This document shows, piece by piece, positions 1 through 35,194 of a stretch of 35,194 bases of DNA; within the stretch, counting starts at the first letter, position 1; every line of letters starts with the position of its first letter. The position numbers were made by a program, and so were the translations under genes. Source of the stretch: a virus. Under the pieces are notes generated by a model. That model searched no databases, had not been told where the DNA came from, and saw nothing but the letters and a program-made list of their open reading frames with translations. The stretch covers positions 1-35,194 of IMG/VR virus record IMGVR_UViG_3300045998_000153. The stretch is one strand, 5' to 3'.

Positions 1-615
1 GAAAACGGAAAGCCCTGGCACGAGTCAGGGGATGCCAGCCTTTGGGCCAAGGCATTCGCGACGATCCATCCGGATGCCGTCATCGCTCCGCCCTTGCCCC
101 CCGATGACTTGGACGACACCACGGAGGCGATCATGCTGGGCTGGTTCGCCAACGCGATCATGCGTGGCCACGACATGGCCATGACGCAGGAAGTGATTCC
201 TCGGACCAGCGACGGGTACCACACGTTCGCCGAGCTCTACGAGCACCGGCATGCGCTGTTCACCCTGCTGCTGCTGCACTACTCCCCGGGGGACGCCGAT
301 CCGTGGTTCTCACTGCTGCACGACGATGGCACCATGTTCGACGGGTACTTCATTGCCGGCATGGACGTGAAGACCAGCGACACGAGTTGGGAGCGGGTCA
401 CGTATCACCTGCCGGTCTCCTGGTTGCCGACCTACATGAACGCGGCCAGGAATGGCCGGATTGAGAAGCTGGACACCGCTCCTCCGTTTGATGGGCACAC
501 CGCCGAGGATGTCCTGAACCGCCTGACACAGGCCTGCGGGTGGGAGGTCCTACCGAAGGCGTCGTATCCGAGCGAACAGTTTCTCTGGGGCCCTGTGGAG
601 GCATCGTCATGCTGA
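1..615 (+). CDS. WDGH-type conserved phage protein (5' end outside window)
   Basis: The frame is open from base 1 to the TGA at 613-615, so the gene begins before the window. A TTG at 94 is in frame, but coding-looking sequence precedes it, so it is not the likely start. The protein has the pattern of a small conserved phage family: a TSDGYHTFAELYEHRHALF block near base 220, then DGTMFDGYFIAG, then an ITYHLP-like RVTYHLPVSW. This matches what I know as the WDGH domain family, whose biochemical role is unknown. It overlaps the next gene by 7 bases, so the two are probably translated together. Family membership is fairly sure; function is not known. Confidence 0.8.
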   Translation, partial: ENGKPWHESGDASLWAKAFATIHPDAVIAPPLPPDDLDDTTEAIMLGWFANAIMRGHDMAMTQEVIPRTSDGYHTFAELYEHRHALFTLLLLHYSPGDADPWFSLLHDDGTMFDGYFIAGMDVKTSDTSWERVTYHLPVSWLPTYMNAARNGRIEKLDTAPPFDGHTAEDVLNRLTQACGWEVLPKASYPSEQFLWGPVEASSC

Positions 616-938
616 ACTTGAGCATCAGCGCCCACAGGGAGCCGTTCAGCCCGGGTGTCGCCCTGCTGCTCTACACGCCGCCGGCAATTGAGACGCGTGC
701 GGCGGCTGTCACTCACATGACGCTGACGGAGATCGAGAATGACAGCCTCGCGGTTGAACCCAGCTGCAGGTTGGACCAGACGCAAGCTCAGCGGCTGATG
801 GATGAGCTCTGGCAGTGTGGGCTGCGCCCGTCGGAAGGGAGCGGTTCTGCTGGCTCCTTGGCGGCCACCGAGAGGCACCTGGAGGACATGCGCCGCCTGG
901 TGTTCGAGCCTGCAATCCTCAAGCGGGAGTTCTCATGA
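609..938 (+). CDS. Conserved small phage protein, 109 aa
   Basis: The ATG at 609 overlaps the upstream stop. An in-frame upstream extension to 540 would lie inside the previous gene and is not needed. The features are an N-terminal HREPFSPGVALLLYTPP block, a central acidic stretch, and a C-terminal GSAGSLAATERHLEDMRRLVF block. I recognise this as a conserved phage protein that often follows the WDGH protein, but no function is known. The GLRPSEGSGSAG part looks like a loop between helices. The order WDGH protein, this protein, small protein, with overlaps at both junctions, points to one operon that ends just downstream. Confidence 0.82.
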   Translation: MLNLSISAHREPFSPGVALLLYTPPAIETRAAAVTHMTLTEIENDSLAVEPSCRLDQTQAQRLMDELWQCGLRPSEGSGSAGSLAATERHLEDMRRLVFEPAILKREFS

Positions 939-1129
939 AGCGCTTCCCTGTTCAGTTCCGCTGGGTAGACGACGAGCTCCAGGCCAGGAGTCGTTTGGTG
1001 GTGGATCAACGGGGAGTCTTTCACGTGGGGGAATGGACCCCCTGGGTCAAGGTGCCTCGGATGACGTTCTTCGAGGCACACCAGGCTGACCGGGAGGAGG
1101 TCCTCAAGCGCGGCCCTGTCCGATCCTGA
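935..1129 (+). CDS. Small hypothetical protein, 64 aa
   Basis: The ATG at 935 forms an ATGA overlap with the stop of the preceding gene, which fixes the start. The product begins MKRFPVQFRWVDDE and has a short aromatic core (HVGEWTPWVKVPRMTFFEAH) and a charged end. I do not recognise a family. It is the last plus-strand gene before a convergent minus-strand unit, and its final 26 bases overlap the end of the small gene on the other strand. Confidence 0.7.
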   Translation: MKRFPVQFRWVDDELQARSRLVVDQRGVFHVGEWTPWVKVPRMTFFEAHQADREEVLKRGPVRS

Positions 1130-1253
1130 GCTTGCGCCTGGGCTTGGCTCTGCTCCCCCGGCCGTTGCCCTGAGTGGTCTTGTGGTGGACGGGCTCCTTC
1201 TTCTGCCCCTGCATCCAGGTCTTGCCCAGGCCGGTGGTTGTCTTGTTGGCCAT
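1104..1253 (-). CDS. Tiny basic protein, 49 aa, coupled to the tail fibre gene
   Basis: The ATG at 1253 shares its A with the TGA of the upstream fibre gene (TGATG), the junction type used throughout this genome. The product is MANKTTTGLGKTWMQGQKKE followed by a very basic tail rich in Lys, Arg and Gly (KPRRKLRIGQGRA at the end). There is no Cys and no hydrophobic segment. Such a peptide could bind nucleic acid or act as a small virion component, but that is inference. The gene is supported by the coupled start and by filling the gap up to the convergent plus-strand gene. Confidence 0.6.
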   Translation of the reverse strand: MANKTTTGLGKTWMQGQKKEPVHHKTTQGNGRGSRAKPRRKLRIGQGRA

Positions 1254-1675
1254 CAGATGCAACGCACGGAGAAGGTGGAGGGATCGAACTTCACGAGATC
1301 GCCGAACTGGATCTCCGTGACCACGCTCAGCGCATCATGGAACAGGAGGTTGCCGCCGGAGTTGGCGTCCCAGAGAGCGGCATGACTGGCGAAGGCCGAG
1401 CTGCCGTTGACTGCTGAGTTGGTCACGATGACCGCCTGGGTGTTGAGCCGCTCGTAACCGCCGCCGCCGACGGCTGTGACGTTGCCGAGGTCGGCCTGGG
1501 GGATCTGGACGCGGTTGGCGTTGCCGGTGACCGTGGAGGTGATGTTGGCGGCCGAGCCGTCGTCGCCCGGCGTGGCTGAGTGGATGGTGATGAAGAGGCC
1601 CGTGGGGACGGTCGGGAAGGTGGTGCCCTTGACCCAGTCCAGGATCTTGGTGGCCAGGTACTGCGAGAAAGGCAT
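1253..1675 (-). CDS. Gp80-like phage tail fibre protein, 140 aa
   Basis: The start MPFSQYLATKILDWVKGTTF, followed by PTGLFITIHSATPGDDGS, is the signature of a small phage tail fibre family (mycobacteriophage Gp80-like). In this family the N-terminal helix is followed by a short beta-rich domain. The rest is Gly, Asn and Thr-rich beta-type sequence with a WDANSGGNLLFHDAL block and ends LVKFDPSTFSVRCI. It lies directly downstream of two giant adhesin-like tail proteins on the same strand, which fits a distal tail or fibre role. The exact position in the virion is not shown by the sequence. Confidence 0.82.
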   Translation of the reverse strand: MPFSQYLATKILDWVKGTTFPTVPTGLFITIHSATPGDDGSAANITSTVTGNANRVQIPQADLGNVTAVGGGGYERLNTQAVIVTNSAVNGSSAFASHAALWDANSGGNLLFHDALSVVTEIQFGDLVKFDPSTFSVRCI

Positions 1676-1726
1676 GGGTGCCGACGAGTGCTTTGCCTCT
1701 CATTCTGGCAGATGCGAGGGGTCGCT

Positions 1727-4700
1727 TCAGGTTGGAGTGCCCCACTTGTCCTGCAGGTAGGCCACAAGGTTGGCCCTGTCGCCGGTGGAAAGTGCGCTCT
1801 GGAAGATCAGGACTTCGCAGATGTCGCCCTTCCAGCCACGGCCAAAGCCGAAGTTATCCCTGTCTGCGCCAAGCCTGATACCGACAGTAGACGAAAACGA
1901 GTTGGCAGGCCTTGCTGCCCTAAGACAGAAAGGAGACGCCAGGTCTGGGAACAAGGTTGATTTTCTGTCTGTAACATCATCTCCGTTGAGGTATGTTGGC
2001 ACAGCAGACCAACCGGTGAACCAGGCACCGGCAGCGCCGGGGTTTAGCACCATCCATCCATCGGATCCAGAGGCAGGGCTGACCAGGCCCTCGTAGTTCG
2101 TGCCCTGGCTTGCACCGAAATCGCCAACGACATAGATCTCTGTCGCTGTCAGTGTAAAGGCCGCTGTCACCATTTGAATAGTGTTATTACTGCCTGGCCA
2201 CCTTGCAGCGGCCAGGCCGTTCATAGCCGCAGCTTGATAGGTCGGCCGATTAGACGGAGTTGCCTGCGTCAAGGTTCTCGCGTTGCCGCTCTTGTCCGTG
2301 ATCTGCGTGATTAGGCCATCATTGGTTGTGACGGTTGCGCCATCCGAGAAGTCCCACCAGACCAAAGGCGAGAGCGAGGCTGGGCTGAATACGGCTTGAC
2401 TTTGGAGGGTGCTGGGCATATCGCCCTCGCCAGTCAGCATGGATGTCAGTACGACCGCCACTTCGGGAGGAGCGGCGCTGAGGGTTGGGCCGGAGGAAGC
2501 CCCCAGATCGCCACGTGCAGTGCCGAACCAGCCCAGGTCGCGAGCGACCAGCACGTCGCCACGCGCAAGGCCCTGGGTGACGCGGATGTCGTCCATGTAG
2601 CCGTTGAACCACTTCAGGTCACCGGCGTTGGCCCCGTCTCTGCCCATCGTGAAGGCGCGATTGGAGAGGGTGACGTTGTTGACGAATGAGACTGCGTCGA
2701 TGGAGTCGTTGATCGCGTAGCGCCAGATTCCAAGGATGTTGCGCGTGAGACGAACATGGCTCCACTGGCCTACTGGGATAGAGGTGGCAGTTGCCCCTTG
2801 GAATTGGCCGTTGATATAGACGTTCAGCCTCATCTGGCTGGTCAGTACGAACATGAAGCCGTTGGTGTAGTTGGCGTTGTCGCCAATGGCGTTCGTGCAG
2901 AACAGGCAGCCTTGAGTCGGGGGGACCGTAAGGGGGAAGACGCTCATCTCCACCGTGAAGTCCCCTTTCGTGCCAGTGCCGAAGGTAAAGAAGGTCGAAC
3001 GACCGCCGGGTTCGCCGAGCGTCAGATAGGCATTGCTGCCTGCGTTGAACCAGAGGCTCTGGCCACCTTGGACGCTTTGCTGGGTGGTCTTGGTGAGGTT
3101 GGAACTGGTGACAGCGATTTGGCGGGGGCCGCTGTCGAGGACTGAGGCGCCCGGGTCGTTGCCACGCAGGTAGAGGACGACGCGATCGAAGTCGGCGTCT
3201 TCCTGGGAGGTTGGCAGTGGCAGCAGCGGGATTCTGGGGGCAAGGGTCGCTTCGGGAAGGGGGTAGTTGCGGGCGACGCCGAGCTTGGTCCACGTGATGG
3301 CGTCATCGGAGTAGAGGAGGTCGAATCCTTTGATGCCGAAAGACCCGGCGCTGACGACCGCCATGCGGATGGAGTCAGCGGTCACCTGTTCGCCAGCGTC
3401 CAGCTGGATCCAGGCTGTGACTTGCTCCATGGTGGAGCGGTTCCAGTTGCAGTTGACTGTGACGCTCTGGTCCTGGGTGCTGGTCAGCAGGCCCGAGGAG
3501 GGGGCCGGAGAGCTGCTGGCCAGGGTGTTGGGGAGGCGAAGGCGGCCTTGGTATAAGCCGAGCTCCGAGAGAGCGAATTGGCCTGAGCCGTCAGTCGAGC
3601 TGGTGCGCAGGTTCACCATGCGCCAGTAGCGAGCAGTTGCCACTGGCGGGCCGAGCAAGGGAGCGGCCGGGGGAGTGAAGGAGGTGAGGTAGAGGGCTCT
3701 GCGCAGAATGCGGACATCGTTCATGTGTCCATGGAAGTAGCCCGAGTCAGCGCCCTCGCTGATGCGGCTGCGAGCGATGCTCCAGTTGGTGGCAGTGAAG
3801 TTGGTGGAGTCGACGAGGGACGAGCCGCCGACAGGGGAGCCGTTCATGTAGAGGGTGATGACTCCAGCGCTGCGCACCAGGGCAATGTGATAGCGGGTAG
3901 CAGCGACCATCGGCTCGCCGTAGATGCGAATGGCTCCATTGAGGTAGAGGCAGAGGCGCCATCCCTGGGCTGCATTGGTGATGCGTAGCTGAACTTGTGG
4001 GTCGATCAGGGCGGTACGAGAATCCAGTAGGGACTGGATGTAAGTTTCGCTTGACCCATTGCCAAGGCGCTGAGCCCAGAGCTCAATGGTGAAGTCGCCA
4101 GAGCCGAGGGACGTAGTAGTGTTGCTGGCGAGATCCAGGTAGTCACCGATACCGTCAAAGTAGCCTTGATTCCCTCCCCATTTGCCCCCAGAAAGCTGCT
4201 GAGCGTTTCCTGCTGGGATGAGGGTGATGTCGTATGGGCCACTGTCAACGAAGTTGATGCCCGATCCGTTCATGCGAGCGAACAGTAGGGTCGCGTCGAA
4301 GTTGTAATCTATGCTTGGCGGGCCAGATTCAGCGGGCTCGGTTCCGGCCGGCAGGGAGAAGGGAGGACCAAAAGAGGAGTATTGGATCGGAGCGTTTCTG
4401 GGCTGGAAGTTTCGGTGGTAACGTGACACGCCGTTGGTGATACGGATGTCTTGCATGTAGCCGTTAAAGTTGCCGACTGGTGCTAACGCGCCAGCGCCTT
4501 GCCCAGCGCTGACAAGCGTTGTGGTGCAGGGGGCGCCAATGATGAATCCCCCTGCGGAGAGATTGACTGGTTGACGCCACCCAGATCCCTGAACCTGGCC
4601 ATTGAGGTAGATGCGCCAAATCTCTTCTTCGCGGCAGATTGCGATGTGGTTCCAGGTATTCAGAGGAACGACTTGAGGGGTGACGGTCCATCCGAGTCGC

Positions 4701-7279
4701 GTGGCGCCATTGGAGTAGATGTAGAGGAATCCCTGCCAATTTATATACAGCATAAAGCTGTTGTTGTGAGCGGCAGGATCACCGAGAGGGCTGTTGTCAA
4801 AGAGGATCTGGTTAAGGCCGAGCGGGTAGACCCATGCTTCGACGGTGAAGTCATCGAAGCCAAGACGGAACGCCTGTGCGTTTGCGTAGGCTATGGCGTC
4901 GCCAGAGCCATCAAACTTGATGGAAGTTGTCGGAAAGTAGCCGCTAATGTCAGGGAACTTAGCTTGCTCTGTAGAGAATTGGACTTGCCCTTGAATCGAG
5001 GCTGGCAGATTGCCGTAGTTGGAGTAGTCGGTGAAGAATGTTGTGGCAATTGGGCCGCTTCCGGGAAGAAGAAAAGTGACGTACTGCTTGTATGGATCGG
5101 GCTCTTTTATGGGTGGCTCTTTCGCTCTGAAGCTGGGATAGGCCGTGGAAAGTCCCCGCTTGATGGTGCTCGAGAAGAGCGACCATGACATGTAAGACGC
5201 ACCATTGATGAGAGTGGGATCCCAGACTGGGTCGACGGCAGAGGCGACGCCTGGCGTGAAGAAGCTGACGGGGCTTACGACGGTCCCGCCGATTTCGTCT
5301 TCTCTCTGGAGTTGATTGTTGTTTCCGATGGTCAAGGCGTTGCCTATCTCTGGTAGGCCGCCTATGGTGACGCTGAAATTGTCTCCGGTAACAGTATTGG
5401 ATGGCATCTTGATTTCAAAGCCTGCCACAACGCAGCCAAGGGCGTTGCTGGCGGGCACGGAAGTGGACATGACGGCCCAATCGCTGTCAGGGTCCATCCA
5501 GTTGCTGGCGGGAGCCTTGAGATTGAATTGATCGATCCTTGCGGGTAAAGATATACTGGTGCGCTGGTAGGTGATGTTGCCTTCTTTATCAAGAGCCAGG
5601 AGCGCATTCGAGGAGCCTACCCAATAAAGAGTCCCTGCGGCGTCGACCTCAAGGCCAGGTGTAGAGTCGCTGACGGAGAATCCGGCTGTGATGCGACGAA
5701 TCGTGAGGTCGGGGTTCAGCTGTAAAAGCGCTCCGGCGGTATTCACGATTGAGACAACGCCGTCGTCGTGAATGACGGCATTGCCGTTGTAGACAGTATT
5801 GGCGCCATTGCCGTATTTGTAGAAATGATAAACATTATCCATCCCGTCATCGACGACAGCTATCCATGTGTAACCTGGCGTGAAGGTCTGCTTGGCCCCG
5901 ACGAGGTAGAGGGTGTCGCCATAGGCCTTGATGGGCAGGCATACACGCATGGAAGAGCCGAATTGACCACCATTCGTCAGAGTGCCGTTAGCAAGGTATC
6001 GAGCCTTCTTGATCTCTCCATCGGCTGGATCAATCCGGAGATAGCCTGGATTGAGGCCATGGGTGTAGGTGAAATGAACTCGATCGTTAATGAGCTTGGC
6101 TTCCTGAACACTGCTTATGTCAACTACATCATTGAAAGGATCGCTTACTGATATTCTGAGAACATAGACCTTTTTCCAGTCAATGGAACCGGTCTTGTTG
6201 ATACGCATGACGTAAATTCCTGCGTCTTGCGGAAAGTTACCAGTAGCGCTTGTCGTTCTTCTGTAGGCGATGACGTCACCATCTGGCAAGGGGATTAGCC
6301 CCCAGCCAAGGAAGTCTCCAAAGTTGGCATCATCGCTGTCGACGAAGATGTCAGTGACTCGGCTCCATAAGACCTCGCCAGTGGGTGATCTGTAGACGAA
6401 GGCAAGTCGCCGCTGACTGACTGGAAAAGTGGCCAGGCAAAGGTAGAAGACTTGATAGCTGTAGTCGTCGGGCGCAAGGCAGGTGTAAGAGACCGTGTTG
6501 TAGTTATTCGATCCTGTTTGGACAAGGGTGTTCAACTTGGAGGCCCATAGTCGCGGCCCCAGGCCGTTGGAAGTCAGTACAGAGCGCAGTCTTCCTCGGC
6601 CGGTCAGGAAGCAGCCGCCGATGGAGCCCAGCGTCTCTCGAATGGAGAGCGTGATGTCAATCTTGCCCCGGCCGGTCAGAGGGGCAATGCCTAGCGGCTT
6701 GTCGCGTCGCCCGGAGAAGAGGCCAGCGCCAGGGCTGCCAAGGCTCCCCCTTCCATCAAGGGATCCTTCCAGCCTGGCGGTGGCAATACGCAGGCGGGTG
6801 ATGGTGCCAAGACCACCACGGCCTCTCAGGGAGGTGTAGAGGCGAGTGGTCGGATTGACTCGTAGCAGCAGTGCGAATGGGGTGGACTGCCACTGCGAGC
6901 AGCTGACGATGACGGTGTATTTGCCAGGTGGAAACTTGGCGATGGACTCGTCGGTGCCAATCGTGTTGGCGATGTCAGTGCCAAAGGCGTTGCCGAGCTC
7001 GTCCAGGGCAATGCTCTGCTTCTCGCTGCGCAGCGCGACGGAGACGAAGCGACTGGTCCAGCGGTTGCCGGTCTCCGTGGTGATCTGGATCGTGGCAGGG
7101 ACGCGCAGGTCAAAGGAGAAGAAGAGGCTCTGGGAGCCGGCCTCCGCGCCGATGTAGCCGCTGATGACGGCTTTGATGTCGGTGATGGGCCCAAGATCCT
7201 TGCTGTCCCTGAGGGAGTCGTAGCGGACCAGCGCTGGGCGATTGAATGAGGTCGCTCGGTCCTCTGGAGGCAGGGGCAT
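1727..7279 (-). CDS. Giant multi-domain tail adhesin with LamG modules, 1850 aa
   Basis: This is probably a distal tail or fibre protein that binds the cell surface. Residues about 30-145 form a domain shared with the 744-aa protein upstream (GTDIANTIGTDES, PPGKYTVIVSCSQWQ, PFALLLRV). Four GRG repeats follow at about 150-232. Residues about 270-625 look like a PQQ/WD-type beta-propeller (repeated LDKEGNIT-like strands). Three LamG-like domains follow at about 735-965, 1005-1175 and 1330-1525, each with a FTVE or FTIE strand, an RxYLNG-type strand and a final FNGYMDDIRVT-like strand. A discoidin-like segment sits near 1185-1310, and a fourth jelly-roll ends in LVAYLQDKWG. No signal peptide is seen. 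The 3500-6500 region is visibly richer in A and T than its flanks, which suggests module exchange. Confidence 0.9.
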   Translation of the reverse strand: MPLPPEDRATSFNRPALVRYDSLRDSKDLGPITDIKAVISGYIGAEAGSQSLFFSFDLRVPATIQITTETGNRWTSRFVSVALRSEKQSIALDELGNAFGTDIANTIGTDESIAKFPPGKYTVIVSCSQWQSTPFALLLRVNPTTRLYTSLRGRGGLGTITRLRIATARLEGSLDGRGSLGSPGAGLFSGRRDKPLGIAPLTGRGKIDITLSIRETLGSIGGCFLTGRGRLRSVLTSNGLGPRLWASKLNTLVQTGSNNYNTVSYTCLAPDDYSYQVFYLCLATFPVSQRRLAFVYRSPTGEVLWSRVTDIFVDSDDANFGDFLGWGLIPLPDGDVIAYRRTTSATGNFPQDAGIYVMRINKTGSIDWKKVYVLRISVSDPFNDVVDISSVQEAKLINDRVHFTYTHGLNPGYLRIDPADGEIKKARYLANGTLTNGGQFGSSMRVCLPIKAYGDTLYLVGAKQTFTPGYTWIAVVDDGMDNVYHFYKYGNGANTVYNGNAVIHDDGVVSIVNTAGALLQLNPDLTIRRITAGFSVSDSTPGLEVDAAGTLYWVGSSNALLALDKEGNITYQRTSISLPARIDQFNLKAPASNWMDPDSDWAVMSTSVPASNALGCVVAGFEIKMPSNTVTGDNFSVTIGGLPEIGNALTIGNNNQLQREDEIGGTVVSPVSFFTPGVASAVDPVWDPTLINGASYMSWSLFSSTIKRGLSTAYPSFRAKEPPIKEPDPYKQYVTFLLPGSGPIATTFFTDYSNYGNLPASIQGQVQFSTEQAKFPDISGYFPTTSIKFDGSGDAIAYANAQAFRLGFDDFTVEAWVYPLGLNQILFDNSPLGDPAAHNNSFMLYINWQGFLYIYSNGATRLGWTVTPQVVPLNTWNHIAICREEEIWRIYLNGQVQGSGWRQPVNLSAGGFIIGAPCTTTLVSAGQGAGALAPVGNFNGYMQDIRITNGVSRYHRNFQPRNAPIQYSSFGPPFSLPAGTEPAESGPPSIDYNFDATLLFARMNGSGINFVDSGPYDITLIPAGNAQQLSGGKWGGNQGYFDGIGDYLDLASNTTTSLGSGDFTIELWAQRLGNGSSETYIQSLLDSRTALIDPQVQLRITNAAQGWRLCLYLNGAIRIYGEPMVAATRYHIALVRSAGVITLYMNGSPVGGSSLVDSTNFTATNWSIARSRISEGADSGYFHGHMNDVRILRRALYLTSFTPPAAPLLGPPVATARYWRMVNLRTSSTDGSGQFALSELGLYQGRLRLPNTLASSSPAPSSGLLTSTQDQSVTVNCNWNRSTMEQVTAWIQLDAGEQVTADSIRMAVVSAGSFGIKGFDLLYSDDAITWTKLGVARNYPLPEATLAPRIPLLPLPTSQEDADFDRVVLYLRGNDPGASVLDSGPRQIAVTSSNLTKTTQQSVQGGQSLWFNAGSNAYLTLGEPGGRSTFFTFGTGTKGDFTVEMSVFPLTVPPTQGCLFCTNAIGDNANYTNGFMFVLTSQMRLNVYINGQFQGATATSIPVGQWSHVRLTRNILGIWRYAINDSIDAVSFVNNVTLSNRAFTMGRDGANAGDLKWFNGYMDDIRVTQGLARGDVLVARDLGWFGTARGDLGASSGPTLSAAPPEVAVVLTSMLTGEGDMPSTLQSQAVFSPASLSPLVWWDFSDGATVTTNDGLITQITDKSGNARTLTQATPSNRPTYQAAAMNGLAAARWPGSNNTIQMVTAAFTLTATEIYVVGDFGASQGTNYEGLVSPASGSDGWMVLNPGAAGAWFTGWSAVPTYLNGDDVTDRKSTLFPDLASPFCLRAARPANSFSSTVGIRLGADRDNFGFGRGWKGDICEVLIFQSALSTGDRANLVAYLQDKWGTPT

Positions 7280-7340
7280 GGATCTCGCTGGGCACCAGGC
7301 GATTGGCCCATTCTGGCAGGCAAGAAGAGATCTACTGGAC

Positions 7341-9575
7341 TCAACTCGAGACGAGAGTGCCCTGAAGGCGACCTTGCCCAGTGCAGAAGGACTGCGGGTA
7401 TTCGTTGACAGGCCTGGAGGAGAGCTTGGTGGGCATGAAGCCTCCCCTTCCGCTGAGTCGGTTGGTGCGATCTCTCACGTCCGATGGGATCCCGCCCGCA
7501 CCGCGCAGACGACAGAGCAGCAGGCGGCGAACGATGGTCAGATCTGAGGTCACGTTGAGCGTGGCGCCCGGCAGGCTTCCTCGTCCATGCAACCTGACGC
7601 GAAGGCACCAGCTCAGGTTGCTCTCTGCCATCGAGCCCTGGCCGTTCATGGTGCTGCGCAGGAGTCTGGGCTGGGAGGCGGAAAGCTCCCCCAGGTAGAG
7701 ACGCCCCTTCCCGCCGAGCGGCCTGGCGACGCCGGGGTTGAGCGCGGCCTTCCCTTGTGTCAAAGGGAAATCGGTGGAGAGGTCTTCGGTGGTGAAGCCC
7801 AGCCCTTGCAGTTTCTCTCGGCAGTAGGTCCCTTGGTTCCAGTCGTAGGCGAGAAGGAGTTTGGGAGATTCGGAACGGAACAGCCGTAGCTCCGGCAGCA
7901 GCAGCCCCTGAGGGGCGAGCGACCAGCGGGGGTCGGCGGACGAAACGCCTGTGCTCGCTTCAGCCGGCAGAGGCCCACTCCACTGTCCGTAGCGGAGCAG
8001 CTGCGCGGCCTGCTCGAGGTAGGCGCCGGCGGCTCCGCCCAGGGCGCGGTAGCCTCCATCGACGTACCAGGGACTGAGATTGGGCAGTCCGTCGGGGCGA
8101 TCCGGCAGCTGGGAGAGGACGAAGGAGGTGGAGAGAGGGTCGTAGTCGTCCTTGGCCCTGATCGCCTCCCAGTCGTTCAGCAGCGTGTAGATCGCCGCAG
8201 AGTTCATCGTGCTGTCAGCCTTCAGCAGGTTGGTCATGCCCAGGCTTTTCAGCAGGCCGCTGACGGTGTCAGTCGGATCAGCGCCAAGGACTCGGTCGCC
8301 CTCTGAAGGCAGCCGCTTCTGAGCAATGAAGTCAGGGTGCAGCACGCGAGCCACTGGAGGGAAGGTGGTCGGGCCCGGCACCCGGATCCCCCGGTCGACG
8401 AGGAATTGGTCCAGGGGAGGGAGGATGACGTCCAGCCGCGCCAGAAGTTCTGTGGGAGGTCTGACGAGCTTGCGGCAGTTGTCTCGATCGACAATGAAGA
8501 CGCTGACGCGACGCCTGTGGGCGAAGGAGCTGCGCTGGTTCGTGACGGTCAGGAGCTGGACGAGTGGGCGGGTGATGTCCACATCTCGAATGATGTCGTT
8601 GTTCCAGACGAGGACTTCCTCGACATGAGCGACGACCATCTGGGAATTCGAGAGCGGCAGGCCCAGCAGGACCTCACGCTGATGCCGTCCGTTGGCGAGA
8701 CGGGCAAAGGGGACCCCGGGCGTGTCGGGGGACTCCTGGGCGCCAGTGATGTTCGGGTTGACTCCGAGCTCGGGGTAGGAAGCGTAGATGCCCTGGCTTC
8801 TGTCGGAGAAGATGACACGCCGCCCTGGCAGCCGGCGGAAGTCTTCAAGGGTCAACCGGGTGGCGATGTAGCCCGGAAAATCGCTGGGCAGGAGTACGGC
8901 AGCAGAAGAGAGGCCGGTGGCAGCGATGATCGTCAGTCGCTCTGGGACCTGGGCTCGACGAGAGAACCAGGCATGGCCGAGGCCCAGGGGCTCCGGTGTC
9001 TCGTAGGCCGGGATGATCTGCAGGCCCATGCGCAGCCGGGCCGAACCGAGCGCGGCGAGAGCGATGGAGATTCGCGGCTGCAGCGAGGCGACCAGTCGTC
9101 CTCGTCCGCTCTGGAAGGTCTCGGGGCGCATCGTGGTGATGCGCTTGCCGACCGCGCCTCTGCCGATCAGCGCGAGGGATGGCGCAGTGCGCGGGAAAAC
9201 CCGAAGGCGGAAGGCGAAGGGGGCTGGCTGCCATTGGCTGGTCGTGATGACGACGGCGTAGTCCCCGGGTGGCAGTCGGCGGAGAGACTCGTCGCCGGCG
9301 GTGTTGGCGATGTCGACCCCGACCGCTCGGCCGTCCTGACCCAGCGCAACCTGCTGGCCGCTGGCGGTTTGGAGGAGGACCTCGATGTAGCGATCGGTGT
9401 ACCTTTCTCGGGGCAGCTGCTCGAGGAAGACTGAGCTGGCAAATGAAAGGGAGAAGGTGGCCAACAGGGTGGCGGATTGGCCTTCACCGCCAATGACCCC
9501 CTCGAAGGACTGGTCGGAATAGCCCAGGGCGCCCAGCGCTTGCCAGGGTGAGCCTCCCCCTGCCGGTGCGGCCAT
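7341..9575 (-). CDS. Tail protein with shared N-domain and GRG repeats, 744 aa
   Basis: This is a likely tail or baseplate-associated structural protein. Its residues about 15-135 are homologous to the N-terminus of the 1850-aa protein downstream (GVDIANTAGDESLRRLPPGDY and SQWQPAPFAFRLRV are the conserved blocks). A GRG element near 139 and another near 157 follow. The middle (about 190-600) is unlike anything I recognise: it contains DSTMNSAAIYTLLNDWEAIRAKDD and several long loops. The C-terminal 140 residues hold a run of degenerate Gly-rich units (NGQGSM, HGRGSLPG, RGAGGIP, SGRGGFMP, TGQGRLQG). It ends 61 bases before the next gene. It probably assembles next to, or in competition with, the 1850-aa protein through the common domain. 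Confidence 0.85.
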   Translation of the reverse strand: MAAPAGGGSPWQALGALGYSDQSFEGVIGGEGQSATLLATFSLSFASSVFLEQLPRERYTDRYIEVLLQTASGQQVALGQDGRAVGVDIANTAGDESLRRLPPGDYAVVITTSQWQPAPFAFRLRVFPRTAPSLALIGRGAVGKRITTMRPETFQSGRGRLVASLQPRISIALAALGSARLRMGLQIIPAYETPEPLGLGHAWFSRRAQVPERLTIIAATGLSSAAVLLPSDFPGYIATRLTLEDFRRLPGRRVIFSDRSQGIYASYPELGVNPNITGAQESPDTPGVPFARLANGRHQREVLLGLPLSNSQMVVAHVEEVLVWNNDIIRDVDITRPLVQLLTVTNQRSSFAHRRRVSVFIVDRDNCRKLVRPPTELLARLDVILPPLDQFLVDRGIRVPGPTTFPPVARVLHPDFIAQKRLPSEGDRVLGADPTDTVSGLLKSLGMTNLLKADSTMNSAAIYTLLNDWEAIRAKDDYDPLSTSFVLSQLPDRPDGLPNLSPWYVDGGYRALGGAAGAYLEQAAQLLRYGQWSGPLPAEASTGVSSADPRWSLAPQGLLLPELRLFRSESPKLLLAYDWNQGTYCREKLQGLGFTTEDLSTDFPLTQGKAALNPGVARPLGGKGRLYLGELSASQPRLLRSTMNGQGSMAESNLSWCLRVRLHGRGSLPGATLNVTSDLTIVRRLLLCRLRGAGGIPSDVRDRTNRLSGRGGFMPTKLSSRPVNEYPQSFCTGQGRLQGTLVSS

Positions 9576-9589
9576 AGCGGGCGATCGTG

Positions 9590-10207
9590 TTACGAGCCAG
9601 CGTAAAAGGTCTGCGTGCCACGCTCTGGTCTGCGCAGCGAGAAGCGCATGGTTGGATGCACCAGTGGCTTGATGGTTTGGATCATGTTCCAGCAGTCACG
9701 GCCATCCCAGGTCAGGTCGATGAACTTGGGGTAGCAGCGACCCCTGGGGCGGGGAACGTGACAGGCGTCGCACCAGTCGTGGATTGGACTCAGGTTGTCC
9801 ACGGGGCCCTTGAGCCTGAGCGCGGCCGTGTTGTACTGCCGGTGCCCGGCATCCATCCAGGCGGCGGCCAGGCCTGGAAGTCCAGCCGCCAGCAGGGCAT
9901 CCTTTGAGAGCCGGTATCGGTCTCGTGGATAGAGAAGCTGGTAGGCCGGCCAGAGTTCTTCGGACTGGATGCGAACACGCACGGTGTCGTAGATGGAGTC
10001 CCCCGGCAGCAGGTCCCAGAGAGCCTTGAGGGTCTGATGGGGGTGCAGTCGTCTGAGGTTGCGGACCTGGTGGTCCAGGTAGGTCTTCTCGGTCTCAGGT
10101 CGACGCAGCTCCAGCCAGAGCCTCTTGCGAGCTCCCCTCAGGCTGAGGGCGCCTTGGGTCGTCAAGCAGTAGGCGATCACACGGTTGGCAAACGGGATCG
10201 CGGTCAT
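9590..10207 (-). CDS. LAGLIDADG-like protein, degenerate, 205 aa
   Basis: The block at residues 78-122 (RVRIQSEELWPAYQLLYPRD, then GLPGLAAAWMDAGHR) matches the second half of a LAGLIDADG DNA endonuclease domain, with D119 at the end of the core helix. The first LAGLIDADG helix would be at 6-22 (ANRVIAYCLTTQGALSL), but the usual acidic residue is absent, so cutting activity is doubtful. A CDAC motif near 146 may bind metal. The ATG at 10207 lies inside the upstream LAGLIDADG-like gene, with a 113-base overlap. It may be an independent homing endonuclease relic or the second half of a frameshifted two-domain enzyme. Confidence 0.65.
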   Translation of the reverse strand: MTAIPFANRVIAYCLTTQGALSLRGARKRLWLELRRPETEKTYLDHQVRNLRRLHPHQTLKALWDLLPGDSIYDTVRVRIQSEELWPAYQLLYPRDRYRLSKDALLAAGLPGLAAAWMDAGHRQYNTAALRLKGPVDNLSPIHDWCDACHVPRPRGRCYPKFIDLTWDGRDCWNMIQTIKPLVHPTMRFSLRRPERGTQTFYAGS

Positions 10208-10802
10208 TGATCAACTGGACGAAGAGGAAGCGGCGTGTCGCAGGGGCGTAGTCGAGCAGGGTCTCTGCAGCTTTGGCGGCATCGTTGCTCTCGATGAACA
10301 GGAAGGGCCTGTCCCGGCGATGGGCGATCTTGCAGACCACGCCCAGGAGGGTCTGCAGCCACTGGGCCAGCAGGAGATACTCCTCGACGTGATGGGCGGC
10401 AGAGCGAATTTCGAGTCCGTTGGGCGTGCGGTGACCGTGGTCGGAGATCAGCCAGGCGGCGGCGCGGGCTCCACAGAGCTCGAGGCAGGAGGAAGAGATG
10501 CGCTTGTGGCCGCGAGGCACGAAGAGGTTGTAGATGGGGCGGAGCTTGTCACTGGAGAGCTTGAAGCGCAGGCCGGGGTAGAGCTTGACGCCGTGTCTGG
10601 TGCGCTTGGGTGTGGTCAAAATGCCCGCCTTGGTAGGGAAGAAACGACGAATTTCGTTCACCTTCTCCTCGAAGTAGGCTGCCTGCCTCTGGGAGCCGCT
10701 CCAGGTGATCTGGACGTAACTCGTTGTAGGGCAACGGATCAGCGCGATACTCCCGGAGGAGAGCAGCACGGAGGAGATCCCGCGAGCCTGGTCTGGCGTC
10801 AT
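10095..10802 (-). CDS. LAGLIDADG-like protein, degenerate, 235 aa
   Basis: Residues 76-125 (LRFKLSSDKLRPIYNLFVPR, RISSSCLELC, GARAAAWLISDHGHR) align position by position with the same part of the downstream 205-aa protein, so the two are paralogues of one LAGLIDADG domain. The first core helix would be ARGISSVLLSSGSIALI at 6-22, with Ser where the catalytic acid normally sits. D121 ends the second helix. The last 35 residues, read from the overlap, are basic and proline-rich and look non-native, which hints at a lost frame. This is the first gene of the minus-strand tail unit. A TAGGAT box lies 22 bases upstream of its ATG. Confidence 0.65.
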   Translation of the reverse strand: MTPDQARGISSVLLSSGSIALIRCPTTSYVQITWSGSQRQAAYFEEKVNEIRRFFPTKAGILTTPKRTRHGVKLYPGLRFKLSSDKLRPIYNLFVPRGHKRISSSCLELCGARAAAWLISDHGHRTPNGLEIRSAAHHVEEYLLLAQWLQTLLGVVCKIAHRRDRPFLFIESNDAAKAAETLLDYAPATRRFLFVQLINDRDPVCQPCDRLLLDDPRRPQPEGSSQEALAGAAST

Positions 10803-10823
10803 GGCATTTTTATCTAGAAACTG

Positions 10824-10833
10824 ATCCTACAGT
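10824..10833. promoter_or_regulatory. Overlapping divergent -10 candidates between tail and capsid units
   Basis: On the minus strand TAGGAT (10829-10824) stands 21 bases before the ATG at 10802, leaving a leader of about 15 bases. On the plus strand TACAGT (10828-10833) overlaps it and would start a leader of about 50 bases for the capsid gene. No TTGACA-like -35 is visible for either. The minus-strand box fits the TAGRNT pattern seen at other unit starts; the plus-strand box is a weaker guess. Confidence 0.35.
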
Positions 10834-10846
10834 AAGACGGAACTGC

Positions 10847-10863
10847 GACATGCAGGACATGTC
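10847..10863. promoter_or_regulatory. Perfect inverted repeat upstream of the capsid gene
   Basis: GACATG, a 5-base spacer (CAGGA), then CATGTC form a perfect 6-base dyad in the 87-base gap between the divergent tail and capsid units. It sits just downstream of the overlapping -10 candidates, where an operator would act on the capsid promoter. It could also form a weak hairpin in the leader. Binding is inference. Confidence 0.3.
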
Positions 10864-10889
10864 TTCCATCGCACGGAGATTCACAAGCC

Positions 10890-12032
10890 ATGTGGATTGA
10901 CAACGACTTCCCCAAGCTTCTTGGGATGGAGCTTCACAGGCCCCACCCGAGCTATATCATCGAGGCGGTCTCGGCTCCCCTCGTTGTCTGGGACTACGGC
11001 AAGAGCCCCGGTCAGACGGTGCAGCTTGACCGGTATCGCTTCTGGGGGAATCCCGGAACGAAGGACAGCCGCGAACGGACCGCCGACCAGACCCTTGGCA
11101 CTGCTTCCAGCCGGAACATCGTCAAGGACAAGGTGCTGGTGACCCTCAAGGAGTACACCGGCCCCGCCGACCCTGTCGATCCCTCCGCCCCCAGCACCTT
11201 CAAGGTGGCTCGGGAAACCCTGCTGACCGGCCAGCGCCTGCTGCTGGACTACGGCAACCTGCAGATGTTCCACCAGAGCATCGGCTCGATGACCATGCTC
11301 GACGACTACCGCCGGTGGAAGGACCGTGTCTTCTCCGACGAGCTCTTCAAGGCTGAGTCGAACGGTCAGTCCAGCGTCTCCCAGGGCGGCTACTACTACC
11401 CCGGCGCCAAGACCAAGGCCGGCTCTGCCCCGTTCCTCACCTACTCCGGTGCTGAAACCGGGAAGTTCTCTGTCAAGAACGACCTTCTGCCGGTCGTTCG
11501 GGACATGAACAAGCGCAACGTGCCTCGCTTCGAGGATGGCTTCTACAGGGCCATCGTTGATCCGAGCGCAATGATGCACCTACGCCAGGATTCGGACTTC
11601 CGTGAAATTGCTCGCTACCCGGGCAATGGCATGGTGGATCCGATGAACCCGGCCATGCAGCCCAACGCCAACTTCTTCCTTGGCATGGGCCCGGCCTACG
11701 GTCAGGCCGGCTCCATCAATGGTCAGCAGGTCGGCCCGACCGGCTTCGTCTTCGAAGGCGTGCGCTGGTTCGAGTCCACCAACCTGGCCGCCAAGTCGCT
11801 GCAGGTGAGCATCGCCTCTGCTTCCATCTCCAACGCTGTCACCACGGCAGCTCCGATCCTCTTCTTCGGGCCTCAGTCCGTGGGCGTGGGCATCGGCGGG
11901 AAGGACGCCCAGATCCTCCTCAGCAACGATGATGACTTCGGTCGTTTCATCATCATGGTTTGGAGCCTGTTCGGTGCTTTCGAGCTCCTGAACAAGGACT
12001 TCGTGACCGTGGCCTACTCTTTCGTCTACTGA
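10890..12032 (+). CDS. Probable major capsid protein, 380 aa
   Basis: I call this the major capsid protein from context and pattern. It is the first gene of the virion operon, is followed by a small head-type protein with a near-perfect ribosome binding site, and that pair ends in a strong terminator, the arrangement expected for very abundant proteins. The segment DGFYRAIVDPSAMMHLRQDSD near residues 218-238 matches the P-domain strand typical of HK97-fold and N4gp56-type capsid proteins. The length is normal for the fold, and there is no obvious scaffold or protease segment at the N-terminus. A GGAG stands 11 bases before the ATG. It ends TVAYSFVY. The fold assignment is moderately sure. Confidence 0.78.
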   Translation: MWIDNDFPKLLGMELHRPHPSYIIEAVSAPLVVWDYGKSPGQTVQLDRYRFWGNPGTKDSRERTADQTLGTASSRNIVKDKVLVTLKEYTGPADPVDPSAPSTFKVARETLLTGQRLLLDYGNLQMFHQSIGSMTMLDDYRRWKDRVFSDELFKAESNGQSSVSQGGYYYPGAKTKAGSAPFLTYSGAETGKFSVKNDLLPVVRDMNKRNVPRFEDGFYRAIVDPSAMMHLRQDSDFREIARYPGNGMVDPMNPAMQPNANFFLGMGPAYGQAGSINGQQVGPTGFVFEGVRWFESTNLAAKSLQVSIASASISNAVTTAAPILFFGPQSVGVGIGGKDAQILLSNDDDFGRFIIMVWSLFGAFELLNKDFVTVAYSFVY

Positions 12033-12033
12033 T

Positions 12034-12042
12034 AGGAGGTGA
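12034..12042 (+). promoter_or_regulatory. Near-perfect Shine-Dalgarno sequence
   Basis: AGGAGGTGA stands six bases before the ATG at 12049. It is the full complement of a bacterial 16S rRNA 3' end. No other start in this window has such a long match, which fits very high expression of the second head protein. Confidence 0.75.
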
Positions 12043-12048
12043 CTCTCA

Positions 12049-12690
12049 ATGGCCAAGAAAATCTACCCGGGTAACTTCACCAACCGGCTCTCCTCCTACC
12101 AGAGCCAGTGTGTGGTTGCGCAGCCCGGTCGCTGCTTCTACTCGGTGCTGGGCTACGCCCTGATCACCGCGCAGTCGGCGACCAGCTGGCCCATCACCAT
12201 TCCCAGCCCTGACCTTCGGTCTGACGACAAGCCCCGTCCCGACATCACCTCCCTGGTGCTGCCGGTCGGCGCTGCCGTCTACTCCGTCGGCATGCGGATC
12301 CCCGACATGCGCAAGGAGCGCAGCGAAGGTACCGCTTTCAGCGGCCTGGTGGGGACCAACACCGAGGAGCTCAAGGTGGCGGATGCCATCGGCAGCGACG
12401 GCACCATCACCACCTCCGCTGTGGCGACGGCCGGCGCAAGCGCTGTCTTCGCATCGACCACGATCGCTCCCAAGCAGGTCCGTCAGTCGATCGTTACCGC
12501 GCCGATCCTGGCCGGTGCCGAGACCCTGACGCTCTACAACGTGGCCCCGGGCTCCCCTGACACCGAAGGCAGTGGTGTGACCTCCACCGCCTCCGGCGGC
12601 ACCCCGATCATCGTCGAGGTCAACTACTTCCTCGACGAGGACGTGGCCGACCTGGAGGACCTGAGGCTCCCTTTCCGCGTTGAGAACTGA
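12049..12690 (+). CDS. Virion head protein downstream of the capsid gene, 213 aa
   Basis: This is a small, mostly beta-type protein without Cys-rich or membrane segments. It starts MAKKIYPGNFTNRLSSYQSQ and carries a long Ala, Thr and Ser-rich centre (about 125-185) with a GSGVTSTASGGTP turn, then IIVEVNYFLDED near the end. It comes 16 bases after the capsid gene behind the best ribosome binding site in the window and just before a terminator. A capsid decoration or vertex protein made in amounts similar to the capsid protein is the natural reading. I do not recognise a named family, so this role rests on position. Confidence 0.72.
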   Translation: MAKKIYPGNFTNRLSSYQSQCVVAQPGRCFYSVLGYALITAQSATSWPITIPSPDLRSDDKPRPDITSLVLPVGAAVYSVGMRIPDMRKERSEGTAFSGLVGTNTEELKVADAIGSDGTITTSAVATAGASAVFASTTIAPKQVRQSIVTAPILAGAETLTLYNVAPGSPDTEGSGVTSTASGGTPIIVEVNYFLDEDVADLEDLRLPFRVEN

Positions 12691-12708
12691 GTCCGATTGA
12701 AGACTCAG

Positions 12709-12714
12709 TAGGAT
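12709..12714 (+). promoter_or_regulatory. -10 candidate TAGGAT overlapping a terminator
   Basis: TAGGAT lies just after the head-protein stop and directly before the terminator hairpin. A start about 7 bases downstream would fall inside the 5' arm of the hairpin, so the new transcript would lack the complete stem and could read on into the gene at 12760. Confidence 0.35.
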
Positions 12715-12715
12715 A

Positions 12716-12746
12716 GGGGCGTCCGCTTGCCGGGCGCCCTTTTTTC
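12716..12746 (+). terminator. Rho-independent terminator after the capsid pair
   Basis: GGGGCGTCCG, a CTTGC loop and CGGGCGCCCT form a 10-base-pair stem with two G-T wobbles, followed by a run of T. It is the clearest terminator in the window and separates the capsid pair from the following virion genes. Confidence 0.88.
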
Positions 12747-12759
12747 GTCGACTCCTGTT

Positions 12760-13188
12760 ATGAGCCTCGTCAAGGACACCTCGACCGGACAGGTGGTCGA
12801 GTTCATTTCGTATCACGACCGCGACTACGCGATGGTGCGCGACACCGCCGGTCGCGTGTACTACCCGCCCCTGAGCAGGCTGCTGTTCCACGAGGTCGGT
12901 GTCGGCACTCTTGCTGAAGGCCCGCAGCCGCTGGCCTCCGAGGAGGAGGAGGAGGCGAAGCGGGCGCCCCAGACGGTGATCCCCGTGGACACTCGGGTCA
13001 ACCTGAACTACGCCACGGCGGAGCAGCTGGTCGCCCTGAAGGGGATCGGCTACGCCACCGCCAAGAAGATCGTCGAGTTGCGCAACTCGCTGCCTGGTGA
13101 GCGCTTCAAGCAGTTGGACCAGCTGCGCACCATCGAGCGGGTGAACTGGGAAGAGGTCTTCAAGGAGGATCAGTTCTACATCGGCTGA
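12760..13188 (+). CDS. Helix-hairpin-helix (ComEA-like) virion-region protein, 142 aa
   Basis: The C-terminal half (residues 81-127) reads NLNYATAEQLVALKGIGYAT then AKKIVELRN, with a second hairpin turn at LPGERFKQLDQLRTI. This is the classic tandem helix-hairpin-helix of the ComEA type, which binds the DNA backbone without sequence specificity. The N-terminal part (1-50) is a small beta domain, and a Glu-rich linker (60-66) joins them. I use the ATG at 12760; an upstream TTG at 12727 lies inside the terminator hairpin. Located between capsid and connector-type genes, it may hold the genome end at the head-tail junction; that role is inference. Confidence 0.82.
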   Translation: MSLVKDTSTGQVVEFISYHDRDYAMVRDTAGRVYYPPLSRLLFHEVGVGTLAEGPQPLASEEEEEAKRAPQTVIPVDTRVNLNYATAEQLVALKGIGYATAKKIVELRNSLPGERFKQLDQLRTIERVNWEEVFKEDQFYIG

Positions 13189-13192
13189 GACC

Positions 13193-13198
13193 TAGAAT
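13193..13198 (+). promoter_or_regulatory. -10 candidate TAGAAT
   Basis: TAGAAT lies 25 bases before the GTG at 13223 and would give a leader of about 18 bases. It supports this GTG as the start and an extra transcript start inside the virion unit. No clear -35 is seen. Confidence 0.35.
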
Positions 13199-13222
13199 GG
13201 CTCGACACCCTGCGCGGGTTGC

Positions 13223-13708
13223 GTGGAGCTTTCGACGTACGACAAGAGCCGCTGTCGGTTCCACCTGGGGATGAACTCAGGCGGGCAAATCCCGGCTGGC
13301 GACCTGGCGAGGCTCGAGGAGGCCATGGCCCGCATTCCAGATGGGCACTGGTACGAGCGTGTGATCGACCACCTTGATCGCTGTGATCGTGCCTGGCGCT
13401 TGTCGGAGGTGTACGGCAGTGAGGACGGCCCGATGCCTTCACGGATCGAGCGCTTCACTGGTGACACGGAGCGTGCGATCTATCAGTCCGATCCCCTCAA
13501 GGCGGAGCAGATCGGTCGCGAGATCTACCTCCGGGAAGTGGATCGTCTCGCCGAGACGCTCTACGTGGCGAACTACCGGCGCGAGGAGGTCAGGCGTTAC
13601 GCCTTCTCTGCCAGCGGCGGCGAGTTCATCAATGCCCTGCCGGGCCCGGCCGATCCCTCAGTCGGGACTCGGATCATGTCGTACACCAACTCTCTGAACT
13701 GGCGCTGA
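13223..13708 (+). CDS. Head-tail connector-region protein, 161 aa
   Basis: The GTG at 13223 gives MELSTYDKSRCRFHLGMNSG; a later ATG at 13271 would remove this conserved-looking start. The protein is helical and charged, with IPAGDLARLEEAM, VIDHLDRCDRAW, MPSRIERFTGDTERAI and FINALPGPADPS blocks. It resembles a conserved protein that I associate with cyanobacterial phages, whose function is not established. Its place after the capsid block and before the tail proteins suggests a head completion or adaptor role. It ends two bases before the next start. Confidence 0.75.
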   Translation: MELSTYDKSRCRFHLGMNSGGQIPAGDLARLEEAMARIPDGHWYERVIDHLDRCDRAWRLSEVYGSEDGPMPSRIERFTGDTERAIYQSDPLKAEQIGREIYLREVDRLAETLYVANYRREEVRRYAFSASGGEFINALPGPADPSVGTRIMSYTNSLNWR

Positions 13709-13710
13709 CC

Positions 13711-14913
13711 ATGACCAATCCATTCGGCCTCTTTCAAGGCTTCGGGCAGATGACCCGACGGGACTTCGAACAGACGATGCAGGGCCCTCCGCCCATGCGG
13801 AATCGGTCGACGGCGCCGGTGTCATTGGCAGGTGCGACGAACACCGGCCCCCGGGGGAGATCGAGGTCGGCCCCCAGCCAGATGCCTGGACTGCCTCCCA
13901 GTGCCAACGTGCCATCTCAGTATCCGGAGGGCGTTTCCCGAGGACAAGGGCTGCCTCCCAGTGCCAACGTGCCGTCTCAGTATCCGGAGGGCGTGTCCCG
14001 GGGAGCGAGCACGTTCGGAGCGGCTCCGCCCAAGGCCGGGCTTGCCACCGCTACGGCACCGGCGCCGATTGGTCGTCGCCCTGCTGCGATGGAGCCGCCG
14101 GCGCAGGCGGACCTGGAGAAGGCCTACGCCGTGCAGAATCCCGGACTGAAGCCTGTTGCCGCTGGAGCCGCTCCAACGGGCGGTGGTCGGATGATGGCGC
14201 CGCTGGGGAGCGGGCGGACCGAGCAGCTGGTACAGGCGGCCGGCAACGCCGGCTTCAAGATCCTGCCTGAGCTCCGCACCGATGCGACCTCGAAAGCGTT
14301 CGATCCGGCGAACGCTCAGATGTTCGATGCGATTGATGCGAGGGACTACGGAATCGCTGCGACGCCTCTGTCGCCGGAGACTCTGGCGAGCGCGACGGCG
14401 TCCTACCGGCAGAACATCGCTGCGCCTCAGGAGACGGATCGCTTCGCGGGGCTGCGGGATGACATCCGGCAGTGGGCGATCGCCAACCAGAACGCTCAGA
14501 AGGGGGTCGACGGGAAGAACATCGTCGACCGGTTCCTCGAGGACCAGGCTGCTGTCGCCAGGTTCTCGAAGCCGGCCGGCACACCCTCCGGGACTCCGCC
14601 CGTCGGTGCTGCTCAGGCGCAGACGGGCTTCGCTCCCGAGACTGGCGAGCTGATGAATGTGCCGGTCGCCACCAACAGCAACGTGCAGTCCCTGGCGATC
14701 ACGCCCGAGACGATGGCTGCAGCGATGCAGGGGTTCCAGCCGCAGCAGGGGCAGCAGCCTGCGCTTTCCTCCGCCCCGGCACCTTCTGTGGACGCGGCGA
14801 AGGCCTACGGCGGACAGCTGAATCTGGCTCAGCCGTTGGACATCCTTGATCAGCTGCAGATCCTGCGCGAGGGGCACAACCTGAGCCGGGCCTTCAGCGG
14901 GATGGGATCATGA
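13711..14913 (+). CDS. Proline/alanine/glutamine-rich virion-region protein, 400 aa
   Basis: The start codon follows two bases after the previous stop. The first 130 residues are disordered in character: Pro, Ala, Ser and Arg-rich, with a perfect-length 20-residue tandem duplication at 61-80 and 81-100 (unit begins LPPSANVPSQ). The middle (about 165-290) is more globular and helical, with GFKILPELRTD and DDIRQWAIANQNAQKG. The end is Gln and Pro-rich, followed by a helix DILDQLQILREG. There is no recognised domain. An internal virion or scaffold-like protein is possible from the composition and position, but nothing in the sequence proves it. Confidence 0.72.
   Translation: MTNPFGLFQGFGQMTRRDFEQTMQGPPPMRNRSTAPVSLAGATNTGPRGRSRSAPSQMPGLPPSANVPSQYPEGVSRGQGLPPSANVPSQYPEGVSRGASTFGAAPPKAGLATATAPAPIGRRPAAMEPPAQADLEKAYAVQNPGLKPVAAGAAPTGGGRMMAPLGSGRTEQLVQAAGNAGFKILPELRTDATSKAFDPANAQMFDAIDARDYGIAATPLSPETLASATASYRQNIAAPQETDRFAGLRDDIRQWAIANQNAQKGVDGKNIVDRFLEDQAAVARFSKPAGTPSGTPPVGAAQAQTGFAPETGELMNVPVATNSNVQSLAITPETMAAAMQGFQPQQGQQPALSSAPAPSVDAAKAYGGQLNLAQPLDILDQLQILREGHNLSRAFSGMGS
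13891..14000 (+). repeat. 60-base tandem duplication inside the 400-aa gene
   Basis: Two copies with a period of exactly 60 bases start at 13891 and 13951 (each begins CTGCCTCCCAGTGCCAACGT). They differ at a few positions, at least one of them silent. The repeat adds 20 residues in frame and is too short and coding to be a CRISPR. Confidence 0.92.
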
Positions 14914-14945
14914 GCACAGCGCTGCTCGCACTCTGAGGTTTCTCC

Positions 14946-15479
14946 ATGTCTTCGACTTCGACCAACAAGCAGCCGCTGATGATCGATCGGCCACTGCTGG
15001 CCATCGCCTCGGTGGGCGAGACTGCCTGCCTGGCGACGGCCAGCAATCTCAACACCCCGGCGGTGGCGGGGCTGCAGGAGCTGGTGAACCCCGGCGCCGA
15101 CGGCGCGTGCATCGACAGCATCACGGCGATCGCCACCGAGGCCTCGCTGACATCAGCGAGGATCATCGTGTTTGCCAGTCGGATCACGAACGTGGCCTTG
15201 CTGAACAGCTCCAACTGCTACGTGATCGGCTCTGCTGCGCTGGGCTCGACCACGGTGGGAGAGATCACCAATATCCCCCTACTGCCCTTGCTGGCACCGG
15301 TGCCCAGCCTGGCATCGCCGGCGGCGACGATGGAAGAATATCCGGGGGAGCTGGACAAGAAGACCACGGGGCTTCTGGTGCCTACCGACTGGCGGCTCTA
15401 CGTCGGCAGCAGCGTGGCCCTGTTGTCTGGGGTGGGCCCTGCTCGGGTCATGGTGATCGCTCAGGGCGGGTACTACTGA
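14946..15479 (+). CDS. Virion-region structural protein, 177 aa
   Basis: A GAGG stands seven bases before the ATG. The product starts MSSTSTNKQPLMIDRPLLAI and is rich in small and hydrophobic residues (Ala, Ser, Thr, Leu), with alternating beta-type strands and a SGVGPARVMVIAQGGYY end. There is no signal peptide or metal site. Similar short proteins occur in the tail regions of cyanobacterial phages as I recall, with unknown role. It lies four bases before the next gene. The call as structural rests mainly on its operon. Confidence 0.7.
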   Translation: MSSTSTNKQPLMIDRPLLAIASVGETACLATASNLNTPAVAGLQELVNPGADGACIDSITAIATEASLTSARIIVFASRITNVALLNSSNCYVIGSAALGSTTVGEITNIPLLPLLAPVPSLASPAATMEEYPGELDKKTTGLLVPTDWRLYVGSSVALLSGVGPARVMVIAQGGYY

Positions 15480-15483
15480 TCCC

Positions 15484-17439
15484 ATGGGAAAGCGCAGTCG
15501 CGGCTTCGGGCCGAGCCTGAGCTTTCCGAAGCAGAAGGGGTTCGATTCGGTCACCAGGCCGCAGAAGAGAAAATCGCCTGGCCTCTATCCGGAGGCGGGC
15601 GAAGGTGGCATTCGGGTGCCGACGCTCATCGAGAGCTACAACCGTGAGAGTGATCACTCTCGCTGGCTGCGGGGGATGGAGATCTGGCAGGACACTGCCG
15701 ACGACTCCTGGGTTGAACGCAAGCTTGGCTTGGTGGCGCACCTGAAGACGGGCCCGATCCTCGATGCGATCCCGCTGGTGACCTACCTGTTCCCGGGCAG
15801 GTCGTCGGGGGAATCAGCGTGGCACGTGACGCTCAGGCCACGGGGCGCTCTGACCCTGCCGGCTCCCATCGAAGCCGGCAGCGTGACGCTGGATCGGGGC
15901 GATCCGGATCCGAGCAAGCATCGACTGATCTACAACGTGCGCGGTGTGATCGATCGATCACGGCTGTCGGTGTGGACGTCGCTGATTGGGGACCAGTTCG
16001 AAGACTCCGCCCTGGGCCCGAAGTACCCGGATGACCTGGATCCACAGCCCACGGAGGCGGTGGCCTTCACTCTGGTGGAAGTGGACGTGAGCGGATTCCG
16101 GCTGATCTTCGACCTGTCGCGGCCGTTCGTGCGCCGGATAACGCCATCCCGGCTGTACTGGAAGCTGGGCACCTACAACCCCGGGAATCCGCTGAGGTGG
16201 AGGGACGACGGCTCTCGCCACCTCTGCTCGTCTCATCGGTTCGAGTGCAGCTGCCCCGACTACCAGGGACGACAGGTCGCCAACTTGCAGTCGAGGGAGG
16301 GGGTTTCAGAGAACTTCCCGATGCCGGCGGCGGGGCGGGATCCGGTGAAGGCATGGGAGCGGGAGTCGTTCGGCTACTCGAAGAAGTGGTTCGATCTTGA
16401 CCCCCGGGTGGATCGACGACGGGAGTGCAAGCACATTCATGCGGTCCGCTGGGAGGCGGAGGTCCCGTTTGACGAGCCGAGGGACACGCCGATCAGGAAC
16501 GACCCAGGGCTGATCGATCTGCGCAAGGCAATTGCCAGGGAGAGAGGCTTTGGGGATGTGCGGGACTTCTACGCCAAGCACATGGTCACCTTCGACCTGC
16601 TGCTGCTTGGCGTGGCGCCGGCCGTCGGCTTGCAGCTGGACGCGGATGGAGAGCTCCGGGGGGCAGAGGCGACGTTCAGGCCAGTGAACCGACCGATCCT
16701 CTGGACCGATGAAGAGATGCCGCTTTACTCCTGGTGCCGGCAGAACGACTGGTGGCTGCCTCGAGGGACGGCAGAGGTGTGGCTATTCGATCCGCCCTCT
16801 GGCGGATTTGTTCGCCAGCTGGGCAGCAGAGACGTGCTGGAGATCGTCTCTGTCAACGGTGTGGACGTCGAGATTCCACTGCCCGCCTTCCAGAGAGTGG
16901 CGCGCCTGGGGGTGACTCAGGGCACGCAGGGCCAGCTGCTGCTGAGGATGAGTACCTTGCGGTTCATTCGAGGCAAACTGACAGCTTTCGGCGGCCTCGG
17001 AAAGTCGCGCTTGGTCAAGGATGTCAATATCGCGGCGATCCTGAGCAGCACCGGTGGCCTCAGCGGGACGGTCTACAGCTACCCGGAGGCGAACCTTGGC
17101 GGCACGCTGAGCGGCCAAGGGCGGCTGAGCGGATTGGCGCTGTCGGCGATCAAGCTGCATGCGATCAGCGGGACTGTCACAGGTCAGGGCGGCCTCGGAG
17201 GGTCGACACTGCCCGAGGCAGTTCGGAAGCTCTTGATCGGGCCACTTGTCGGCCAGGGCGGGCTGGGGGAGTCGAGAGTGCGCATCCCGCCTCCGCGCCC
17301 CCTGCTTGGGGCGGTGACCGGCAGAGGCGGGACGGCGGGTACGCTCAGGGCTGCTCCAGCCGTGGACTACTTCGCCGACTGGGCGGTTCAGAACTACGGC
17401 TTCGAGTCCCTGGGCCTCATAGAGTGGTGGGGAAGCTGA
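15484..17439 (+). CDS. Tail-associated protein with SWIM-like zinc motif and GRG/GQG repeats, 651 aa
   Basis: The central part holds C255-S-C257 and C315-K-H317 within FECSCPDYQG and RRECKHIHAVRW, the CxC...CxH arrangement of a SWIM zinc finger, with an unusually long gap of 57 residues. The C-terminal quarter (about 505-630) is a series of Gly-rich units (FGGLGKSRL, SGQGRLSG, TGQGGLGGS, VGQGGLGES, TGRGGTAGT) like those in the 744-aa and 1850-aa proteins on the opposite strand. The N-terminus is basic. SWIM fingers usually bind DNA or protein; here a structural fold held by zinc is equally possible. The protein is certainly coding, and a tail role is inferred from the shared repeats. Confidence 0.82.
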   Translation: MGKRSRGFGPSLSFPKQKGFDSVTRPQKRKSPGLYPEAGEGGIRVPTLIESYNRESDHSRWLRGMEIWQDTADDSWVERKLGLVAHLKTGPILDAIPLVTYLFPGRSSGESAWHVTLRPRGALTLPAPIEAGSVTLDRGDPDPSKHRLIYNVRGVIDRSRLSVWTSLIGDQFEDSALGPKYPDDLDPQPTEAVAFTLVEVDVSGFRLIFDLSRPFVRRITPSRLYWKLGTYNPGNPLRWRDDGSRHLCSSHRFECSCPDYQGRQVANLQSREGVSENFPMPAAGRDPVKAWERESFGYSKKWFDLDPRVDRRRECKHIHAVRWEAEVPFDEPRDTPIRNDPGLIDLRKAIARERGFGDVRDFYAKHMVTFDLLLLGVAPAVGLQLDADGELRGAEATFRPVNRPILWTDEEMPLYSWCRQNDWWLPRGTAEVWLFDPPSGGFVRQLGSRDVLEIVSVNGVDVEIPLPAFQRVARLGVTQGTQGQLLLRMSTLRFIRGKLTAFGGLGKSRLVKDVNIAAILSSTGGLSGTVYSYPEANLGGTLSGQGRLSGLALSAIKLHAISGTVTGQGGLGGSTLPEAVRKLLIGPLVGQGGLGESRVRIPPPRPLLGAVTGRGGTAGTLRAAPAVDYFADWAVQNYGFESLGLIEWWGS

Positions 17440-17445
17440 AGATTT

Positions 17446-17805
17446 ATGCCTGCACCCAACCTTCGAGATCCGGCAACCGTCACAGGTAAGACGGCTGTGT
17501 ACGTTGTGACGAACGCGATGGGCACAGTGCTGTCGAACCCGGGCGCCAGTGGCAAGGTGATGCGGGTCAACTCGGTTTACTGCGCGAATATTGACGCAAA
17601 CCTGTTGGATGAGATCACATTGGTATTGACTCGTGGAGGAGTGAACTACCGTCTTGCCAGTGCGATGACCGTACCGGCAAGGGCAACGCAAGTCCTGGTG
17701 GCGCGTGAAGCGTATATTTATTTGGAAGAGGGGGACTCGCTGCAAGCTCAGGCTCTGACCAATAATCGTTTTGAGATTGTTGTTGGATACGAGGAGATAG
17801 CCTGA
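17446..17805 (+). CDS. Conserved small virion protein, 119 aa
   Basis: The start MPAPNLRDPATVTGKTAVYV and the end of the YEEIA type match a small structural protein that I know from cyanobacterial phages. There it occurs next to fibre genes with a beta-sandwich-like pattern (GKVMRVNSVYCANID, VPARATQVLVAREAYIYLEE). Its biochemical function is not established. It is coupled to the downstream LamG fibre gene by a TGATG junction, so the two may be made in equal amounts and assemble together. Confidence 0.8.
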   Translation: MPAPNLRDPATVTGKTAVYVVTNAMGTVLSNPGASGKVMRVNSVYCANIDANLLDEITLVLTRGGVNYRLASAMTVPARATQVLVAREAYIYLEEGDSLQAQALTNNRFEIVVGYEEIA

Positions 17806-18542
17806 TGCTTGGATTTAATGGGGGGCTGATTGGAGCCGCTCGAGGCAAACCTGAACCGTACAACGGCTCAGGCTTATGGCTGCCGAATGAGCAGGGCCTG
17901 CTCAGGCGCAGTGGTACTTGGCCAATGGGCAATGATCCCTTTGCCGATGATGTGGTCCTCCTGTTGATGATGGAGGGAGAAGACGGTTCGACGACTTTTA
18001 TAGACACAGGAACCGGAGCGAGGACGATAACCAGGTCAGGAACCTGCGTTATCAGCACCGCAGAGAAGTATTCTGGGTCTTCTAGTTATTTGGGGAATGT
18101 AAATTCAAGACTGGATTTTCCCGAGGTAGTATTTCCTGGGGATTTTACCGTAGAGATGTTTCTCAGGGCTACGTCGTTGAGTGGTATACGAGCGTTCACG
18201 GGACATACGGGAGGGAACAGGCAGATGCGATTGTCCCCAAACCTTTTCGTGTATTATGATGGGGCTTCTATCTGCAACAGAACGCCTACTCAAGGAGCGC
18301 CTCTGATAGACACTTGGTATCATTTTGCCTGGACGAGAGAAGGGACGTTGCATAGGGTCTTTTGGAATGGAGTGGAGCAGTCATCTCTTGCACTGGGAGG
18401 CAACATTGCGCTAAATGTTATCGGTGCCGGCTACGTGGGCGGCAACCAGTGGCCAGGGTATATCGATGCAGTGCGTTTTACGGCTGCTTGTCGTTATACG
18501 GAAGACTTTGAAATGCCAGATGGAGTATGGATTGCGCCATAA
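17805..18542 (+). CDS. LamG-domain tail fibre protein, 245 aa
   Basis: The N-terminal 40 residues (MLGFNGGLIGAARGKPEP, SGLWLPNEQGLLRRSGTWP) form a conserved virion-anchoring head that I associate with cyanobacterial phage fibres. From about residue 48 the protein is one LamG jelly-roll: a DDVVLLLMMEGEDGS start, FTVEMFLRATS, the HFAWTREGTLHRVFWNG strand pair, and the closing PGYIDAVRFTAACRYTEDF. The anchor is GC-rich like the rest of the genome while the LamG part is clearly richer in A and T, which suggests that the binding domain was exchanged. It is the last gene of the virion unit, and its end overlaps the convergent gene by 49 bases. Confidence 0.88.
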   Translation: MLGFNGGLIGAARGKPEPYNGSGLWLPNEQGLLRRSGTWPMGNDPFADDVVLLLMMEGEDGSTTFIDTGTGARTITRSGTCVISTAEKYSGSSSYLGNVNSRLDFPEVVFPGDFTVEMFLRATSLSGIRAFTGHTGGNRQMRLSPNLFVYYDGASICNRTPTQGAPLIDTWYHFAWTREGTLHRVFWNGVEQSSLALGGNIALNVIGAGYVGGNQWPGYIDAVRFTAACRYTEDFEMPDGVWIAP

Positions 18543-19180
18543 GGAAGAGATTCAGTCGTCTCGTGGAACCAGGAGCGCCCCCACAGGACGATGGGGCCTA
18601 GGGCGATCAGCCCTTCGTAGAGCTGGGCCCCTGTCCAGTGCATGGTGTTGGTCCAGCGGAAGCGTCCGATGCAGCCTCCTTCGGAGTCGATCCAGAAGCC
18701 TGGGACTGGCTTGTCGTCGTAGCGGGCGCATCCGTGAGTGATTTTGAAGTCGCTGATGTAGCCCTTGCGGGGGTGGTGATGCCAGTCGACCGTGAAGTCG
18801 CTTCCTTCCGCCTGGGTCACGAAGTGACGATGCTTCCATTCGTCGGGGATGGATGACCAGTCGGACTCAAGGAAGCGGGTCTGCTGAAAAGGATCCGCAG
18901 CTCGAGGGATGAGATCGAGTGGGGGTCCTGGTATCGGCCAAGGCTCGATGGGGCTTGAGGGGGGCGGAAGTGTCGGGTGCTGAGGGGAAGGGAAGAGGTC
19001 TTCTCGAAGAACAAAGTCTTCGCATCGATCGGCGCTGACGTCCGAGGGTGGGCCATGCTCTCCTGCCTCCAGACCTTCGAGGTCTTCAGGAAATGGGGTG
19101 TGGCGCTGGCAGAAAGAGCAGATCACTTCGTCTGCTCCCAGGCAGCGCCACCAGATAGTGGGTGGCTCAGGTGGCGTCAT
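18494..19180 (-). CDS. Hypothetical protein with N-terminal Cys motif, 228 aa
   Basis: The ATG at 19180 overlaps the upstream gene by 14 bases. The N-terminus carries WWRCLGADEVICSFCQRHTP, a possible zinc-binding Cys cluster. A proline-rich acidic linker (about 30-90) follows, then a compact C-terminal domain rich in Trp, His and Gly (FTVDWHHHPRKGYISDFK, GFWIDSEGGCIGRFRWT, ALGPIVLWGRSWFHET). I do not recognise the family. The C-terminal 49 bases run into the fibre gene on the other strand. Confidence 0.72.
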   Translation of the reverse strand: MTPPEPPTIWWRCLGADEVICSFCQRHTPFPEDLEGLEAGEHGPPSDVSADRCEDFVLREDLFPSPQHPTLPPPSSPIEPWPIPGPPLDLIPRAADPFQQTRFLESDWSSIPDEWKHRHFVTQAEGSDFTVDWHHHPRKGYISDFKITHGCARYDDKPVPGFWIDSEGGCIGRFRWTNTMHWTGAQLYEGLIALGPIVLWGRSWFHETTESLPYGAIHTPSGISKSSV

Positions 19181-19610
19181 CGTGCTTCATGAAAGGGGTG
19201 TCGTCCGGGCCCGTGAAGCGATCGTCTTCACCCCAGCCGTTGCGTTGGTATTCCATGAGGAACAGCAAACAGCAGCCGGCATGGGCCAGGTGAGAGAAGC
19301 CGGTCTCAGGATCCTTGTCCTCGCCTCTCCACCAGGCGAAGATGTGCCGGCAGAGGGCGGCGAAGTACCGGCCCCAGCGAGCGCCTCGGCACCAGTTGTT
19401 GGCTTCGTACTTGATGGCGCCGTAGGTGAGGACCTCTCCGATTTCCTCGATGGCAGCGAAAGGAATGAGCTCGAGACGGGTCTTGGGCTTCTGCTGGAAG
19501 GGCAGGTTCAGCTCGCCTATGGCGGCGAGGGTGCTGGGCTTGGTGATTGGGGCTGGCACACTGGATGGATGTCTGCAGCTCACCGTAGGTGATCGCAAGT
19601 CGCAAGTCAA
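19167..19610 (-). CDS. DUF5664-type dATP/dGTP diphosphohydrolase-like protein, 147 aa
   Basis: Residues about 45-125 match the DUF5664 family (dATP/dGTP diphosphohydrolase N-terminal type): LELIPFAAIEEIGEVLTYGA, YEANNWCRG, YFAALCRHIFAWWRGEDKDP, then GFSHLAHAGCCLLFLMEY. The all-alpha MazG-like fold with paired Glu and Asp residues hydrolyses nucleoside triphosphates to monophosphates using Mg2+. With the phage RNR, ThyX and dCMP deaminase it would tune the dNTP pool. The start is uncertain: a TTG at 19610 or a GTG at 19559, which gives a shorter N-terminus of MPAPITKPST type. Family membership is fairly sure; substrate is inferred from the family name. Confidence 0.8.
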   Translation of the reverse strand: MTCDLRSPTVSCRHPSSVPAPITKPSTLAAIGELNLPFQQKPKTRLELIPFAAIEEIGEVLTYGAIKYEANNWCRGARWGRYFAALCRHIFAWWRGEDKDPETGFSHLAHAGCCLLFLMEYQRNGWGEDDRFTGPDDTPFMKHDDAT

Positions 19611-19648
19611 TTGAGCTCTCTAAAAGGGTGAGGGCGGCGGGCGCCCTG

Positions 19649-19870
19649 ATGGCAGCTCGTGAGCTCCTGGTGCGGATTGCCAAGAGTGGCCGGAAGCCGA
19701 TCTCCATCACTTCGTTGCGCCATGAGGCGCTCTGGCTGCTGAGGAACCTGCCGGAGGAAGAGGAGCTGCTGGTACTGGTGCAGGAAGGGCTGGGGGTTGA
19801 GCTCGATCGCCAGCTGATGCCGCCGATAGAATCGCCGGAGCATCTCACAGATCAGGGGCCCCGAGCATGA
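19649..19870 (+). CDS. Small helical protein, 73 aa
   Basis: I take the ATG at 19649 (MAARELLVRIAKSGRKPISI); a GTG at 19628 or 19589 is also in frame, but the latter lies inside the divergent gene. The stop overlaps the next ATG (ATGA), which supports the gene. It is helical and Leu-rich (HEALWLLRNLPEEEELLVLV), with no recognised family. It leads the small unit that contains the Gly-rich protein and the thermonuclease. Confidence 0.62.
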   Translation: MAARELLVRIAKSGRKPISITSLRHEALWLLRNLPEEEELLVLVQEGLGVELDRQLMPPIESPEHLTDQGPRA

Positions 19871-20391
19871 ACCGAGCGCTGGTGGCTGGAGGCCTGGGTG
19901 GGGCGACAGGGGCGGTACTGGGTCAGACCCTTGCGCACGATTCTGAGGACTATCTGGCCGATGAGTTGAACAGCATCGGAGCGGAGTACAGGTCCCTACC
20001 TCCGAGCACGCAGGAGGCGACTCGACTGATCACATCCCAGCCGCCGGCGATCCGAGAGATGCTGAACCACGTCCTTGCTGGCGCTCCGGCAGATCAGGTG
20101 ATTGCTGCAGTGCCAGGCCTGACTGCCGAGCAGAAGAAGCTGGTTCAGGCTGCCGGGGAGCTCAGGGCCAATGCTCCGAACGAGAGCGGCCTCGTGCTTG
20201 CGATGACAAGCAAGATCGACGGGTACGAGAAAAGCCTGGCAGCCAGCGGACTGAACGGCGGTGATGTCGCCCAGGCGGCTCATGCCGGCACGGCAGGGGT
20301 CAGCGCGATCCCTGCGATCCTGGGTGCCGCTGGCCTGGGCAGTGGCGCTGCCTTGCTGAGCGAGGTGATGCGTCGGCGGGGCGGGCAGTGA
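19867..20391 (+). CDS. Glycine-zipper-like protein, possibly virion-associated, 174 aa
   Basis: The N-terminus (ALVAGGLGGATGAVLGQTLA) and the C-terminal part (GVSAIPAILGAAGLGSGAAL, then LLSEVMRRRGG) are Gly and Ala-rich amphipathic or membrane-inserting helices of glycine-zipper type. The middle (40-120) is helical, with LPPSTQEATRL and VPGLTAEQKKLVQAAGEL. Such a layout occurs in internal virion proteins that help DNA pass membranes, but also in many unrelated proteins. It is joined by overlaps to the gene before it (ATGA) and to the thermonuclease after it (GTGA). Confidence 0.7.
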   Translation: MNRALVAGGLGGATGAVLGQTLAHDSEDYLADELNSIGAEYRSLPPSTQEATRLITSQPPAIREMLNHVLAGAPADQVIAAVPGLTAEQKKLVQAAGELRANAPNESGLVLAMTSKIDGYEKSLAASGLNGGDVAQAAHAGTAGVSAIPAILGAAGLGSGAALLSEVMRRRGGQ

Positions 20392-20741
20392 GGGACAGGC
20401 TCTACAACTACCGGGTGGTCTCAGGCAGCATCCGGGTCATTGATGGCGACTCTCTCGAGCTCTCAGTTGACGTTGGGTTCTCGATGCAGGCCAACAGGTT
20501 GCGGATCAGGCTGCTGGGGATCGATTGCCCTGAACGCCGGGAAGAGGGGTGGAACGAGGCAGGCGATTTTACCCGGGAGTGGATCGGGGACGGGGAGGGG
20601 GTGATGGTGAAAACGCACCGACAGGACGGCTTTGGTCGGTGGTTGGGCGATGTCTTTCGAGAGGACGAGGACGGAAGGGCGGTCGACCTGGGGCGAGCCC
20701 TGATGGACGCGGGGCACGCGATGGTCTGGCGGCGAGCGTAA
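20388..20741 (+). CDS. Thermonuclease (SNase family), 117 aa
   Basis: This is a staphylococcal-nuclease-type enzyme that cuts DNA and RNA using Ca2+. The catalytic set is complete: R41 and E49 in RLLGIDCPE, R84 in DGFGRWLGDV, and D21 in VIDGDSLELS for the metal. At 117 aa it is a minimal version of the fold, with no signal peptide, so it acts inside the cell or in the virion. It starts with a GTG in a GTGA overlap with the Gly-rich gene. Possible roles are host DNA breakdown for nucleotide recycling, which fits the phage's nucleotide genes. Confidence 0.9.
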   Translation: MRDRLYNYRVVSGSIRVIDGDSLELSVDVGFSMQANRLRIRLLGIDCPERREEGWNEAGDFTREWIGDGEGVMVKTHRQDGFGRWLGDVFREDEDGRAVDLGRALMDAGHAMVWRRA

Positions 20742-20761
20742 GGGAAGCAGTGGGTAGGTAC

Positions 20762-20767
20762 TAGATT
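20762..20767 (+). promoter_or_regulatory. -10 candidate TAGATT
   Basis: TAGATT lies 33 bases before the ATG at 20801, after the thermonuclease stop. It fits the TAGRNT pattern and supports the small downstream gene as a separate unit. Confidence 0.3.
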
Positions 20768-20800
20768 TCATCTGCCCATCTTGCTTGCTCCTTCCAGGTG

Positions 20801-21037
20801 ATGCGATACGCCAACGGGCCGATTGCGATGGTTGATGGCCAGCCAGTCAGCCTGAGCGATCTCGCTCAGAGGTATCTGGCGGGTGATCACGTGGTCAATG
20901 GCGGTCCTGAAATCGGACTGTTCTGGGCTTCGAACATCCAGGCGCATAACCCTCATCGGCCGTTGGCGGAAGGTCTTGCGCTGATTGACTCGGTGGACAC
21001 TGGCACCCGTTTTCGACCGAGAGGCGAAAGCCTGTAG
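20801..21037 (+). CDS. Small hypothetical protein, 78 aa
   Basis: The ATG at 20801 follows a GTG in the same frame at 20798. The product (MRYANGPIAMVDGQPVSLSD, DLAQRYLAGDHVVNGGPEIG) has normal codon use for this genome and no recognised domain. An overlapping minus-strand frame (20768-20956) is less protein-like. It ends three bases before the end of the convergent operon. Moderate confidence. Confidence 0.58.
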   Translation: MRYANGPIAMVDGQPVSLSDLAQRYLAGDHVVNGGPEIGLFWASNIQAHNPHRPLAEGLALIDSVDTGTRFRPRGESL

Positions 21038-21040
21038 GCC

Positions 21041-21253
21041 TCAGCCCTTGTTCCAGCTCGCGGCGTTGCGGGCGAAGTTGGCCTTCTTGACCAGCTTGGG
21101 GGAGTGCTCGTCCTTGTGGGCAAGGATGTGCCGGGCGTACTCCTGGACGCCCATGCCGGCCTTGGTGGCGGCGGCAGTGAAGCTGCCTTTGGTGCCGCCC
21201 TGGCTCATGGCGATACCCATGCGTTCGCCGGCCATCCGTCGCTTGGCCATCAT
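21041..21253 (-). CDS. Conserved small phage protein, 70 aa
   Basis: Two consecutive ATGs (21253 and 21250) could start it. The central and C-terminal part GSFTAAATKAGMGVQEYARH, followed by ILAHKDEHSPKLVKKANFAR and NAASWNKG, matches a small basic protein family that recurs in cyanobacterial phages and often lacks any annotation. It is probably helical and basic. It is the last gene of a six-gene minus-strand operon of tiny proteins. Confidence 0.75.
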   Translation of the reverse strand: MMAKRRMAGERMGIAMSQGGTKGSFTAAATKAGMGVQEYARHILAHKDEHSPKLVKKANFARNAASWNKG

Positions 21254-21269
21254 CTTGGAGCGGGGACCT

Positions 21270-21491
21270 TCAGATTACTCCGTGAGCTCGGGTGTTCCAT
21301 TCCTTCAGGGCGCGTTGCTCGGCAAATTCGCGCCACTCCTGAAGGGTGCCGTCGCCGCTGGTTTGGGAGCGGACTTCACAGGCGGAAGCGCCGCAGTTCT
21401 TGCAGACTGCCATGACCCAGCGAAGCCCATCGGACCACTGAAAGGTGATTTCTGTTTGCCCGCAGAAGGGACAGGGCAGCGGCTCGGTCAT
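21270..21491 (-). CDS. Lar-like zinc-ribbon protein, 73 aa
   Basis: LPCPFCGQTEI near the start, CKNCGASA in the middle and a final ALKEWNTRA are the marks of the Lar restriction-alleviation family: two CxxC zinc knuckles followed by an EWNxR helix. In Rac prophage, Lar modulates type I restriction-modification; many phage members have no tested role. The start codon overlaps the previous stop (ATGA). A second member of the family lies at 24741-24947 on the plus strand. Confidence 0.82.
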   Translation of the reverse strand: MTEPLPCPFCGQTEITFQWSDGLRWVMAVCKNCGASACEVRSQTSGDGTLQEWREFAEQRALKEWNTRAHGVI

Positions 21492-21694
21492 GTCAGGTAG
21501 GTGATGTGGTAGGTGGGGTGGAAGTGCATGGGGGCCCGTTGAGGCGGAGTGTCAACGCGCACGCGAAGGAGGGTGCTGGAGGTGCCGATGATCTTGCCTT
21601 CGTAGCGGTGGTGGCCGTCGTCAAAGACGATGCGCATGCCCCGCTTGGCTGGCACGCCGTACGTCTTTCGGATGTACTCCATGGAGCCTGGCAT
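21488..21694 (-). CDS. Small conserved hypothetical protein, 68 aa
   Basis: The ATG at 21694 shares its A with the upstream TGA, and the stop overlaps the next ATG, so both ends are fixed by the operon. The product has MEYIRKTYGVPAKRGMRIVF then a KIIGTSSTLLRVRVD strand pair and a FHPTYHITYL end, the pattern of a small SH3-like beta-barrel. I have seen related small proteins in phage genomes, without known function. Long frame extensions upstream are shadows of the neighbouring gene. Confidence 0.78.
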   Translation of the reverse strand: MPGSMEYIRKTYGVPAKRGMRIVFDDGHHRYEGKIIGTSSTLLRVRVDTPPQRAPMHFHPTYHITYLT

Positions 21695-21990
21695 CAGCGG
21701 GAGAAGCGGACGGTGTAGCCCTTCAGGTAGCCGGAGCAGACGTAGCCCTTGACCTGTCGGCCAGAGGGATTGGTTGCCGAGAAGCGCATGGCGAAGGTGT
21801 CGTCGTCTCCGCAGCCGAAGCCCTGGAAGCCTTGGAGAGTGATGTTGGTGTAGCCCTGCTCTTCGAGGATGGCCTGAGATCCGTCCGAGATGTAGCCCAT
21901 GTGACCCCAGATGGCGAGGACCACCAGGGAAATGAGGGCGATGGGGACGATGCGGTCTTCGGCGAATTGCCTGACCTTCTTGAAGTTCAT
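21694..21990 (-). CDS. Small membrane-anchored phage protein, 98 aa
   Basis: Residues 14-31 ([18 protein letters not shown]) form one membrane segment after a short basic N-terminus. The outer part is Gly and Cys-containing: [20 protein letters not shown], then [14 protein letters not shown]. This pattern matches a small conserved family found in phages and bacteria, with an LExxGYTNI start and a C-terminal VCSGxLKGxTxRF. The two Cys are probably paired outside the cytoplasm. A role in the host envelope, for example in excluding other phages, is possible but not shown. Confidence 0.8.
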
Positions 21991-22277
21991 GTCTGCAAGG
22001 GTGGTTCTGGGGGTTCGATGCCGTAGATCTCTTCAACGGACCACTGGTTGGAGGAGTCGTCGGAGAGGCTCTGGATTCTGACCTGATCGATTGGGACGCG
22101 TCTGTTCAGGTCAGCCTGCTCTTGCGGGGTAGGCGGACGGAAGTTCCGGTGGAACTGGTCCAGGTCGTTGACTCGCTTCCAGTAGGCGACACGATCCTTT
22201 TCGCCCTCTGGGGTGAGGTGGAGCTCGGGGGAGTCGAGGATCTTGGGTTTGCGCAAGCCGAGGGGATCAAACGACAC
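21987..22277 (-). CDS. Hypothetical protein, 96 aa
   Basis: The GTG at 22277 gives [20 protein letters not shown], overlapping the HTH gene by 11 bases; a longer version reading into that gene is unlikely. It is highly charged and helical ([20 protein letters not shown]) with a proline-rich end. There is no recognised family. It is second in the minus-strand operon, and its stop overlaps the next start (ATGA). Confidence 0.7.
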
Positions 22278-22467
22278 GGAACACCTCTCGGACGGCTTGC
22301 TCGTTCCAGCGCAGGTGACCGTTGCGTCCGCTGGCTGGGTTCTTGCGAACGAAGTGGACGCCATCTCGCATCATGGTTCGCTTGGCCCGGTAGAGGGTGG
22401 ACAGGCTGACGTCCAGCCGTTTGATCATCTGGTCGGTCGTCAGCCAGACAATGGCCTTGGCAGTCAT
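22267..22467 (-). CDS. Small HTH DNA-binding protein, 66 aa
   Basis: Residues 9-39 ([20 protein letters not shown], then [15 protein letters not shown]) form an excisionase or AlpA-type helix-turn-helix followed by a wing with [17 protein letters not shown]. The protein is basic and small. As the first gene of a divergent early-type operon, facing the lysin gene across a 58-base gap, it may control both promoters; this is inference from position. Confidence 0.8.
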
Positions 22468-22489
22468 AGGGAGCTCTCTGGTCGACTGA

Positions 22490-22495
22490 ATCTTA
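22490..22495 (-). promoter_or_regulatory. -10 candidate TAAGAT for the HTH operon
   Basis: On the minus strand TAAGAT stands 22 bases before the ATG at 22467, giving a leader of about 16 bases. It sits in the divergent gap, back to back with a plus-strand TAGGAT. Confidence 0.4.
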
Positions 22496-22521
22496 CGTCA
22501 GCTTTGGTCTGAGGACGACCG

Positions 22522-22527
22522 TAGGAT
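22522..22527 (+). promoter_or_regulatory. -10 candidate TAGGAT at the lysin start
   Basis: TAGGAT overlaps the ATG at 22526. If it is the -10, that ATG would not be transcribed, and translation would begin at the GTG at 22550. The box thus bears on which lysin start is real. Confidence 0.4.
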
Positions 22528-23896
22528 GGGGTCTCAGAGTGAGACGGGTGTGACCAAGAACCTTGCGAGCTACCTGGAGAACCCGAACGTCAGGGCGGCT
22601 CTCGACACCATCGCCTGGGCCGAAGGCGCGGACTACAACACCAACTTCGGCGGCAAGTCTTTCGACACCTCGAAGGGTTGGTCGCACCCGCGCAACAGGG
22701 TGGGCTGGAGTGGTGGAGCGAGCGACGCCGCCGGGAGGTATCAGTTCCTCTCCACCACCTGGGACGAGGTGGCGAAAAAGGTTGGAGCGAACGACTTCAG
22801 CCCGCGCAACCAGGACCTGGCGGCATTGGCCCTGATCCAGCGCCGAGGGGTGAGTCTTGATGATCTGGCAGCCAACGGGCTGAACCCGCAGGTACTCAAC
22901 CGACTGGCGCCGGAGTGGGCGTCGCTGCCGACGCTCGAGGGGAAGAGCTACTACGGGCAGCCGGTGAAGAAGACCCAGGACTTGCTCAACCGCTTCAGCC
23001 AGAGCCGTGACACCTACGCGAAGGGGGCGCCCCCTCAGGGGGCCACCTTTCCCGGCCCTGCCGCCGGAGGGGTGCCCCTGGTAGCCCAGCAGGTCGCTGG
23101 CGCAGGGGTCGAGCAGATCTTCGGAAACATCTTCGGGGCCCAACCGGCCAAGGCTGGTGGGCCGGGGCTGTCTGAGCCCGTCAGGGAGGCGGCCATCGCC
23201 TCGATCATGCAGGCTGCTGCCCCTGCTGCAGCCGCAGCTGCGACCGCCGCCGCCGGGGGCGGCCTGGCGTACCTGGCTGGGCAGGCGCTGGGCAAGAGGC
23301 GGTTCGCCAATGAGCAGGCGGTGCAGCTGACGCAGCACGCCATGGGCAAGCCGATGAGCGGTCTCACTCCTCTCACTCCGGCTGTGGCTCAGCAGCCCAT
23401 CCCCACGGCACAGACGAGCGAGACTTCTCAGTTCAGCGTGCCCGCTCAGCAGTCGGGGCCGCTGGAGAGGGTGCGGTCGGTCTCGACCTCGTTTGACACC
23501 GGGCAGCCGGGGATCGATCTGTACTGGGAGGACAAGGGGTTCCGGGCCTTGCTGCCCGGGGTGGTCAAGGACATCGGATACCAGGGCTCGGGTCGTGGGG
23601 CCAAGGGCAAGGGGTACGGGAAGTACGTGGTGGTGGAGTCGGTGGATCCTGCGACCGGGAAGAAGGTCGATGTCCTCAAGGCGCATCTCGACGACATCAA
23701 CGTGAAGGTGGGGCAGCAGGTCAACGAGGGGGACATCATCGGGAGGCAGGGAGGAACCGGGAGGGTCCTCAGCCAGGACGGCACGATCGCCTCGATTGAT
23801 TTCCTGGCACCGGCGCCGGCCGGCAGCGGCAGCATGAAGCCGTATGAGAACTTCGACTCGCTGCGTCGGCGTATCGCCAGAGTTTGGTCAAAGTGA
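22526..23896 (+). CDS. Two-domain lysin: GH104 muramidase plus degenerate M23-like domain, 456 aa
   Basis: Residues about 20-150 match the lambda-type lytic transglycosylase (GH104): LDTIAWAEGADYN with catalytic E33, a HPRNRVGWSG segment, then DAAGRYQFLSTTWDEVAKK and SPRNQDLAALALIQRRG. An Ala and Gly-rich segment (about 222-258) may insert in or pass membranes. Residues about 350-440 look like an M23 beta-domain (GKYVVVESV, KAHLDDINVKVGQQV, GDIIGRQGGTG), but the usual HxH metal site is replaced by IASIDFLAP, so peptidase activity is doubtful. A GTG at 22550 may be the true start. It could act in lysis or in the virion during entry. Confidence 0.88.
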   Translation: MGSQSETGVTKNLASYLENPNVRAALDTIAWAEGADYNTNFGGKSFDTSKGWSHPRNRVGWSGGASDAAGRYQFLSTTWDEVAKKVGANDFSPRNQDLAALALIQRRGVSLDDLAANGLNPQVLNRLAPEWASLPTLEGKSYYGQPVKKTQDLLNRFSQSRDTYAKGAPPQGATFPGPAAGGVPLVAQQVAGAGVEQIFGNIFGAQPAKAGGPGLSEPVREAAIASIMQAAAPAAAAAATAAAGGGLAYLAGQALGKRRFANEQAVQLTQHAMGKPMSGLTPLTPAVAQQPIPTAQTSETSQFSVPAQQSGPLERVRSVSTSFDTGQPGIDLYWEDKGFRALLPGVVKDIGYQGSGRGAKGKGYGKYVVVESVDPATGKKVDVLKAHLDDINVKVGQQVNEGDIIGRQGGTGRVLSQDGTIASIDFLAPAPAGSGSMKPYENFDSLRRRIARVWSK

Positions 23897-23951
23897 GCTC
23901 CGTCAGGCAAGATGGGGTTGACCCAACTGCCGGGCCTTGAGCCCTTACAGA

Positions 23952-24410
23952 ATGTTCACCAGTGCATTGATCTCAGCGCTCGTCTCTGCGGGGGTTTCCG
24001 TGGTGCTGAGTGCGGCCGTCTGCTTTCGCATGCAGAGGCGCTTCGTCGGCCGGGTCACTGCCCTTGTCGAGTACCTGCAGAACGGTGTCCAGCAAAGCTT
24101 GAACGAAGCTCACGTCATGCGTGACGACGCACGACAGGGCATCGCCAGGCTGAGTCAGGCCGTTTCGGAGAATGCCGTGAGCCGAGAAGAGCTTCGGCCG
24201 ATCCTGGAGCAGCTCATCACCAGGGAAGAGCTGGATGGGGCGCTGCGCACCACCGTGTCGGTGATCGCCCGGCAGCAGCAGCAGCCTGGACAGAACGGGC
24301 AGTTCACGCCTGTCATGGCCGCCCAGGCTCAGAGCCAGCTGGCGTCGACGCTCGCTGGGCTGAACCAGCAGATGCAAGCCGTCAACGAGCAGCTGGGGAT
24401 CAATGGCTGA
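23952..24410 (+). CDS. One-TM coiled-coil protein next to the lysin, 152 aa
   Basis: The ATG at 23952 gives an N-terminal membrane segment (LISALVSAGVSVVLSAAVCF) followed by a basic stop and a long coiled-coil-like region (TALVEYLQNGVQQSLNEAHV, LSQAVSENAVSREELRPILE) with a Gln-rich end. A TTG at 23937 adds five residues. The layout of one N-terminal TM and a soluble coiled coil right after a lysin gene resembles an i-spanin or a holin-associated protein, but no partner o-spanin is visible. The function is therefore a positional guess. Confidence 0.7.
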   Translation: MFTSALISALVSAGVSVVLSAAVCFRMQRRFVGRVTALVEYLQNGVQQSLNEAHVMRDDARQGIARLSQAVSENAVSREELRPILEQLITREELDGALRTTVSVIARQQQQPGQNGQFTPVMAAQAQSQLASTLAGLNQQMQAVNEQLGING

Positions 24411-24744
24411 GTTCGGCATCCAGTTCCCTGGCCTGACCCTCGTCTACGACGGGGCCGGACGGACCATCTCCCAGGAGGTGGGGTTCTACCGGTGGACGGA
24501 GAAAGGCCCTCAGCAGGCTCTGGCGTATCGTTTGGGTCTCACGGCGAGAATGCTCGAAGAAGGGAAGATCACCGGAACCGACGCGATTGAGCGTGTGCTC
24601 AGGGCCAGTGCTGGCTTCTACCACTTCAACAACGTGGCGGGAGAACACCGGCCGGTGATCGATGTGCAGGCCTGCGAGATGAAAACGGAGGCCCCGCCCC
24701 ACCATGTGAGCGAGGACGAGGACACCGAGGAGAGGGGGCTGTGA
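24403..24744 (+). CDS. Hypothetical protein, 113 aa
   Basis: The ATG at 24403 overlaps the preceding gene by eight bases. The product (MAEFGIQFPGLTLVYDGAGR, GFYRWTEKGPQQALAYRLGL, then an acidic C-terminus SEDEDTEERG) is compact and charged without a recognised domain. Overlaps with both neighbours place it in the lysin operon. Confidence 0.72.
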   Translation: MAEFGIQFPGLTLVYDGAGRTISQEVGFYRWTEKGPQQALAYRLGLTARMLEEGKITGTDAIERVLRASAGFYHFNNVAGEHRPVIDVQACEMKTEAPPHHVSEDEDTEERGL

Positions 24745-24947
24745 GCGAGCCGTCACTGCTGCCCTGTCCGTTCTGTGGCGGGAAGCCCAGGGAGGTGCTC
24801 AGGCCGCACAGTCATGTGAATGCCTTTTTCGCCAGCGTGGCTTGCTACTGCGGTGGCTACTCGGCTTGCGCGTACAAGAGCGCATGTGCGCCGACGAAGG
24901 AAGTGGCCGCAGCGCTTGCGCGTGCGGCCTGGAACACGAGAGCCTGA
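24741..24947 (+). CDS. Lar-like zinc-ribbon protein, 68 aa
   Basis: LLPCPFCGGKPREV at the start, CYCGGYSACA in the middle and AAALARAAWNTRA at the end define a second member of the Lar family; the zinc ligands are two CxxC or CxC pairs. It starts with a GTG in a GTGA overlap with the previous gene and ends nine bases from the convergent RNR gene. Its role is probably like that of the paralogue at 21270-21491, but neither is shown to affect restriction. Confidence 0.82.
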   Translation: MSEPSLLPCPFCGGKPREVLRPHSHVNAFFASVACYCGGYSACAYKSACAPTKEVAAALARAAWNTRA

Positions 24948-24955
24948 CGCCTGGC

Positions 24956-27900
24956 TCAGCCGGCGGGGCTGGCCAGAGGCATCAGGCATTTGTCGCTGTC
25001 ACATCCGGCGGGCCCCTGCGGCTGCTCCGGCGCCCGCGACCCAGCGTCTCGGTCGGTGAGGGCCTGGTAGAAGTCGTCCTGGACGCGACGTTTCAGGACT
25101 TCGGCGCACATCTCCTCGTAGGTCGCCCGGTCGATCGACTCGAACGGCATGCGGGGGTAGGTGTGCTTGTCGTCCATCCGGGCCAGCAGGGCTGCAGAGA
25201 TGTAGCCCTGGTTGGTCGTGATCGCGGCGTGGATGGCCCGGGCCAGTGGGCGGATCTCCTCCTTGCTCAGCTCGATGGTGGCCGAGGTGTTGTGGCCGGA
25301 GTAGTGGTGCTGGACCCTCATGTAGAAGTCGAATTGCGCCAGGGCGCTGAACTTCGAGGGGTCGACCTCGTCGGCATGGGGCAGGTCGTGCCAGGGCACG
25401 GCGGTGGGGATCTCCACCAGCCACTCGGTGCAGCGAGGATCCCAGGGGTCATCGAGTAGCCGGCCGTTCTCGTCCTTGTCGGACTGGGAGGGGACCACGT
25501 TGTAGCCGTAGTCGATGCAGGCAAGGGCGATGGGATCTTCTCGGGCGAAGGTGATTCGACGGATGTAGTAGACGGCCTTGGGCGGGTGCCAGCCGGGAGA
25601 GGCGTTGGTCAGCAGGGACTTGGAGTTGTGTGAGATCAGGGCGCCGTTGAAGTACCAGGCTTCGTTGTCGCTGTCGGTGTCCAGGGTGATGTCAGAGGTG
25701 ATGGGGGCGTAGCAGGGGCCGATGTCTACGATCTGAAAGGGACTGGTCCTGTCGTGGCACCTCATGCTCTGCAGTGGGGCCAAGCTCAGGCTGCTGCGGT
25801 GGTTCAGGTAGTTGATGGCGTAGCTGGTGGAGTGGCCTTTGGCCAGCCTGAGGGACCGGCGGCGGTTGACGATCTTGCTGATGAAGACCAGGCCGATTGC
25901 CTCGCCGACCTCCTGGACGTGAGCGACGGTGTCCGGATGCCATTCGTCGACGTCGACGTAGAGCATCTCGGAGGTTCCGATGGTCAGCCTGGCGCCGTCG
26001 ATGATGCCGCAGAAGAAGGCGAGGAGATCTTCCCGGCAGGCGAGGCGGAAGGGGAGGGGGATCGGAGTGAAGTGATCGGAGAGGAAACGGCTCCTGAGCC
26101 CGTTGCGGTCCAGCCAGTCCTCAGCTGCGGCGACGTCGATGGTCACTCTGGTGCGGCACTTGAGGCGATGGGGCTTGGCGAAGTTGGGGCCGAACGCCGC
26201 GTTGGCCACTTCCACGAGTCGATGGAAGTAGCTGTCGGCGCGAGCGCCGGTGATGAATGTCCCCATGGAATCAGTCCCTCGAGCAGCAGCCAGGAAGCCC
26301 ATGACGTAGGCCAGGTCTTCGCTGACGTGGCTGAGCTCAGGGCGGGAGTAGTGGGGAAGTGGCTCCAACGGGACTGAGGCGTGGGGGTTGGTGTAGGAGC
26401 CTGGGCTGAACTGGAGCTCCGTTTCAGCGCTCAGCTCGTCAGCCCGGATCCAGCCCGTGCCTCCCCCTGGTCCCGGGAGCACCTCCTTGAAGCGGTGGTC
26501 GGGGGTGACGCGAAGCTTGCGACCGCTGTAGAAGGTGATCTCGGTGAGGGGGCCAAGGCTCTCTCCTTCGTAGCGGTGGTGGTTTTCGACGATCCCAGCG
26601 ATGGGCATGTTGCGGACCTTGGCGGACCCTGTGAACGGGGCCCAACGCTTGAGCTCGTTGGAGGCGCCGGCGAGCTCATCGATCAGGTAGAGGCCGTTGT
26701 CGCAGACGCGCAGGGCTTCGGGCGTGAGGCAGCCGGCGGGTTGCACGGTGGTGGATCGGTTGGGGATCCGCAAGCCGTTCTTGGTGCAGTAGTCGGCGAC
26801 CTCGGACTCGACGATCTGGCGGAAGCGGGCCAGGTGTTTTTCTTCTTCGCAGGTGAAGCGAAGGCCCTCGGTGGAGGGCGGCCGGCCCTCTTGCCACCAG
26901 TCGAGCCATTCGGAGCCGAAGGCCCGGGCGAAGTAGTCGAACAGGCCGGTGAAGCTGACACCGACGATGGGGTCGATCGAGCGGGAGTAGCGGAAGCGGT
27001 CGTCCCTGAAGGTGTGGTGCAGGAGGACGGCGACGGTCAGAGCTGCTGCGCGGAAGGCAGAGTCGACTTCATCGTGATCGTCGGGATCAAGCTGGTTCAG
27101 GTGAACCTCAGCGAGGTTGCACATGAAGTCATTGCCTATGATCTCTCCACAAGGATTAAGGCCATACCTTTTCATCCTGTGGTCCAGATCTCGCTGGTCG
27201 TCGACGGAGGCCATGCCAGGGTCCTTGATGCCACAGAGGGCCAGGGAGAGCACTTCCTTGCCGGCGGCGAGGCCGCCTTCTTCGATGGCATCGAGGAACT
27301 GCTTGCGGAGCCATTCGGTGGAAAGGATGTCGCAGTTGGCGCGTGCCAGGGCCTCAGGGGCGTACTGGATGGCGCCTTCGCCAGATTCGTACTGAGACTT
27401 GACGGACTCGAGGACCTCGTCGAAGGAAGGTGCGAACGTGAAGACCCGGGTGTGATTGGCCATGCGCAGTGCGTCGCGCTCGTGATCGATGGTCCAGTTG
27501 CTGTCTTCGTCCTGAACCCACAGATTGGTCTTGGCGCCAGCAGCGTCTTCGTCGTAGGGGTCGAACTGCCGCATGCCGGCGGATCTGCGGATGTTCCCTG
27601 CGACCACGCAACGAGCCGCTTCATCGATGATCAAGCAGGCCTCCAGGGAATTGAGCTTGCGACCCACAGCCTTGTTCAGGATGTTTGCGACCCGCCCGTA
27701 CATTTCCTTCAACACGGCTGGGTTGGCGGTACCGCCGAAGCCCTTGAGTCTCTCGCCGGCAGGCCTGACCCAGGAGAGGTCGATGGTGACGTGCAGGCGG
27801 CCGTCGGCGAGCAGGGGATCGCAAGCCGCTTCGAGCAGTCGTTGGTAGCTGTCGACCCACCCCTTGCGAGAATCGCCCACCTTGATCTCCATGTGACCGC

Positions 27901-28390
27901 GATTGGTCATAGTCGTCATGGTGGCCTCGGCACGGCGCTCCGGCGGGGTTGCGCCGATCTCGCCGCGATGGGTGATGGTGATCCCGTTGACGATGGTCGG
28001 CAGCTTCTGGAGGTTTTCGATTGTCAGGACAGCGCCGGTGCCGGTGCCCTGCATCGCCAGGTTCATGAGCGTGGCGAAGTCAGAAAGCTCATGAATGGCG
28101 CGGGAGCTGCAGTTGTAGCTGCCGTAGAAGTTGCGAGGATCGTCGGACCAGGGAGTGCCGCCAACCCACAGCCAGCGACCACTGGGCAGGGCTGTGAGAT
28201 TCTCCTGGTGACGACGCAGCAGGAGGAGCTGCTCTTCGGTGAGGTCGCCCAGCCTGGCAAGGCCACCAAGGTTGCGATCGATGACTTCCTTCCAGCTCTC
28301 GCGGGAGCCATCGTCTTTGCGGCGGGAGTAGGAACGGAAGAAGAGGGGGAGCGCGGAGGGCGCGTGAACGGGGAACTCGGAGGCGGTCAT
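24956..28390 (-). CDS. nrdJ: Class II (B12-dependent) ribonucleotide reductase with intein, 1144 aa
   Basis: This is a monomeric adenosylcobalamin-dependent ribonucleoside-triphosphate reductase that makes dNTPs in the cytoplasm without oxygen dependence. C94 in SYNCSS and C424 are the expected redox pair, LNPCGEI at 411-417 carries the radical Cys C414 and E416, and the C-terminal pair C1130 and C1135 is the thiol shuttle. An intein of 369 residues (554-922) interrupts the conserved VQPAG/SKSLLTNASPGWHPP site, leaving a mature enzyme of about 775 aa, close to the family length. It is convergent with the Lar gene and heads its own unit, with a TAGGTT box 22 bases upstream. Confidence 0.96.
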   Translation of the reverse strand: MTASEFPVHAPSALPLFFRSYSRRKDDGSRESWKEVIDRNLGGLARLGDLTEEQLLLLRRHQENLTALPSGRWLWVGGTPWSDDPRNFYGSYNCSSRAIHELSDFATLMNLAMQGTGTGAVLTIENLQKLPTIVNGITITHRGEIGATPPERRAEATMTTMTNRGHMEIKVGDSRKGWVDSYQRLLEAACDPLLADGRLHVTIDLSWVRPAGERLKGFGGTANPAVLKEMYGRVANILNKAVGRKLNSLEACLIIDEAARCVVAGNIRRSAGMRQFDPYDEDAAGAKTNLWVQDEDSNWTIDHERDALRMANHTRVFTFAPSFDEVLESVKSQYESGEGAIQYAPEALARANCDILSTEWLRKQFLDAIEEGGLAAGKEVLSLALCGIKDPGMASVDDQRDLDHRMKRYGLNPCGEIIGNDFMCNLAEVHLNQLDPDDHDEVDSAFRAAALTVAVLLHHTFRDDRFRYSRSIDPIVGVSFTGLFDYFARAFGSEWLDWWQEGRPPSTEGLRFTCEEEKHLARFRQIVESEVADYCTKNGLRIPNRSTTVQPAGCLTPEALRVCDNGLYLIDELAGASNELKRWAPFTGSAKVRNMPIAGIVENHHRYEGESLGPLTEITFYSGRKLRVTPDHRFKEVLPGPGGGTGWIRADELSAETELQFSPGSYTNPHASVPLEPLPHYSRPELSHVSEDLAYVMGFLAAARGTDSMGTFITGARADSYFHRLVEVANAAFGPNFAKPHRLKCRTRVTIDVAAAEDWLDRNGLRSRFLSDHFTPIPLPFRLACREDLLAFFCGIIDGARLTIGTSEMLYVDVDEWHPDTVAHVQEVGEAIGLVFISKIVNRRRSLRLAKGHSTSYAINYLNHRSSLSLAPLQSMRCHDRTSPFQIVDIGPCYAPITSDITLDTDSDNEAWYFNGALISHNSKSLLTNASPGWHPPKAVYYIRRITFAREDPIALACIDYGYNVVPSQSDKDENGRLLDDPWDPRCTEWLVEIPTAVPWHDLPHADEVDPSKFSALAQFDFYMRVQHHYSGHNTSATIELSKEEIRPLARAIHAAITTNQGYISAALLARMDDKHTYPRMPFESIDRATYEEMCAEVLKRRVQDDFYQALTDRDAGSRAPEQPQGPAGCDSDKCLMPLASPAG
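25625..26731 (-). mobile_element. Intein with degenerate LAGLIDADG domain inside nrdJ
   Basis: The insert runs from C554 to N922 of the host protein. Its splicing motifs are complete: C554 at the N-junction, the block B histidine in LRVTPDHRF (H632), H921-N922 at the end and S923 as the +1 residue. Two LAGLIDADG helices are seen at about 693-706 (LAYVMGFLAAARGT) and 789-804 (LLAFFCGIIDGARLTI). The first lacks the acidic residue at its usual place, so homing may be lost while splicing is kept. No frameshift is present, and base composition matches the host gene. Confidence 0.92.
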
Positions 28391-28411
28391 ACAGGTGGAT
28401 CTCGCCTGGGT

Positions 28412-28417
28412 AACCTA
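28412..28417 (-). promoter_or_regulatory. -10 candidate TAGGTT for nrdJ
   Basis: On the minus strand TAGGTT stands 21 bases before the nrdJ ATG, giving a short leader of about 15 bases. It fits the TAGRNT pattern. Confidence 0.35.
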
Positions 28418-28428
28418 GTTCCTGAAGA

Positions 28429-28441
28429 GTGCCTCAGGCAC
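28429..28441. promoter_or_regulatory. Inverted repeat beside nrdJ
   Basis: GTGCC, TCA, GGCAC form a perfect 5-base dyad, with TTTTT three bases later on the plus strand. It lies about where a -35 region of the nrdJ promoter would be and also directly before the gene at 28458. It is too short for a strong terminator, so an operator for either divergent gene is the more likely reading. Confidence 0.3.
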
Positions 28442-28457
28442 AATTTTTCGAAAGGTC

Positions 28458-28757
28458 ATGGACCGTCGCTACAGGGAAGCAGCAGGCGCGGTCGACACCG
28501 GCGGAGGGGCTGACAGGCTGATCGGCCAGTACCTGCAGAAGGCGGCGATCGAGAACCGAAGGGCGGCCACCATGGGGGGCAGTACCGGCACGCCGGACTG
28601 GTACACGGAAAACCAGCGGGCTGGCCTGGTGTCAGCGCAGCGATCGAGAGAACTGGCGGACCGGAGAGAGGTCTTCGAGGAGAACAGGCGTCGGGTCTGG
28701 GAGTCGGACCAGGCGGAGCGGGAAGAGGAGGAGCGGGCGAAGCGCCCAATAGAATGA
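28458..28757 (+). CDS. Charged helical hypothetical protein, 99 aa
   Basis: The ATG at 28458 follows an AAAGG. The product starts MDRRYREAAGAVDTGGGADR and its second half is a highly charged single helix (ADRREVFEENRRRVWESDQA) typical of coiled coils. There is no Cys or membrane segment. No family is recognised. It is divergent from nrdJ and followed by a Gly-rich small protein. Confidence 0.68.
   Translation: MDRRYREAAGAVDTGGGADRLIGQYLQKAAIENRRAATMGGSTGTPDWYTENQRAGLVSAQRSRELADRREVFEENRRRVWESDQAEREEEERAKRPIE
28750..28755 (+). promoter_or_regulatory. -10 candidate TAGAAT
   Basis: TAGAAT lies 25 bases before the ATG at 28780 and overlaps the end of the preceding gene. The implied leader of about 18 bases agrees with the other sites. 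Confidence 0.35.
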
Positions 28758-28779
28758 AGCGATTGTCGCTCTTGAACCC

Positions 28780-29031
28780 ATGGCCAATCCCTACGCAGGG
28801 CAGCGCAAAGCTGGCGACATCTTCGATGATGCCGTGGCCATGAACCTGGGAGACGCCGGGAAGCTGCTGCTGGGGACTGCCGCTGCAGCAATGGTGGGCG
28901 GAGCGCACGCTGACGGGCACCCACTGGGGTACGTGAGCGGCGGGATGGGTGGCTTCGGAGCCATGGGCGCCGGGCAGCTGATCAAGCAGAGGGGCGCTGA
29001 GGAGGCCGAGCAACGGCTGCGCCGCTTCTGA
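28780..29031 (+). CDS. Gly-rich small protein with hydrophobic segments, 83 aa
   Basis: The product MANPYAGQRKAGDIFDDAVA is followed by GKLLLGTAAAAMVGGAHADG and a GGMGGFGAMGAGQLI helix of glycine-zipper type, then a charged end. It resembles in style the 174-aa protein at 19867-20391. A membrane-active or internal virion role is possible but unproved. Its last 50 bases overlap the convergent gene. Confidence 0.66.
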   Translation: MANPYAGQRKAGDIFDDAVAMNLGDAGKLLLGTAAAAMVGGAHADGHPLGYVSGGMGGFGAMGAGQLIKQRGAEEAEQRLRRF

Positions 29032-29455
29032 CAAGGCGTTCCTGGCCAGCGCGGTAGCGCAGGAGGAGGATCTCGGCGGTGCCGCCGCCACGGACGATGC
29101 CCCTCACGTGGTCGGGATCGAGGTAGGTGAGCGCTTCGCTGGCGTCCATCCAGTGGGTGTGGAGAAGGATGCGCCGGCCGCTACTCCAGTCGGGGTGATG
29201 GGGGTCCCACCATTGCATGACTCGGAAGTACTTGAAGGTCCCCGGGTTCTTTCGAGCGATCGCTCTGCTCAGGGGGTGCAGCAACCTGGCCAGTCGGCCG
29301 ATCGCGTGGACTTGCGGCTGCCTGAGGAGGGCCCATGAGACCTGGTCCTCAGGCAGGGCATGCCGCCACATGAGCCAGGAGTCGTAACAGATTGCTCGAT
29401 GCAGACGGCAGAGCCTGCCGCTGGGGAAGCGAAAGTAGTCGGGGGCGCCGGTCAC
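28982..29455 (-). CDS. Hypothetical protein, 157 aa
   Basis: An AAGGAG ten bases upstream selects the GTG at 29455; longer reading upstream is a shadow of the methyltransferase-like gene. The product (MTGAPDYFRFPSGRLCRLHR, YDSWLMWRHALPEDQVSW) has a basic helical centre (HAIGRLARLLHPLSRAIARK) and a Trp and His-rich part (MQWWDPHHPDWSSGRRILLH). The C-terminal EALTYLDPDHVRGIVRGGGT is followed by an Arg-rich tail. I do not recognise the family. It is the last gene of the ThyX operon. Confidence 0.7.
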   Translation of the reverse strand: MTGAPDYFRFPSGRLCRLHRAICYDSWLMWRHALPEDQVSWALLRQPQVHAIGRLARLLHPLSRAIARKNPGTFKYFRVMQWWDPHHPDWSSGRRILLHTHWMDASEALTYLDPDHVRGIVRGGGTAEILLLRYRAGQERLVRSGAAVARPPQRPSA

Positions 29456-29456
29456 A

Positions 29457-30080
29457 TCACTTGAACTCCTTGCCGATGTAGAGACGGTACCTCTCCCGCC
29501 AGGCAAGGTCGCCAGAGAATTCGTTGAAGACGATGCGACCAATCGATGAGAACGAGTCGTGGAAGGCGGCGAGGCCGTTGTCGAAGTCATGAGGGGCTTC
29601 ACACGGGGGGAAGTAGACGATGAAGGACCAGTGGGATGGGGAGAAGGTCTTGAACTGGTCGAGCTCGTCGTCGAACCAGCGCAAACGCAGCCTGCGGAAA
29701 GGCATGCAGATGGGGAAATCCCAGATCCATGGAACACGCGTGCAGGTTTCGTGGCCGGTGACCAGGAAGCAGGCCTGCTTGATGCGCCCGGCGCGGTACT
29801 CCTCGAGGGTCTTGCGCAGCATCCTTCGATTGGGATCCATGCCACTGGGGGCGAAGACCATGACTCGACCTTCGCCGTGCAGGCCCCAGTCCCGCTCGAG
29901 GGTCCCATCCATGCCGACCTCGTGGATGTCGTGGAAGCGGCGAGCGTTGACCAGGGTGTTGTTGAGCTTGGTGCTGTAGGGATCGAAGTCGATGCCGCCC
30001 ATGGTGGCGCGAGCGCAGGCGACGAAGTCCGCCGGCGGAGCGACGGGGACGTAGACGCCGACCTGGGGGTCGTCTCTCAA
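29457..30080 (-). CDS. Phage N6-adenine-methyltransferase-like protein, probably inactive, 207 aa
   Basis: The overall order matches phage Dam-type N6-adenine methyltransferases: an N-terminal GGIDFDPYSTKLNN (FDxD-like cofactor motif), a DWGLHGEGRVMVFAPSG stretch where the catalytic (D/N)PPY normally stands, a helix EEYRAGRIKQACFLVTG, and the closing LRLRWFDDEL and SHWSFIVYFPP strands. The PPY catalytic motif is replaced by APSG, so methylation activity is unlikely in the usual way. It may be a relic or a protein that only binds the cofactor or DNA. The start overlaps the upstream stop (ATGA). Confidence 0.55.
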   Translation of the reverse strand: MRDDPQVGVYVPVAPPADFVACARATMGGIDFDPYSTKLNNTLVNARRFHDIHEVGMDGTLERDWGLHGEGRVMVFAPSGMDPNRRMLRKTLEEYRAGRIKQACFLVTGHETCTRVPWIWDFPICMPFRRLRLRWFDDELDQFKTFSPSHWSFIVYFPPCEAPHDFDNGLAAFHDSFSSIGRIVFNEFSGDLAWRERYRLYIGKEFK

Positions 30081-30529
30081 GAGGTCACCTCCTCGAAGAT
30101 GGCGCGAATGCCAGCCTCCGGCTCATCGACTGGAACGGGGACGATCGCAACGCCCCGGCTTTCGACCAGCATGAACAGAGCGAGCTTGTCGGGGTTGAGG
30201 CCTTCAACCTGGCTGATCGCGTCCGAAAGGAAGGCGGCAGCATCAGTGTCGTTGTAGGAGTAGGCGGTGTCGAGGTCGTGGGTGAGCTCACTCAAGGTCA
30301 TGTAGGCCACGTCGCCTTTCTCGCCATCGTCGTTGTGGCGGATGACCAGGATCCCGGGGCCACGCTCGTTGAAGGCATTGCGGAAGGCAAAGAGCATGTC
30401 CGTCAGGATCAGCCTGCCGGCAGCTGTGCCGAACCTGGAGATGCACTCGGCGTCTCGGGCGCTGGTGCCGAGGGTCTGGAGCTCGGGGAAGAACTTGAGG
30501 ATGACCTCTTGTCTGGATGCGCGGTGCAT
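30077..30529 (-). CDS. Hypothetical protein, 150 aa
   Basis: The ATG at 30529 lies three bases after the thyX stop. The product has an MHRASRQEVILKFFPELQTL start, a helix RLILTDMLFAFRNAFNERGP, and two beta strands GILVIRHNDDG and GDVAYMTLSEL, ending AIFEEVTS. It is acidic and soluble. No family is recognised. Overlap with the methyltransferase-like gene places both in the ThyX operon. Confidence 0.75.
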   Translation of the reverse strand: MHRASRQEVILKFFPELQTLGTSARDAECISRFGTAAGRLILTDMLFAFRNAFNERGPGILVIRHNDDGEKGDVAYMTLSELTHDLDTAYSYNDTDAAAFLSDAISQVEGLNPDKLALFMLVESRGVAIVPVPVDEPEAGIRAIFEEVTS

Positions 30530-30532
30530 GGC

Positions 30533-31267
30533 TCAGGGGGCGAGAAGGGCTTTGCCGAGGCGGTCCTGCTCGTACCACTTGGCAACAGCAGGCATCCAGA
30601 GGCGGAACTTGGGCAGGAGCATGTCGCAGAGATGGCGAATCTCGAGCTGGGCGTCCGCCTTGGCACGAAGGTCCAGGAAGTGCATCAGGGACCGGCAGTT
30701 GAAGCTGACGACGAAGTGCTGACGGTAGTCGAAGGGGAGGATCCCCCGAGCCTGCTCCTCGGCGAAACCTTCGGCGATGAGCTCCTTGTAGCGAAGAGCA
30801 GCCATGCGGCAGACGGCGAAGTCGCGATCACGATGGCGCTCGGTGTAGTCGGCTCCGTGCCCCTGCCGATCGACGTATCTGCCTGCAGGGCGGAGGTAGA
30901 AGACCTCGTCGACAGAGAGATAGCCGTTGGCGGCGGCGATGATTCGGTCTGACGTGTAACGAAAACTTTGCACATCAAAGCTGATGCCGACCCGGTGCGT
31001 TCGGGCTTGCTGCATCACCGAGTGAGGGAAGAAGCCGACGTTGAAGGTGATCTGCGGGTGCTCAAGGGGGCCGTAGTGGCCACGCTTGCCCTCAAGTAGG
31101 TGCTTGACGATCCGAGGGCCAGCCTCCTGCTCGTCAGGGATGTCATCGAGCTCGGCGACGAATTCGGCGCAGTAGTCCTGGTGCATCGCCTGATAGGCCA
31201 GGCGCTGAGGGGTGGATCCAGCGGACAGGATGGCAACGCGAAAGAGCGGGTCCCTTGGTGGGAGCAC
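30533..31267 (-). CDS. thyX: FAD-dependent thymidylate synthase, 244 aa
   Basis: ThyX makes dTMP from dUMP with methylenetetrahydrofolate, FAD and NADPH. The signature RTHRVGISFDVQSFRYT (residues about 88-104) is the cyanobacterial and cyanophage form of the RHRx7S motif. Nearby are HYGPLEHPQITF near 63-74 and the conserved end VVSFNCRSLMHFLDLRA. The length is normal for the family. The start is a GTG at 31267, with a TAGGCT box 23 bases upstream. It complements nrdJ, dCMP deaminase and the DUF5664 protein to supply thymidine nucleotides. Confidence 0.96.
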   Translation of the reverse strand: MLPPRDPLFRVAILSAGSTPQRLAYQAMHQDYCAEFVAELDDIPDEQEAGPRIVKHLLEGKRGHYGPLEHPQITFNVGFFPHSVMQQARTHRVGISFDVQSFRYTSDRIIAAANGYLSVDEVFYLRPAGRYVDRQGHGADYTERHRDRDFAVCRMAALRYKELIAEGFAEEQARGILPFDYRQHFVVSFNCRSLMHFLDLRAKADAQLEIRHLCDMLLPKFRLWMPAVAKWYEQDRLGKALLAP

Positions 31268-31289
31268 GGGGAAGGAGGCGACTCAGAGC

Positions 31290-31295
31290 AGCCTA
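31290..31295 (-). promoter_or_regulatory. -10 candidate TAGGCT for thyX
   Basis: TAGGCT on the minus strand precedes the GTG of thyX by 22 bases, with an implied leader of about 16 bases. It follows the stop of the upstream gene. Confidence 0.35.
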
Positions 31296-31324
31296 CGCTT
31301 GTGAGGTGCAAGGCGCAAGGGAGC

Positions 31325-31978
<654 letters not shown>

Positions 31979-32014
31979 GGTCCGCGCCTGCAAGCAAGAA
32001 TTGATCTAGAGGTG

Positions 32015-32020
32015 AGTCTA
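32015..32020 (-). promoter_or_regulatory. -10 candidate TAGACT
   Basis: TAGACT on the minus strand begins with the TAG stop codon of the upstream HNH-like gene. It would give a leader of about 30 bases for the ATG at 31978 or about 15 for the TTG at 31993. Confidence 0.3.
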
Positions 32021-32704
32021 GGCGATGCCTCCTTGAGACTCGTCCAGGAGTCGACCCATCCACTCGGGGTTGATGGATCGCATGGTTTCGAGGCGCCGGC
32101 GGTGCATCTTGCTGGCCGGCTTGGCGCGGGATTCCTGTAGAGCTTCTTGGACGCGACTGAGATGACGCTCAGCACGGACGACCAGGTTGAGGCGATCCAT
32201 CTGGACGTTGCCACGGAAGTGGGGGACGTGCTGCACCTGGATGTGGAGGGGGTTGCAGCAGGCGAGGTTGCCGCACAAGGGCTTGACCGTTAGGAAGCCG
32301 GTATCCCCCCAAGAGAACCAGGAAGCGATGCGGTAGGGGGCGTAGGTGTTGCTGCGGGCGTTCTTCAGCCAGGAGGGTGCGGCCATGATCTTTGGCCAGT
32401 GTCTGCTGTCCTTGATGGTCCGTTGCTGGTGAGGCCAGCAGTCGTCTGGCCCACGGATGTCAACCATGGACCAGAACTCGATGAAGTGGAAGCGGTAGTC
32501 CGGGAGGATGACGTTGATGTCCAGGCTCAACGTTGGACGCGTGAGACTCTGGACGCAGTGCACGCAGGCCTGGGTGTCCTTGTAGCGACGCGTGCCTGGC
32601 TCGAGGTTGCTGACGGAATGACGCCTGAACAGGCAAGGTGCACCCAGGAACACTTCGGTGTGGAAGGTGTCCGAGAGGTACCAGTCGTCAGCCTGCCGAG
32701 GCAT
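32018..32704 (-). CDS. HNH-type endonuclease, degenerate, 228 aa
   Basis: An N-terminal Cys cluster (CLFRRHSVSN and ACVHCVQS) resembles the zinc knuckle found in phage HNH proteins. FWSMVDIRGPDDCWPH corresponds to the FWxKVDxxGPDxCWPW motif of that family, and PLCGNLACCNPLHIQVQH is the HNH half with Cys, Asn and His. The first catalytic His (normally just before the Cys, as in RHxC) is replaced by KPLC, so nuclease activity may be lost. The gene is the second of a two-gene unit and starts 17 bases inside the previous gene. It may be a former homing enzyme. Confidence 0.75.
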   Translation of the reverse strand: MPRQADDWYLSDTFHTEVFLGAPCLFRRHSVSNLEPGTRRYKDTQACVHCVQSLTRPTLSLDINVILPDYRFHFIEFWSMVDIRGPDDCWPHQQRTIKDSRHWPKIMAAPSWLKNARSNTYAPYRIASWFSWGDTGFLTVKPLCGNLACCNPLHIQVQHVPHFRGNVQMDRLNLVVRAERHLSRVQEALQESRAKPASKMHRRRLETMRSINPEWMGRLLDESQGGIA

Positions 32705-32984
32705 GAGGAACCGGAATCAAGGGGTAGCCGGCAGGGGCGTCGACCTGGCCGCCCAGCTTGCGGAACTGATCCTCAGTGGGAAGGGCCGCGAGGCGGTGGG
32801 TGGCCCAGTGCTCGCGGCGAGTACTGCCTTCAATCTGAACCCAGATCAGGGAGAGGCCGGGGCGCTCGTGTTCAGGCTTGCCGATGATCATCGCCGTGCG
32901 CCCGGGGCGGGCGGCCTCGCGGATGCGGAGCCCGATGGGGAGGGCTGGCCTTGCGGGTCGGGCAGAGGAGAGAGCTTTCGCCAT
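32688..32984 (-). CDS. Hypothetical protein, 98 aa
   Basis: The ATG at 32984 is preceded by a TAGACT box. The product (MAKALSSARPARPALPIGLR) has a basic Pro and Ala-rich start, a GLSLIWVQIEGSTRREHWAT core and a PAGYPLIPVPHASAG end. It is not recognised. It overlaps the HNH-like gene by 17 bases, so they are probably co-expressed. Confidence 0.68.
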   Translation of the reverse strand: MAKALSSARPARPALPIGLRIREAARPGRTAMIIGKPEHERPGLSLIWVQIEGSTRREHWATHRLAALPTEDQFRKLGGQVDAPAGYPLIPVPHASAG

Positions 32985-33008
32985 GAACGGGAAAGGGGTG
33001 AGGGGTGA

Positions 33009-33014
33009 AGTCTA
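33009..33014 (-). promoter_or_regulatory. -10 candidate TAGACT
   Basis: On the minus strand TAGACT stands 24 bases before the ATG at 32984, between the dCMP deaminase stop and that gene, with a leader of about 18 bases. Confidence 0.35.
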
Positions 33015-33029
33015 CGGAGAATAGGGAGC

Positions 33030-33587
33030 TCAGGCAAGGCGGAGCACGGAGTCTTCCGTCTCGGAGGATCCGGGCTGGAAGTCGCTGAGAGCCATGACCG
33101 ACAGAGGGCCCTCGACTTCGATGCGCTCGACACCGATGCCGGCCTCGAGGAACATCTGCTTGGCGTGAGCGAAGCTCTCCGCCCAGCGCATGGGCTCGAC
33201 GAAGTTGGGGACGACCACCTTGGCGATGTCGCATTGGATCAGGCTGGCAGTGCAGTTGCTGCAGGGCATGATCGGGTAGCCGTAGACCGTGGCGCCGACC
33301 AGGGAGACGCCGTTTCTGGCGGCCTGGTTGATGAGGTTCATCTCGGCGTGGACGGTCATCGCCAGTCGAGTGTCTCGGTCGTTCAGCCGCTCCAGGGAGT
33401 CGTGTAGGCCGCGAGGGAATCCGTTGTAGGCGGTGGCGAGGACGCGGCGATCACGAACGGCGACGGCGCCGACCCGGGTGCTGGGATCCTTGGACCAGGC
33501 CGCAACGGAGGCGGCCATGTAGAGGAAGCGTTGATCCCAGTCCTTGGGGATCTTGGGATAACGAATAGCTCGAAACTTGTCAGTCAT
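33030..33587 (-). CDS. dCMP deaminase, 185 aa
   Basis: This is a zinc-dependent deaminase that turns dCMP into dUMP for ThyX. HAE at 80-82 (TVHAEMNLINQ) and PCSNC at 108-112 supply the zinc ligands H80, C109 and C112 and the catalytic E82. Substrate-fold markers are DPSTRVGAVAV and YNGFPRGLHD. The ATG at 33587 overlaps the upstream small gene; a longer frame upstream reads into that gene. It is the last gene of the long right-hand minus-strand operon. Confidence 0.95.
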   Translation of the reverse strand: MTDKFRAIRYPKIPKDWDQRFLYMAASVAAWSKDPSTRVGAVAVRDRRVLATAYNGFPRGLHDSLERLNDRDTRLAMTVHAEMNLINQAARNGVSLVGATVYGYPIMPCSNCTASLIQCDIAKVVVPNFVEPMRWAESFAHAKQMFLEAGIGVERIEVEGPLSVMALSDFQPGSSETEDSVLRLA

Positions 33588-33759
33588 TGAGATTAGGGAT
33601 AGCATAAAGAAGTGCTTCCACTCGCTTGATGCTGCGATCAAGGTCTGATCTGACCGCTCGCAGTCGTACGAGATGGCCCTCAATGTCGCGGGCAATAGCA
33701 GCGTGGAGAAGCTCGGTGGCTTTTAACTGGGCCTGACAGAAGTCAAGCTCAGCTTGCAT
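33580..33759 (-). CDS. Small coiled-coil protein, 59 aa
   Basis: The ATG at 33759 overlaps the upstream gene by 11 bases (a longer frame from 33834 would lie within that gene). The product (MQAELDFCQAQLKATELLHA, then LVRLRAVRSDLDRSIKRVEA) is one long amphipathic helix of coiled-coil type. There is no known family. Confidence 0.66.
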   Translation of the reverse strand: MQAELDFCQAQLKATELLHAAIARDIEGHLVRLRAVRSDLDRSIKRVEALLYAIPNLND

Positions 33760-34060
33760 TCTGCTGGCCCTGAAGAGCCGCGATGGCAATTGCACCAAGG
33801 TCTGAAATGCGTGTGGCAGTTTCATGGGGGGCACAGGTGATGTGAGCGGGGATGAGAATGGAATCTTCGGTCAGGTCCCAGATGGGCATGAGGACTCCGC
33901 CATCGATAGGAGAGAAGGCGATGTGCCTGCAATCAAAATCCTCGTGGGAGTAGAGGTAGACAAGGCACCATTCGGTCTCGTCGTCTGCCTTGCAGATTAG
34001 GTAGAAGCCATCAGGCTTGCCGTCGATGTTGACGGGTTCGGGAATGTCAAGGGTGTTCAT
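33749..34060 (-). CDS. Acidic hypothetical protein, 103 aa
   Basis: Both ends overlap neighbours (ATGA with the upstream stop). The product (MNTLDIPEPVNIDGKPDGFY, ETEWCLVYLYSHEDFDCRHI) is acidic and beta-rich, with a helix at the end (ISDLGAIAIAALQGQQ). It is not recognised. Small acidic proteins of this kind are common early phage products that act on host proteins, but no target can be read from the sequence. Confidence 0.7.
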   Translation of the reverse strand: MNTLDIPEPVNIDGKPDGFYLICKADDETEWCLVYLYSHEDFDCRHIAFSPIDGGVLMPIWDLTEDSILIPAHITCAPHETATRISDLGAIAIAALQGQQNAS

Positions 34061-34512
34061 CGGGAGGACTCGGATCGGAGGAAACTGGAGAAGATGGCAA
34101 TGGCCTCAGGGGCTGCCGAGGCGTGGTTCTGCTCGAGCCAATCAGCCATGGCGTTTAGACAGAGGCGGACATCGTCCTCGTAGAAGCGATTGGGAGAGTC
34201 CGCTTCGGCAAGGGCGCCGGCGATGAAGGCCACCAAGGAGCCTTCTTCTGCTGTGCTGTCGGGCAGGTCTTCGCCGGCGCTTGGCAGCTTGGGACCAAAG
34301 ACCCAGATGCGATCGCCGGGCTCGGCGTCGTCCACCATGCCGTGGATGTCAGGGTCGTAGTTGGCCTGGTGGGCCATGCCGCATTGTTCGGCCATGCACA
34401 TGAAGTCTTCGCTCTCCTCCACCTCGAAGAAGTGAGGGCGGCCCATGAACTTGTCCCAGACAAGGGCTCCGAACATGGCGAGCTGCTCGGTGCTGGGGTC
34501 GAAGTCAGTCAT
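34057..34512 (-). CDS. Acidic hypothetical protein, 151 aa
   Basis: The start overlaps the upstream stop (ATGA). The product (MTDFDPSTEQLAMFGALVWD) is strongly acidic and contains FEVEESEDFMCMAEQCGMAH with two Cys, a GDRIWVFGPKLP strand and a C-terminal helix (CLNAMADWLEQNHASAAPEA). No family is recognised. Confidence 0.72.
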   Translation of the reverse strand: MTDFDPSTEQLAMFGALVWDKFMGRPHFFEVEESEDFMCMAEQCGMAHQANYDPDIHGMVDDAEPGDRIWVFGPKLPSAGEDLPDSTAEEGSLVAFIAGALAEADSPNRFYEDDVRLCLNAMADWLEQNHASAAPEAIAIFSSFLRSESSR

Positions 34513-34745
34513 TCGGAGATGTCCGGAGGGTAGAGGGCATTCAAAGCATCGCGCAGCATCAGGGCATCTTCACGCCCCCATGAGAGGACGAGCGTCCCCT
34601 TGGGGTCGGGGTCGTGATCGATGGGCGCGAAAAGCTTCACGCAAACCCCTGAGCCCGGTAGGTCGTCAACCTCGACGTTGCAGTCCTCGACCGTGAACCA
34701 GTAGTCGTTGGCGCATTGGCAGCGCTTGATGGTAGTGACAGGCAT
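34509..34745 (-). CDS. Small acidic protein, 78 aa
   Basis: The ATG at 34745 gives MPVTTIKRCQCANDYWFTVE, with a CxC pair, then a beta strand CVKLFAPIDHDPDP and a final helix REDALMLRDALNALYPPD. An extension to 34823 would be proline-rich and is unlikely. It shares 109 bases with the upstream gene in another frame. Not recognised. Confidence 0.66.
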   Translation of the reverse strand: MPVTTIKRCQCANDYWFTVEDCNVEVDDLPGSGVCVKLFAPIDHDPDPKGTLVLSWGREDALMLRDALNALYPPDISE

Positions 34746-34891
34746 GGTGTGCTTGGGAGGAGGCGATTGATCCGGTGGTCGTGGACAGCGAGTGCAAGGC
34801 GCCATCGGAGCCGCTCGCCGCACTCTTGGACGTAGAGAAGTTCTGCAGGGGTGGGCCCATCGCCCGGCTGGACAAAGAGATCGGGATTCAT
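34637..34891 (-). CDS. Small hypothetical protein, 84 aa, with long overlap
   Basis: The ATG at 34891 overlaps the upstream stop (ATGA), which supports the start. The first 48 residues (MNPDLFVQPGDGPTPAELLY, CGERLRWRLALAVHDHRINR) look like real protein. The last 36 are Ser, Thr and Arg-rich and read through the start of the next gene in another frame, so the native end may have been lost by a frameshift. Moderate confidence. Confidence 0.52.
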   Translation of the reverse strand: MNPDLFVQPGDGPTPAELLYVQECGERLRWRLALAVHDHRINRLLPSTPCLSLPSSAANAPTTTGSRSRTATSRLTTYRAQGFA

Positions 34892-35187
34892 GAGGAAACG
34901 GTCAAGGTGTCTTCGAGGGCCTTCAGATTCGCTGCGAGCTTTTCGCGGACCAGCTTCATGGCTTCAAATTGAGCCAGCTCCAGCGAAGAGCTCTCGAGGG
35001 GATGGGTGTCCATTCCCAGCTCTGGGCACCTGAGGACCCACACGTCCGGAGGGTAGTGGAGGTGACGAGTGACGACGACGCTGAAGGAAGGGAGGGCCAG
35101 GGAGAAGGTGCGGGGAAGGCGTTCTTTCTGCCCTTGCGAGTAGGACGAGACGTCCCTCCAGGGACGAGGGTAGGAGGATGCGGCCAT
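34888..35187 (-). CDS. Hypothetical protein, 99 aa, near window edge
   Basis: The ATG at 35187 is seven bases from the window edge; the frame stays open upstream, so a longer form cannot be excluded. The product has an arginine-rich start, a beta hairpin SFSVVVTRHLHYPPDVWVLR and a C-terminal helix LAQFEAMKLVREKLAANLKA of coiled-coil type. It is not recognised. It belongs to the operon that ends with dCMP deaminase. Confidence 0.66.
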   Translation of the reverse strand: MAASSYPRPWRDVSSYSQGQKERLPRTFSLALPSFSVVVTRHLHYPPDVWVLRCPELGMDTHPLESSSLELAQFEAMKLVREKLAANLKALEDTLTVSS

Positions 35188-35194
35188 GGGAGGA

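Follow-up and report, generated by a model that had tools for sequence, protein, structure and literature searches.

A homologous N-terminal domain in front of unrelated bodies in two neighbouring proteins of a probable S-EIV1-like cyanophage

Two neighbouring genes on the minus strand of a 35,194-nucleotide IMG/VR virus record (the window, that is, the whole stretch of DNA analysed) encode large proteins that begin alike and then differ, which raises the question of what one N-terminal domain does in front of two different bodies. A preliminary description had called both products giant tail proteins, sharing a virion-docking domain that would let one tail carry two adhesins or choose between them.

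A common N-terminal domain and its predicted fold

Open reading frames of 744 aa (protein A, 7341..9575, minus strand) and 1850 aa (protein B, 1727..7279, minus strand) were found as neighbours on the minus strand. BLASTP of A against B gave a single significant segment, spanning residues 25-161 of A and 40-180 of B, with 59 of 142 positions identical (42%) and an E-value of 7e-25. Smith-Waterman alignment of the N-termini scored 247, far above 500 shuffles (mean 32, maximum 59). The remainders scored 54, a value that shuffles also reach (mean 45, maximum 68), and the bodies of A and B are therefore unrelated. On these points the preliminary description was borne out, and the motifs that it quoted were found and aligned in both proteins; the domain has a conserved SQWQxxPF hairpin. 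The shared domain was placed at approximately residues 8-131 of A (9183..9554, minus strand), from BLASTP with B, the AlphaFold2 model and its fold match, and at approximately residues 32-147 of B (6839..7186, minus strand), from BLASTP with A and its high identity across lineages.

GxG repeats stand behind the domain in both proteins, as had also been described, at about residues 132-190 of A (9006..9182, minus strand) and 148-245 of B (6545..6838, minus strand), four of those in B lying directly behind the domain. The repeats are not confined to the ends beside the shared domain, since six more were located at the C-terminus of A (7344..7745, minus strand). All were delimited by motif counts compared with shuffled sequences, with 8 GxGx[LIMVF] motifs in A (shuffle mean 0.9, maximum 4) and 9 in B (shuffle mean 2.5, maximum 7). 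A 651-aa protein encoded at 15484-17439 on the plus strand carries three C-terminal GxG repeats resembling those of A and B; its count in the window alone is within shuffles, and the orthologues in contigs L003 and L004 are clearer, with runs of five.

A first AlphaFold2 model of A, built from two sequences, had a low pLDDT of 64.5 and no significant fold matches. A second run modelled A from an alignment of 11 sequences and was reliable for the domain alone: residues 11-130 reached pLDDT 78-89 in most blocks, with residues 81-100 at 42-59, and A outside residues 11-130 was mostly below 50. This profile predicts that the domain folds as a unit bounded near residue 130. The predicted model is, with confidence, a beta-sandwich with a fold of the PPC/collagen-binding-domain type. 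The best Foldseek matches were the ColG collagen-binding domain (1nqj, E-value 5e-5) and a pre-peptidase C-terminal domain (5sv5, E-value 6e-5), both at a probability of 1.00 and an rmsd of about 5 Å, with TM-scores by target of 0.53-0.61; the PliG inhibitor 4dxz also matched (E-value 8e-5), and with it the TM-scores span 0.53-0.62. Lower matches included the receptor-binding part of a clostridial enterotoxin, from which nothing was concluded, as only the topology was alike at 7-10% identity. Against a viral fold library, none of the domain's named matches was convincing. PPC membership by sequence was rejected, as the PPC profile (PF04151) did not match the domains at E-values up to 10; a PPC family search of three relatives found none, and controls were found. 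Because a PPC-like fold is predicted but the Pfam model is unmatched, we call the domain PPC-like and not a PPC member.

Domains of the PPC and collagen-binding types are better known for binding ligands, or as accessory parts of secreted enzymes, and this argues against docking as the role of the shared domain. The same fold matches, to collagen-binding domains, pre-peptidase C-terminal domains and the PliG lysozyme inhibitor, favour a different reading, in which the domain would be a ligand-binding module for a host polysaccharide or envelope component, docking would be provided elsewhere, and the domain would have been retained since both proteins touch the cell surface.

Source virus, distribution and age of the duplication

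The window most likely belongs to an S-EIV1-like cyanophage. The major capsid protein gene (10890..12032, plus strand; family phrog_1357) is the first gene of an operon divergent from A and B, and the only match to its product among the phage records was a protein of Synechococcus phage S-EIV1 (61% identity). Five of the genes after the capsid gene match S-EIV1 genes by profile, with their order kept, and the nearest enzymes to the class II ribonucleotide reductase of the window are those of cyanophages. The homologous capsid gene followed by the same gene order, together with the cyanophage-type reductase, therefore most probably places the window among the S-EIV1-like phages. S-EIV1, listed as a podovirus (PMC9382816), is the only cultured relative, linked via the capsid and neck genes. 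The likeness lies in the capsid protein and in the related, order-conserved genes after it, and the difference lies in A, B and the shared domain, no relative of which was found when S-EIV1 (KJ410740) was searched.

Two further features of the window were observed. The ribonucleotide reductase (24956-28390, minus strand, 1144 aa) contains a 369-aa intein-like insert at residues 554-922, bounded by a Cys and by an HN/S junction; the reductase frame of a relative (L047:12107-16558) is 1483 aa long compared with 1144 aa in the window, possibly through a larger or extra insert. Upstream of A are two overlapping neighbours on the minus strand, 9590-10207 and 10095-10802, both LAGLIDADG_2-like: the latter matched the Pfam family at 1.4e-8, a relative of the former gave a weak match, and hhalign of the two families gave a probability of 94.7 and an E-value of 5.8e-8. 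This pair is conserved in all lineages, and the acidic residue expected of the first LAGLIDADG motif, whose position was assigned by eye, is lacking throughout, which suggests that the pair is catalytically dead; the two proteins may perhaps be regulators.

Domain scans covered IMG/VR, phage records and GTDB. Pfam and PHROGs held no sequence relative of the shared domain above cut-off, neither the domain nor A had a relative among 50,697 phage records, and the GTDB scan with the domain confirmed no genome. An extra pattern match for the domain in contig L041 was rejected as chance. In IMG/VR, one small set of contigs came up whether the query was the domain, whole A or the A body, and it comprises three lineages besides the window: L003; L004-L008 and L026, with L009 (B only); and L019-L021. 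In two of these, L009 and L026, the region is truncated by the end of the contig. Judged by sequence, the domain family is new, and it is confined to this phage group in the collections searched.

All contigs that cover the region, from four lineages including the window, have A and B adjacent in the same order and on the same strand, and each sufficiently long contig holds exactly two copies of the domain. In the domain tree, a branch with 100/99 support separates all A-type from all B-type copies; the duplication therefore predates the split of the lineages, and both copies were kept. No trace of conversion between A-type and B-type copies was seen in the tree. A and B are thus most likely old paralogues that arose by gene duplication. 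The B frame in L019 (G008:C1:2191-6963) has one in-frame TAG, which is absent from the otherwise matching G009 and G010.

This constancy bears on the earlier proposal that the phage chooses between the two proteins, which finds no support in the contigs. A common domain with different bodies would suit a pair of alternative genes, the phage switching between two adhesins on a shared dock, but both genes are intact, with constant strand and order, in all contigs that have both, promoter- and terminator-like patterns are few and at chance level, and the body of A is not adhesin-like. With neither gene ever missing from these contigs, it is highly improbable that the phage switches between them.

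A modular protein B and a constant protein A

Behind the repeats of B lies a fast-evolving region without a Pfam match (about residues 246-700; 5180..6544, minus strand). It is followed on the minus strand by a first LamG-like stretch (about residues 725-969; 4373..5107; PHROG 24074/3545 and Laminin_G_3), a second Laminin_G_3 domain (residues 1043-1196; 3692..4153; Pfam), an F5/8 type C-like (discoidin) stretch (residues 1278-1335; 3275..3448; Pfam), which is below the Pfam cut-off in the window and above it in one relative, and a third LamG-like stretch (about residues 1379-1569; 2573..3145; PHROG and Pfam families). Laminin_G_3 was found at 6.7e-41 in three stretches, and B also matches virion-structural and baseplate families. 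Across lineages, the domain of B is 68-72% identical and the repeats 56-67%; identity is only 33-37% over residues 246-700, and the LamG and F5/8C part stands at 50-60%. The common core of B ends near residue 1592, and its C-terminus differs by lineage: the window has an exchangeable module of the phrog_10356 type (residues 1628-1847; 1739..2398, minus strand), the L004 group has a different module, and in L003 and L020 the protein stops soon after the core. A second LamG-type protein, encoded at 17805-18542 on the plus strand, matches the PHROG families of B's LamG part.

The gene after B (1253..1675, minus strand) encodes a 140-aa homologue of the fibre I protein gp80 of podophage GP4 (PF23140, 3.5e-22; PDB 8jou, 4.8e-9), a virion protein of GP4 with a solved structure. 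The homologue is found in this position in 3 of the 4 lineages (the window, L003 and L020), and the L004 group has ORFs of 305, 1100, 507 and 145 aa after B in its place.

B has the look of a modular adhesin, both in its domains, which include carbohydrate-binding modules, and in its pattern of variation, with a distal part that varies. The shared domain of B is conserved far above the region behind it, which is the expectation for a docking domain before a recognition part. This also bears on the reading of the domain as a ligand-binding module. The LamG and F5/8C parts do mark B as a surface-binding protein, in line with that reading, but the domain is N-terminal in both proteins and is the most conserved part of B, unlike recognition parts, and we regard a ligand-binding role as decidedly unlikely.

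Protein A presents another pattern. Its body (about residues 191-610; 7746..9005, minus strand), for which the AlphaFold2 model was unreliable, has no known homologue: no Pfam or PHROG family matched, and a scan with the middle alone recovered the same contigs and no other proteins. Full-length orthologues in other contigs are 51-54% identical and nearly constant in length, and the domain (47-55%) and the body (55-57%) are about equally conserved between lineages. That the domain of A is no more conserved than the body argues against a plain anchor-plus-adhesin prediction. Neither carbohydrate-binding modules nor a variable distal part were found in A, which is more likely a structural or enzymatic constant partner than a variable adhesin. 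Of the preliminary description, one homologous domain with different bodies behind it stands, but only the body of B looks like a binding part. The term adhesin suits B, with its LamG domains, variable middle and exchanged C-terminus, and not A, with its even conservation and lack of a family match; likewise, the inference of a giant tail protein is supported for B and is indirect for A.

The even conservation of A, and its constant place directly upstream of B, would also be in keeping with an anchor-branch arrangement, in which a constant A sits on the tail and B is mounted on A through contact between the two homologous domains, so that they would not compete for the same site. Such systems are known in phages with two receptor-binding proteins (PMC6872550). 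In Pfam and PHROGs, neither A nor B matched a T4 gp10-like branching domain, and equivalent sites are the simpler reading of homologous domains; we consider this arrangement unlikely.

Proposed role of the shared domain and comparison with known systems

The reading that we favour, with modest confidence, is that an old tandem duplication gave two proteins with a common virion-side assembly module, B serving recognition and A being its constant partner, both in each virion. A tandem duplication within the host-attachment gene cluster would have produced A and B with a common beta-sandwich and GxG-repeat linker and unrelated bodies. The shared domain likely docks to the virion, and would hold A and B on the tail or bind them to one another; the repeats would form a stalk, with the bodies pointing outward. 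Recognition would be carried out by the LamG-type lectin domains of B, its fast-changing middle and its exchanged C-terminal tip. A would be a structural or enzymatic component, not a second adhesin, and would be present together with B in each virion.

The homologous domains, their constant pairing, the conservation gradient in B and the fibre-type gene context with the gp80 homologue next door favour this reading, as do the capsid gene at the head of the divergent operon and the precedent of phage CBA120. Against docking stand the absence of the domain from S-EIV1 and its lack of relation to known tail anchors, as no sequence link to a known tail-anchor domain was found in Pfam, PHROGs or the 50,697 phage records. 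We propose only tentatively that the PPC-fold domain may be a new type of fibre anchor, one that would hold the constant A and the variable adhesin B in an obligate mixed fibre.

The S-EIV1-like phages are an almost unstudied lineage, and their structural proteins are mostly without annotation. The shared domain provides a marker domain for these phages, the analysis names a likely adhesin (B) and its constant partner (A), and the pair of domains is defined material for studies of fibre mounting.

The predicted fold of the shared domain is that of the PPC/collagen-binding domains (PF04151; 1nqj, 5sv5), which differ in being C-terminal in secreted proteases and in matching the Pfam model; in the phage proteins the domain is N-terminal. 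In the two-receptor-binding-protein systems of Klebsiella, G7C and K1-5 type phages (PMC6872550), two fibre-class proteins with N-terminal structural domains are likewise encoded in one region. Those systems use a T7-fibre-like anchor and the T4 gp10-like branching domain, neither of which matched in A or B. A close parallel in gene arrangement is with the tail spikes of phage CBA120 (ORF210, ORF212 and ORF213), where neighbouring genes have a near-common N-terminus and diverged remainders: the first 163 aa of ORF210 and ORF212 are common, and several such spike proteins per virion have been proposed (PMC3184105). A and B show the same combination of neighbouring genes, homologous N-termini and unrelated remainders. 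The CBA120 spikes differ in having another N-terminal domain, for which no sequence relation to the shared domain was found, and in being endosialidase-related, whereas here B has LamG and F5/8C modules and A a body without a known homologue. Other phages already show the design of different bodies behind a common N-terminal module, and the sequence family of the domain that serves it here is new.
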